This document shows, piece after piece, positions 1 to 64,000 of a stretch of 64,000 bases of DNA. Under the pieces are notes generated by a model. That model saw only the letters and a list, made by a program, of their open reading frames with translations, had not been told where the DNA came from and ran no database searches. Source of the DNA: Tricholoma matsutake (taxonomy: Eukaryota; Basidiomycota; Agaricomycetes; Agaricales; Tricholomataceae). A program made the position numbers and the translations under genes. The DNA is taken from contig AP026548.1 in assembly GCA_026075535.2 (NCBI GenBank), positions 3,844,001-3,908,000 of the forward strand. Reading direction: 5' to 3'. The first letter of the stretch is position 1, and every line of letters begins with the position of its first letter.

Positions 1-124
1 TTCATTGTTTCCCGCTCATCCCCTCATCATTCCATCTCCCAGTCTGAGTCGTCTCCAGTCGCCTTGTTGCATTGTCGTTCCATTTGGCCAAGTCAGTGTC
101 ACTGTTGTCCTGCCATTTTGCAGT

Positions 125-445
125 TGTACCCATTCCCACCCCGCAAGCAGTTGCTTGCAGTGGTGGTTCTGGGTCCTAGGGTGGTGGCTGTGTCAGCCGT
201 TGTCGTGGTTTTGAGGCTGTGGCATCATTATCACATAGATAAAACCTATCATTAAGGAAATTTCAGTTAGTTAAACAAAACAACAAAAATCATGTAAAAA
301 AACACTTACAAGTGAGCCCAAACAACAATACCATCATTTGGGCTCATTCCCATTGTTGGTTATTGGGGTAGGAGGTAAGGAGGGGGCAGTGCCGTTGAAG
401 GTGATGTGCCAGCATTGTTGATGATGTGGCTGTGTTGATTTGTCA
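125..445. repeat. dispersed repeat, copy 1
   Basis: The segment resembles 17985-18335: both contain a CCCACAAGCAGTTGCTT-like stretch, an A-rich run, a splice-donor-like ACTTAC and a GGGCCCAAA/TTTGGGCCC-type hairpin (here 313-346, stem GAGCCCAAA). No open frame of note covers it. Position 1-124 upstream holds nothing I recognise. It looks like a piece of a repeated, now non-coding element; the second copy lies inside the hAT element at 17623. The family is not identified. Confidence 0.4.
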
Positions 446-489
446 TCGCAGCTGGGGCAGTACATAGAGAGATAAAACTATGTACCTGT

Positions 490-583
490 AATGATGCTTT
501 AGTCTAATGGTTATATCGCTGCCCTAATTGTACTTTATCATGTGACTACAAGGGTTCAATCCCTGTGGTAGCCACTGATTTTT
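490..583 (+). repeat. tRNA-derived head (SINE-like) with Pol III boxes
   Basis: An A-box-like TAGTCTAATGG (500-510) and a B box GGTTCAATCCC (553-563) have tRNA spacing, and a run of five T (579-583) follows the presumed 3' end GGTAGCCAC, as a Pol III terminator would. The 5' acceptor strand (around ATGATGCT) does not pair well with the 3' strand and there is no clear anticodon stem, so this is not an intact tRNA gene. A tRNA-derived SINE head or tRNA pseudogene fits best. Confidence 0.4.
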
Positions 584-595
584 CAGTCAAATATA

Positions 596-760
596 TAAGC
601 AACTCGGACAGTCCTAGGACTCAGCTCGGACTCAGCTCAGACTGGACATCTAGTTTGGCAGGACTTTCAGCCAAAGAAGTCCAAGCAAAGTCTGAGCAAA
701 GTCCTTGGACAGTCCTAGGACTGTCTGAGTGTCTGAGCAGAGTCTGCTCGGATTGGGGGG
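596..760. repeat. palindrome-rich AGTCCTAGGACT cluster
   Basis: The palindrome AGTCCTAGGACT occurs at about 609-620 and 713-724, flanked by repeated CTCGGACT/GTCTGAGC words in both orientations. The arrangement suggests the ends of a small inverted-repeat (MITE-like) element, but no target-site duplication is evident. No coding potential is seen from here to about 930. Confidence 0.35.
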
Positions 761-929
761 GGAGTGTAAAGACCTCCTGATGTGTCCATGGTGCTAGGGG
801 GCATGTTAGGCAAAAATGGTGGTGCACTAAAGGCAGGACTGTTGGGAACGGTGTGTAGGGAGTCTGTGGAGCTTTGGGAAGCATCATCCACTCCATACCT
901 GCCTATCTTGGGCAGCGCATTTGCGATTT

Positions 930-1345
930 TGGGCCTTAGGAGAGAGTTTTCTACTATCAGGGCAACCTCAGCCTCTAGCAAAGGGAAATCCAAAGTTAAA
1001 ATTATACTACATATTACAGGGATTGGAGGTGCACCTAGCAAAGGGAAATCTGAAGGGAAAACTCTGAGGACCCCTTTGCCAATGCCCAGTATATGTGAAG
1101 ACTGCAAAAATCAAATAATAGAAAAGGCGGAGATAGGCAGATCAAGGCTGCCAAATGACATCATACCAAGGGGTAGATGTCAGAAGAGGTGCTCTGCCTC
1201 TCAATATAAAACTGTCAACATGCACAAATGTGATAGAAGGGAAAATTAGTAATAAAATAAGGAAAAATCATAGAAAATGAAGAATAGGAGGAAATGAAGT
1301 GAGGAAAAATATAGGACAAATGTAAGAAATAGGAAAAACACATGG
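930..1345 (-). repeat. inverted repeat arm (partner at 3975-4395)
   Basis: Reverse complement of 3975-4395, recognisable through shared stretches such as TCATACCAAGGGGTAGATG and GGAAAAATCATAGAAAATGA. The two arms face each other about 2.6 kb apart. Between them lie the LTR at 1760 and the LINE scrap at 3164. The arms read like untranslated or intergenic parts of a retroelement inserted twice in opposite directions. Confidence 0.6.
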
Positions 1346-1349
1346 GGCA

Positions 1350-1700
1350 TCCCCTAGTCCCCTTACACCCACCACCTCTCCTGCCAGTGCCTCTCCTGCC
1401 AGCACTTCCCCAGCATTCTGCTTCTTTTCTGCCCTCTTGGCAGCAACTGCCTTTTTCTGCTCCTCCTCCATGGCCTTCTTTTTCTCCTGTTCCACCCTGG
1501 CTGCCTCTACCCTAGCAGCCTCTTCTGCAGCCTATTGTTATTCCTCCTCCTTCCTTGCTTCCTCTTCCAGGTGCATCTCCTCCATCATTATTGCATCCTT
1601 GAACATGGCAAGTCTTTCAGCGGCAGATTGGGAGGGGAGTCATGTTGGTGATGGTGGTTGGAAGTTAAGCTTAAAACTTTTTCTGATCAACCAACAAATT
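1350..1700 (-). pseudogene. Ty3-like gag N-terminal remnant, copy 1
   Basis: Read on the minus strand, the segment encodes a charged coiled-coil stretch rich in Glu, Lys, Ala and Arg (for example EQEKKKAMEEEQKKAVAAKR), broken by stops. Such Glu/Lys/Arg coils open the Gag region of many Agaricomycete LTR elements. The same stretch, more decayed, recurs at 4740-5050, and in both places an LTR-like sequence beginning TGTCAAGACC lies about 60 bp beyond. No capsid or zinc-knuckle part remains. Confidence 0.4.
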
Positions 1701-1853
1701 TCCTGATTTGGATTTGAGCCTTCACATGCCTTGTAGGCTTGGCACTAAGGGGGAAATACTGTCAAGACCAATTCCTCTGACCGGATTTCTGATTGTTTTC
1801 TGCCATCTTTCCTGGCTGCCTTGCATCACAGCCTACCTCCTATCAGCAGCACT

Positions 1854-2715
1854 TAGTGTTTGCAGGTCCAGTCAATAGGACCGAAAAAAAGACTGAAACT
1901 GGACTGAATTGGACCGGAAAAGACCAGACCAGAGGTCTATTTATGGACCAGTCTTTTGCAGTCCAGTTGCTGGTCTTTCATCTTGAAAAATATAGTAGGA
2001 CCAATAAAAAACCAGTTTAAACCGGTTGCAACCAGTTGTTTGTCCCACCATGTATTTGACCTTACTCCCACACATATTTACTTCATTTTCGGTCCCTGGA
2101 TCATCATAAATGGTTAATAATTGGTCGAAATATGACAAAAAACGTTTTTGCATGAGTATTTTGTACAACTTTGATTGCATTGGTTATTGCATCAGCTATA
2201 TTTTCTTTGGACAGCTATATAACATCATAAACATAACAACAGCACACCTAACCATCTGTACCATGTTATTTTATTGATTTAACACCCCAAATGAACTGTG
2301 ACTACAAACTACAAATTATGAACTACAAACTACAAATTATGAACTACAAACTACAAATTATGAACTACAAACCACAACTTGAATGCATGTCCTTTTGGTT
2401 TTAGCCATATCTCAGTCAAAGCTTGGTGGAATTCCTTAAAAGTTGGACCAGTCTACAGGGAATTGCAATATCTATCCATCAAATATAGTATATGTATTGG
2501 TTATAATTGTTGAGATACATATGGCTTATTTCCTATGAAAATTTTTACAACAAAAGACCAGTCTGAACCAGTCTTTATTTGGTCCATGGACCAAATAGGA
2601 CTGGTCCTAAATGGCCTGGTTGTGGTCCCCCAATGTCTGGGTCAGTCCTAGACCGGTTGCAGTTGACAGTTGCCCCATTTGGAAGTCAAAAACCAGACTG
2701 GACCTTTAAACACTA
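1854..2715. mobile_element. hAT-type MITE (family 1), complete
   Basis: Ends are inverted: TAGTGTTTGCAGGTCCAGTC on the left and, in reverse complement, TAGTGTTTAAAGGTCCAGTC on the right. The element is flanked by a perfect 8-bp direct repeat GCAGCACT (1846-1853 and 2716-2723), the duplication length of hAT elements. Its empty site is visible in the related LTR at 5167. It is 862 bp, has no transposase frame, and carries several internal copies of the CCAGT/ACTGG words of its ends. Confidence 0.8.
2301..2378 (+). repeat. 21-bp tandem repeat inside the MITE
   Basis: About 3.7 copies of a unit close to GAACTACAAACTACAAATTAT, nearly identical to one another. It lies within the hAT-type MITE and is a simple minisatellite without coding sense. 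Confidence 0.8.
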
Positions 2716-3163
2716 GCAGCACTGCCTAGTGATGAAATTCCCTCATTTCCAATTTGATGAATTGGTTTCAGGATATTTGTCTTGGGAGGCCAGTTTGCAA
2801 ATTATCACAGCCTGGGAACTCCGAGCACCTCCAATCCTTAGTATCTAAGCTAGCTACTTTCATCTTGTATTAGGCAGTTTGTAAATCAACCAAGTTAACC
2901 CCTCAAATCCTCTTCTAAGTCTGCCTCGAACTATACCTTGTTCTCCTCAGAGAACCCCCAGAACTTATATCCCCTTTGAAATTAGGACACTTGACAAGGA
3001 AAAGGGCACAACTTCTTACAAGTTGAAGCCAAGTCCTTTCTGTCCCCTTATACTTGGTGTGTCATGCCAAGTGGACTCTGCCCCAGAATCCCATCAGGTT
3101 TCCCTTTCCTGTTCTGTCTTCCCTTTATCCTTCAACAGCTATTGACCAGGTTCAACCAGAAAT

Positions 3164-3960
3164 CTAATGATTTCCTTCATTCAGCTCAGAACTTAACAGG
3201 TTGAAGGTGCCATCACAGGGGACAAAGTTGAAAACAAGGTTGTGCCCTTTTGCTTTGAGGACAACTGAGCCACCTAGATGGTGGGAGAGAATGTTAGTAT
3301 CTGGGTCAGCTGCATAGGTACAAAAATCTATTGTGGAATCTGGGGAGTCCAGTTCAAAAAGGAAAGCACCACATTCAAGTGCCTGAAGGCCACTAATTAC
3401 CATTTTCTTGGCAGTTCTCCCACCCACTGCAGAAAATCCATCATCATCATTGCCAAGCCTACAGAGGTGTTCATTCATGGCATTGCAGAGCTTGGAGTTG
3501 GCAAGAGGGGAGCAGTCTTTGGGGGTCAGGATGTCATTGAGGTCAACCTGGACCAGGACCATATGGGCAGCCAAGAGGACTTGTTGTTGGAGGCAGACAT
3601 CTTGGCTGGGAACACCTGGGTTGAACTTGTTGGTTAGGAGAGAGGGGGGGGTCTGGGAGTCACACTGGAGGGCCAACTGGTTGGTGGTGTGGTATGGGGA
3701 TTGGTGGCAGGTGAGGGGTGGATTTTCATAGCAATTTCAGCCAGGTTGAGGGACATTGATGCATGTTGGGTTACGACCTCCTGAAGGCTGACCAGGATTG
3801 AGGCTTGCTGAGCAGAAGTGGCATCTAGAAAGGTTTTGGTGACTGAGAGTTCTGCTGTAAAGGGCTCAAGTTGACCATGGAATCTATCTGCAGCCTAGGC
3901 AGTCATGTCCACAGCATCATCCTCCAGAAGGTAGGTGACCACATGTATGTGTAAGGGGAC
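3164..3960 (-). pseudogene. LINE ORF1-like (gag-like) remnant
   Basis: The minus strand carries a 170-residue frame (3676 to 3164) and, upstream in another frame, a helical stretch (up to about 3960). The pattern, a coil followed by KMVISGLQALECGAFLFELD and a FNFVPCDGTF motif, is what I recall from ORF1 proteins of Tad-like LINEs in Agaricomycetes. The frame breaks off where the LTR begins at 3198; its last residues are LTR-encoded. No reverse transcriptase is present, so it is a 5' scrap of the LINE. Confidence 0.45.
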
Positions 3961-3974
3961 TAGGGGGGACTAGG

Positions 3975-4395
3975 GGGGGTTCCCTGTGTGTTTCTCCTAT
4001 TTTTTATGTTCATCCAATATTTTTCCTCACTTCATTTCCTTCTATTCTTCATTTTCTATGATTTTTCCTTATTTTATTACTAATTTCCCTTTCTATCACA
4101 TTTGTGCATGTTGACAGTTTTATGTTTAGAGGCAGAGCACCCCTTCCAACATCTACCCCTTGGTATGATGTCATTCAGCAGCCTTGATCTGCCTATCTCC
4201 ACCTTTTCTATTTTTAGATTATTATTTGATTTTTGCAGTCTTCACATATACTGGGCATTGGCAAAGGGGTCCTCAGAGTTTTCTCTTTGGATCTCCCTTT
4301 GCTAGGTGTGCCTCCAATCCCTGTAATATGTAGTATAATTTTAACTTCAGATTTCCCTTTGCTAGAGGCTGAGGTTGCTCTTATAGTATGGCTGC
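3975..4395 (+). repeat. inverted repeat arm (partner at 930-1345)
   Basis: Matches the reverse complement of 930-1345 over about 400 bp with scattered differences. A short frame (4233 on) is mirrored in the partner arm, but it stops soon and looks fortuitous. 4396-4740 shows nothing I recognise. Confidence 0.6.
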
Positions 4396-4739
4396 AGCTG
4401 CATCCATGGGCATTTTTGCTGTGTATGATGTTGTCAGCAGGGTTGACAGGGGCCAGAGAAGCAAAGAGTGAAGCAGTGATCTGGAAAGGAGGGGGGGAGG
4501 ATTAGCAGGAGGTTGGATTAGTGGTCAAATCAACCAGGACCCCAAAGGAGGTGATGGAGGTTAGAGATCAAGAAGCTCTCTTGCTTGCACACATGTCCCT
4601 GGGACCCTATCCAGAAACACAACAATTTTTGGTTTGAACATCTAGTAGTGGTCAGCTATGCACACAACAAGGAAAGGGAGACTCACCTTTTGCAGGGGAT
4701 AGCAGTTTACACCCGCACTAGGGCCTCAGATTCTGCAGG

Positions 4740-5050
4740 TTCTGCCCATGCCTTCCCCTTCAACTTTTCTTGGGGGACTCACTCCCCTCTGCTTCCCCAG
4801 CCACCTCCTTGGTCTTCCACTTCTTGTGCATCCTCTTGGTGGCAACTGCTCATTTCTGCTCATCTTCCACAGCCTTCTTCTCAGCCTCCACTCTGGCTGC
4901 CTCCACCCTTGCTGCCTCTTCCACTGCCTATCACTCCTCTTATTCCTTTCTCACTTCCTCTTCCAGGCACAGCTCTTCCATCATCATTTGTTCCTGTCAT
5001 GCCTTGAAGGTGGCAAGATGTTCAGCAGCAGTTTGCAATGAGGCAGCCAT
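4740..5050 (-). pseudogene. Ty3-like gag N-terminal remnant, copy 2
   Basis: On the minus strand a degraded Glu/Lys/Ala coil parallels the one at 1350-1700 word for word (for example AARVEAARVE), with several stops. The order gag scrap, purine tract, TGTCAAGACC is the same as at 1600-1770, so the two loci are copies of one element. Confidence 0.4.
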
Positions 5051-5166
5051 GTTGATGATGGTGGTTGAAAGTTAACCTTAAAAAATTTCCTGATCAATCA
5101 ACAAGCTTCCCAATTCATATTTGAATTTTCACGTGCCTTGTAGGCTCAGCACTAAGGGGGAGAAAC

Positions 5167-5775
5167 TGTCAAGACCTGATTTCTCTGACTGATTTCCGAT
5201 CATCTCTGCCAATTTTTCTGCCTGCCTTGCAGCACAGCTTGCCTCCTATCTGGAGCACAGTCTGGTGATGAAATTCCCTTGTTTCAATTACAATGAGGCA
5301 GTTCTAGGTCATTGCCTCAGGAGGCTGGTTACTACCTATCACTGCCTCAGAAATTCTGGTTAATTCCAGACCTTAGTATTTAACTTAGCCATTCCCATCT
5401 TGTATTAGATAGTTTGTAAATCTACCAAGTCAACCCAAAGTCTCTTTCTAAGTCTCTGCTTAATTCCTATCTCATCCTCCTTCAGGAAACCTCCAAACCT
5501 CCTAAGCTCTGACTTGCTCTCTCAGAAATCCTCCAGAGATCATAACTTCCTCCTGTACCCTTGTCTTGAAATCAGGACACTTGATGACACAACTTCTTAT
5601 AAGTTGAAGCCAAGTCCTTTCTGATCCCATTTTACTTGGCCTAGTGGATCCTGTTCCAGAACTCCTCCAGATTCCTGCTTCCTTCCTTTTTCCTCTTGCC
5701 ACCTCCATCCACTGTCAACTGGGTCTGACCAGAAATCTGATGTTCTCCTCTTTGAGTTGAGTTCTGAACACAACC
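5167..5775. mobile_element. LTR of a Ty3-like element, copy 2
   Basis: Starts TGTCAAGACC after the purine tract AAGGGGGAGAAAC and parallels the LTR at 1760 along its length, including the GATGAAATTCCCT and CAAGTCCTTTCTG words, but without the MITE. The right end, near CTGAACACAACCA, is less certain. It provides the empty-site control for the 1854-2715 insertion. Confidence 0.5.
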
Positions 5776-5829
5776 AGCATACCCAACCAACTCCAAAATG
5801 GAGCAACTGCAACCAATGGTCTGGTTGCA

Positions 5830-5893
5830 TTCAGTTGGGTTCAGTTGGGTTGCAGTCATTTTTCAGTCCAGTCAACTGGACCTTTAAACACTG
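5830..5893. mobile_element. hAT-type MITE (family 1), right-end fragment
   Basis: CCAGTCAACTGGACCTTTAAACACT matches the right end of the 1854-2715 MITE, with the final A changed. No matching left end is found nearby, so only the right end survives. 5894-6150 shows no features. Confidence 0.5.
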
Positions 5894-6154
5894 ACCAGAA
5901 TCAACCAGGTTACTTCATATTTGCACTAGGTATTCTTGTGTTGATAATGGGGGAAGTTGGTATTACAAGATTATGACTATAGAATTGTTTTTGTCATATC
6001 TCACTCATCTCTTCACCATTTTGGATAAACCAGGGACTGATATGATTCAAAAATGTCAAATCCTACTCCCCATCCATGTCTCTGAGACCACAGTCCAGTT
6101 TTAGACCAGTCATAACTGGCTTTTTGTCAGTTACAATGTTTTTCTGCACATCCT

Positions 6155-6217
6155 TTGTTACACAGAACACATATATATGTTCGATAGTTACTTTACCACC
6201 TCAGTCACTTATACAGA
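6155..6217 (+). mobile_element. partial copia family B LTR (plus orientation), left piece
   Basis: CTTTGTTACACAGAACACATATATATG through CTTATACAGA is the reverse complement of part of the LTR at 16890-17185. It continues at 11886-11984 after the family A element, which landed in it and duplicated ACAGA. The LTR start is missing, so it is a 5'-truncated or solo LTR in the opposite orientation to the neighbouring family B element. Confidence 0.6.
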
Positions 6218-6453
6218 TGTTGGAGCAGACTATATACGCTGCACAGTGGAAGAGACAACACGTTCCTTACAACCTACCTGGGGTTTACTTAGACTTACAG
6301 CTAGGGTTAGCAGAGGTAAGAACACTGTATTCCTACTACGGTACAGGTTCTCCTTATATACATAATAATAAGGACATCACATGACTCAGGAATGCGTATG
6401 CTGCATGTATTGCCTCATGTATACAGCATGCATCACTGGGATTAATTTCAACA
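6218..6453 (-). repeat. copia family A 3' LTR
   Basis: Same sequence as 11607-11880 except a 38-bp deletion after GACTCAGGAATG, whose borders share the short word AATG/ATG, as expected of slippage. The minus-strand purine tract GAGGGGGGG (6454-6462) lies directly inside it and would prime plus-strand synthesis. Confidence 0.9.
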
Positions 6454-6489
6454 CCCCCCCTCAAACTGTACAGCGCTTGCTCTAAGCAG

Positions 6490-7110
6490 CTAAGTTTGAA
6501 TCTTGAAAGTAATTCCGAGAGAGTCTCTAAATTTCCTGAATAGGATGGCGCCAAGGTTCTTTGTGAACATGTCAGCCGGATTATCACTTCCAGGAATGAA
6601 AACGACTGTGACTTTGTCATTTTCTATGCATTCGTGGGTGTAGTGGTAGCAAATGTCTATATGTTTGGTCCTTCTTTCCTGAACTGGATTTGATCCAATA
6701 AAGATGGATCCCTGATTATCAGCACAGATTGGTACACGCTTCAGTGTATATCCAAGTTCCTGGAATAAGGACTCTATCCACACTATCTGCCGACAAGTGT
6801 CGGAGAGAGCCATATATTCGGCTTCTGTGGATGACAGTGCTACAGTTTTTTGTAAACGGGACTGCCAGCACACAATGCCACTCGCCAGAGTAGCAAAGTA
6901 ACCCATTGTAGATCGGCGCTTGACAGTGTCAGCTGCCCAATCAGAATCTGTGAAGGCCTGCAGCCTCTCGGATTTCTCTCCATCATAGACTATACTGTAC
7001 TTCTGGGTTCCCACCAGATAGCACATTATGTACATTGCTTTGTCTAGATGTTCTTGGCTAGGATTAGCCGAGAATTGCGACATCTTGATTACCGCGTAAG
7101 CAATATCAGG
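6490..7110 (-). pseudogene. copia family A RNase H and end of RT
   Basis: Carries the final RT helices and copia RNase H: AFTDSDWAAD (first catalytic Asp), STEAEYMAL (catalytic Glu), and a CADNQGSIFI stretch with a later Asp. It ends about 35 bp before the purine tract. It is in the same reading frame as the upstream RT; only a TGA at 7111-7113 separates them. That TGA stands where copia elements have Arg in the GTRPDIAYAV motif. Confidence 0.88.
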
Positions 7111-8247
7111 TCACGTTCCGAGCATCAGATACAATAAAGATCCGATCACAGACTGATATTTTGATCTAAGCGCCGCGTTTGGTGTCACTGTGTTCTCCGA
7201 CGGTTTGTAGCCAGTCGGGAGTGGAGTGGGGGCAACTTTGGCATTTGTCATCTCGAACCTCTCGAGCACTTTGGCGAGATATTCTGTTTGATCGAGTTTG
7301 ACTTTTGTAGCGGTCTGGGTGATGCGCATGCCTAAGAATTCCGTGACTTTTTCAGTACTACGGCACTCCCAATGCTTCAGGCAAGCATTCTTCTTTTCAT
7401 CCACAAGTTTCTTGTTCTTGCCCATGAACAAGCCATCGTCAACATAGACTAGCGCAATAATGATGCTGCCTGTCTTAGGATCCTTGTATATGAAGATGCC
7501 GGCATCAGAGCTGGCGCGCACAAACCCAATGGTGCACATAAATGCCTCTAGCTCTTTCCACCATGCTAGTGAAGCCTGTTTAAGGCCATACAATGCTCGG
7601 CGTAAGCGCATTACTTTGTGCTCTTTACCCTCGAGTCTGAAACCCTCGGGTTGATCCATATAGATCTCCTCATCAAGTTTGCCATATAAAAATGTGGTTT
7701 TTACATCTAGACCAGTCATATACATGCCTTCTAGAGATGCAAGGGCAAACATGAGGCATATGGTCTCGTAGCAGACTACTGGTGAGAAAATCTCATCAAA
7801 GTCAATGCCTTCGACTTGTGAAAAGCCTTTGGCCACGAGTCTGGCTCGTTTTCTTCCATCCGATTTCATGGAGAAAACCCATCTATTTTTGATCGTTTTC
7901 CGATCATGTGTAAGATCGATGATATCATAGACTTGTCGCTTGTGAAGAGCCTCTAACTCTTCACGACAAGCCTGTTTCCACTCAAGTTGCTGCTGCTGGG
8001 GTAGGCGCGCAATATCGCGAAATTGGTTTGGAACTAGGCTTTTTCCGCTTGATGGTGTGACTGCTTTTGATAACAGCCAGCGGATAAGCTCATCTCCACC
8101 TTCCTTGGTTATCTTTTTAATATAACCTGCTTCGTCCGGTTCCCCCATTGGGTAATCATGTTCTTGATTATTGGAATTGGGCACACTCTCGTGGGGTGCC
8201 GAACTCGGTCCAGCAACCGGTTCTTGCTGTTGAGGTCGTGGTCGTGT
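7111..8247 (-). pseudogene. copia family A reverse transcriptase
   Basis: Copia RT with the WVFSMKSDG and ARLVAKGFSQVEGIDFDEIFSPV blocks, the GLDVKTTFLYGKL block holding the first catalytic Asp, LYGLKQA, and the ALVYVDDGLF box (Y-x-D-D). All catalytic residues are present. It follows the integrase in the same frame after a TGA at 8248-8250. Translation of RT and RNase H would need read-through or an intact sister copy. Confidence 0.9.
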
Positions 8248-10446
8248 TCAGTTATGATCTGAATCTTGACCCACAGACTTCTTCCAATATCGATCATGTG
8301 CAATGTCTCTCTCTATGTCAGAGGGGAGTCGCTGTTCTCCATAGGTATTGCCGGGACAGTTTGGGATTTTCCTCTGCCTGCCTGATCGACGGGGCAATTG
8401 CTGCCATTCCTGTTGATCTTCACGTCTTGGATGAAAGTCCTCAGTGTTAACTGGAGGCGGCGGAGGAGGAGCATTAGTCGCATCATCATGCGCCTTTTGC
8501 TCATTTGGTAAATCATCATCATCATCTTCTAATGATGGAGGAAGGGGCGGATTTTGTGGCGGTATAGGGTCATCGCCATCCGTTCCAGATGAGTGGTCGT
8601 CATCTTCTGGTTCTGGAGGTGGAAAATCACCAAGGTCTGTCTTGGCAGGAGTTTTAGCTCTGGGACAGCATGGGAACATCGTTTCATCAAATAGTGCCGT
8701 GGCACCAATGAATATTGCGCCATTTTGTCGCATGAAACGATATGCTTTAATGCCATCTTCTACTCCAAGGTACGTCATTAACTCCGATCGAGGAGATAAT
8801 GTTGTTGGATGTTTTTCCTTTGGTAGATAGACATAAGCACCGCAACCGAAGACCTTCAGATTGTTTAGATCTGGGCGGACCTTTGTCAGGTCCTCAAAAG
8901 GTGTCAGCCATTTCAGGCGCCTTATTGGGGTTCGGTTGTATAAATGTGTTGCATGTTCTATGCAAAATTCCCACCATGATTGTGGTAGACAAGTGGTGAA
9001 TCGCAAGGTTTGCGACTTTTCCATTATTGTCCTTATGGCGCGCTCTGCGTGCCCGTTCTGTTGATGAACGTGGGGTGCAGACATCTCTATTTTGATGCCT
9101 AAGTCCTTGAGCTGTTTTTGTAGCTCACGATCCTTGAACTCCCCCCCTGGATCGACACGCCAGCGCTTGATTGTAGCGCCATATTGGGTTTTAGCCATCG
9201 CTTGAAATTGTCTAATCGCTGCAGCAGCGTCAGATTTCTTTCTGAGACATTGGACCCAAATATGTGACGTTTTGTCATCCAGAAATACAATGAAGTATTT
9301 ATGTTTGTGGTACGATAGTACCGGGAGTTCCTTTAGGTCAGAATGTATTAATTCAAAGGATTTGTCAGCTCGTGAGTCTGACTCGGGAAAAGATTTTGAG
9401 GTCATTTTCCCTTCTGCACACCCTGGACATATAATTTTGTCTTTAGGAATAATTAAATTCCTTGGGAATTTTATGGTGCTTTTAGGCATTTTACCTAGTG
9501 CCTCTTTGGATGGGTGTCCAAGTCGCCTATGCCAAGTCAAGTAGTCAGCGACATAAATGGTCGCGACATTAACCTTTTTGGTGCTCAATATATGAGTCCG
9601 AGCCCAATAGATCGTGTCATTCCTCCTTAGAGGGACACAATGCATGATTGGGTTTCCATGCTCGATAAATGAAATGTGTGCAGAGGAACCACGCACATCA
9701 CTTCCGTCTTGTAAAAAGACCCCCATTGACATCAATCGAGTATTAATGTCGGGTATGTAGTAGACGGGGTATAACCGCGTTTCACGTGTCTCTGACTTCC
9801 CATGACATACTACCTGGTGTTTAATGAAGACTGCTCCTTTTCCTACTATATGAGTAGTACCAGTGGCCGTTTGGACCAAGGTAGAGTTCTTTCTCGGTAA
9901 AGGCTCGTAAGAAGCGAAATCTTTTATTTCACCAGTGAAGTGTTTTGATGCGCCTGAATCCATGATCCAGTCGGCACCTTTCTTACAATCTCCCTTTGCA
10001 CACATAGCACATATATTAAGATCTAAATAATTCCATGATACGTTTAATAGCGGTAAAATTTCACATGAAAAGTTTGCTGTATTCATAGGAATATTAATCT
10101 TAGTGCTTGTGGCAGGGAAAAGGACTGACCTGTCATCATATGCCCCTGTATCAAGGGGTTCATTGACGAGCATTTTGTCGACGGCTTTCCACACTTCCTC
10201 ATCAGACACCGGAGGTTCAGATCCGAGGGAGACGGTATCGTCTTCTACCTCCTCGATCCTAGACTCGGGTTCTGGTTCTATCCTTCTTCTCTTTCCTTCT
10301 CGCACCATCAGGCGCTCTTCCAGCGGTCGCAGATTTTTTGCGGTGCGCAGAAGTTGCATTTGCTCGAGGGTGTCTCGAGCTTGCTGATATTCAGCATAAA
10401 CCAAACGAGAGGTAGAGGCCGCGCCCGTATATGCCTGTGCAGGCGG
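8248..10446 (-). pseudogene. copia family A protease and integrase
   Basis: In order: an acidic linker, aspartic protease DWIMDSGASKHF, a GAG-prepol/zinc-binding HRRLGHPS...CPGCAEGK (H-H-C-C), and integrase with Asp in LIHSDLKELP, Asp in RVDPGGEF and Glu in QQNGHAERA, i.e. the D,D,E triad. A Pro/Asp-rich linker precedes RT. The frame is the same as gag and RT; TGA codons at 10447-10449 and 8248-8250 bound it. Confidence 0.9.
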
Positions 10447-11358
10447 TCAGCGGCGAGGATCCCTTGTGGGAGTGTGTTCGCGTCTTTCGATGCGCTGTAT
10501 AAGCGGCATCGGCGGTATGATGGCGCCATTACCATTTATGGTGGTATAGGCATTGGAGGCGAGGTGGGTATGTTTATCCTTCGGCTTCTCCTCCTTAGTC
10601 TTTCTGTCCCCACATCGTCCATGCTTTCGGGACGAGTCTCCGTTGCTGTTTTGCCCTTCTTTGGGCTGCCATTTGGGGTTTCCCCCTTTGCGCTTAACAG
10701 CAGAAAGTTTGTTGGCCTGAGGCTGGCCAGCGGGCTTTCCTACTGCTGTGCGCCTTGAGGCTTCAGCGACAATGGAGTCCTTGACATGTTTAAATGTCAA
10801 GGCGCTAGTAGTGGTCATGTTAAGGACCATTGTGGACAAGGAATCGTACTCACGTGGCATCGCAGCAAGTAGAATCATTGCTTGCACTAGCTCGGGGATG
10901 GCGACGTTAGCAGCCATAAGGCACTCAAATTTGTCTGCCATTCTAGCAATCTCCGGTGCGGGGTTTGCAGCCGGGATCTTGATCGCTATTGCAGACCTAA
11001 AGTCCGTGAAGACTTGGGAGGGGCCGTCCACACCATAATCGGTGCGGATGAGATCCCACACCTCCTCAGCAGTGTCCTTTGAGTTGGCACGCTGCCGAAT
11101 GGAGGGGGCCAGGTGGAGCACTAGGCTACCAATGGCCTGGTCATTTTTGTTGCTCCAGGTCTGGAGCTTGGCATTAGCATCCGCTACCAAAGTAGTGTTC
11201 ATCGCCGTCAAGGGAGGTGCTGGGGGCAGTTTTTGCTCCGCCCCGCTAGTTATTTGCCAGAGGCCCTGAGACCTGAGCCACGCCTTCATTGAGTCGGCCC
11301 ATTGAATGTAATTTGATCTGTCGAAAGTTTGAATGAGTTTCTCAAGAGTTGAAGACAT
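10447..11358 (-). CDS. copia family A Gag
   Basis: A 303-residue frame beginning MSSTLEKLIQTFDRSNYIQW, the N-terminal fold of UBN2-type copia Gag, with the usual helical capsid body. The C-terminus is basic (Lys/Arg/Gly) but I see no clean CCHC zinc knuckle; RCGDRKTKEEKPK may be its decayed remains. The ATG follows the 5' LTR leader by about 250 bp. It ends at a TGA in frame with the downstream protease. Confidence 0.85.
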   Translation of the reverse strand: MSSTLEKLIQTFDRSNYIQWADSMKAWLRSQGLWQITSGAEQKLPPAPPLTAMNTTLVADANAKLQTWSNKNDQAIGSLVLHLAPSIRQRANSKDTAEEVWDLIRTDYGVDGPSQVFTDFRSAIAIKIPAANPAPEIARMADKFECLMAANVAIPELVQAMILLAAMPREYDSLSTMVLNMTTTSALTFKHVKDSIVAEASRRTAVGKPAGQPQANKLSAVKRKGGNPKWQPKEGQNSNGDSSRKHGRCGDRKTKEEKPKDKHTHLASNAYTTINGNGAIIPPMPLIQRIERREHTPTRDPRR

Positions 11359-11591
11359 GTTTTGTGGTGGCAGCTGTTAAAAGCGCTCAATCAGTCTTTT
11401 TACTCAATAAAACATGTTTAATGTTCTCAGGAGAAAACACTCCTTCAGAGTGGTTAACCCTAGTCAACCTAGGTTTTATGTGCAGCTCGCAGGGAGCGCA
11501 ATGCAGCTCATGAAGAGCGCAAGGTTATAATTTGGAGACGATGAAGTCAACGTCGTTCGCAGCCAATTAAGGCGCGTTCGCGACGTGCCCA

Positions 11592-11606
11592 GCAGGGCCC
11601 ATAACC
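11592..11606 (-). other. primer-binding site, initiator-tRNA-Met anticodon type
   Basis: Directly inside the 5' LTR, the minus strand reads GGTTATGGGCCCTGC, complementary to the anticodon arm of initiator tRNA-Met rather than to a tRNA 3' end. Drosophila copia uses this half-tRNA priming. The family B elements carry GGTTATGGGCCACTC at the same position (23834-23849 and 55838-55852). Confidence 0.7.
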
Positions 11607-11880
11607 TGTTGGAGCAGACTATATACGCTGCACAGTGGAAGAGACAACACGTTCCTTACAACCTACCTGGGGTTTACTTAGACTTACAGCTAGGGTTAGC
11701 AGAGGTAAGAACACTGTATTCCTACTATGGTACAGGTTCTCCTTATATACATAATAATAAGGACATCACATGACTCAGGAATGTGTTTACCACATGTATG
11801 TGCAGTAAGCGCAGTAACATGCGTATGCTGCATGTATTGCCTCATGTATACAGCATGCATCACTGGGATTAATTTCAACA
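11607..11880 (-). repeat. copia family A 5' LTR
   Basis: 274-bp LTR, TGTTGAAATT...CTCCAACA on the minus strand, directly followed outside by the target duplication ACAGA (11881-11885). It should carry the element promoter. Confidence 0.9.
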
Positions 11881-11885
11881 ACAGA

Positions 11886-11984
11886 GACTGAGCATGATCT
11901 TGATTGTACTAGGTATAGGACACATTAATAAAGTCATTTATACAGAGACTGAGCATGATCTTGATTGTACTAGGATCCACTTTC
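11886..11984 (+). mobile_element. partial copia family B LTR, right piece
   Basis: Continuation of 6155-6217. Two copies of GAGACTGAGCATGATCTTGATTGTACTAGG lie about 60 bp apart, matching the duplicated unit in the family B LTR at 16890. 11985-12180 beyond it is unrecognised. Confidence 0.6.
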
Positions 11985-12310
11985 TACATCATTCATGTTT
12001 ACAGTATATTGGGAATGTTCTTCTGTAGTTGTTATTAGTCTTTTCACTACCCTCTGCATCAGAGATTCTTTAGCCTTTTCTCTTTAGTCTTGTGGTTGTA
12101 GTAGCTAGACTAATTTACTTCAGATTCTCCCTTGCAAGTATCTGCACATTGCACAATCATAAGGTTGCTCTTACAAGTATTATGAATAAAAACGAGACAA
12201 GGGGGAACTGTGCCACAGATTGACCATGCATATCAAAGGGAATGCTAAAAATAGCTCATGCATCAAACACATCAAAAGTGAGACTCACGGTGCAATCTCA
12301 ACACTCCTCC

Positions 12311-13037
12311 TCACCATGAATACTCCTCCTCGCATGGAATCACATTAACGTAGTCCAAGATGGTTTCAAAGAAAGATGAATTGTTTAGGGTCCAAGGCCT
12401 TTGTAAACATGTTGGCGACATTATCACGGGTGTCGATGTAATCAATAGTAAGGTCACCTGATTGGACATGCTCTCACAGGAAATGATATTTAATGTCAAC
12501 GTGCTTAATGCAAGAATGAAGTAATGGGTCCTCGGATAAAGTCCTGGTAGTGTTGTTGTCACAAAAGATGGTAGGGAAATTTTGATGGAGGTCAATTGCA
12601 TGTAGTAGAGTATGCAACCATATACATTCCTTCGCACTCTCAAATGCTGCAATGTATTCCGCCTCACAAGTAGATGCTGCCACAACCTTCTGTTTTTGTG
12701 CTGCCCAAGACACCGCACCTGATCCAAGGGAGCATATGTAACCCCCAACACTACAATGAGTGTCAAGGCAATTAGCCCAGTTGGAGTCACTATAAGCATG
12801 CAAGATAATTAGAAGGTGACCACCCAGATGAAGTTTCAGGTCTTTGGTTCCTTTTAGGTATTGAACCAGCCATATAGCAGGATTCCAGTGCTCAAGCAAG
12901 TACGAGTTGAGATACTGAGAGAGCTGTTGTACTGCATATGAAATATTGGGATGAGTAGATATTGCCAAGTAAAGCAAACATCCAATAAGAGAGCGGTAAG
13001 GGAGTTTGGCAAGAGCGTTCCTGGCATCCAGTGACAT
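12311..13037 (-). pseudogene. copia family B copy 1 RNase H
   Basis: Contains HAYSDSNWANC (catalytic Asp), STCEAEYIAA (Glu) and CDNNTTR (Asp), all three still present, preceded by the end of RT (ISYAVQQLSQYL). The downstream 160 bp is frame-shifted. It ends a few bases before the LTR. Confidence 0.8.
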
Positions 13038-13055
13038 GGTTTGCTGATCAAGGTG

Positions 13056-13955
13056 TCATAGTTTCGAACCAGGCTCTAGGGGAGCAGAAACTGGGTGAGC
13101 ATCCTTTTGACCAAATTGTTCCACAATTTTGTCAATAAGTGCAGTTTGTGAGAGTGCTACAGTATGCGCATCCCGGTCCCAGGTGACAGCAATACCCATA
13201 ATAAAGTGTGCTGTCTCCAATTCAGATATAGTCCATACCTCACGCGTTTGATTTTTAAAATGCTCATTTTTGTCCTTGGTGTCTGCGATGGCTAAATAAT
13301 CATCAATGTGGACAGCAGCAATTATTGTACCAGTGTTGGTTTTGCAGTAATAGACACAGGATTTGCAAGAAAGATGGGTGAATGCCCAACTGAGCATTTG
13401 TGCACTGAGAGTTTGATTCCAAATATGTCTGCTCTGCTTCATACCATACAGGCCACACTGGAGCTGCCAAACCCAGTCCTCCTTGCCTGGCTCCTCAAAT
13501 CCTGTAGGTTGCTGCATATATTGAATTTTGTCATCTGGGAGTAAGCCATAGAGAAAAGTGGTTTTTATATCTATTTGTTGTGTGTCCCATCCAAGAGAGG
13601 CAGCGATGTGTAGGAGAATTCACCAAGATTCCATGTGTGTGGTTGGTGAGGTGGTTTTAGTGTAATCCCTGCCATAAATCTGCTCATGACCCCTGAAAAC
13701 AAGGTGTACCTTCCACCTGATAGCAGTGCCCGCTTCATCACACTTGATATGGAAGACAGGTTTCCCACATCTAATATGCTTCCCTGGTGGGACCTCGGAC
13801 CGAGGTATCAACTTATAGACTCCCATCTCCTTCAATGAGTTCAATTCATCATGGTACCCATGTTCCCAATGTGCTGCATTGGCTGAGTTCTTGGCCTCAT
13901 CCCAAATTTTTGGCACATCCTCAAATTGAAGTGATTCCGGATCAAAATCTGCCAT
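13056..13955 (-). pseudogene. copia family B copy 1 reverse transcriptase
   Basis: Two overlapping frames: the N-terminal part (13955 down) with the MGVYKLIPR block and the fingers, and the C-terminal part (13517 down) with GLYGMKQSRHIWNQ and AAVHIDDYLAIAD, where the Y-x-D-D box reads H-I-D-D. A frameshift near 13600 separates them, and the block around the first catalytic Asp is damaged. Confidence 0.8.
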
Positions 13956-13964
13956 TTCTGTCGA

Positions 13965-14268
13965 TAGTGTTTCGAGGTCCAGTTGGGTTGCAGTCTTTTG
14001 CAGTCTTTTTAAAATTTAAACTGCCTCCTACTACCTCAAACAATAAGATAAAATCATGAAGATATTTGAGCAGATAAATCTGGCCAAAGACTGGGGGGGT
14101 CATCTCTGAAACATAAGGATTCTGGTCAGTGATTGTCAATATAATCACAAAATTTAATCATGGATAGAGAAGTGAAAATAATGGGGGGTCCTCTTTTTGA
14201 CAAAATGATTTCATCCAGTCATTGCTGAGATACAGCAAAACAGCAAAAGACCAGACCTTGAAACACTA
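13965..14268. mobile_element. hAT-type MITE (family 1), short copy
   Basis: 304 bp between TAGTGTTTCGAGGTCCAGT and, in reverse complement, TAGTGTTTCAAGGTCTGGT. These are the ends of the 1854-2715 MITE. It interrupts the copia linker: sister elements at 20680 and 58950 run straight across this point. The target duplication is no longer clean. Confidence 0.7.
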
Positions 14269-14270
14269 AT

Positions 14271-15613
14271 TTCCGAGATCAGGGCCTGAAGTTGATGCAC
14301 CTGATCGCTTAGATCAACATTATGAAATGATTGACAAAGTTCTTCAATGACATCACGATCATGATTGGTGGATTGATTTGGAACATGGTCTGATCTGGCA
14401 GCAACAAGTGCAGCCCGATGTTCCTGCTGCACCTCCTTGATCTGAGCAGCACTTTCCAGAGAGTCATGCATGGCAGTAGCAGCTCTGGTAACTGCAGGGC
14501 CACCATTAGGATTCTTCTCAGTGGGTATCATCATGTGGGTTGATCGATGTATTGACTGGGCCAGTGGTGGTAGCGGCGGGGCAGTGTTATGAGAATGTGC
14601 ATCAGGGACAATGGAATCATGAACAGACTCATTATCAACATCATTTTGTAAAATGGGACCCAGGAAGGGGGGTCAGCTTCCAACGGAGTCAATATTTCCA
14701 TCCTCCTGTAGCGTGGTGGGTGGGGGTGGTAAATGGCCATCATGGCTCTCAAGGAATCTGACATGATATGAGCTATAGAGCTTATGTGTGGCATGTTCAT
14801 AACATTGGTATGACTTCAATTTCAGGTCATAACCTACCAAGACACATTCAATTGACCACTCATAAATCTTGGGATTATCCTTCTTGGGGATAAGTACAAA
14901 TGCCCTGCATCCAATTTTGCAAAGGTAAGAGTAGTCAGGTTTTCTCTCATACCATAATTCCCAAGGTGTTAGGCCTGCAAGGGAATGTGTTGTAGTCTTC
15001 ACATGTAAATGAGCAGCCATGAAGTAGAATTTGTCCTGCAGATAACAGGGCAGTCCTGTGTAAATTTGCATTGTGCATGCTTTAGCCATTAGTGTTCTAT
15101 GCATTCGCTCGACATGGCCTGTATGTGCAGAAGTGTAAGGAGCTGTGAAGTGTTGATCAGTACCCCTAGTCTTCAACCAGCTCTCCATTTCAAGTGATTT
15201 AAGTTCACCATATCGGTGATATAGGTTTTGACCTTGAGTCCATTTTTGTTCTCCCAAGCAAGCTCCCAAGCCCTGAGTTCAGAGAAAGCATCGTGTTTAT
15301 TTCATAAGGGTATAGACCATGGGAAGGAAGTGTAGTCGTCTACTATATCCATGATATAATGGTTGCCTGCTCATGATACCACAGCATTCAGCCCAGATAG
15401 GTCTGCCCACACCTTTTCCAGTTTCCTCATCACTTTATGACCCAATCCTTCCTGATGTTTCTTGGGAACTGGTGTTTTTCTCTGCTTGCCAAGAACACAT
15501 GAATCACATTTAGGCAATTTTGGGAAAGAGGCAAGTGGCGCACCAGTGAGAGCACCCTTCTTGGCCATATCCCAGGAGCCTGGTAGTTCACATGACCCAG
15601 ATGGTGATGCCAA
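14271..15613 (-). pseudogene. copia family B copy 1 integrase and linker
   Basis: GAG-prepol CDSCVLGKQRKTPVPK, then integrase fragments with ESWLKTRGTDQHFTAPYTSAHTGHVERMHR (the third catalytic residue Glu is in GHVERM) and the VGYDLKLKSYQCY C-terminal block. Several frameshifts; the first Asp (KVWADLSGL) is still readable near 15400. The linker runs to 14271, where the MITE starts. Confidence 0.78.
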
Positions 15614-16074
15614 GTTCCGAGAGTAGGGGACTTGTGAACTGCAAGCGCGTGATCAACCTCAGCTGATGAAATATTAAGTGTGTAAAGTTTCCTGGAGAGG
15701 CGGGTGCCACGAGCAATGAAAGTGCCAGAGGATTTGTCAGTGACCCAACAGGCATCAGCATCAAAATGAGTGACAGCATTAGAGTCATCTGCAAGTGTGC
15801 CCACTGATATTAACTGAACTGCTGAGTTTGGGATGTAGAGAGCATTATGTAAGATGATTGATGTGCCCTGGGCTATTCTTAGCTGTATATCTCTGACACC
15901 AATGGCGGCAATAGATGAACTGCCAACACCTTTTACTGAATGAGGTGGAATGGGGTGCAGGCTAAGAAAATCAGATCTGTCAGGGGATATATGGACTGTT
16001 GCCCCAGAGTCAATGATAAAGGGGAGATCATCCAAGGTAATATGTGAGCATTGAGTCTGGTTAAGGGGCTCCAC
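15430..16074 (-). pseudogene. copia family B copy 1 protease
   Basis: Frame with FIIDSGATVHISPD, an intact D-S-G-A aspartic protease box, followed by the SISVGTLADDSNAV and TWHHHLGH blocks that lead into the integrase zinc-binding region. It ends by frameshift at GHVNYQ. Confidence 0.8.
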
Positions 16075-16876
16075 AGTGAGAGCAATGTCAGGAACCTGGA
16101 AGGCTTGGGCTGTGCTGCAAGGGCGATGTGGGTTTTAGAATCATTGTGGTGATCATTCTCAAGTAGGGGTTGCTCATTCTGCAGGAATAACTGGATATCC
16201 TTAGAGCTGTATGGAACTTCAGTAGAGGAAGCAGCAATGTCTTGAGAAATAATGGAGCAGGCATGGGGAAAATTGTCACTAAGGGAATTGAGTAGAGCGA
16301 TGCAGCAGAGGAGGTCGGCTTTTATGTCACCCATGGCAAAGGTGCGTTCTATTAATGCACAAATCTTTCTGCTGTCTTGGGGAGTGGTGTGTCCTTTGTG
16401 CATTGAATGGAGAGCACTTGTTGCCGAAGCTGAACCTGGCGTACTGGCCTTTCCTTCTGATGGCAGTCCTGAAGAATCTTCCAATTGACCTCAGGGCCCT
16501 TCTTCATGTCCAGGACTTGTTGTTCAGAGGAAGAAACACTGGATGCAATAAAAGCATATGCGAGGCGGGAATTTGCCCTCCAGTTGGCAAGCGCACAGAG
16601 CTCGGTAGGGGTGGGCTCAGGTATATCACCCATAACATACTCGTAAAGGCCATTTAGAGATAAAGCAATAATGATTTCCTCACACCATTCGTTGTAATTA
16701 GATTTGAGTTTGTAGAGCTTCTCCCTGGTATATTGTATGGAAAGTTTGATAAGAGAAATGGATGGGGTCGATAGTATCAGTACCCATGGTAGGAAATCAA
16801 TGGTTAGTGGACAATGAATTGTCAAAGGGAGAATATGGAAACACGATGGTAGATGAGCAGGGTTTGTGAAAGACAA
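15933..16876 (-). pseudogene. copia family B copy 1 Gag
   Basis: Two frames joined near 16360: an N-terminal part with LIKLSIQYTREKLYKLKSNYNEW and a C-terminal part with CALIERTFAMGDIKADLLCC. The sister copies carry a CCHC-like knuckle (C-x4-C-x4-H-x4-C) after this; here it is absent and Gag runs straight toward the protease, so about 200 bp have been lost. Confidence 0.78.
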
Positions 16877-16889
16877 AGGGCTGATCCGA

Positions 16890-17185
16890 GATGAAAGTGA
16901 TCAGTACAATCAAGATCGTGCTCAGTCTCCATATAAGTGACTTTATTAATGTGTACTGTATCTAGTACAACCAAGATTGTGCTCAGTCTCTGTATAAGTG
17001 ACTGAGGTGGTAAAGTAACTACTGAACATATATATATGTGTTCTGTGTAACAAAGGATGGGTATGAATAAAAATGAGACAAGGGGGAACTGTGCCACAGA
17101 TTGACCATGCATATCAAAGGGAATGCTAAAAATAGCACACACATCAAAACACATCAAAAGCGAGACTCACGGTGCAATCTCAACA
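16890..17185 (-). repeat. copia family B copy 1 5' LTR
   Basis: Ends TGTTGAGATTGCACC on the minus strand. It has two CTCAGTCTC(C/T)(A/G)TATAAGTGAC units, a feature of all family B LTRs. The left limit is estimated from the solo LTR at 6155/11886. Confidence 0.7.
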
Positions 17186-17394
17186 AATGATGCTCAAGGA
17201 CCATGGAATTCATGTAGGAGATAGCATATATGTGTGCATGTGTGCATGCAAGAGCACAAAAATGTGCAAGTGAGCAAATGCATGCACATGACAAAGTGGG
17301 CATGCACCATTAACAAAATGAAGAAAGAAAGAGATAAATGGAATAAATACTGGAAATGGAGTTCCCCTGACAATGCCAAAACTGGATGTAACCA

Positions 17395-17446
17395 GACATG
17401 TTATGGTCTTTTTGTCAGTTAAAGCAGCTGGACCTGAAAACACTAA
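17395..17446. mobile_element. hAT-type MITE (family 1), right-end fragment
   Basis: AGCAGCTGGACCTGAAAACACTA is close to the right terminus of family 1. No left end is evident between 17190 and 17395. The rest of 17186-17622 is unrecognised, except that the last 36 bases (ACTAAC then CTTCTCAG) look like an intron branch site and acceptor leading into the sequence that resumes at 24229. Confidence 0.35.
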
Positions 17447-18244
17447 TAATGAGAACTTGGCACTACAAGATTGAAATAATGTCCTGTAATCTCCTTTCTT
17501 TCAATGTTTACCTTCACACCTAACCATTATATGTTTATGACCTCTAGCTCTAGACATGTTCATATATTGTACATAACCCCCTTTCACTCTGATTAACCCA
17601 ATACTAACCTCCCCTTCTCAGATAGGGCACGGCACGGGTAACCCTTGGGTATATGTCCTCATACCCTTACCCATACCCATGAACACCATGGGTTTCCACG
17701 GGTTACCCATGGTTATATGCAGGTTTTGAGAAGAATACCTATTTTAATAATTTATTATACTAAACTAAGTTAATAGAAACCCCCTTGCTCGCATTTTGAG
17801 CAAGGAAGGGGGTGGTGGACCTATTCTAATAAATAAATTACATTAAATTAATGTAGAAAACCCCCCTCTGCATTTCGAGTGAGGGAGGGGGTGGTGGTGC
17901 CTATAGTCAATGAAAACAAAACAAAAAACCCCCCCTCTCGCATTTGGAGCGAGGGAGGGGGGTGGTGCCTGTAGTTGTCGATCCCCGTTTCCACCCCACG
18001 AGCAGTTGCTTGTGGTGGCAGTGGGGTCCTCGGGTCCTCCTCCTGGTCATTGTTGTCATTCCACCCGCTATCCACCCCACAAGCAGTTGCTCATGAGGCT
18101 GGGGCGGGTGGTGTGCCATCATGATGTGGCGGTGTTGGTGTGGGGTCGTTCCGTGTGAACTCATTGTTCTGAGGGAATTCCAACCTAGGAGATGAAAGAA
18201 ACAAAATAGTTAGTTTACGAAAAAAGAAACAAACAAAAAAAAAA

Positions 18245-18460
18245 CTTACCATGGGCCCAAATGATGCAATCATGTCGTTTGGGCCCGGGTGACATGGCAC
18301 TGTTGGGTGTGTGTCATTAGCTGTCATCATCCATTGTTATCAGTAGTTTAGAACCTGAAAAAGAAGAAACATAATCAATTAGTTTAAAAAAACAAGAAAT
18401 GAAACACTAAAAAACTTACTATAGGCCCAAACAACAATTCACGTTGTTTGGGCCATGCTA
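18245..18460. repeat. two GGGCCCAAA/TTTGGGCCC hairpins
   Basis: Hairpins at 18254-18286 (stem GGGCCCAAA) and 18423-18455 (stem GGCCCAAACAAC) are each preceded by an A-rich run and ACTTAC. The same motif lies at 313-346. They sit in the interior of the hAT element and recur about 168 bp apart, so they mark a tandem duplication of one module. Confidence 0.5.
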
Positions 18461-18683
18461 TGGTGGTGGTTGGATCATCATATAGTTTAGAATTAGATGT
18501 GTCTTGAGTATTCAACAAAGTCAGATGATTACTCACCTGACCAAGATCTGGGTACCAGCATACCCGCACATACCCGTAACACTGTGGAAAAGGGTACGGT
18601 GTTGCCAAGGTATGGCAATCCCATACCCGTACCCGTACCCATGCATACCTGTGACCGGAAACACACAGTGTTACCCATACCCA

Positions 18684-19037
18684 TATAGAAATTCAATCCT
18701 AGCATAATCAGAGTTTAACTCAGTCTCTGTATAAGTGACTTCAGGTAATACAAATACTGTACCTAACATAATCAGAGTTTAACTATAGGTACAGTAAGTA
18801 ATGATTCATAATCAAGTAATAACAAACATGCTCACCTCAGTCTCTGTATAAGTGACTGAGGTGAACAGTTGACTGTCTCCTCTATATATATGTGAGGCCA
18901 GCTACACAAAGAATGAAAGGAATAAACGGCACAAAGGGGCTTATGAAATGACGCATCAAAGGGATAGGCTATAAATAGTACACACATCAAATGCATGATT
19001 GCATATGCTCACAGTGTGATAATGAGCATTCTCAACA
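18684..19037 (-). repeat. copia family B copy 2 3' LTR
   Basis: TGTTGAGAATGC...TTTCTATA on the minus strand. It contains the CTCAGTCTCTGTATAAGTGACT unit twice and a nearby CATAATCAGAGTTTAAC repeat. A GAGGAGGAG purine tract lies just inside. Confidence 0.85.
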
Positions 19038-19071
19038 CTCCTCCTCACCGTGAGCACTCCTCCTCGCATGG

Positions 19072-19730
19072 AATTGCATTAGCGGAGACCCAAGAAGTTC
19101 CTCAGGTAGGTGAATTGTTTAACATCAAGAGCCTTTGTGAACATGTCAGCAATGTTCTGACAAGTATGCACATAAGAGAGACATAAGTCGTTGGATTGGA
19201 CGCATTCATGGAGGAAATGGTATTTGATATTGATATGTTTGACACGGGAGTGGAAAAGGGGGTCTTCAGACAGGGTCTTTGTTGCTGAATTGTCACAGTA
19301 AATAGTCGTCAGGATTGTCTGTGGATAATTGATGAAGTGTAGAAGAGTGCGCAGCCAAGTACACTCCTTAGCTGCTTCAAAGGCAGCTATGGTATTCAGC
19401 TTCACAAGATGAGGTAGCGACGACTTTCTGTTTACGGGACATCCAAGAGACAGCGCCAGACCCAAGAGAACAAATATAGCCTCCAATGCTGCGACACGTA
19501 TCAAGACAATTAGCCCAGTCAGAGTCGCTAAAAGCATGAAGGTTTATGGGGAGATCACCACCAAGATAAAGTTTCAGATCCCTCGTCCCCTTGATGTATC
19601 TCACCACCCTGATGGCGGCAGCCCAATGTTCAAAAGTGTAACAGTCGAGATATTGTGATAGTTGTTGTACTGCATGTGAAATGTCGGGTTGAGTAGAAAT
19701 TGCCAAGTATAGGAGACATCCCACAAGTGA
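19072..19730 (-). pseudogene. copia family B copy 2 RNase H
   Basis: Two overlapping frames (19724 down, 19537 down) with HAFSDSDWANC, SSCEAEY and CDNSATKTLSED. All three catalytic acids are readable, but a one-base shift after EAEY breaks the frame. Confidence 0.8.
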
Positions 19731-20690
19731 TCAGTATGGGAGTTTAGAGAGCTGTAGACGGTCTTCAGAGGGAATGAGCTGAGGGTTAGGCCATCGTAGT
19801 TTGGAACCAGGTTCCAGAGGTGCGGAGACTGGGTGTGCTTCCTTCTGGCCAAATTGTTTGACTATCTTGTTGATAAGTGCCGTCTGTGAAAGTGCAATGG
19901 TACGTGTGGTCCGGTCCCAAGATATGGCAATCCCTACAATAAAATGTGCTGTCCCAAGCTCAGAAATAGTCCAGACTTTACGCATTTGATCTTTAAACCA
20001 CTCATTCTCCTCCTTTGAATCAGCAATTGACAGGTAATCGTCAACATGAACCGCCGCAATAATGATGCCAGAGTCTGATCTGCAATAGTATATGCAAGAC
20101 TCACAAGATAGGCGAGTAAATCCCCATTTAATCATCTGTGCATTAAGCGTCTGATTCCATATTCGCCTGCTCTGTTTCATACCATACAACCCACATTGAA
20201 GTTCCCATACCCAGTCCTCCTTCCCAGGTTCTTCAAAGTCAGAAGGTTGTTGCATGTATTGTACTTCATCATCTGGTAGAAAACCATATAGGAAAGCTGT
20301 CTTTATGTCAATCTGTTGCACATCCCAGCCCAAAGAGGCAGCAATATGCAAGAGGATCTGCCAAGTGTGCAGTGGGTGAGGTGGTTTTAGTATAGTCTCT
20401 ACCATAGATTTGTTCATTGCCTTTGAATACAACATGTACTTTCCAGTGGATGGGCTTTCCAGTTTCATTTCGCTTGATATGGAAGATTGGTTTCCCTTTT
20501 TGGATGCACTTCCCCTGGGGTACTTCAGCTCATGGAACTAGCTTGTAAACTCCCATGTCTTTCAAGGATTTCAACTCATCCAGATAGCCTTCCCTCCATC
20601 TTTCAGCATCAACAGTGTTCTTAGCCTCCTCCCATGTCCTTGGTTTGTCTTCAAATTGAAGAGATTCCAGATCAAAATCCACCATCTCTG
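19731..20690 (-). pseudogene. copia family B copy 2 reverse transcriptase
   Basis: A 245-residue frame (20468 to 19731) with QQIDIKTAFLYGFLPDDE (first Asp), LQCGLYGMKQSRRIWNQ and AAVHVDDYLSIAD (H-V-D-D in place of Y-x-D-D, as in the other family B copies). The N-terminal fingers (20690-20469) are in another frame. Confidence 0.85.
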
Positions 20691-20829
20691 AGATCAGGGC
20701 TCAAAGTTGATGTGCCTGATCACCTAGATTGAGGTTCTCCAGTGATCGACTTAGGTCTTCAATGACATCATTCCAATCATGATCGATGATCGAAGGGTTA
20801 TTTTCATCAGTTGGGGGGGGGGGTGTTGG

Positions 20830-22284
20830 ATCAGGGCTAAGTGATCAAGCGGCTACCACAGCGGTGCGACGAGCATGCCATGCTTCTTTGATGCGTATGG
20901 CACTTTCTTGGGATTCCTGAACGGCCTTTGCTGTCCTAGTGGTGGCTGATCCACCATCAGGATGCCTTTCAGTTTGGACAGGAATTCAAGAAGAATGGCA
21001 CAGGGGTATGGGGGGTACAGGGGGTGCTAGCAGTGTTGGTGCTTGCTCACATCCATCATCAACTTCAATGATGGGGTTGTGGGCAGGGAAGGGATCATCC
21101 TCCTCATTGTTCACAGGTAGGTAGGTATGAATAGATTTATTGTCCTGAATTTCCATGCATGTTGACTCGGCAGGAGGGATGTCCGGTGAATGGCCATCAT
21201 GACTCTTGAGAAATTTGACATGATATGAACTGTGGACCTTCCTAGTTGCCTGGTTGTAGCAACGGTATGATTTATATTTGGAGTCGTAACCAATTAATAC
21301 ACATTCAATTGACCGCTCAAAGATTTTGGGATTATTCTTCTTAGGAATGAGGACAAAAGCTCGACAGCCAATCTCCTGCCAGTACAAATAATCAGGTTTG
21401 CACTCATACCATAATTCCCAAGGTGTAACACCCTGTAGTGATCGAGTCGTGGTTTTTGCATGCAAATGGGACGCCGTCAAGTAGAATTTGTCCCAAAGAA
21501 ATAGTGGCAATCCCAAGTAGATCCTCATAGTCTGAGCCTTAACCATGAGAGTCCAGTGCATCCATTCCACATGACCAATGTGAGCAGAAGTATGTGGAGC
21601 AGTAAATCGTTGGTCTGTACCTCGTGTTTTCAACCAAGTCTGCATCTTGTGAGACTTCAGTTCACCGTTATCAGTGATGTAGGTCCCAATTTTTAGTCCA
21701 GTCTCATTTTCCCAAGCAAGTTCCCAGGCTTTCAGTTCTGGAAAAGAGTCATCCTTATTTCGCAGAGGTATCGACCAAGGAAAAGACATGTAATCATCAA
21801 CTATATCCATAACATACAAATTCCCATCCCAAGATTTGACAGCATGGGGGCCCAATAAGTCCACCCACACTTTCTCCAGATTTCTCGTCGCTCTATGCCC
21901 TCTCCCCTCTTCACGCATCTTAGGAACAGGAGTTCTGGTCTGTTTACCGAGAACACAAGATTCACATTTAGGGGTTTTAGGGATAGAGCTAATAGGCACA
22001 CCTGTGAGTGCACCCCTTTTCACCATGTCCCAGAGAGACTGATAATTCATGTGACCAAGATGACAGTGCCAGGTTTCTAGGTTGAGAGGTTTGTGTACGG
22101 TAAACACCTGATCAGCAGTAGCAGAATATAGGTTAAGAGTGTAGAGTTTTTTGGAGAGTCGAGATCCCTGAGCAATGAGTGCTCCAGTGGATTTGTCAGT
22201 GATCCAACATAGGGAGTTGTCAAAATGGGCTGTAGTGTTAGAGTTGTCAGCCAGTGTTCCCACTGAAATAAGCCGAACTGCCAC
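20830..22284 (-). pseudogene. copia family B copy 2 integrase
   Basis: A 432-residue frame (22284 to 20986): HCHLGHMNYQSL and CESCVLGKQ form the H-H-C-C finger. Integrase follows with Asp in KVWVDLLGPHAV, Asp in YITDNGELKS and Glu in HIGHVEWMH. Then comes the family linker ending in Pro-rich sequence. The triad is intact; the frame breaks before the RT. A run of ten G lies at about 20813-20822. Confidence 0.88.
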
Positions 22285-22326
22285 ATTAGGAATATAGAGG
22301 GTGTTATATAATGTGATTGATGCGCC

Positions 22327-22735
22327 TCAAGCAACCCGTAATTTGATGTCGCCGACTCCGACTGCAACAATTGATGTGCTGCCAATGCCTTTGATGGAAC
22401 GTGGCTGAACTGGATGAAGAGTGATAAAATCCGATTTGTTGGGGGAAATATGGACGGATGCCACAGTATCAATGATAAATGGATGATTGTCGATGGATAG
22501 TTGAGAACGGCTTGCCTGATCGAGCGGTTCGACAGAAAGCGTGTCAGTGATGGGTATAATAGAATTATGAGCCCAATCAATACTAGTTGTTTCCTCATCC
22601 TCAGTGACAATCCAACCCTCATATTCCGATCCATCATTGTCAGTAGGCAGCTGATCACTAGTCAGTCCAGCAAAACCTGCCACATGGGCCACTGGTGGGT
22701 CAGGTGGGGGCCATTGAGGCAGAGTCAATCATGAC
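22327..22735 (-). pseudogene. copia family B copy 2 protease, active site altered
   Basis: The catalytic box reads FIIDTVASVHISP: Gly of the D-T/S-G triplet is Val, which should abolish activity. Sister copies have DSGA (16000) and DTGA (57210). The upstream linker TSIDWAHNSIIPITD matches the sisters. Confidence 0.8.
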
Positions 22736-23620
22736 AGTGAAAGCCCGACCATTAACATCTTTCACAGTGATAGGAACCCTGGAGCTTGATTGTGATGGGG
22801 TACTGTTCTTCTTCCCTTTATCCTGTGCTGCCCGTGGGGCTGCAACTGATTCCTCAATAGACCTGCCTGCCATGCCGCCACCAGGTTTGATGCAATACTC
22901 AATGGTATGCCCAGACTTCTTACATATGGGGTTTGTGCAAAGATATGAACTTGGAGGCCTTGATGGCTTGGAGTGGGCAGAGAGCACAATTGAGAAATTA
23001 TTACAGTGGTCATTCTCGAGAAACATGTATATATCTTTGGATGTGTAAGGCAAAGAATCAGTGGAGGCAGTAATGTCACGAGAAATAATGGATCGCGCAT
23101 GGGGGAAATTTTCGCTGAGGGAAGTAAGCAACACAATACAGCAATGGAGGTTGGCTTTAATGTCCCCCATGGCAAAAGCATGCTCAATAAGAGTGCAGAT
23201 TTTTTCAGCGGTCTCGGGGAGGGGAGTGTCCTTTGTGCAGTGAATGGATAGAGCCTGCTGTAATAGCTGCACTTGTCGAACTGGGCCTTCTTTTTGATGT
23301 CGATCCTGGAGGGCCTTCCAGTTAATATTAGGACCCTTCGACATATCAATAAACGGACGCTCAGAGGGATGCTAGAAAGGCATAGGCTAAATGGGAGTTG
23401 GCTTCCCAATTTGTGAGGGCACGGTAATCGGATGAGGGTGGTTGAGTGATATCACCAGTGAGTGACATAGTCATAGAGACCATTGAGTGCGAGAGCAATG
23501 GTGATTTCTTCACACCATTCTTTGTAGTTAGATTTGAGTTTATCGAGCTTCTTGCTGACATACTGGACAGATAATTTGATGAGTGGGATGGATGGGGCAG
23601 TAGGATCAGAAGCCGTAGTT
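22700..23620 (-). pseudogene. copia family B copy 2 Gag
   Basis: The main frame (23344 to 22700) holds the capsid helices VRQVQLLQQALSIHCTKDTPLPETAEK, the zinc knuckle CTNPICKKSGHTIEYC (C-x4-C-x4-H-x4-C) and the PITVKDVNGRAFTVM link to protease. The N-terminal LIKLSVQYVSKKLDKLKSNY segment is out of frame (23620-23345). Confidence 0.82.
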
Positions 23621-23849
23621 GACTCGACCATGACAGGCTAATGTGAAGTGGCAAGGAGATGTATAGCAGCAACAAAGGGGCACATGCGCCAGAATTATTG
23701 GGATGTGCACAAAGTAAAACTGTGATCCAGGACAGCAAGAGTGATCGAGATGATCAATCAAAAAAAGAAGAGGCACCAGATGACGTATATTGTTGAGTGG
23801 CTAGGAAGTTTTCTATCATTGTTTTTAACAACGAGAGTGGCCCATAACC

Positions 23850-24203
23850 TATAGAAATTCAATCCTAGCATAATCAGAGTTTAACTCAGTCTCTGTATAA
23901 GTGACTTCAGGTAATACAAATACTGTACCTAGCATAATCAGAGTTTAACAATAGGTACAGTAAGTAATGATTCATAATCGAGTAATAACAAACATGCTCA
24001 CCTCAGTCTCTGTATAAGTGACTGAGGTGAATGGTTGACTGTCTCCTCTATATATATGTGAGGCCAGCTACACAAAGAATGAAAGGAATAAACGGCACAA
24101 AGGGGCTTACAAAATGACACATCAAAGGGATAGGCTATAAATAGTACACACATCAAATGCGTGATCGCGTATGCTCATGGTGTGATAATGAGCATTCTCA
24201 ACA
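23850..24203 (-). repeat. copia family B copy 2 5' LTR
   Basis: 354 bp, followed inward by a GGTTATGGGCCACTC primer site (23834-23849, minus strand) and outward by the target duplication ACCCA. Confidence 0.88.
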
Positions 24204-24228
24204 ACCCATGCCGTGCTCTATTCTCAGA

Positions 24229-24700
24229 TGGCATCACTGCAGCCACCATTGGCTTAATCCTCAACTACCTCCTCCTTGGCCTACTCTGCAGATCATGCTT
24301 TCTATCTACACTCTTTTTGGATCCTCCTTACATGTACTGTCATCTTTTCTGGAATAGGGAATCTTGGATTCACACTGATGGAATACTGTCTCAACCAACA
24401 GAACTTCTTTGGAGTGCTTATTAAGAATCTGCAGTGGATTCCATTCTTGTGGGTTTCTATTTTTATTTTGCCAGGGAGGGTGTAGTGTGGTGCTGATGTA
24501 TCTTGTTCTTCTTTGGGGGGTTGAGCATTCATTTGTCCATGGCACTGCTTACACATATGTTCTCTTATACCATGTATGTCTGTTCTTACTTTCATCTTTT
24601 TGGGGTGTTTGCTCATTGGAAACTGCACTTGCAGGACATGCCAATCTTGCACCCTTTGAATGGCAGATACCTGGCCACTCATCATCCCACTCTTGCTTAG
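24229..24700 (+). pseudogene. membrane-protein fragment (GT2-like C-terminal region?)
   Basis: Downstream of the hAT target duplication, plus-strand frames encode hydrophobic segments: GITAATIGLILNYLLLGLL, FWILLTCTVIFSGIGNLGFTLMEY, WIPFL and FFFGGLSIHLSMALLTHMFSYTM. They are broken by stops and shifts. The order reminds me of the multi-span C-terminal half of fungal family-2 glycosyltransferase-like proteins; this is recall, not a search. The preceding intron acceptor (CTTCTCAG) lies across the hAT element at 17607-17622. No N-terminal catalytic part is visible. Confidence 0.35.
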
Positions 24701-25320
24701 CATAGGGTCTCACATTCTTTTGCCTATATGTTGTGCTTTTGAGAGTGAGATTGAGATTTGACTGCTAAGATGTGATGTGTGTAGATTGCTTTGAACCCTT
24801 GCTTTATGATTTTCTTTTACTAAGTTGTATTTCTTGGGTCTTTTTAGGGAAGGACATGTTCTGTGTTTTCTATTTATGAAGGTTATGGGTTTCATTACAA
24901 TGTTTTGACTAGACATGTTAGTATGATGATTGCACTAGCTATCTTGCATATGTCAAACTTTGCCACTCCATATGGCTAACAATATTCTTTGCTTCTGGAT
25001 TTTAGTTGGCAGCTTCCACTTGGACTTTTTTAGAGTTGGGTACTTGGGATAACAGATACTAAAAACCCTTGTGGACTAGTGATTCATGGTACATACTACA
25101 AATCTCTCTGCCAGATGTGTGTATGGACATAATACAGTACATATTTCATGATTTTCATATGAAAGAGAACACAGAAATGATGGGGAGTGCATAGAAGTCT
25201 TGAATAAAACAGAAAATACTATTGAAGAAGAGCTATTAGACACCAATAAATATCCAAAGATGTTTGATATCATACAGATTGAACTTCATCTATTACTGCA
25301 GCTCACTGCACTCCAAGTCT
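24701..25320. other. intergenic stretch, no feature seen
   Basis: AT-rich sequence between the membrane-protein fragment and the stop codon of the GTPase gene. It should hold the 3' untranslated region of the minus-strand gene. No repeats or open frames of note. Confidence 0.5.
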
Positions 25321-28300
25321 TTAGTCAATGTCTTCAACCTGAAAAATACAACTGTAGAATCACTTGACAAATAAAAGTGAATTACACACAAATCGATTGG
25401 TAAGTGCAATGTTCAGAATAGTATGCTGGAGACCCTCTTGGTCAGCCTCTGACTTTAAGGTACTCTTTGTGATATGTAGCTTTCTGACAGCCTCCTTGAT
25501 AGCAACCCAGTTGGAAGACAACCAAAATTCAGTGTATTTCCTGGCTAGCATCTCAGGTGAGTGATTGAATGAATATTCAGCCAAGATAGCCATAGCTGCA
25601 TGAGAATTGAATAATAAATGATGCAAAGAATTTCTGAAAGATTATACCAAGGAAAAATTGGGTGATTGAGTGGAAGATATTAGAATCATGTATCTGTATT
25701 ACATGGTTAGGAATCAAGAATGAAGTTGAGAGGTCATTACAGGCTGACCATCTCTATAAGTGCAGACTCTTGTTCTTTTGAGAAACTAGCAACAAATTTG
25801 TAAAGCTAAAAAGGCTGAGTAAATGGATAGTAAGCAAGGAATCAAGGTCAAAAATTGATCAAGTGTTACAAACCAGAAAAAACATGCATTGAATAAATAG
25901 ATAAGCAAGTGCAAGAGGTGATATTGATCAAATCAAGAGGCTTACAGCCTATAAGAGCAATCATCAAGAGCAATCATAAATCAATTTACTCAGAAGCAGA
26001 ATAGTTGAAAGTTACATGCTACAAAAAGCAAAACACAATTGAGTATGAGAAAATGGTATGCCATATTTTAAACAGACATTCAACTTACCTCCTGTGATGG
26101 TAAAAGAAAAGAGCATGGAATATGAGAAAGTCACATGCTATATTTAAACAGACATGCAACTTACCCCCTGTGATTGCAAAAGAAAAGAGCATGGAATATG
26201 AGAAAGTGATGTGACATGTTCAAACAGACATGCAACTTACCCGCTGTGATTGCAAAAGAAAAGAGTATGGAATATGAGAAAGTAATGTGCCATGTTCAAA
26301 CAGACATGCAACTTACTAGCTGTGATTGCAAAAGAAAAGAGCATGGAATATGAGAAAGTGATGTCCCATGTTCAAACAGACATGCAGCTTACCCCCTGTG
26401 ATTGCAAAAGAAAAGAGCATGGAATATGAGAAAGTGATGTACCTTGTTCAAACAGACTTGCAACTTACCTCCTGTGATTGCAAAGGAAAAGAGCATGGAA
26501 TATGAGAAAGTAAAGTGCCATGTTCAAACATACTTGCAACTTACCAGCTGTGATTGCAAAGAAAAGAGCATGGAATATGAGAAAGTGATGGGCCATGTTC
26601 AACCAGGCATGCAACTTACCTCCTGTGATTGCAAAAGAAAAGAGCATGGAATATGAGAAAGTGATATGCCATGTTCAAACAGACATGCAACTTACTAGCT
26701 GTGATTGCAAAAGAAAAGAGCATGGAATATGAGAAAGTGAGGTGCCATGTTCAAACAGCCTTGCAACTTACCCCCTGTGATTGCAAAAGAAAAGAGCATG
26801 GAATATGAGAAAGTGATGTCCCATGTTCAAACAGACATGCAACTTACTAGCTGTGATTGCAAAAGAAAAGAGCATGGAATATGAGAAAGTGATGTACCAT
26901 GTTCAAACAGACATGCAACTTACCCGCTGTGATTGCAAAACAAAAGAGTATAGAATATGAGAAAGTGATGTACCATGTTCAAACAGACATGCAACTTACC
27001 CGCTGTGATTGCAAAAGAAAAGAGCATGGAATATGAGAAAGTGATGTCCCATGTTCAAACAGACATGCAACTTACCCGCTGTGATTGCCAAAAAGAAAAG
27101 AGCATGGAATATGAGAAAGTTGTGTGCCATGTTCAAACAGACATGCAACTTACCCCCTGTGGTTGGAAAAGAAAAGAGCATGGAATATGAGAAAGTGATA
27201 TGCCATGTTCAAACAGACATGCAACTTACCCACTGTGATTGCAAAAGAAAAGAGCATGGAATATGAGAAAGTGATGTGCCATATTCAGACAGACTTGCAA
27301 CTTACCCACTGTGATTGCAAAAGAAAAGAGCATAGAATATGAGAAAGTTGTGTGCCATGTTCAAACAGACATGCAACTTACCCCCTGTGATTGCAAAACA
27401 AAAGAGTATAGAATATGAGAAAGTGCTGTGCCATGTTCAAACAGACATGTAACTGACCCACTGTGATTGCAAAAGAAAAGAGCATGGAATATGAGAAAGT
27501 GATGTGCCATGTTCAAACAGACATGCAACTTACCCGCTGTGATTGCAAAAGAAAAGAGCATAGAATATAAGAAAGTGATGTGCCATGTTCAAACGGACAT
27601 GCAACCTACCCCCTGTGATTGCAAAACAAAAGAGCATGGAATATGAGAAAGTGATGTCCCATGTTCAAACAGACTTGCAACTTACCCACTGTGATTGCAA
27701 AAGAAAAGAGCATAGAATATGAGTAAGTTGTGTGCCATGTTCAAACAGACATGCAACTTACTAGCTGTGATTGCAAAAGAATAGAGCATGGAATATGAGA
27801 AAGTGATTTGCCATGTTCAATCAGACATGCAACTTACCCCCTATGATTGCAAAAGAAAAGAGCATGGAATATGAGAAAGTGATGTGCCATGTTCAAACAG
27901 AGATGCAACTTACCCACTGTGATTGCAAAAGAAAAGAGCATGGAATATGAGAAAGTGATGTGCCATGTTCAAACAGCCTTGCAACTTACCCGCTGTGATT
28001 GCAAAAGAAAAGAGCATGGAATATGAGAAAGTGATGTGCCCATGTTCAAACAGACTTGCAACTTACCCCCTGTGATTGCAAAACAAAAGAGCATGGAATA
28101 TGAGAAAGTGATGTGCCATGTTCAAATAGACATGCAACTTACCCGCTGTGATTACAAAAGAAAAGAGCATGGAATATGAGAAAGTGATATGCCATGTTCA
28201 AACAGACTTCCAACTTACTAGCTGTGATTGCAAAAGAAAGAGCATGGAATATGAGAAAGTGATGTGCCATGTTCAGACAGACTTGCAACTTACCAGCTGT

Positions 28301-30226
28301 GATTGCCAAAAAGAAAAGAGCATGGAATATGAGAAAGTGATGTGCCACCAGACATGCAACTTACTCCCTGTGATTGCAAAAGAAAAGACCATAAAATATG
28401 AGAAAGTGATGTGCCATGTTCAAACAGACTTGCAACTCACCCACTGTGATTGCAAAAGAAAAGAGCATGGAATATGAGAAAGTGATGTGGCATATTCAAA
28501 CAGAGATGCAACTTACCCACTGTGATTTCAAAAGAAAAAAGGATGGAATATGAGAAAGTGATCTGCAATATTTAGCCAGACATAGCTAGACATGCCACTT
28601 ACCTGCTGCATTTGGACAAGTAATATAAGCTATCAGAGATTGTCATCAGGGAAAGAACTTACTAGCTAGTATTCCAATGGTATATATAGCATTAAAGATA
28701 AATTGAGTCCAATTCTCACATGTGCCTTACCTCCTAGTATAGTGAACAACAGATAAATTCTGATATAGCAGTATAATCCGATAAAAAGCTTACAGTCTAC
28801 CAAGGGAACATATAAATGTTGTGCAATATAAACTAGACCAAAGTAAACTGCATTACCTCCTATAGCAATTCTAGTTTGTTATATATATTAACAGTTAAAG
28901 TAATACTCTATACATTTAAAATGAATTATTAGTATTTTGCAGCATAAATTCAACCCATTCTTACCACATTCACTGGAAACCAATCACATAGATTTCTAAC
29001 CCATGAAACCCAGTCTTGCAGAATTGTAGCAGAAGAAAATATTTGTTTCAACTTGAAGGTTGCTGCTGCACTTAATATATTCATTAGATTAGCTCTATAT
29101 TTTTATTCAGCTCAGTTTCACAATTTGAAGACCTGGATTCATACTGCACAGCATACCCAAAGGACAGCTCTATTTGATTTCTTTGTGTTGACACAAAAAG
29201 AGCCTGCAGAGCCTTCTTATCAAGCACAGCCGCTGTCTTCTCAACAAGTTCAATGCAATTGCCATCAGGCAAATTCATATCTGTTGTCAACATATTTCAC
29301 CATCATTAATTAGGACACTTTTAAAGCCATACCTCGAAGAATTATGTAAGTCTTTGGAGGATAACGGCATGTGAAAATGGGAAGACTCATGCAAGTCTTC
29401 TGAAAATCCTCCATAGCTCGGCTTTGAGCTTGGTTTGCTGCTTCATTAGGCGAAATTCCTTCATTCTTCAGAGCTTCATATGCATCATCATCGTGAGCAT
29501 CAAACTTGGTGAATACCACAATGACTGGCACTATATTAATTGCATATGAGATATTCCAGTATATACCACTGTGCAATATATTTTGTTACCTTTCCCAGTT
29601 CCAACCTTGGAGAAGAAATCTTCCTCTGCCTTAGTAACAGGCCTTGAACTATCCATTGGGATGCAGTACCTGATCAGACAAAGAAAGACCTCATGTTAAA
29701 TCACCAAGGTATCAACCACTATGTACTAACCATATAGCATGAATTTGGTCCTGCAATTTCCTCTGCTTTGCCTGCTGCTTGATAAATTTCTTTACATCAT
29801 CCAACTCATTTGCACTGCCCGCTTCGAATCCACGCGAGTCATGGAAGACAAAGCCTGGGTTACTTCGAAAAACCATTTCATTCTCAAGATTATGGAGGCC
29901 TCGCTGGAAGGGTGGAATTGATACTCATCAGACAGAATACTAGAGCCAGGCTAAACTGACCCGGATAGATGGTTCGACACTATCCAAGTTGATCTGATTG
30001 AAAGTGTCATGATATGTTGAAGAATTAGACATTCACAACGCACTTTATTTCCCTTGCTATCGCGAATTTCAGGTTGATCGGTGGTTCTGCAAATCTTCTG
30101 TAGAATCGTTGTCTTGCCGGAGTTGGCTCTTCCGATGATTAGAATACGGAAGCGAACAGCTTTCTCGCGAAGTTTCTGGTAGGCACGCTCCTCGTCAGGA
30201 TTGACACTTGAGGCGGGGTTCGACAT
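25321..30226 (-). CDS. P-loop GTPase-like protein with a single-codon-exon array
   Basis: Minus-strand gene. Exons I can place: 30044-30226, 29961-29993, 29731-29903, 29590-29669, 29333-29530, 29145-29280, 28965-29070, then the triplet region, then 25648-25693, 25390-25595 and 25321-25338 (stop 25321-25323). All have GT-AG introns and phases agree. G1 is GRANSGKT (residues 32-39), G3 DSRG (94-97), G4 TKFD (164-167), as in a Ras-like/TRAFAC fold with a nucleotide-binding role. This N-terminal type is common in Agaricomycetes, its function unknown to me. The C-terminus is helical (AMAILAEYSF). Without the triplets the protein has 392 residues. Between 28964 and 25694 lie 41 AG-NNN-GT sites in phase 0; either they are one-codon exons or the whole stretch is one long intron. 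The frame closes both ways. Confidence 0.82.
25741..26018 (-). other. single-codon sites downstream of the array
   Basis: After the last array unit (GAG 26089-26091) come CAT 26016-26018 (TGTAG before, GTAACT after), GCT 25946-25948 (TATAG, GTAAGC) and CCT 25741-25743 (GTCAG, GTAATG). Then an intron with the branch sequence CCTAACC ends at ACAG before exon 25648-25693. The 202 nt between GCT and CCT may hide one or two more units that I cannot resolve. Confidence 0.5.
26041..28575 (-). repeat. 76-bp tandem array, each unit an intron plus one codon
   Basis: About 33 units of 76 (75-78) bp. Read in gene sense, each has a pyrimidine-rich acceptor TTTTCTTTTGCAATCACAG, three variable bases, and the donor GTAAGTTGCATG, with a branch-like TTCTCAT about 30 bases before the AG. 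Excluding the triplet, a unit is a 73-nt intron, a normal fungal size. I read the triplets as GGG 8, CGG 7, TGG 7, CTA 5, GAG 3, CTG 2, GGA 1. AG and GT are retained in every unit; weaker donors occur at about 27450 (GTCAGT), 27602 (GTAGGT) and 28433 (GTGAGT). Flanks are nearly identical while the triplet varies. Confidence 0.85.
28517..28964 (-). other. non-repetitive introns separated by single codons, upstream of the array
   Basis: Between exon 28965-29070 and the array, five further AG-NNN-GT sites stand in unrelated sequence: GAG 28857-28859, ACT 28794-28796, GAG 28731-28733, CTA 28663-28665, CAG 28603-28605; the array begins with TGG at 28517-28519. Implied introns are 105, 60, 60, 65, 57 and 83 nt. 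Acceptors are TATAG, GGTAG, CTAG, CTAG and GCAG; donors are GTAATG, GTAAGC, GTAAGG, GTAAGT and GTAAGT. Splice-site spacing is as strict as in the array although the sequence is not repeated. Confidence 0.6.
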
Positions 30227-30499
30227 GATGTGGGTTGGGGGGCACTGTCAAAGATGATTTCGTTGAATGATATTGAGGTAAGAACGAGGAGACCCAGTGA
30301 AGTATTAAAGGGGACTTGCCGCTTACAACGCGCGGAGGGTCACAACGCTGGGTGACCTCTACTGGGGCCACAGCTGTGGGCTAGTAGTATTCCAACGCGT
30401 TACCTCGCTGTCTGCTTCCTTCCCCTGTAACATTTCACGCCTGTACTGTGCTCCAATCACTGCCTTTGCTCGAAACTACATTACATCCCTATATCTATG
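30227..30499. promoter_or_regulatory. upstream region of the GTPase gene
   Basis: About 270 bp between the GTPase start codon and the next plus-strand coding remnant. It should carry the minus-strand promoter; no specific element is recognised. Confidence 0.3.
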
Positions 30500-30800
30500 T
30501 CGGATTTGCCATGCGGAGCAATGGCCTCACTAGCTCAAGTGGTCTTCTCTCCCTACCATGAAGGCATCGATCCAACCTGGGCTTACAATCCACCCAGCTG
30601 CGGGCGACTTTGACTAGTACTGCGATGTAGTTGCCGATAACCCTGACCTCGAACTGCGGCTGATTCGCGTTCCTGATGCGGTGCGTACAAGTTAACTCTG
30701 CATCTATACGACTCTCAACTGCTCTGGAATATAGTAGATAAACCCAGAACCTTTAAAAATCTGTCATCACGCTCCCCCATCCTCTTCCAAGACTGCGTGC
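30500..30800 (+). pseudogene. fragment resembling RNA polymerase I subunit RPA34
   Basis: A frame reads DFD, stop, YCDVVADNPDLELRLIRVPDA, then a donor GTGCGT, an intron with acceptor AATATAG, and DKPRTFKNL. The acidic lead-in followed by L-x-LIRVP and a KP-x-x-L-x-NL continuation resembles the N-terminus of fungal A34.5 subunits. An in-frame TAG (near 30616) and a shift before it indicate decay. No matching C-terminal Lys-rich region is found downstream. The call rests on motif memory only. Confidence 0.3.
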
Positions 30801-33769
30801 GGGGGCACAATATAATCGCAAACATACTTCGTCTGACAGTCCGTCGGGGATGACGATAACGAACATGTCAACGGTGTACGTGCATCTCTCCACACCAGTA
30901 CAAATAACGACTTTCATTTCATTTTATCTTTTACACAGGGAAGAATACTTTTACTTTTTGTTGGCAGTGGCTCGACACTCCTACTCCGACTATTCGCCGC
31001 CAACTCGCTTGATCTCATGTATGCATCTCTCTCTCCCAGTTAAACATCATTAAAGTCAGTTGACCCACCCTTCAGTCTAGACTTCGTGCTCACATTCGTC
31101 AGCGTCATATTTAAATATCCCAGCCCTTTCTTCCTCTAAGTTTGTTTTTGTTTTCCACACCTGAAGAGAAACCTCCTCCCTCCAATTGGGATATGAGGCA
31201 TCGAATACATCCCATGGCGAGACATAGGAGGCGCCGGGAGACCTGTGAAGCAGGATACCCGCGCGGTACGCTATCACAACCACCCGATCACCCATCTTAC
31301 ACTGATAGATGGACTCCCACAGAGTATAACAGCTCTCAAGAAGGACCAATGACACCGACGCAGCAGCGACAGCAGTAACACCTCCATCACCATCACCACT
31401 ACTTGCAGGGCATGACACTGACGCCGGCGCCACTGCTCGCAGGGTGGATAGCGGGAGCTAATGGCGACGTCGCTACCACGAGGCCGACTACCACCCACCA
31501 CACCTCCACACGTCGTCACCACGAGGGGACCAGTGCCACGACGCGGCTCCAGATGTTGTAGCACTAGCGAGGGTGTTGGATGTATGAAGGATGCTTTAAT
31601 TTCACTAAACCTCTGAAGATCTTCTGGACGGTCACCACGCTGATACTCCGAACGGCTTTAATGTCGCCGAGAAGCTAACTTAGGGCTGAGATCAACGAGT
31701 TTCGGACTGCGTTGGCGGAAGGACTTTACCTCTTTCGTCGAAATCCAAGACATTCCTTTTGTCAGTTGGGGTCTTCTTCCACACTCCACGAATTCCCAAA
31801 GCATCAGTAAGGCCCTTGTTCGAATGCTCTAGAACTTGCGGAAGCTCTAACGAACGGCTCGAGCACATATGCCTATGGCCACATGCGAGTCCCACAGAAC
31901 CTCAATCGCCAGCCTATGGTGATCAAGTCAACAAGCCCCCGACGGCCATCGACTCAGCCCACATCTACTCGCCGCCCAACGTCAAGCTCAGCTCATCCAA
32001 CCCCTCGATGGGCCTGGCCCCCCCAAAAAACAGATAATCCACCCGTGCAGTCACAGTACCGCGCCGCAAGCACACCCTTCTGTATCCGAATACTGTGCCG
32101 CGCAATCAGGCTGTTGTTTCGTCTTGTCACCGGCGTCGTTGTCGTGTCAAGGTCGATAAGGATGTAGGGCCATCCAGGTCTCTTCGCGTCGAGGCCGATA
32201 AGGATGTCGAGGAGGTGCAGGAGCGCTATCGGCGGGTGCTGGGGTTTCATCTCGTCGCCAGCCTTGTCGATCGCCGGTGGGGGGTTGCCAGATAGTTTTC
32301 ACACCAGTACATCCCTTCCCATCCATACTGCTAACCCTCCGCCTGCTCATTAGATCTTATCAATCTTCGACTACCTAAATTCAATGCCATCGCCTCTCCG
32401 CTTAACCTCCCCGACTCTCTTTCTCTGCATCACTGTTCGTGCTCACACAAGACATGCCGTCATGCGCCCTTTCTTGCGTACATACAACGACGCGCACTGT
32501 TTTCCCCTTCTCTAACCTGGAATATCTCCACCCATGTTGTATCCGCAAAGTCGTCGACCCTTCGGGGAGTCGCTGAGATTGCCACGATTCAACGTATTTT
32601 CGGACGCCGATTGGGAGATCGGTCTTGAGCTGCGTCTGAGACTGGATATACTGAAGCATAATCTGTCTAACTAGCGAGCGTGCTTCCGGGTTTCTATCTG
32701 GGAGAAATAGCATTGGAATAGCAAGGACTCGGGACTGAGGCTGCCCCAAAGCTAGTGGTTACGGAGAAAAGACGCGTTTCATCAGGAATTTCGAGGAGTG
32801 CCTCCGTTACTCGCTCAAACTCGAGCCGCTCCGAAAAATCTTCGGAAGCCAGACTGGGAGGACTCGATTATCTGTTTAGGAGAACGTTGAGGGTTTTGAG
32901 GGGCTGGGCATTCAGATACCGCAGCGAGAAGGTGTCTATGGTAGAGCTGATGAGCGTCCACTAGGCTTCCGAGTCGTTGACGAAACTGGAAATGTACAGG
33001 GAAACGCAGTCAGCTGCGGACCGACTTTCGACCTTGACATCGCCAGGAGTTTCGAGCTAGGGACTGAGGTGCATCACGACGATACTGGCCCGCAGGGGCA
33101 GCTGGAGACGCCAGTGGTTAATGGGTTGAATGGATACCGTAGGTACGGCATGGCCCATTTCGAATCTGGCTCATCTTCACCTCCCTACGCATCTCTCACG
33201 TTCCCCATACTCGCTCCTGCAACTGTTCGTAGTCGTCAACAGCTGTGGGACATCTTTCGATGTGAAGCTCGACAATCGGTTTTTCGAGGCCTTCATTGGT
33301 ATTGAATTGCTCAGTTCGACGTCGTGCAGCAAGGTGGCGGTGGTGCGGCTGACGAGGGCCGTCGGGGGTTCGTCAACGTCGAACTATGATCGCCTGCCAG
33401 ATGAGGATCTGTCTGGGACAACATATATGCGTGCCGAGACCTAGAACTCACAAAACGGTGTCGTCAGGATTTTCGGGACCTGCAATACGGACGAATTGGC
33501 GCCGATATGTCGGGAAGTCAGAAGATTACGACTATACTGCATTCTGAGCGAAGCTGGAGGTTGGGAAGAAGGCAAGCTCTGACTGATGTAACTTGATGAA
33601 ATTTGGCGTTTAGTGGGACTAAGGCGCTCATTGCGATAGTGTGGCCTTGGAATGGTTGTGTTGAGGTCGATCCCGATGTGTGGAAGGCTATCTGTCGCGC
33701 TGTTTCTCCTGTAACGTTATTAGCAAACAGGGCAGACAGTCACCGAACTTCAAACCTTTACTCACAGTC
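30801..33769. other. unrecognised GC-richer host sequence with broken frames
   Basis: The composition is more host-gene-like (rich in CG dinucleotides) than the transposons around it, yet frames are short and conflicting. A 115-codon minus-strand frame (32402-32749, GQPQSRVLAIPMLFLPDRNP) and a plus-strand stretch near 32930-33180 (GFRVVDETGNVQGNAVSCGP) could be exons of decayed genes; I recognise neither. The ORFs at 31077-32350 overlap on both strands and look random. Confidence 0.35.
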
Positions 33770-34079
33770 TTATCGACGAATGGAGAACATCGGATTGGTA
33801 TCTTCACCCTGTAAGTTTCTCCTCAAAGCGCCTAGGTGCTGTGTTGACTCTAATTGATGCGTGTAGCGAAACGTCTTGAAACCGAGTCAGAGCTGTTTCT
33901 TAATTATGGAGACAAGTTCTTTCCAGAACCGGCGGAAGCAATACAAGGAGAAAGCGGCATCGAAAGGACAGAAAGAACCAAAGGCCACGCGGGAGAAGGA
34001 AACCAAGCCGCGTAAGAAGCGACCCAAGAGTACCAAAGGTATAGTGGATTATTATTTGAATAATTCTTATCCAGCCTGA
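33770..34079 (+). pseudogene. two exon-like pieces, possible SET-type C-terminus
   Basis: SLIDEWRTSDWYLHP ends at a donor GTAAGTTTC. A 57-nt intron with CTAATTG branch and GTGTAG acceptor leads to RLETESELFLNYGDKFF, followed by a Lys/Arg-rich tail in shifted frame up to 34079. E-LFLNYGD-FF resembles the last motif of SET-domain methyltransferases (N-Y-G), but no pre-SET or catalytic motif is found upstream. It may be the remains of a gene whose 5' part has decayed. Confidence 0.25.
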
Positions 34080-34322
34080 CAGTCGCTCAGTAACTTTTTC
34101 GAATTTCGAATTGTTGCTGTAACGGACACCGACTTGGTTTTTCTTTCTTGGACCCGGACTCGAATGTATTCGATTATTCAATTTACAAATGCGTTATATA
34201 CTCTCATCTCACATTCATCTAGTATCGAAGACCAAATATCTGATGGAAATGTAAACCCTTCCCAAGTGCACGAGATAGCTTTCTCCATCAGCCCCTCCCA
34301 CAAGTGGCACTTCTCTCTGGAC

Positions 34323-36196
34323 TCAAAAATAAGACTCATTCTTCTGTAAAGCACCGACGACCTCCCTATCGACAACTCCAAACGCGGCGTGTCTCACACG
34401 AGGTCCCTCACCAACAGCCACCTCTCCAAATCGCAACTGGATATCACCAAGTGACTTGTCACGAAGTGAATGCATGCCCAGGCAAGCACCCGTTGTACAC
34501 AAATCCAACGTTGGATTCCTTGTCGTTACCAGCACCTGTGAAAACTCGTTGGAGCTGGGCACACCATTTTTGATGAGCGTTACGATGCCAACAGAGTTCG
34601 TGATAACGAGTATAAGAACAGCAATACCGTAGGTAACGGCTAGAGAAACATATTTGAATTGGTAGACATTCGTTCCTGCGGGGCTTGTCGCAACTACGGA
34701 GGCGCTTCCGAGTTTCAAGTTCATGTAATTGAGGGTGGCGTTGGCGACAACCTCAACAAGGCTTTGGGAGACATTCGTAATACCCTCGCCAAGATCTAGG
34801 GTGCCCGATAGAGCGGTGCTATTAATTGAAAAGAGATTTGTCTTGGTGATTAACGTTTGGGTTCCATTATAATCCAGAGCGCCTGTAAGGCCGTTGATAT
34901 ACATGGTCCCTTGGAGGTACTGCATCAGCGAGTCTGCCATGGCAAGCAAATTGACATGCCTGCCAGTGCCCGGGGCAAACTGCGGCGGGGGGTCGCCTGT
35001 CGTCGACGGCGCATTTGGGTCAGTAAGGTTGAAAAGCCTGTAAGTCGTGTTTAAAGGGTTATGATACTCGACAACCCTAACCGAGCTGACTTGGGTGCCA
35101 TTGGCATAGGAAACCTGAGCCAAGTGCGTCGCATTATACAACGTGCAAATAGAGCCTTGGGGTACTCTGGCACGTATAGCACTTGTGGTCATATACGTCA
35201 ATGTGATCCCGTATTGATCTCTCCCCGATAGGGCTGCGGCTTGAGAGGGGTCAAGACCTATGGGAACGAGATTTTTGGAATTGTCTGAAATGCTGACGTT
35301 GAGCACATAAAATGTGCTGCCATTTCCATCATAGCCGAACAGATATGCGAGAGGACTCGACGGTGCGGGTTTGGTTGACAGGGTAAGGCCATCAGCTATC
35401 TGATCAGGCTTCAAGTCGGAGCATTGAAGTGCCACAGCATCGTATGTGACATTATAGGTGCACTCTGGTGCACAGTCTTGCGGAATTGGCCAACCCAATG
35501 TCTGATCTGCGACGATGGCCCGCAGTGCCGTCCTGGTCCAGACCTCTGATGGAGCCGAGTATACGTCGTGGTTGGAGATGTGGAACGCTTGGAGGTTGTT
35601 ATCGGTGGCGAGATCGAGCGTGGGCACTGTGATGTTATGAACATACGGATTGCCTGGATGTACAGTCAAGGATGGCGCAAAGACGGGGATGAGGGGAGAG
35701 GCAGTGATTGCGACGACAATGGTGGTGATAAAGGGCAACTGCGTGACGAGTCTAGCATGAAGCAAGCTTCTCCATGTCGGAGGGCCGAGGAGCAAGTCAA
35801 GGTCGCGGATGGGAAACGACTTACGGCGGACTATGTACCACGACTGGCAAAATTGTTTTACTATCAGCAAAGGAAACTGAAATCGAAACAAGATATATCA
35901 CAGACCATCTGACAAAGGCTAACTCCTGCTGACATTGAAAATAAGAGTGCAAACACGGTAGCGAGTGCGTTCTCAAATCGATGGGTGGTGAGCTGATTCC
36001 AAAAACCACTAGCAGGCTTCCCATTTAGATATGCGTCGAAGGAGTAGTGAAGGATGGCAACTACTGCTGCTCCGAGCGTTCCTCCTAAAATGATGAGTGG
36101 CGTAGCTATACCTATGCCCCACTGTAGGGATATCAAGTTCCCTGAATATGCAATAGAATCGAAAGATCTGGGCTGGGCATCCCGCTCGACGCGCAT
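34323..36196 (-). CDS. multi-span glycosylated membrane protein, hypothetical
   Basis: Two exons, 35924-36196 (91 codons) and 34323-35876, joined in phase 0 across a 47-nt intron (GTTAGC...TTTCAG): 608 residues. Membrane segments are likely near residues 26-50 (GIGIATPLIILGGTLGAAVVAIL), 76-98, 137-160 and about 500-523 (YVSLAVTYGIAVLILVITN). Between the third and fourth lies a loop of about 330 residues with a dozen N-x-S/T sites (NVTY, NATH, NLTD and others) and paired Cys (CAPEC), so it probably faces outside. The C-terminal tail is cytosolic. This layout recurs in many lineage-specific Agaricomycete proteins of unknown function. The start ATG precedes a conserved-looking N-terminus. Confidence 0.75.
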
Positions 36197-36911
36197 AGAG
36201 TGTACAATGAGAGGTGTTTTGAACTGGTGTATCTATCGAGGCGCAGCGTCTGGGGAAAGTCAATTTGTACCGGGGTCGGTCGCGATGGAAGGATTGTGCG
36301 CCAGCCATGACCAAGGCAGTGTATTAGTGTAAGGGTCAATAGAATTTACATTGTCAAGACAACCACCCAGTCATCGGCTCGGTAACCGTGTTTGTGGTAA
36401 GTTCCCGCGACTCGAGACTGTGCTTAGCTGTGCTTGCAGTGTGACCAGGGTGGAGTGGCCGTGGTTGTGGAGGATAACACACCACATTGGGATGGTCAGG
36501 TTTTGATCACCTGACCTTCCCACAGTAACAGCTGAGGCATCATGCTCGTGACTTAGTATTGCTAGGCCCTGACGACATGATCTAAATCGTCATCATCGGC
36601 AGAAGCGTTTCTAACAATGAAGGACCAGCATTGCCTCCTCCAGCTACTAGAAGGTCATACTCGTCATCCCAGTCCATGGACTCCGGTGATTTTTGGCGAG
36701 ACAGACACGCTTTTGGCTGCCCTAAAGTATCATTCAGTATGTACATGTGACAGCAGTTTATACAGCGTCATTCTCTACAAGCTTTCCACAGATGATGTAC
36801 TTGCTAGAAAAGTGTTCAATCCAGCCTGAGCAAATATGGAATCAATGCGAGTGAGAAATGAAAGCTGTTCCTTCACAAACCTTTCATGTTATCGCTGGAA
36901 ATAATTATGTT
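36197..36911. other. intergenic stretch, no feature seen
   Basis: Holds the promoter of the minus-strand membrane protein (right of 36196) and the 3' end of the MAPR gene. A 70-codon plus-strand frame at 36617 has no recognisable motif. Confidence 0.4.
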
Positions 36912-37480
36912 TTAAATGTCGTTATTACTCAAAGGGTAGACGTACACTTCGTCAGGCTTTAGATCATCGAGCTTGTCAAGGGGTTGATCCACGGGAGTAA
37001 GGACCTCTATGAAAGGAAAGAGATTGACCGCCGCAGAGAAGGTTTGCAGTGTAGTACATACCAGAGTCAAAAGATTGCTTGGCCATGCCCCGAGAAGCAT
37101 CTCGTCCTGCAAAATTTCCATACATGCCATCTTAGGGGATGATGAGCAATGCAGTTATTATGGTCACACAGAAAACAAAGCCTCGTACTAGGTCCATAGA
37201 AATTCCTCCCCGCTGTAACATCGTACACGGTGCCACTTATGGCCAGCAAGATCCTCCCACCATCTTTCCCATTGAACGGCTCCAGCGTCTTGGGATTATA
37301 TGTCTTGAAGAGTACAGTGGGAGGGTGCGCTTTAGGCATCCATGAGTATCCGGCCTTGAACTCGTTTGGAATAGTCTTGGGGTTCGAAGTTGATGGGAAT
37401 ATAATACGCTGAACAGAAAAGAGAATATAAATGAAAAGTGCTGTGTTTATGGGTGTCCCCAGGTCGAATGATAGGCCCAT
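36912..37480 (-). CDS. DAP1: Dap1/MAPR cytochrome b5-like haem-binding protein
   Basis: Three exons, 37189-37480, 37062-37130 and 36912-37006, with GT-AG introns (GTACGA...CTAAG; GTATGT...CATAG), in frame: 151 residues. An N-terminal membrane anchor (residues about 11-28, INTALFIYILFSVQRIIF) precedes a cytochrome b5-like fold with RILLAISGTVYDVTAGRNFYGP and MYGNFAGRDASRGMAKQSF. Tyr in GMYGNF (about residue 101) corresponds to the axial haem ligand of PGRMC1 (Tyr113). Family members bind haem and activate ER cytochrome P450s such as lanosterol 14-demethylase. An in-frame ATG 44 codons upstream (37612) is less likely, since the anchor normally lies at the N-terminus. Confidence 0.9.
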
Positions 37481-38102
37481 AGTAAGGAACTCTCGCAGTG
37501 ACAAGATGGACGGATGACCAAGTGGATATTGTTCACGTGCGTCGCTATGCCGCTCACCGGCGTCAAGATGGAGTGATGATGGGAACTTCAAATAGACAGA
37601 AATCGCTGTCACTTGATTTCTTACGGGTCCTCGTTTTCAACCTGACCAACCTGCCAGGAAAAGTGATATGTTGAGAGAGGTCGCAGAAAATCTGTGCTTT
37701 GGAAAATCCCGAGAGTCCGGTTCGTCCAGTTTTTGACATCACTAGTACTAAAGACAGTGGTACAAACCGATAATGTACTCAACAAGTAGGTAGGGTATAG
37801 AAGCCGTGTCCGCTGTGTAAAGACAGTACTGTGCTCTAATCACACGCTCAGGAGTTGGAATAAGGGACGAAAGTAGCCGAAAAAATGGTGCGCTCCAATG
37901 TCAACATTTCGCAGCCCATGTAAAACTGACATGGTTTCATGATGCTATGGTAACAGCAAACATTTCATGCATCACTTGCACACAGCAATCAAAGTAATCT
38001 ATATGCGGGTACCAACTCCATAAAGAACTCGGACCTGCCATGCGCAGCGCTGGCCCACTAGCCCAAGTTATGATAATTAAAAGCTGCTCTCTGTCGAATT
38101 TC
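37481..38102. other. intergenic stretch, no feature seen
   Basis: Presumed promoter of the MAPR gene at the left. No repeats or recognisable coding signal. Confidence 0.4.
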
Positions 38103-38303
38103 TTACTTCTTAGGATTCAAAGTGGAAGCTGAAGCCTTGATCTCAAACGGCACTGGAACATTGTACGCTTCATCCGCCATTTCAAGGCGTTCATGGTCTG
38201 GATGCGCTAAAAACCTGGGAATAGATTTTCTATGCTGGCGGAACTTATCAGGATTTATGTTTGTAGATATTGCGTTGTATAGAGCCAAAAGACATATCCG
38301 CAT
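38103..38303 (-). CDS. possible terminal exon of a small unknown gene
   Basis: A minus-strand frame ends in RFLAHPDHERLEMADEAYNVPVPFEIKAS and a Lys-Lys C-terminus (stop 38103). A potential acceptor CTGATAAG before TTCCGCCAGCATAG (about 38246) suggests an exon of some 48 codons. Upstream exons would have to lie within the 160 bp before the URA2 stop, and I cannot assemble them. Composition is protein-like, but I recognise no family. Confidence 0.3.
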   Translation of the reverse strand: MRICLLALYNAISTNINPDKFRQHRKSIPRFLAHPDHERLEMADEAYNVPVPFEIKASASTLNPKK

Positions 38304-38460
38304 TCTATACAGGAATGCTACTGTCAGGGATTCAGCGAATGCTGGAAAGGTCCGTTCGTGGCAGAGAATCTAGCATCTTCACATGCGTTGATTCCACCCA
38401 AACATTGCACAAGTGGCGTCTATAATATACACCAAGTACTCGCATATAAACGAAGGCAGG

Positions 38461-41400
38461 TCATGCCATGACGCTTGTAAGCAAGGCCATACGAATCTAA
38501 AAGATATGATCAATTGGACTGTCCAAATGGCGGGATTACAACATACAAATAGGCCGTAACGCATCTGTCTGAAATAGACTGCACGTCGAGAATCGAAATC
38601 GACCTCCGGATCAATTTCTGGAGGAGGGGTCAAAAAGTATAAGTGTCCGTTTGATTAGCACGTACCATTGTTCCTAGGCAATGGATGCATGACAATCATA
38701 TCCTCCTTTGCTCTGGAAAGGACGGCGTGGTCGATTCGATATGCGTTTTTCACTTGCTGCCATTCTACCTCACTCTCGAACCTCTCTTTTTGCACACGTG
38801 TCACATACAGGACATCAGTGTCGGCGAGCACCTCGTCTAATGATTCGCAAATAGTGACAGGAATTCCTACCTTCCGAGCAGCAGAGACCACGCTAGAAGG
38901 CATTGCAAGTAATGCAGGGGAGACAAAGTTGAGTCGCACGGAGTGTAGGCAGAGCAATGTAACCAAACTGTGTACAGTTCTTCCGTTTTTCAGATCGCCG
39001 AGAAGAGTAATGGTGCGACCATTAACAGTGCCAAGCTCCGAACGAATAGTGTAGACATCCAAAAGTGCCTAAACTCATTGCTAAGCACCAAAAATCTACA
39101 GTAAGAGTGTGCTCACTTGTGTTGGATGCTCACCGACGCCGTCACCAGCGTTCAGTATAGGGACAGGCGAGAACTTGGCAGCTAGTTGTGCACTTCCCAC
39201 GTCCGGATGACGGATGGCGATTGCATCGCCGTAGCACGCAAGCGTGCGAATGGTGTCAGGTAAACTCTCTCCTTTCACAACCGAGGAAGCATCGACTGCG
39301 GTCTGCACGACTTCGCCACCGCATCGCTTCATAGCAGCGTCGAAAGACGAACTTGTTCTAGTTGATGGCTCGTAGAACAACGTACAGAGAACCTTTCCTT
39401 TGAGGATATCCAAAGTACCGTTGCGTTCAACCTGGAGACGCATTTCGTGAGCGAGAGAGAACAGATCGTACAAATCACGCTGGGTAAATTGTTTAACGGT
39501 AAGAATGTGCCGACGGTGGAACGATGAATGAGGAAGGTGGGAATAAGGATGAGGGGCTTGAACACTTGGCCCGGAGGTTTGTAAGGAGCCTACAGACGTC
39601 CATGCCATGGTGGTTGTGCGTGACGAGGGTTCGGCGACTGGGGAAGTTGGGCGAACTAATGGATTGCCGGGCGCATGACTTACACTGGCTCCAGAAATAT
39701 CCTGTCCAGCTGCTGAGGGGAAGAGCGAACCATCCAGGAAAACCGTATGTCCATGCAATACGACTCGATGTATAGTACCTGATACAACGTGTTGCTCCAA
39801 CGGTGACCACGATGTAGAGTTTGTGAATGGTGTTCTGCGTCCCAAAACAACTTCCACACGTGTGTGCGCTTGGTCGGGTAGACCAAATATCAGAACTGGG
39901 TTATCGTGTAATCTCTTGCGGATATCGTCGAGCGTCAGACGACCATCTGCAACAGCGGTGAGCAATAAAGGAAGAGTTTCATGCAACCCTGTCAAAGGCG
40001 ACTGCACTTTCCCAGCTTCCAATGACAGGCGGTATGGCGCAGCTCCCACGGAAAACATGTCAATCACATCGAGATTTTTCCAGAGCGCCTTTTGATCAGC
40101 CGTGGACGGTAGAGACGAGCTAGGGAATTGATCATGGCTAAAAAATAGGGAGTAGACGGATACGTCGCACGTGACCTTCAAAAGCTTCGCCTTGCTTAGA
40201 GAGATCAGCAGGATATCATCGCTACTCCGTACATCTGTGACATGTACACTGCGGCTGTGGAGGCTGGCCAAAAGGAGGATAGAGGCAAGATCAGAGCCTT
40301 TGGCATCCGTGACGACAGGCTTGTCGATTGGCCAAGATGAAAAATGGGCAGCAACAACCGTCAGAGACATACTCAAATTATCGATCTGGAACGGAATGAA
40401 GAGTGACTTTGCCCCAGCTTGAAGTTCTTCATCCAATGTTTGAGCATTGGTAGATGTGGCAGTGACGCTTAGCGCAAAATTACAATGAGCGGCACCAGCA
40501 GCACTTGATCGGGCTTGCTCGAGAGATGCTCTATCAGAAATTCGAGTATTGGTTCCCCACGGAAGTACTAGAACAGTGGTGAAGCCCGCGCCTATGGATG
40601 CATTTGTAACGGAGAGCATGTCCTCGCTACCCGCTTCGAGCAAGCCAGGGACGAAGGTCGTGATGTTAACGAGTCCTGGAAACGAGTGTGTCAGATGCGA
40701 GCTCTTGGAGTCAATACTTGAAACGTCAAGAGGCAGCTTTCGGACAAGAGCTTCAGCGAGCATTTTGGCATTTTTCACGTTCGTGATTAAAGGAACAGCA
40801 AAGTCAACAGCCATGCGACGAGTATGATATCCCTTGCTGGTGTAGCTGGCTGGTCGACGATAATGATTTTTGGAGGGCAGGTTAATGTACATGTCGATCA
40901 AGTTGTTGGCCAGATGCTGTGTAAGGGAGTATTCCGATTTTTGGTCGTTGTGACTTCCGCCGCCAAGTGTTTCAAGGTACTGAATAGAAACCATCAGCAT
41001 ACGACAGTCCTGAGCTGCGAGTTCTACTTACCTTGCACGAAACATTGTGTTCCGTAAGGAAATCCGCAGTTCCAGACGTCGCGAAGATATTGTATCCCGC
41101 GGCACTAAGCTTCTGTATTGAAGGAAGTAATTCAAGTTTTTCCCGATAGCTGCCAATGGAAAAAAGAATGTTCTTCTTGGGTGGGATGATCCCCGTTGAT
41201 ATCAGGGCTTTCAAGTAGGCCTCATACTTGTCGTGTCCAAAGCACGCCACTTCACCTGTAGATGCCATCTCCACACCAAGGACAGGGTCAGCACCTGACA
41301 GCCGGCTAAAGCTGAACTGAGGAACTTTGATACCGACGTAGTCAGGGGGAAGACCGGCATCGGGATATGCTTCGAAGGGGAGGTCCAACATAGCCTTCGT

Positions 41401-44400
41401 AGCCATTTCAATAGCATCTATTCCAGTGACTTTCGAAACAAAGGGGAATGATCGAGCCGCACGCAGATTACATTCGATGACCTTGATTTCATTGTTTTTG
41501 GCTATGAACTGGATATTAAAGGGACCAGTGACATTAAGCGCATTCCCGATCTTCGCCGTCGCTTCCTCGATTTGTCGAACGGTTTGGGGATCCAGGTCTT
41601 GGGGTGGATGAATCAGGGTCGCATCGCCAGAATGCACGCCGGCATTCTCCACATGCTCCGAAATGTAATGCATGACGAGTTTACCATCTTTCGCGACAGC
41701 GTCCATCTCAATCTCCTTCGCCTGCTCGATGTACTTGGTGATTACGACAGGATGATCTCGCGAAACCGCAGCGGCTTGCGTCAAGTAATTCGAAAGGTCA
41801 TCACCTGTGGAGACGACATTCATGGCCGCGCCAGAGAGAACGTACGAAGGTCGTACGAGGACTGGATAGCCCACTTTATCGCAGAAGATCGTGGCTTCTT
41901 CAAAGCTAGTAAGCTCCTTCCACAGAGGCTGGTCTACACTGATCTCGTCCAGCAGTCGAGAAAATTTGTAACGATTTTCAGCAGTGTCAATCATTTCTGG
42001 AGAGGTCCCGTAAATCTTGACGTTTTGACGGTACAGCGGCAGGGCAATGTTGTTGGGCGTTTGACCTCCCATCGACAAGATGACACCCCGAGCGTGCTCG
42101 GCATCGTAGATATCCAAGATTGTCTCGAGGCTGATGTTCTCAAAATACAAGCGATCGGCTTCGTCGTAGTCTGTGCTGACTGTTTCCGGATTATAGTTGA
42201 CCATGACCGTCTGAAGACCTTGCTCCCGCAAGGTCCTGATCGCCCTCACTGCACACCAATCGAATTCGACAGATGACCCAATCCGATATACACCAGAACC
42301 TAAAACCATTACTCCCCTGTCATTGAAGGACACGTCGTGTTCGATGGCGTTGTATGTGGTGTAAAGATAGTTCGTGAACGCAGGGAATTCCGCAGCGACG
42401 GTGTCGATCTGCTTCACAAACGGCGCAATCCCATGCTCCTGACGGAGCCGGCGCACAGCAAGCTCTGTGGAACCCATGCATGTCGCGAGCTGGCGGTCTG
42501 AAAATCCTAGCTGCTTTGATTGTCGAAGAAGCTCAGGAGAGATCGTAGATACATTACATGACCTTACCAACGGGGGTGTTAGTCTAGGTAACGGATAGAT
42601 TAGAACAATCTGACGCACGAGAGGTGCTGTTCCATTTTAAAGATGTAGTGAAGTTTGGTCAAAAACCACTTGTCGATATTAGTTATCTGCCAGATCTTAT
42701 CAACGCTATACCCCCTATAGAAAGCAGAAGAAATCGCGAAGATACGCTTATCCGTTGGGTTAACGAGTTCTTCATCGATGTTCTCGACGAAGTCGTTCTT
42801 CAAACAGCCAATCGTAAATAACCAGAACTTAGTCGAGCAACCGAAACAGACCTTTGCAAACCCAGCAAACTGGTCATCAATAGCACGAATGGCCTTCTGG
42901 ATGGTCTCTTCGAATGTCCTACCAATGCTCATAACCTCCCCGACACTCTTCATGCTGCTGCTCAGAAGTCGACTGACACGATTAAACTTTTTGAGATCCC
43001 AACGAGGTATCTTCACTACAACGTAATCCAGGCTAGGCTCAAAGCACGCGCTTGTAACCTTTGTGACTGAATTTTTGATTTCGTTAAGCGGAATCCCTAG
43101 ACCAAGTTTGGCAGCGATGAATGCGAGCGGGTAACCGGTAGCCTTGGATGCAAGCGCAGAAGATCTAGATAGCCGAGCGTTTACCTACGATTTGTTGAGC
43201 CCAGTTTTATAGATAAGATATTCTTAGCATTACCTCGATGATGCAATATTCCTGCGACGTTGGGTTCAGGGCGTATTGGATGTTGCATTCGCCAACGACG
43301 CCAAGGTGACGGATAACATTGATGGCTGTGGTCCGGAGCATGTTATAATCTGCATCCGAGAGCGTCTGGGAGGGCGCAACAACGATCGAATCACCGGTAT
43401 GGATGCCCAGAGGATCGAAATTCTGCACAATATGTTCAGCCTCATAAAGCGGATACCGAGTGCAGGTCATACCTCCATATTGCACACAGTGATACAGTTA
43501 CCACGACAATCTCGTACGACCTCATACTCGATTTCTTTCCAGCCTTTCATGCTCTTCTCGACCAACACCTGGGGACTAGTCGCAAATGCCTTACTACAGA
43601 GCGCCCTCAGCTGAGCCTCATCCTGCGCAAATCCAGATCCTAAGCCACCGAGTGCATAGGCAGCACGAACAATGACAGGGAATCCAATTGCTTGGGCAGC
43701 AATGACCGCATCGTCCGGATTCGTGGCCGTGAAACTCTCAGCGCATTTCTCCCCGATACTTTCCATCGCACGGGCAAATAGCTGTCTATCCTCCGTCATG
43801 ATAATGGTTTCGATTGGCGTCCCTAGCACCTGAACCCCAAGTTCCGCGAATTCGTCCTTAAGCTTGATACCGACGTTCAGCGCGGTCTGTCCACCAAAGG
43901 TAACATAGATACCATCTGGCTTCTCGTACTTAATGATCTTCCGCACGAACTCTGGAGTGACAGGCAAAAAGTAAACCTTGTCCGCCAAACCCTTTGAAGT
44001 CGCTATGGTCGCTATGTTCGGGTTGATCATGATCGTATAGATTCCCTCCTCCTTGAGAGCTTTGATGGCTTGTGAGCCCGAATAGTCAAATTCACCTGCC
44101 TGGCCGATGGACAAGCCACCAGACCCAAGAATAATCACCTTTGAGACCTTAGCACGCGGCACACGGCGGCTGTTGTCCTCCAATTTTCCACCACGCATGG
44201 ATATAGCAACCAGGGAGTTCGTCGCGGCGCAATCTGCGATGTTTTGTATAAACACGTCAAACAAAAACTCAGTGTCTCGTGGACCGGGACTTGATTCTGG
44301 ATGGAATTGAACGGAAAAGAATGGCTTGTCTTCACAGTAAATACCCTCATTACTGCCGTCATTCGCGTTTTGAAAAAGTTCCTTCCACCCTGCGGGAAGT

Positions 44401-45554
44401 GAAGCATTGTCGACTTGATAGCCGTGATTTTGACTGGTGATGTAGCATCTACCCGAGAGCGCATCAGTACAGGGTATGTTTTGTCCGCGATTTCCGTATT
44501 TCATTTTGGAAGTGGTGGCCCCAACAGCTAAGGCCATAAGTTGGTGACCAAGGCATATACCGAATATAGGCTTGTCTGCCCTCTCCATTGCCTTTGAGAT
44601 GCGAACCGTAGTGTCCTTGACCATGGTGGGATCACCTGGCCCATTCGAAATGAAAAGTCCATCATAAGGCTCGCCATCAGAAAGAAAGTCATAATCCCAG
44701 GGAACAACTTTGACTTCGACCCCACGCCGCACGAAGCATCGGATCTGGTTGTACTTCATCCCTACGTCAATCGCCACAACGCGCAATAGCCGGCCTGAGG
44801 GATGTAATTTTGCTTCAGCCGTGGGCTGGTATAGCCGAGGAGCGGATATCGATACCGCGGCTACAAGGTTCTTTTGATTGTTGTCGACAAAAGCAATGTC
44901 CAAATAGTCTTCACGCCAGGGGTATGGTGTAGGAGGTGTAGATGCAAGTTGCAGAGGGGATGGCAGAAAATGCGGCCGACTTGAAAATCCATTTGTATTA
45001 CGCGAAAGGACCTTTCCTAACATCGACCCTTTTTCTCTGATCCTTTTCGTAAGTGCGCGGGTATCCACGCCATAAAGTGCGGGAACGCCATTTTCTTTCA
45101 GCCACGTTCCAAGGGAAGAGGAGGCAAGGAAGTGACTGTGGTCCTCAGAGTAGTAACCGACAACAATAGCTGCAACATGAATACGAGACGACTCAAATTC
45201 GAGTGGGAGGTTGTGAAAAGATGTTGGACGCTCAGGGACGCCGTAATTCCCCATAAGCGGATATGTCAACACAAGAATTTGACCTTCATATGAAGGATCA
45301 GTCAACGATTCAGTATATCCCACCATGCCTAACATCCAGGTCACATATGAGCAGTGCCGTCATAGCTTGGCGCACGTTAACTCACCAGTCTGAAAGACAC
45401 ATTCGCCAGCAACGCTTTTTCCCTCTGCACCAAAGCTGATACCTCGAAAGGCAGAGCCGTCGATGAGCTCCAGGAGTCCATCTTGAGGCTCAACGACCCC
45501 GTCGTCGCCCACAGGAGCCGTGGTGACAGGCGGGGCAGGAAGGTTACCGAACAT
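38461..45554 (-). CDS. URA2: URA2: GATase-CPSase II, inactive DHOase-like and ATCase fusion
   Basis: Ten exons: 45386-45554, 43473-45328, 43234-43422, 42852-43184, 42619-42797, 41032-42562, 39117-40979, 38666-39068, 38547-38617, 38461-38496. Their sum is 6630 nt, 2209 residues, close to yeast Ura2. It makes carbamoyl phosphate from glutamine and passes it to aspartate, the first two steps of UMP synthesis. GATase has the Cys of FGICLGHQ (about residue 315) and His/Glu of VQFHPES; two ATP-grasp CPSase halves follow; ATCase has [12 protein letters not shown] and MHPLPRNN. The DHOase-like domain reads [11 protein letters not shown] where active enzymes have H-x-H, so it is structural, as in yeast. 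The UTP-sensing MGS-like region lies near 40979-41090. An upstream in-frame ATG at 45605 would add 17 residues; 45554 fits the family better. Confidence 0.95.
42798..42851 (-). other. 54-nt URA2 intron that is a multiple of three without stops
   Basis: GTCTGTTTCGG...CTGTTTGAAG interrupts [15 protein letters not shown]; the family has no insertion at this place. Retaining it would add 18 residues without breaking the frame. A CTAAG sits in branch position. It is most likely spliced, but silent retention is possible. Confidence 0.6.
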
Positions 45555-45605
45555 CAGGCCTTCAGGGAAATCGACGTGGGTTCGGTAAATAAAACTTATA
45601 ACCAT

Positions 45606-45696
45606 TCATACTCGACGAGATCAGGTGATGTTACTTTCAGTGTGACGCATCACGTGTATGAATGCCGAAATTACTAATACTATATGTTTGGCGATG
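45606..45696. promoter_or_regulatory. URA2 upstream gap before the Ngaro element
   Basis: The retroelement begins 143 bp upstream of the preferred URA2 start codon. The native promoter is therefore very short, or part of it lies in or beyond the element's left repeat. Confidence 0.4.
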
Positions 45697-45973
45697 ATAC
45701 ACCTTCGTGTACCTCTTCGAGCTTCCGCAGCTCCCCCTCTTGGTATTCTTTCCCCGAGTTTGTCAGCTCTGTGCATACTTTCTTTTGCTTACATGTTGTC
45801 TCCTATGATGACATCTGTCTCACAAGTGGTATATAGTCTTACCCATTGCATGAGAGTTTCTTGTCGCCTCCTTCAACTCTCAACTCTCGTGCCTTGGGTA
45901 AGTTCCTTTCCTTAGTTTTAGTTGTCTCCTTCATCTCACAACTCTCATGTTTAGTAGTCATTCTGGTTGCCTT
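45697..45973 (+). repeat. Ngaro repeat A1
   Basis: ATACACCTTCGTGTACCTC through TCTGGTTGCCTT; about 95 percent like A2 at 50416-50692 by eye. It should contain the element promoter, with CCTCTTGGTATTCTTT and TTGGGTAAGTTCC words shared by both copies. Confidence 0.85.
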
Positions 45974-46009
45974 AATATAATTCATTCTTCACATCCACGA
46001 TTGTGTCAT

Positions 46010-47236
46010 GTCAGAGCATGGTGAGACACCCACAAATAGCATCACCTGACCATCACAAGACTCAGGAGGCACCCAAGAAGAGACTTATGGGCTCCAGAAC
46101 GAAGTGGTTAGCAAATGCATCGAAATTGTCCAACAATTCAGAGTGGGTGAAATTTCAAAACCCAAAGCATTGATATTACTCTTCCAAGCCATTCCTCAAG
46201 GTCAATTGGAAGAAAGTGCCTTCATCACTGCCTATGGAGCCTACATGGGCATGCTCGACAACTTCGAACATTATTGAGACAATGCTGCCCAATCAGGGAG
46301 ACAGAGAGTGTCAGCTCTCATCGACCTTGACCATGCTACTGGCAACGCACCAGAACAAGGAGCTCCCATTGCTAGCTTGGCTAAGCAAGCCCATTCACCT
46401 GGATCCGACTCAGATGATGGAGGAGGATATAAGAGATGAACACATCTTGACTACAAAGCATTGCTGTGGAATGAACCAGGTGATCCCGAAGTGCAACAGA
46501 CAACAGAGCTTTTGCCATCCTTACAGAAAACCCAGTCTCTCCTCGATAATTTCTCTAAGGACGTCAAATGAGCTCAAGCCAATTTACTCAACTGTGGAAG
46601 AAGTTATCCCCAATTCCCTCAGTCAGAATGGCTCAACCTCCTTGTTGGAACTCTGTTGACCTCAACCATGTCTTTTCAAACATCTATTCCATCATGCAAG
46701 AAGACCGGGAATCAATTTTGATTGGAAAAAACCTTGAATTGCTCCATGGTTCCTCGGTCCCTGCAAAAATGGTCAAAACCCATGGTGACTGGGTCATTGC
46801 TTGGGAAGTGCTTGTTGATGCCACCCAGTTTGTCTTCAAGCATTGCAGACTCGAACTCCAACTGTATGGATGGCATATCCAATGATACTTTGCGTCCATA
46901 CCTCCCCAATTCCATTCCTGTGTTATCAACTATGACCAAGTGGTCCGGATCCGAGTCGCACAGAGGAGAGACTTGGAACTCATGGATTTTGCTGAATTCT
47001 CTGACCTCCGAATCCAGTGGATCAACGTTCCAAGTACCACTACTGCAGCATCTGTCCAATCCTCCAACTTTAGACTACAACAAGCACCAAGACAGAGATT
47101 CCACAATGCTTGCCAACGATGGAACAACAGAAAGTGCCCAAACACTGCAGCTTCCTGTAACTACACACATGTCTGTATCAACTGTCGGAGTAGCTCCCAC
47201 ATCGGAAAAGACTGTATGACTGTGCCCAAAAAATAG
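46010..47236 (+). pseudogene. Ngaro gag-like region
   Basis: Starts near ATGTCAGAGCATGG and runs through several short overlapping frames. The C-terminal part shows CNYTHVCINCRSSSHIGKDC, a Cys-rich knuckle such as precedes RT in these elements, and PFRQRFHNACQRWNN-like basic sequence. Frames change at least four times. Confidence 0.55.
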
Positions 47237-47245
47237 GCTTTCACA

Positions 47246-49010
47246 GTGATGGAATCGAGGCCTAAATATGCTCAGGATTTTGGCTGGCAAGAGAATGAAT
47301 CAATCCATGCTACTACAGCTACTGTTACTGAAACTGCTGATTTGCTTCCAAGACCTCCTGTAAATGAGCTTAATAATCTTACCGCTTGGTCTACTATTCA
47401 TGCTTACCCTCATCTTTTTCACATCACTACCCCTGTTAATGTTGAACACTTTCATGCCTTGTTATCCTCACATCCAAACCAACTGCTTGTTGCATCCGTT
47501 TGCCAAGGTCTTCAAGAAGGCTTCTGGCCATGGGCTAAAACAGAGCATGTACATCCTCCATCCATAGTCGACAATGCATCTCTTCAAAAAATCAAGAATC
47601 TTGAACATTTAGCTTTTATACATGAGCAGTGTGATGAAGAAATAGCCTTAGGTCGCTTCTCAGAAGCAGTTATTGCCTTGAATGACAACTGTTCCGCTGT
47701 GGGTTGTCCCTAAACCACATTCAGACAAACTGTGGATGGTCATCGATCACTCAGCCAGAGATTTTTCTCCAAATTCATATATATCATCAGATGATGCACA
47801 TGTTCATCTCGACACCCTTCATGTGTTGTGCACTGTGCTTCTCAATGTTTGTGCACGATATGGGGATATCCCCCTTGTCTTATTCAAAACTGATGTATCT
47901 CAAGCCTATTGATGACTTCCAATGCACTTCCTTTGGCAGCTACACCAGGTTGTCACCATTGATGGTAAACACCATGTGGACAATAACAACGACTTTGGCA
48001 GTAGGGGAGCAGGCCAAATCTGGGTTACCTTTTTCAGTCTAGTACTATGGATTGCAGTTTTCATCAGACATATCCTTGACCTCTTTGCTTACATTGATGA
48101 CACATCCTCTTGGGATTTCACCAATAACCTCGCCTATTATCCACCTTATCACAAGTTCTTACCCAACAAACAAACCAAATTACTTCTCCTTTTCAATGAA
48201 ATTGGTGTTCCTCATGATGAAAGAAAGCAAATGTTTGGCGCACCTCTTACTATTATCAGTCTTGATGTTGATCCCAATGCTATGACCATCACGATGCCAC
48301 CAGATGCATGCCATGACCTTATTGCTGCAATTCGTTCATTTGCAAACACCCATCAATGTCACACACTTAGAGACTTTCAACATCTCGCAGGCTGGGTTAA
48401 CTGGGCACTTAATGCTTATCCATTACTCCATCCTGGACTCTCCTGCCTAGATGAGAAGATGTTCCATTGAGGTTCAGAGCTGTTCCAGCAGCTATCTGTT
48501 AGTGTGGCTATCTCCAATGAGCTACATTGGCTTGCAAACCATATTGACAGATCGGATGGCGTCCATATTATTAAATCCCAAGACTGGTCTAGATTGGATG
48601 CAGATGGCACATACCTTTCAGATGCCTGTCTGTCAGGCATGGGTTACTGGTCACCAAAAGCCTGTCAGGGTTTTCTATGTCTGATACCTCCATCCACCCA
48701 TAATGGCATTTTCTTTTTTGAGGCATTGTCAGTGCTGTCAGCTTTCCATCATGTATGCAAACATGCCTCTCCAAAGCCTTCACATCTTGCTATTCTTACT
48801 GATAACAGCAACATGTTTGACATGTTCAACTCGCTGTATGCTTTACCTGCATACAACCCCATTCTCATCACAGCCATTGACTTAATGATCAGCACCAATA
48901 TTCAGCTCCATGTTTTTCACATTCCTCGAGCTGAAAACCAAGTTGCTAATGCACTCTCACATCTTGATAATGATTCTGCTCCTGTATTACAACCTGGATT
49001 ATTCATCTGA
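47246..49010 (+). pseudogene. Ngaro reverse transcriptase and RNase H
   Basis: Frames with FWPWAKTEH, PKPHSDKLWMVIDHSARDFSPNS, DIPLVLFKTDVSQAY (first Asp), FAYIDDTSSWDF (Y-x-D-D), LRDFQHLAGWVNWALNAYPL, then RNase H-like LSDACLSGMGYW, FFEALSVLSAF and LTDNSNMFDMFNS with the expected acidic residues. Shifts occur near 47700, 47915 and 48470. The sequence is the DIRS/Ngaro RT type, not LTR-type. Confidence 0.85.
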
Positions 49011-49051
49011 AAATTTTCACCCCCTCGATTCTCGCTGGGGGCAGCAGAGTT

Positions 49052-50046
49052 ATGATTGATATCTCTTCCAAGTCCAGGCAGCCCATTCGTGAACCCTGGA
49101 CACTTGGGCATTTGCAGCACGAATGTGCAATTGCTATTGGAAGTGCCCTTGACCTGAGCTCATCTTCTTATTCCTCTGCACTCAACTCTTATATCACCTT
49201 CTGTCAAGCTCATCAATTCCCAATTGACCCAACTCCCAAAACCCTTAGCTTCTATACTGTGTACATGTGTCACCACATCAAGCCCAAATCTGTTGACAAT
49301 TATCTATTGGGAATTTCCAATCAACTGGAACCATTTTTTCCCAGCGTCCATTCCCACTGCCATCACCTCCTGGTCACTTGAACTCTTAAAGGTTGCAAGA
49401 AACTGAGACCCTCTTCCATTTCTCAAAAATGCCCCATCACCAGAATCAAGCTTGGTTCCTTGCATCACCATTATCTTCAACCAACCCTTACAACCCATGA
49501 CAACAAATTGTTCTTTGCTTTACTACTCACCAGCTTCCATGGCCTCCTTCATTTGGGTGAACTTGTGTGGCCTGACAATAAGTCCCTATGAGATTATTGC
49601 AAGGTCATTCTTTGACATACCACCCAGATCCATGACAACTCCTTTGATTTTCACCTACCTGGTCATAAGGGTGACCATTTTTTCGAGGGCAATCAAGTCA
49701 TCATCCAATGAACCAACACTAACGATGACCCCTTTCCCCATTTGTCACCTACCTGGTGAGCCGTGATCGCCTATTCCCCTTCCAGCCTGAGCTTTGGCTA
49801 TGATCTGATGGCTCCATTCCAACTCGTGCCTGGTTCCTATGTTGACTTCATCAATATTTCCCTGACAATGTTGGTGGACACTTCATGTGAGCTGGTGGAG
49901 CAACCACTCTCACAGAAGCTGGATTACCTCCAAACATCATCCAAGTGATTGGCCAGTGGTCCACAGAAGCCTTTCAAGTTTATATTTGTCATCATCCCAT
50001 TTTACTAGCAGCGCTCCTCTTCGGCTATCCCTCCAACCTCACCCTA
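49052..50046 (+). pseudogene. Ngaro tyrosine recombinase, inactivated
   Basis: The N-terminal SAM-like domain (EPWTLGHLQHECAIAIGSALDLSSSSYSSALNSY frame at 49052) is followed by catalytic parts in another frame: FALLLTSFHGLLHLGEL, where His stands in the place of the first catalytic Arg, and GGHFM, stop, AGGATTLTEAG, where the second Arg of H-x-x-R is a TGA (49888-49890). The Tyr region is FQVYICHHP. A cassette like this mediates circular-DNA integration. Confidence 0.8.
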
Positions 50047-50228
50047 TGATTGCACGCTTCCATCACTTCTTTTACTTGCTTTCCTATCTGTATTTGTATC
50101 TTGCCTCATTCTGCTACTGTATTTGTATCTCAAATGGCTGTTATCAGTGCGTCTCTCTATTTCCTACTTCTACTGTCAACAAAAAAAAAAAAACCCCTAC
50201 TCAGTTCCCTGCCCTACTACTAGCCTCC

Positions 50229-50323
50229 TTAGCTGTACACACGCAATTCACAATCAGTCGCACTACTGGTGGTCAGAGCACGCCTTTCTTCTGGCTAAAT
50301 CATCTCCCACATAAGCCCTGAGC
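50229..50323 (+). repeat. Ngaro repeat B1
   Basis: TTAGCTGTACACACGCAATTC through AGCCCTGAGC; repeated at 50953-51048 with few changes. 50324-50415 between B1 and A2 is unique, and an A12 run lies at 50180. Confidence 0.82.
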
Positions 50324-50415
50324 ATGTGATTAGTAGAATTTAAACTTATGTTTACTTAAGACTAATCACTGCAAAGGCAACATCTGGCAATGACAGCCTG
50401 CACCTTCGAGTGCCC

Positions 50416-50692
50416 ATACACCTTTGTGTACCTCTTTGAGCCTCCACAGCTCCCCCTCTTGGTATTCTTTCCCTGAGTTTGTCAGCTCTGTGCATACTTT
50501 CTTTTGCTTACACATTGTCTCCTATGATGACATCTGTCTCACAAGTGGTATATAGTCTTACCCATTGCACAAGAGTTTCTTGTTGCCTCCTTCAACTCTC
50601 AACTCTTGTGCCTTGGGTAAGTTCCTCTCCTTAGTTTTAGTCATCTCCTTCATCTCACAACTCTCATGTTTAGTAGTCATTCTGGTTGCCTT
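50416..50692 (+). repeat. Ngaro repeat A2
   Basis: Second copy of A1; same length, 277 bp. Confidence 0.85.
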
Positions 50693-50952
50693 GACCCACC
50701 CTTCCTACCCTTCTTTTATTCTGCTACATGGGCGAACTGGTCATTCCTGAGCCAACAGGATGGACGACACTATATTCCTTTGTTCTATTGGCACAAACAA
50801 AGATGGCGTAGATCATACCAGTTCACGTGTAGAACTTCTGCTGGTAGCTTTCCTCATCATTTGCTTGTCTTTTTCCCAATGGGTTTTTTCAGCAAGATGA
50901 GGTTTTGACGCACCCAGCGGAGTTTATTATGTAGTCTTTTTCATTCCATTAC

Positions 50953-51048
50953 TTAGGCTGTACACATGCAATTCACAATCAGTCGCACTACTGGTGGTCA
51001 GAGCATGCTTTTCTTCTGGCTAAATCATCTCCCACCTAAGCCCTGAGC
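50953..51048 (+). repeat. Ngaro repeat B2 (right end of element)
   Basis: Second copy of B1. The 260 bp between A2 and B2 (50693-50952) are unique to the right terminus and are not seen elsewhere in the window. Confidence 0.82.
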
Positions 51049-52330
51049 GTTGATAGGTCCACCTTGTCGTTCAAGCTCAGAAAATCACATCTACAATTGT
51101 CGTCGAAGCTCTACGAACCCATATGAACCCCTCCAAACTTCTACAAACCCCTCCGAAGCTCTACAATGCTCTACAAAGCTCTACAAAGTCACGAGAATGC
51201 TTTGAAATCCTTCGCAACACTTTGAAACTCTTTGTGACACCTCAAAATTCTTCATATGCCTTCGGCCGCCATAGTACAACTCCCCTGACCTTCGGACAGC
51301 TCAGGATATACACTTGGAGCATTGTCAATGGGTTCCAAACCAGTATTGAGCAATATCACAGTGATATTGGCCTTTGAACAAGTCCGATATTTCCTTGACC
51401 GACTTCAAAAATCATCAAACATCGCAAATTGACATTGGACACTATATTGCTATCTGAATACCATCGCACACATGCCAGACATATCCCCTACCATTGTCGA
51501 ACAAAATCGCACCAATATCGGGCCACGAACGAAGTCCAAAGAAACTTCAAAAATCTTCAAAAAACATCGAACCTTGAAAAACATCGTCAGACACAGTATT
51601 TCCTGTTTGAATGATCTTTGGATGCATGCTGGACATATGGGACACTATATCGCGTATATCAAACACATTTAGACCACATGTGCACGCATACAATCCGCTC
51701 AAAGCAGTTTCCAATCTTTTATTCAATTTATAACAAGGACAGTCCGGTTTTAGCTATTCTTTCTTATTATTTCTTCATCATGTGTTATATTCACCCCTTC
51801 TAGGCTTGCTTTATTGTTCTGATATACTTATATTGTCTTTTGCCTCGAGTTCTCCACATGTTTGCCTCATGTTCTCTAGCCTTTTTAGGTACTTTCTTTA
51901 TTTTATATAAAAAGATGTACTAGATACAAAGAAAAACAAGAAAGTCGTCATCTTCCTCCCAGATCACAGTGATTTGAGAGTACAGTTTAGTCTTATTCAG
52001 TCCAAAGTTTGGTGTTTTACGCTAAACTTCCTCAAAATTCCTCAAAATTCCTTGCATTACACTATTTTTGCTCTCGCTTCCCTCGATTAGCCTTTTCTTC
52101 ACTTCTACTACTTGTCTAGTCCCCCAATCTTGCATCTGAACATATCTGCCCACTCGAAATTCCTCAAAACTTCTTTGAAAAATATTGCGACATCTCAAAA
52201 ACTATTGCAACGTCTCACAAATCATTGCAAGTCCTCGAAATACATTCTTTTAGCCTCGGACTGCTTTGACAAGCAGTTGTTTTATGACTATTTGATGGTT
52301 GGTCTGACAGGTGACATCTAGAGGGCCTCG
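51049..52330. other. AT-rich region with CTCTACAAA and CCTCAAAATT microrepeats
   Basis: 51112-51190 contains degenerate copies of CTCTACAAAG/CCTCCAAACTTCTAC, and 52030-52050 has CCTCAAAATTCCTCAAAATTCC. The same tetramer style (TCGAAA, CTCAAA) recurs to 52250. No coding potential; probably decayed repeat. Confidence 0.35.
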
Positions 52331-54779
52331 CACCCTTCCTCTGACTCGTGTTATACCATCTGAAGCCTTTTTGTGGGTTTTGTTTGGGTTTCCAGGTTGA
52401 GCATCATCAGCATGTGATTAGGCACATTTGAAGTCATCCATTACAAAGCTTTTCAATTTGTCATGCAAAGGTTTATGGCATGTGATCTCATTGATCAGCA
52501 TAAACATGGGTTCCAAGGGTAAGGAGGGTTTTTGAAGGCCTCTGAGCTTTCGAGAGGCACACCTGCTTACTGAGCTCTGCTCATCATATCTCACTCCAAT
52601 AATTGTGCCATTTACGGCTCAGTGCTAGAGTTCTAGCTGAGGCCTTGGCGTAAACAGTTGGCACAATAGGAGACTTCCCCTGTACTGCTCTGCTCCTGAC
52701 TTCCATGTCCCCTCTGCAGTAGAGGTGAGCACCTCGTGCATTCTGTCAGTTTTGTCCTTACCTCTCAAGATAGTTGTTATTATTGACTTGCAAGCTCCGC
52801 TCTGTCTTTAATCCACAACATCTATCTTTTGTTGTAAGATCCTTTCTGATCATGTCATCCTTAATATTCTTATCTTTATCTTCTTGAAGGATTCAACTGC
52901 AATTTTCTAGCTTCGCTATCATTTGCTGTTGAATCTTTATAGTGAGCCCTCTTTTTCTAGTTGCCTTTTGTTTTCCTCATCATGAGATCATTTGGTAGAG
53001 CTTTCACTTAGTTCAGGTCCTTTCATATTTTTTCATCACCCTCCCTCCTCTCCCTTATATCCAGTATCTGTACTCTCTCTCTTTCATAGCATCTCTTGTA
53101 TTAGCCTCTCATTCCCTCATTTATCCATTTTTGGGGTCTGACAAGGACCTCTGAGTGCACTATCCCAGTCCATCTTGAGCTTTGCAGCAGAGGCATCAGG
53201 AAATTCTTAGTGAACTTAGACTGCTTATTTCATGGATAAACATGCAAAGCTGTTCAAGTCACTTATTTTCTACTTAGCAAATTAGTTATTCAGAGTGAGC
53301 AAAAACCTAAGCATGCTGTAAGGATGTCAAGTGGTTGTAAGTAAATGAGGAGCAAAAACATGTAAGTATGCAGGGTTATTAAGTGAAAGCAATAGTGTCA
53401 AGTCATCAAGTTTCTCAATTGTACTTGGATTTGGGAATAAGTAAGGAAAGCAGCCCAAGCAATGAGTTTGGCCAGCCATTCTGTGGCTCATGCATTGAGT
53501 ATTTTTGGGCTTGCAAGAGTATGCAAATGTCAAAGGTAGCTGTTTGAAAAGAAGGCTTGTGTGAGCAGCACATGGGCATGAGTAGGCTGAGAAGCACTCA
53601 ATCCCACCCCATGCAGTTTAAGTTAAGTAATGTGCCTGTGTTCTGAGACCTAGCACACTCGGAAGCATGCCTGAGTCCTCCCTATGAGCCATTATTTGCT
53701 GTACCCTCCCCTGCTGAGCACTTGTATAAATGAGATCTTCTTGACAAGTCAATGCATTGTGAAAATGACAAAGGAACCTCTAAACGACAAGAAAAAAATA
53801 TTAGAATGGAGACAAGGCTGAGGGCCTCACATCCTGTGTGGCAGAACAAGAATAAGAAGAAACTCACTATGCTTGACAAGAACTGTGCCATATCAAGCTC
53901 TACAGCACCGCTGCACTTCATGTGTCAATGCACAAAGATGAGGATGTCACCAGGGGGCTCAACAAGGAGAGGAAGGGTTGCTGAGCAGAGAAGGAAGCCA
54001 TGAGCAGGACAGTACACTTGCACATAAAAAAATGACAAGGAGATGGATTTGACAATGATGGGGTTGTTGACTGTTTTCGACACAAGACATCCATTTTCCA
54101 TCTGCGCCACACCTCTTGACCTCCCTCTTCTATGCACCATGCTCCATTTTGAGCCCATTCCTTGGCCATTTTTGACATGCAGGAGTTTTATCTCCGCCTC
54201 CTCTCTCTCTCCAGTAGGGTGCCTATAAAGCAGTTAACTGGTGTGTTTCCAGTGCCCGAGATGTGCCGTGACTTACCTGCAGCCTTGAAGAGCCCCACAG
54301 CACACCTAGCAACTTGAAAAGGTCAAAAATGTCAGCACCGGTACCATTCAAATAAGGCAGATGGGGGGGACAGCTGTTACATATGTCTATAAAGGGAGCA
54401 AATGAAGCTGCTCAAGGTCATTCAAACTCTGCCAGGCACATATCACATGCCCAATGTTACGAGTTGGTTGAAGTTGCATGTTGTGCTTAACCAATGTTCA
54501 ACAAGCATGTGCACAGTGTTGCTGTTGTGTCTCCAAAGGGGGGGATGTTTTTTCTTCTCCCATCATTTGTTATGACACTAATGGCTTATTAGGACTAGTA
54601 ACAACCCTGCCAAAAGTGACACCCCTGAAGTACAAGCCCAACAGAAACAATGACCCCATCCAATTGCTGTGGGGAACTGTCTCTTCCTGAGCCTGACAAG
54701 TAAGTTGATATTTTCTCATTCTGCTTTTTATTCTGCTTTAGTAATGATAGGTTTGGGACTCAGGCAGCAGCAGGAACAC
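52331..54779. other. unrecognised non-coding stretch
   Basis: Frames are short and on both strands. Nothing matches the transposon families in the rest of the window. AC/TG-rich, with no long tandem repeats. Confidence 0.35.
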
Positions 54780-55140
54780 CAATGGCAACAATGGTCAGTG
54801 CCAGTAAACAAGATGGTTGCTGAAACAACTCTGCCTGATGATGTGAGCACCAGCAACACGAGAAGGCAATGCATCCTCCACAGTCACAGGGGTAGCCAGA
54901 GAAATGACAATGGCATGAGCCCACTGGTATGTTTCTCTCTGTTTCTCCCTCTTGTTCTTACTATTATATTCTTGGCCACCAGTGCAGTGACAAGACAAGC
55001 TACAGGAACAATGGCAATGGCAGTGGCACCTTCAGTGATCATGGCAACAATGCCAATGAGAATGGGAGTGGAGATGGGGCCAACAATGGGGATGCAGGCT
55101 CAATCAGCATGTGGGTGTGGATGCCTCCCGATCTACTGCT
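54780..55140 (+). pseudogene. Asn/Gly/Ser-rich coding-like fragment with an intron
   Basis: A frame with DDVSTSNTRRQCILHSHRGS and NDNGMSPL reaches a donor GTATGTTTC (54928). The acceptor GCCACCAG (about 54982) opens CSDKTSYRNNGNGSGTFSDHG and further Asn/Gly repeats to about 55110. It may be an exon pair of a low-complexity protein or a fortuitous repeat (GGCAATGGCA-type). No family recognised. Confidence 0.25.
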
Positions 55141-55423
55141 GCTTCCAGCATGGATATTTTTCCACTTCTATTTTGTTTCCTTTTGCAGTCCCTTTGTCCT
55201 CCAGATTCAACTCTAGTTTCTGGGTTTTTGCCATTCTCAATTTCATAATGATTGCTTAGCACACTTAGGATGTTCTTATACCTGTGCTTGGATGTCCTTA
55301 GTACACAAATATATTGGGCTTTTGACTGCTTATTGAGCTCTTAAGACACTTGGACTCTCAGCTTACTCATGAAAATTCAGTTGAAGATCAACTTAAATGG
55401 TGGCTTTGATCCATGCTTAGCCC

Positions 55424-55837
55424 TGTTGAGATTCACACCATGATCGCTCAATTTGATGCGTGTTCTACTTCTGGCACATCTCTTTGATGCGCAAGACAAA
55501 TGTGGTATGTGATCAGCCGACATCAGCTTCTCTGATGCGTGTACTATTATTAACACTCCCTTTGATGTGTTTACACAAACACATCAAAGGCATCTTTTCT
55601 CTCGTCTTGTTCTTTATTAGACTGAACACATATATATATGGGTAGTTAGATACATGATCACCTCAGTCACTTATACAAGGACTGAGGTGAGCATCACGTA
55701 CTATATTTTCCGCACAGTAAATGATACTTACTGTACCTTAGTATATTTCTTGCATACTCTAGGTACAGTCTCGTGTATTGAGTCACTTATACAAGGACTA
55801 AGTATATTTCTTGCATACTCTAGGTTGATTTTCTACA
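55424..55837 (+). repeat. copia family B copy 3 5' LTR
   Basis: 414 bp with TG...CA ends. CACTTATACAAGGACT(G/A)AG(G/T) appears twice (about 55668 and 55786), and GTATATTTCTTGCATACTCTAGGT appears twice (55741, 55802), so the U3/R part has an internal duplication. Directly followed by the half-tRNA primer site. Confidence 0.85.
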
Positions 55838-55945
55838 GGTTATGGGCCACTCCCATCACTTCTGAACGACGGTAGAAAATCTCCTAGCCACTTGGCGTTA
55901 TCTCTACGTCGTCTCCTTTGATCGACAATCTGATCACTTTCCCAT

Positions 55946-57688
55946 TTGGGTTTACAGATCGTCCTTTGTGCAATCAGTCCTCTTGACGATTTCCCCTCAC
56001 CAAATTTTTCATTTGTTTTACCTGCTATGAGCATGCTAGACACTACCCCCCCCTCGGTTATGTTGATCAAACTTTCCATACAATATTCTGGTGAGAAACT
56101 CGACAAGCTTAGGTCGAACTACAAAGAATGGTGCGAAGAAATCACTATCACTCTTTCACTGAATGGTCTCTACAAATATGTCACTGGTGCAATCCCTGCA
56201 CCTACTGCCTCTGAGCCTCGTGCGCTAATTAACTGGAAGGCCAACTCATGGCTCGCATACACGTTCATTGCGTCCAGCATCGCTCCATCTGAACGCCCTT
56301 TCATTGACATAGAGAAACCTACCACTGTGAACTGGGAGACGCTTCGTAAACGACACCAGAATGAAGGCCCTGTTCGACAGGTTCAGTTACTGCAGCAGGC
56401 CCTTATGACACAATGCAGCACTGATACTCCCCTCCCTGAGACGGCCGATAAGATTTGCGCTCTCATTGAGCGTGCATTCACTATGGGAGATATTAAGCCC
56501 GACCTCCTTTGTTGCATAGCTCTTTTAAATTCACTTAGCGACAACTTTCCTCATGCACACTCGATTATCTCTCGTGACATTGCCGCTTCCACAAGGGAAT
56601 CCCCCTATACTTCAAAAGATATTCGTCTTTTCCTTGAAAATGAACAGTCACTTCTTGAGAATGATCACCGCACAGACAACAAATCCTCCGTAGCTCTCAC
56701 TGCTCATACCAAATCGACCAGGCCGTCCAACGGTCTAGTCTGTGGGAATCCAAATTGCAAGAAAGCGGGTCATTTGACCAAGTACTGCATTAAAGTGGGG
56801 GGAGGAATGGCCAGGAAAACGATTGAGGAGTCCGTGGCAGCCTGGAAAGCAGCTCGAGAAAAAGGGAAGAAAGGCGACGCTTTGACAAAACCTTTGAAGG
56901 TACCAATTACTGTGAAGGACGTTAATGGACGAGCTTTCATGGTTATGGTAGACGCAGACCCCCTGGACCATCAGTCCGGTACTCGCCCCCTGTTTGCAGG
57001 ACTTGCTAGTGACCCCCTCCCCACAGTGTCAATTGATGAGGTAGAATATGAGGGCTGGCTTGTCATTGAGGAGGAGGCAAGTACAACTATTGACTGGAGC
57101 CATCACACTTCAACCCCCACGGATGGCGCATTTACTGTTGAACCACTTAGTCAGACACAGTGCTCACAACTTTCCCTTTCCCATTTCCCTTTCATTGTTG
57201 ATACAGGCGCCACAGTCCATATTTCACCAGATAAAGCCGACTTCCTTACTCTTCGACAAATACCACCTCGCCCTGTAAAAGGTGTTGGGGGCTCTTCCAT
57301 CCTTGCTATTGGAATCGGCAACATAAAGTTACGCATCGCCAGGGGCGCATCAATATTATTATGTAACGCGCTCTACATCCCAGATGCGGCAGTCCGACTC
57401 ATCTCTGTCAGTTCACTCACCAATGACTCAAATGCTGTGGCGCACTTTGACAGCTCGTCCTGCTGGGTCATGGATAAATCCACTGGAGCTACCATTGCCC
57501 ATGGGATTTTACTTGATAACAAGAAACTCTATTCACTTCACCTCTATTCTGTCACCGCCGACCATGCTTTGACTATCCACAAGTCCCCTGATCTTGAAAC
57601 CTGGCACCGTCGACTTGGCCATGCAATCGCTTTGGGATATGGCCAAGAAGGGTATGCTTACAGGTGCACCTACCATCTCTGCCCCTAA
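55946..57688 (+). CDS. copia family B copy 3 Gag-protease
   Basis: A 580-codon frame: Gag with LIKLSIQYSGEKLDKLRSNYKEW, the capsid block VRQVQLLQQALMTQCS, the knuckle CGNPNCKKAGHLTKYC (C-x4-C-x4-H-x4-C), the link PITVKDVNGRAFMVM, then the protease FIVDTGATVHISPD with an intact D-T-G-A. It runs into the H-H-C-C region at TWHRRLGH, where a shift ends it. The true start may be the ATG of MSMLDTTPPSVMLIKLS, 27 codons in. Confidence 0.85.
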   Translation: MGLQIVLCAISPLDDFPSPNFSFVLPAMSMLDTTPPSVMLIKLSIQYSGEKLDKLRSNYKEWCEEITITLSLNGLYKYVTGAIPAPTASEPRALINWKANSWLAYTFIASSIAPSERPFIDIEKPTTVNWETLRKRHQNEGPVRQVQLLQQALMTQCSTDTPLPETADKICALIERAFTMGDIKPDLLCCIALLNSLSDNFPHAHSIISRDIAASTRESPYTSKDIRLFLENEQSLLENDHRTDNKSSVALTAHTKSTRPSNGLVCGNPNCKKAGHLTKYCIKVGGGMARKTIEESVAAWKAAREKGKKGDALTKPLKVPITVKDVNGRAFMVMVDADPLDHQSGTRPLFAGLASDPLPTVSIDEVEYEGWLVIEEEASTTIDWSHHTSTPTDGAFTVEPLSQTQCSQLSLSHFPFIVDTGATVHISPDKADFLTLRQIPPRPVKGVGGSSILAIGIGNIKLRIARGASILLCNALYIPDAAVRLISVSSLTNDSNAVAHFDSSSCWVMDKSTGATIAHGILLDNKKLYSLHLYSVTADHALTIHKSPDLETWHRRLGHAIALGYGQEGYAYRCTYHLCP

Positions 57689-58500
57689 GCCGCCCAAATG
57701 TGAAGCATGCGTTCTTGGCAAACAGACGAGGACACCCATTCCCAAAAAGCATGAAGAAGGGGTTGGACATAAGGCGACACGGAAGTTAGAAAAAGTCTGG
57801 GTGGATTTGTTGGGTCTGCATGCAGTTACGTCTCGTACTGGGAATTCTTATGTTATGGACATTGTCGATGATTATACATCCTTTCCATGGTCAATACTGC
57901 TTTGCAATAAGGATGATTCGTTTCCAGAACTAAAGGCTTGGGAACTAGCTCGCGAAAACAAAACAGGACTTAAAATTGGGACTTATATCACCAACAATGG
58001 AGAACTAAAATCTCATGAGATGGAGGCCTGGCTCAAAACAAGAGGAACAGTACAGCAATTTACCACACCACATATGTCTGCCCATACTGGGCATGTTGAG
58101 CGCATGCATCGTACCCTTATGGCTAAAGCGCGTACAATGTGAATTTACTTGGGCTTACCGGCTTACCTTTGGGATAAATTCTACCTGACAGCTTCTCATT
58201 TACACGCCAAAACCACCACGAGATCACTTCAAGGTTGCACTCCCTGGGAACTTTGGCATGGATGAAAGCCTGATTATTCCTACCTGCGAGAAATTGGCTG
58301 CCGAGCATTTGTACTCATCCCAAAGAAGGACAATCCAAAAAAATTTGAGCGATCTATTAAGTGCGTGCTTATTGGATATGATATAAATTCTAAATCCTAC
58401 CGATGCTATGATCCGACTACAAGAAAAGTTCACAGTTCCTACCACGTCCACTTTCTTGAAAGCCACAATGGACATTCCCCCTCCCAAACATTACTGATGA
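57594..58500 (+). pseudogene. copia family B copy 3 integrase
   Basis: CEACVLGKQTRTPIPK, Asp in KVWVDLLGLHAV, YITNNGELKS (the second Asp has become Asn), Glu in GHVERMHRTLM. A TGA at 58141-58143 and another at 58264-58266 interrupt the frame. The Asp-to-Asn change alone should inactivate strand transfer. Confidence 0.82.
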
Positions 58501-60027
58501 GTGATGTTATTCAGTCACCTACCTCGGGGGGGCCCACCTTCAACATCTTGCCAATAAACAATGATGATAACGACGAGTCCTTTCACCCCTTGAATGTCAC
58601 CGGACCGAATGACCCTATTAGTGAAGATCAAAGCTTACCCACTCAGAATCCCATCCCACATCGATCATCCTGGGTACCTATTCCCACAGAGCGACATCCG
58701 AATGGGGGAATGGCCACTACTAGGACAGCCACAGCCATCCAAGAATCTAGGGAGAGTGCAGCGCGGGTCAGAGAAGCGCGCCGCGAGCGCAAAGCCGCTA
58801 CTATTGCTGCCCAATCACAAAATCCCGATCATGTTCCTGGTGATCCGACCTTTGATCATGATCATGATGTCATTGATGAGCTAAGTCAATCATTTGATGA
58901 TTTTCACCTAGGCAATCAGGTGCATCAACTCTGGGCGCTGATTTCGGAAATGACAGATTTTGATCCGGAGTCGCTCCAGTTTGAGGATGAACCCAAGACT
59001 TGGGAAGAGGCGAAGAATTCTGGGGATGCAGAGCGATGGCGGTCAGGATACCTAGATGAATTAAAGTCCCTGAAGGATATGGGGGTCTATAAACTCATCC
59101 CAAGGGGCGATGTGCCTCAAGGTAAATGGATTCGCAAGGGCTGACCTGTTTTCCATATTAAGCATGACAAAAATGGCCATGCCATGAGATGGAAAGTCTA
59201 ACTTGTATTTTGGGGCTTCAAGCAAATATACGGTAGGGATTATACTAAAACAACCTCACCCACTGCGCGCATGGAATCTTGGCGCATCTTGCTCCACATA
59301 GCCGCTTCTTTAGGCTGGGACGCCCAACAGATAGATGTCAAAACCGCTTTCCTTTATGGAGTACTCCCTGACGACAAAATCCAATACATGCAGCAGCCTG
59401 AAGGGTTTGAAGAACCGGGCTGTGAAGACTGGGTATGGCAGCTTCAACAAGGATTGTATGGCATGAAGCAGAGCGGCTGAATATGGAATCAAACCCTCAA
59501 CGCCCAAATGATCGACTGGGGTTTTATGTGCCTTGCCTGTGAGTCCTGCATTTATTATAGGAAGTCGGACATGGGCATTGTCATTGTGGCAGTACACGTC
59601 GATGACTACCTGTCCATCGCTGATACCAAAGACAAGAACGAGCATTTTAAACACCAAATGCGTGAGGTCTGGACAATTTCTGAATTAGGTGCAGCCCGCT
59701 TTATTGTTGGCATTGCAATTACCTGGGATTGACATCTGTGCATGGTTGCACTTTCACAGGCTGCCCTCATCGGTAAAATCATTGACCAGTTTGGCCAATG
59801 GGATGCTAACCCTGTATCCGCTCCCCTTGAGCCTCGCCTTAAATTACGCGATACAACTCGACAGGATATTTCTGCAGATGACTTATCATATCTTAAACGA
59901 CTACCCTACCATTCCCTTGTTGGCTGTCTCCTTTACCTAGCGATTTCCATGTGCCCTGATATTTCATACCCCATACAACAATTGTCCCAATATCTTGACT
60001 GTTACTCCTTCAAACACTGGAGTGCGG
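58501..60027 (+). pseudogene. copia family B copy 3 linker, RT and start of RNase H
   Basis: The linker frame (58365-59144) with PSWVPIPTERHPNGGMATTRTATA leads into MTDFDPESLQFEDE and the RT fingers. Then come QQIDVKTAFLYGVLPDDK (first Asp), LQQGLYGMKQSG-stop-IWNQTL, AVHVDDYLSIAD and LLYLAISMCPDISYPIQQLSQYL. The frame is cut at residue HWSAV by the gypsy LTR. Confidence 0.82.
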
Positions 60028-60414
60028 TGTAGCCATGGCGGCAGCCCCCGCAGCAGAGCCCACAGCCAGAGTCTGGCATCTCCCTTAGCGGTCACGTGAC
60101 CTCGTTGACAGACACACGCTTGTTGTAGACAGGAAAAGATCTTTGCTTGTCCACGTCCTTTCCGACTCGCGTCTAGTAGTAGACGTGAGCCCTGTCTGAA
60201 CCGTCTCGTCTAGTAGTAGACAAGACCCTGAGAGACCGCACGACTCCATCTGGTGACAACAGTGAGATTCCTACTTGGCTACTCTACTTGTAATCTTGGG
60301 GCATCTGCCATCTGTCAACTCAGTTCTTCATCTGTTTCAGCTTTCGGTCCACTTGGTTTCAGCTCAGTTCTCTGCTCAGTCTTGCTACCACGCGCCGGCC
60401 TCACACCCGCTACA
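60028..60414 (+). repeat. Ty3/gypsy 5' LTR
   Basis: 387 bp from TGTAGC to GCTACA, a perfect 6-bp inverted end. Inside are two identical 14-mers GTCTAGTAGTAGAC (60171-60184, 60208-60221), each an inverted repeat around GTAG. TGGTGAGAAC starts two bases after the LTR (60416) and is a candidate primer-binding site for a tRNA ending GTTCTCACCA. Confidence 0.8.
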
Positions 60415-60639
60415 CTGGTGAGAACCACACAACGAGATGACAAGGGTAGATTCCTACCATCTACCACACCCAAGACCACAGCCCAGTCCTCAGCAACATC
60501 CTCCTTCACCCTTCCATCAGTATCCGACATCTCCATCAGCCCCATCTCAACCAGCCCCCGATCCCCACCAGCCGTACCGCCTCCCACCCCACAGTTTTCA
60601 GCACCCACCACACCTACCCCTTCCGACGACGAAGACACC

Positions 60640-61890
60640 ATGTCAGACGACACAAAACTGTTCTGGGGCGATGACAAACACGAGGATGAAAACCCCTGGG
60701 ACTTCATCAATGCCATCGAGCACCAATTCTCGCTTAAGACCAACGTCTCCGACGCTCAGAAACTTCGAACGTTTGAGCTCAACTTGAAGGCGGGCTCCGT
60801 CGCCAATCAATGGTGGGACAGTCTGAGCTCGGGGGACAACGACACCTGGGAACATCTAGTAGCTTCGTTCACGAAGAGATGGCCAACCAAACCACCCACC
60901 GTGAAAACAGTCGAGGAGAAGCAAGCCACGTTGGAACGAACGACAATCACAGAAGAAGAAGTTGGGAAACGAGTAAAGGTGAAAGGAGTCGAAGAGTTCG
61001 CGCACGTAGTATGGGCGGACAAGGTAGAACACTTGGCAGCAGCAATCCCCGACACAAACGGTCTCCTGATTGGCGCCGTTCGAAAGAAAATGCCCAGGAT
61101 TCTACAGAAGGTAACGGGTTTGGGGCATACCGACTGGGCAATGTTCTGCAAGGCCGTCCGCACAGCAACACTTTCCCAGATCGACGAGGCACGGGAGGAG
61201 GAAAGGGAGGCATGACACGTTCGCGAAGAGCTGAAGAAGCTACAGGATGCACGCAGCGCGACGACAAGAGACCTCACCAGCTCATTCCAAAGGTTCACCA
61301 TAGGTACACCCTCCCCAACGCCAAGATTACCCACACTCTGAAACCAAACCCCACAGACACAACAGAACCGCTCCCCAACCCCAACGTTCAGCGCGAACAA
61401 TCCATTCGCAAACGCCACCAGCCCAAATACACAAAACCAGCCCCCATACCGACAGAACAGACTCCCCATGGAACGCATGGCAGACATCGTAAGGCTAGTG
61501 CTCCCCATCCACCCGAACACCCCTGCTGGACGAGCAGCATATAATGCGCAGATCGTGCAATGGGACAACAACTACCCGGGACAGTTAGTAAGCGAGCTAC
61601 GTCCGTACCCCCTCTCACCTGGAACGGCTCCTGTCGCATCAGGAGAATGTTGGAAATGCGGCATGATCGGGCACATGAGCCCCAACTGCGACAGTCCCAA
61701 TCAAGTACCGGCCTTCGAAGGACACTGGAGATCGATCGCAGCAACGATCAAGCATAGCTGTCCACCAACCACAACAAGGAACATCAATTATGTCGCTACC
61801 AACCCGTGGGTCACGAAGGAGGAATACGATCAACAGGTCATCACGGACTTCCTGGCAGAGCAGGGAAAAGGACCAGGGTCATCGGCGTAG
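60640..61890 (+). pseudogene. Ty3/gypsy Gag
   Basis: The frame opens with an acidic start (MSDDTKLFWGDD; upstream codons back to 60253 are Ser/Pro-rich and also open) and the gag helix block FINAIEHQFSLK...WWDSLSSG, the usual Retrotrans_gag pattern. It is broken by TGA at 61213-61215 and another stop near 61340. It resumes with RLVLPIHPNTPAGRAAYNAQI and the zinc knuckle CWKCGMIGHMSPNC, and ends at TAG 61888-61890. Confidence 0.82.
61863..61869 (+). promoter_or_regulatory. -1 ribosomal frameshift heptamer G GGA AAA
   Basis: In the gag frame the codons read cag gga aaa, so the heptamer is in the X XXY YYZ register, 19 bases before the gag stop. The pol frame is exactly -1 relative to gag and open across this point. 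I have not identified a downstream pseudoknot. Confidence 0.6.
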
Positions 61891-64000
61891 AACGGGAGGT
61901 TCCACTGACAACCCAGACCGAGTACCATAATAGCACAGCAGTCCTTGGATGTAGCAAGGCATCATCCAAGAACGAGGAAATGCCGTCTATCGCAAGGTGT
62001 ACCTTAGGTAGTGAGGAGGGAGCTTTACCAGCATCAGTAGTGGTTATCCCAGACACCAACATGTATCTAGCCAAGGCACAATCCATCATTGTTGACCTGT
62101 ATGGCGTGGAGAGCGAAGACGAGCAAAGGAACAGCCAACCGTTCCTACACACAATTGAATTGCATGGTCCACAGGGAGAGATCGTAAGAATCAAGAGTAC
62201 ATTCGATGATGGTGCGATGGTGAATGCAGTCGACCTATCAGTATACCAGAAATCCGAGCACCGCCTCAAACCTCTGGACAAATCCAACCGTATCCTACGA
62301 ATGGCAGATGGCCGGCTGGTACCCTCAGCTGGCACTTGGAATGGCGAGGTTACCGTTGGCAATATCACATGGGGGGACACCTTTGAGGTCTTCGACAGCA
62401 AAGGGGCTTGGCTAGCACTGTTCGGGAAACCATTGCTGAAGAAGTTCAAAGCAATCCATGACTACGACACAGATATTGTGAAAATCCCCAAGGACGGTGA
62501 TTGGGTAGTTCTACGGAACCAATACCCATGCGGAAAGAGCACAGAAACAACACTCCTGACCAGTCAGGATTTAAACATCAACCAGCGCACAAACTTCAAG
62601 GGGGATCACTGCGCACCCCCCTCGAGGCAAGTCTCACATGATGGAAATGATAGTGAACCAGTTGATGTAGCAAGAAGTGAAACAGCATCACTACCCACAG
62701 GGGATCAAGACATGGACATGGAAAAGCGCACAAACTTGAAGGGGGATCACTGCGCACCCCCCTCAAGGCAAGTCTACCAACATGATAATAGTATCAAGGA
62801 ACCCATTGATGAGACAGCAATTGAGCAAGCAGAACATGGGGAACACCCCCTGGACAACGAGGAACAGGAAGGGGAAATTGCAAAAGGACAAGAAATACCA
62901 AAAATCCAACATCCACTTACCCAGGAAGGAAACAAGAGATGCACGCAAGAAGAACGAACCAAGTGGCGGGAAGCAAATGGCTTGAAAGGGAAGAAGACTC
63001 GAACAGACAGAGGAACAGCAAAGCGCAATAGGCTAGGAAGGCCATTGTGGAAGGGAGTACAACCAGCTTCCCAACCATCCCCTTCTGCTGCAATACTACC
63101 AACTGATACACCTAACAACCCAGATCCTGCACCAGACCACAAGGACAATATATGGACCATCAACACAGAGGTGCGGAACAGCGACTCTAGCACCGAGCAG
63201 AAAATACTTTCAGGCAACCTCGACAAAGCAGTGTTCACCCGACAATCAGACCCATTCAAATTAGAATGCGTGGATGCAGTACTGTCAGAACTCACCATAG
63301 GCGATGATCTAACTCAAGAGCAATGCGTAAGCATTGAAAACCTACTTCGTGAGTTTGCTGACTGCTTTGCACTGTCCATGAGCGAGGTAACAGTAGTAGC
63401 AAGAGCAACACACAAGCTGAATGTGCCCGAAGGCACAGTATTCAAAACAAAGGTGAATCAACGACCACTCAGTGGGCCTCAAAAGGAATATTTCAACGGT
63501 ATGCTTGACAAGATGCTGGAGGCGGGTATAATTGCTCCAATCGACCATAATGATGTCAAATGTTGTGGCGCAACCACTCTAGCAAAGAAGGTGCATGAAG
63601 GTAATGGACTAACTATCGAGGAACTACAGCACCGAGTCAACAACAAATGTGTCACAGCTGGGATCCCATCAGCATTCAAAGACCTCCCCCCCCGAGATTT
63701 TGAGCAGCATGACACAGCACAAGTGGAGACGCAGACCAAGTGGCGAGTGTGTCAAGACTTTGCCGAACTGAACAAAGTGACAAAAGTACCCCCAATGCCC
63801 CAAGGAGACATATGGGCCAAACAACAGCGTCTGAGTGGACACCGGTGGATAAACACATTTGACTTCGCAGCAGGGTTCTATGCTTGTGAAATTGGACCAG
63901 AAGACCAGCCATATGTATGCTTCTACATTGAAGGACGAGGATACTTCTGTTACAAGCGCATGCCCTTTGGACTAACAGGTGCGCCCTCCACTTTCACAGA
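61887..64000 (+). CDS. Ty3/gypsy Pol: protease and reverse transcriptase N-terminal part
   Basis: Open without a stop for 704 codons to the window end (codons begin at multiples of three). The protease-like region has FDDGAMVNAVD, in which D-D-G-A takes the place of D-S/T-G-A, with ILRMADGRLVPSAGTW downstream. A charged spacer follows, carrying a 50-bp duplication (62583 and 62723), then RT: VCQDFAELNKVTKVPPMP, RWINTFDFAAGFYACEI (first catalytic Asp) and KRMPFGLTGAPSTFT. The Y-x-D-D box, RNase H and integrase lie beyond the window. It is expressed by -1 frameshifting from gag. Confidence 0.85.
62583..62773 (+). repeat. 50-bp duplication in the pol spacer
   Basis: CAGCGCACAAACTTCAAGGG... (62583-62633) and AAGCGCACAAACTTGAAGGG... 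(62723-62773) differ at only a few positions. Each contains GGGGG, 11 bases, CCCCC, a strong potential hairpin. They are 140 bp apart and in the same frame. Confidence 0.8.

What the first reader, a model, noticed from the sequence alone, without database searches (positions are those of the whole stretch)
25694..28964. An array of at least 41 single-codon exons in a GTPase gene
Seen directly: between well-defined exons at 28965-29070 and 25648-25693, 41 sites have acceptor AG, exactly three bases, donor GT (most GTAAG). Implied introns are mostly 57-83 nt, the normal fungal range. The upstream exon ends in phase 0 and the downstream one begins in phase 0, so each triplet would be a full codon. 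Intron-definition splicing, usual in fungi, could remove such introns one at a time, adding one amino acid each. Microexons are known, but a chain of this length of 3-nt exons is not one I know of.
Basis: partly seen in the sequence, partly recalled or inferred. Interest (0 to 1): 0.95.

Follow-up and report, generated by a model that had tools for sequence, protein, structure and literature searches.

The report
Single-codon exon arrays in mushroom GTPases
A family of mushroom GTPase genes appears to spell a hypervariable stretch of its protein one amino acid per exon, in rows of up to about 40 three-letter exons separated by nearly identical introns, a layout that could let single amino acids be shuffled like cassettes.

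Summary
On the minus strand, 40 evenly spaced AG-NNN-GT sites (plus one separate site, making 41) lie between two phase-0 exons of a GTPase gene. The genome (161.0 Mb, 13 contigs) fits the published Tricholoma matsutake assembly. The finding is larger than reported: 16 of 20 related loci carry such arrays (8 to 40 codons), in four groups with different intron repeats. Of 351 units counted, 348 keep AG-3nt-GT. None of the 351 codons is a stop (about 20 expected from shuffles), codons are hypervariable while introns are nearly identical, and synonymous differences are depleted. Intron-free homologs on short JGI contigs (probably environmental transcripts) read straight through the same site with inserts of about 25 to 70 residues; one carries what looks like a retained array intron. 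So the triplets are very probably spliced and translated. The array probably diversifies a recognition surface by copying codon-plus-intron units. A precedent exists: reviews report tens of codon-sized, alternatively spliced microexons in truffle NACHT-ANK genes. I therefore rate this a new variant of a known kind. RNA evidence for this gene itself is missing; the nonself-recognition role is inferred.

The parts
28965..30226 (-). GTPase domain: seven predicted exons 30226-30044, 29993-29961, 29903-29731, 29669-29590, 29530-29333, 29280-29133, 29070-28965, ending ...CDWFPVNV in phase 0
   Evidence: open frame of 921 nt; MMR_HSR1 just above its cut-off
25946..28859 (-). array of 40 single-codon exons, ETELQWWGLLRGRWGLWGRWGWWGRRRLGLELEGLRGEHA, from 28857-28859 (GAG) to 25946-25948 (GCT)
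26044..28566 (-). homogenised core of the array: 76-bp unit (3-nt codon plus 73-nt intron), 33 copies
   Evidence: TRF; codon columns diversity 0.66/0.42/0.31 against intron mean 0.079, AG/GT 0, in 27 units of equal length
28603..28964 (-). upstream edge: first intron and divergent units GAG ACT GAG CTA CAG; the first four codons are the same in the six close paralogs
25946..26091 (-). downstream edge: divergent units GAG CAT GCT, the same in the five close paralogs that keep the downstream end (GCC for GCT in L041)
25741..25743 (-). possible 41st single-codon exon (CCT)
   Evidence: AG-CCT-GT kept in the four close paralogs aligned and in L044, weak donor in L041
25301..25693 (-). downstream exons 25693-25648 and from 25595: C-terminal part (IHDSNIFHSITQFFLAMAILAEYSF...NRFV)
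   Evidence: open to a stop after NRFVCNSLLFVK in the joined model; a last intron is possible

Best explanation
The region is a row of about 40 single-codon exons. The spliceosome removes the short introns one by one, each junction adding one residue, and so writes a hypervariable peptide of about 40 residues between the GTPase domain and a C-terminal domain. The array grows, shrinks and is kept homogeneous by duplication and gene conversion of codon-plus-intron units, the introns giving the homology and carrying the splice signals, while selection keeps codons open, non-synonymous and diverse. Shown here: the anatomy, its recurrence in 16 loci, coding constraint, hypervariability, and intron-free homologs with inserts at the same place. 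Inferred: that this gene is spliced so, the order of splicing, the recombination mechanism, and the purpose (most likely recognition of nonself by an immune-type GTPase).
For: 16 of 20 loci carry arrays. 348 of 351 units have AG and GT; 0 of 351 codons is a stop (347 codons in 16 arrays: shuffle mean 20.3, minimum 7 of 1000; identical units collapsed, 300 units: 0 against 17.7; only distinct codons of each array, 145: 0 against 7.6); synonymous share of differing codon pairs 1.2% against 4.0% (2.7-5.5%) in shuffles. Gap between AG and GTRAG in the arrays: 3 nt at 312 sites; 2, 5, 7 and 10 nt at none; 44 and 21 sites with 0 and 1 nt, as codons NAG and AGN give by construction; 3 to 10 sites each at 4, 6, 8, 9, 11, 12 nt. 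In the 13 arrays measured, mean codon diversity is 2.8 to 19 times the intron mean, and AG/GT do not vary among the units compared. Introns that are 100% identical carry different codons in 132 of 154 pairs (C4 group), 62 of 77 (C8), 5 of 9 (C11) and 0 of 2 (C12). Ten intron-free homologs on short JGI contigs (P0008, P0010, P0123, P0124, P0133, P0168, P0177, P0200, P0201, P0216) carry inserts after the WFP motif. P0168 and P0201: N-flank 99% identical over 232 aa, insert 44%, C-flank 75%; P0200 equals P0123 through the insert except for 17 extra residues readable as a retained 51-nt GC-AG intron. Of 87 homologs whose ORF ends within 30 aa of the motif, 66 show V followed by S, R or C within 14 aa, as GTAAGT or GTGAGT reads in phase 0 (random 14-mers 14%).
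Against: No RNA from T. matsutake was available. That the JGI contigs are transcripts is inferred from intron-free ORFs on 1.5-2.6 kb contigs, and their own genomic arrays were not seen. Four units have lost a canonical site: L049 donor AT, L044 donor GC and acceptor AA, L048 first donor GA. The annotated T. matsutake protein P0001 stops before the array. Not every pair of homologs differs: P0123 and P0200 share the 45-residue insert exactly though their N-flanks are 93% identical. Not every homolog has an insert: intron-free P0051 and P0187 and Suillus gene models P0121, P0066, P0172, P0176, P0193 (8-15 residues) have short segments there. In C4 and C8 identical introns are hardly better predictors of an identical codon than introns in general, which a simple copy-then-mutate model does not predict.
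Confidence: 0.84

Rival explanations
1. The region is one 3.3-kb intron holding a minisatellite whose unit happens to contain AG-NNN-GT; the triplets are never translated.
For: The core is a tandem repeat, and repeats can carry chance motifs in chains: antisense AAA x11 and CAT x15, a background chain of 7 with 5-nt spacing.
Against: Chance motifs on the antisense strand have fixed triplets, while the sense codons are the most variable stretch in 12 of 13 arrays; no stops against about 20 expected and depletion of synonymous pairs; four different intron repeats in four gene groups keep the same design; homologs read through the site.
Confidence: 0.06
2. The triplets are real exons but mainly serve combinatorial alternative splicing: single transcripts include only some codons, making many isoforms, as reported for truffle NACHT-ANK genes.
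For: All units are phase 0, so any subset keeps frame; precedent in Tuber.
Against: The one pair with the same array (P0123, P0200) includes the same 45 residues; short introns favour intron definition (established knowledge). Assembled contigs would hide rare isoforms, so this is open and can hold together with the best explanation.
Confidence: 0.25
3. The introns are introner-like elements that invaded an ordinary coding stretch between successive codons, so codons are diverse because they are old and introns alike because they are young.
For: Introns nearly identical, codons diverse, and identical introns carry any codon; introners are known in fungi (listing and abstract starts).
Against: 81 of 85 genome hits to the C11 19-mer lie in the arrays, the other 4 having two mismatches; all 95 and 45 hits returned for the C8 and C4 units lie in arrays, though that DNA search scores only the best candidates. 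Insertion after every third base in one phase is implausible; array lengths differ between paralogs, and blocks such as GCA TTT TTT TTT recur in L049 with nearly the same introns.
Confidence: 0.05

Closest known systems
[quoted passage not shown] 2012; known to me here only from passages of PMC3689799, PMC4986451 and PMC10197012)
   Same: Tens of 3-bp microexons in an expanded fungal gene family suspected of nonself recognition, thought to diversify a sensor.
   Different: Ascomycete STAND proteins with NACHT and ankyrin repeats, diversity ascribed to alternative splicing; here a basidiomycete GTPase without NACHT or ankyrin at Pfam cut-off, with diversity visible in the genomic codons. The Iotti paper itself is not held, so whether its introns form homogenised arrays is unknown to me.
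Micro-exon genes (MEGs) of schistosomes and tapeworms (PMC7653826 passages, PMC10526429 abstract passage)
   Same: Runs of short exons divisible by three; exons of 3 bp occur; protein variation.
   Different: MEG exons range from 3 to 81 bp with introns up to 5 kb and encode secreted proteins; here every array exon is 3 nt, with introns of 50-112 nt, mostly tandem copies.
Podospora HNWD / NLRs with highly conserved repeats (PMC4986451 passages)
   Same: Near-identical repeats with concerted evolution and diversity focused on a few codons per repeat.
   Different: Their repeats are coding WD, ANK or TPR repeats; here almost the whole repeat is intron and one codon is coding.
Introner-like elements
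   Same: Near-identical introns in many copies.
   Different: Here found in tandem arrays of one gene family, not dispersed.
Immunity-related GTPases (IRGs)

Membership tests
MMR_HSR1-type GTPase | Pfam PF01926 at gathering score | tested here: met
   22.1 bits against 21.9; GRANSGKTT P-loop in the sequence (motif recalled)
Tuber nank-like NLR | NACHT domain | tested here: not met
   NACHT E 0.14, 12.4 bits against cut-off 26.7
Tuber nank-like NLR | ankyrin repeats | tested here: not met
   no ankyrin family among the 18 listed at E up to 1
Tuber nank-like NLR | tens of codon-sized microexons | tested here: met
   as genomic anatomy, 8 to 40 per array
Tuber nank-like NLR | alternative splicing of the microexons | not testable with these tools
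   no RNA reads available
Micro-exon gene (definition in PMC7653826) | at least 7 exons, at least half under 70 nt and divisible by 3, runs of at least 4 | tested here: met
   41 of 50 exons of the window model are 3 nt; a prediction, not an annotation from RNA
Micro-exon gene | secreted product, long introns | not tested
   no signal-peptide prediction run; array introns are short (50-112 nt)
Introner-like element family | near-identical introns dispersed in many unrelated genes | tested here: not met
   C11 unit: 81 of 85 hits in arrays, 4 others with two mismatches; C8 and C4 units: all hits returned are in arrays, lower-bound search; C12 unit not searched
Immunity-related GTPase | IRG fold over the whole chain | tested here: inconclusive

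The most novel reading that the evidence does not exclude
Each residue of a recognition loop is its own genetic cassette: a single-codon exon wrapped in a homogenised intron that serves as recombination homology and is removed from the RNA. Copying and conversion of cassettes within and between paralogs makes a combinatorial peptide repertoire across mushroom-forming fungi, a DNA-level codon-shuffling receptor system, possibly multiplied by alternative splicing.
Probability: 0.5. Interest if true: 0.94.

Novelty: new variant of a known kind. Interest (0 to 1): 0.84.

Why it matters
If right, a mushroom cell must splice about 40 introns in a row around 3-nt exons, too short for ordinary exon recognition, so strictly serial splicing becomes testable. 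It is also a new way to make a hypervariable protein region: codons evolve as separate cassettes while the repeat that carries them is removed before translation. The groups lean on a small set of residues (glutamate or aspartate, arginine, glycine or alanine, leucine and aromatics). The one annotated protein of this gene type stops short of the array and many homologous models end at the same place, so such domains are probably missed often in Agaricomycetes.

Tried and rejected
Minisatellite in one long intron: rejected on stops, codon diversity, paralogs and intron-free homologs. Introners: thought unlikely, units not seen outside the arrays. Genes on the other strand: antisense chains have fixed triplets. 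My first L044 reading was shifted by one base; one search corrects it, and the numbers quoted are. Structure search gave only weak IRG likeness; families not listed there are not excluded.

Literature: nine searches, of which seven aimed at microexons; their listings show no report of arrays of 3-nt exons in basidiomycetes. Only the top of each listing was seen and most subscription papers are not held, so this is weak evidence of absence. Single or scattered microexons in a basidiomycete are in print: P. chrysosporium P450 genes with exons of 2-10 codons (passages of PMC1184071). The abstract of PMC11121469 says functional microexons had not been described in filamentous fungi before 2024, against the Tuber reports (passages).

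Rows dropped: two arrays (L049, L051) had too few units of one length and L040, L044 and L053 were left out; only units of the commonest length, over 80% like the consensus, were compared. In one search, 114 of 256 proteins had no motif by a crude pattern and were dropped. I read 60 of the 256 protein sequences returned and judged the inserts by eye; the others were only scanned by script. One search leaves out the window's CCT site and the broken first unit of L048. Partial extra G-domain matches at C8:2016404, C12:1691817, C4:3296466 and C4:3721513 lie in fetched loci and show no array of their own. The random-genome control was not obtained; flanks and the rest of the window served instead.
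Full report
WHAT WAS REPORTED AND WHAT IS THERE. The minus strand between 28964 and 25694 holds 60 AG-NNN-GT matches, of which 40 form an evenly spaced chain with 57-83-nt introns (codon coordinates). The core is a 76-bp tandem repeat of 33 copies, each copy a 3-nt codon plus a 73-nt intron; at both edges the units have diverged too far for the repeat finder but keep AG-NNN-GTAA. Seven upstream exons, the 41 codons and two downstream exons give one open frame of 441 aa. The genome has 161,040,721 bases in 13 contigs, which fits the T. matsutake telomere-to-telomere assembly (13 sequences, 161.0 Mb; start of the abstract of PMC10211490 in the listing), and the annotated T. matsutake protein P0001 is 92% identical to the GTPase part.

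THE FAMILY. Protein searches of the genome (best candidates only) lead to 20 loci including the window. Sixteen carry arrays of 8 to 40 codons, L040 has only the first four before unrelated sequence takes over, and L053, L056 and L057 have none. The arrays fall in four groups with different intron repeats: C11/C13 (73 nt), C8 with L052 (58 nt), C12 (about 65-67 nt) and C4 (68 nt). Arrays of paralogs differ in length and codon order, while edge codons are shared within the C11/C13 group (GAG ACT GAG CTA at the start of all seven loci; GAG CAT GCT or GCC at the end of the six that keep it).

CODING CONSTRAINT. Of 351 units counted, 348 have AG before and GT after the triplet; the exceptions are one GC donor, one AT donor and one AA acceptor. 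One search found one more broken unit outside the count (L048, donor GA). None of the 351 codons is a stop; shuffling each codon position within the 16 arrays gives 20.3 stops on average (minimum 7 in 1000), 17.7 after collapsing identical units, and 7.6 are expected if each array's distinct codons (145 in all) are counted once. Differing codons are synonymous in 1.2% of pairs against 4.0% in shuffles. The third base is C in only 3 of 351, as expected if U1 pairing disfavours C there (inference). In the 13 arrays that could be measured, mean codon diversity exceeds intron diversity 2.8- to 19-fold, and AG and GT do not vary among the units compared; in L041 (6 units) one intron stretch varies more than the codon. 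Introns that are 100% identical usually carry different codons in the two most homogeneous groups (132 of 154 pairs in C4, 62 of 77 in C8; 5 of 9 in C11, 0 of 2 in C12). Of 334 introns, 271 contain a CTNAY branch-point match (the consensus is recalled).

CONTROLS. In 365,172 background bases (both strands) the longest 3-nt chain is 2; a 5-nt spacing gave a chain of 7, so repeats alone can produce chains. Antisense chains in the arrays have an invariant triplet. What sets the sense chains apart is therefore not the spacing but the hypervariable, never-stop triplet.

INTRON-FREE HOMOLOGS. Three protein searches (1144, 1094 and 517 hits, best 120 listed each) gave 256 listed proteins; the named ones come from genera that I know as Agaricomycetes (recalled). 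I read 60. Ten on JGI contigs of 1.5-2.6 kb (P0008, P0010, P0123, P0124, P0133, P0168, P0177, P0200, P0201, P0216; judged by eye) run without introns through the WFP motif into a stretch of restricted alphabet; in eight of them (not P0010 or P0133) the conserved C-terminal domain follows. Examples: P0008 ...YHLEYHHREEEEYHHHHHYLEYEEYL..., P0010 ...HARARAREELREELERNNEEEKEEKEL.... P0168 and P0201 are 99% identical before the site and 75% after, but 44% within; P0124 and P0177 80, 83 and 40%; P0008 and P0010 83% before and 32% within. P0200 repeats P0123's insert exactly and adds 17 residues beginning AS and ending YQ, which reads as a retained 51-nt GC-AG intron. P0133 ends its insert in VSFF and a stop, and P0010 in VSMLF... 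and a stop, as a retained GTAAGT intron would read. Other intron-free homologs, P0051 and P0187, have no long insert. Of 87 homologs whose ORF ends within 30 aa of the motif, 66 show V followed by S, R or C within 14 aa (random 14%). The NCBI model of Laccaria bicolor P0166 has a like insert. That the JGI contigs are transcripts is inferred.

HOW IT PROBABLY WORKS. Introns of this size are recognised as units in fungi (established knowledge), so successive introns could be removed one at a time, each adding a codon. At the DNA level the introns give long homology, so units can be duplicated, lost and converted; a block GCA TTT TTT TTT recurs in L049 with nearly the same introns. Selection keeps the codons open and diverse. 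By analogy with Podospora HNWD and truffle nank genes, nonself recognition is the likeliest use; I give that about 0.5. How codons diverge so much faster than the introns around them is not explained: strong diversifying selection together with constraint on introns is the simplest idea.

KNOWN OR NEW. [quoted passage not shown] 2012, not held). MEGs of flatworms also have exons down to 3 bp, and scattered microexons of 2-10 codons are reported in a basidiomycete's P450 genes. The present family differs in protein type, in phylum from Tuber, and in the tandem array of homogenised introns with hypervariable codons. Seven literature searches aimed at microexons listed no report of it (see Tried and rejected).

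Noticed in passing
L045-L048 and L052, within 190 nt upstream of the arrays: Upstream of the array lies CTCAG (TTCAG in L048) directly followed by GTGAG, a zero-length exon like a recursive splice site, in all five genes; in the four whose printed stretch reaches far enough (not L048) another codon-sized site AG-GAT-GTAAGT precedes it.
   Followed up: partly
L040: A close paralog whose array breaks off after four codons and runs into unrelated sequence; probably disrupted.
   Followed up: partly
L044, L048, L049: Single units with lost or GC splice sites (donors AT, GC, GA; acceptor AA), showing limited decay or tolerated exceptions.
   Followed up: partly
window 8248-11376, 20986-22326 (-) and 55934-57688 (+): Copia-type retrotransposon ORFs in the window.
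   Followed up: no
window 39096-45359 (-): ORFs matching carbamoyl-phosphate synthase and aspartate carbamoyltransferase domains, probably the fused pyrimidine-synthesis gene.
   Followed up: no
P0122 (Serendipita), P0085 (Suillus), P0129 (Athelia): NCBI gene models end in periodic peptides of about 22-25 residues that look like read-through of such arrays, hinting that arrays occur in several orders (by eye).
   Followed up: no
background: A chain of seven sites with a 5-nt spacing in one repeat of the flanks; not examined.
   Followed up: no
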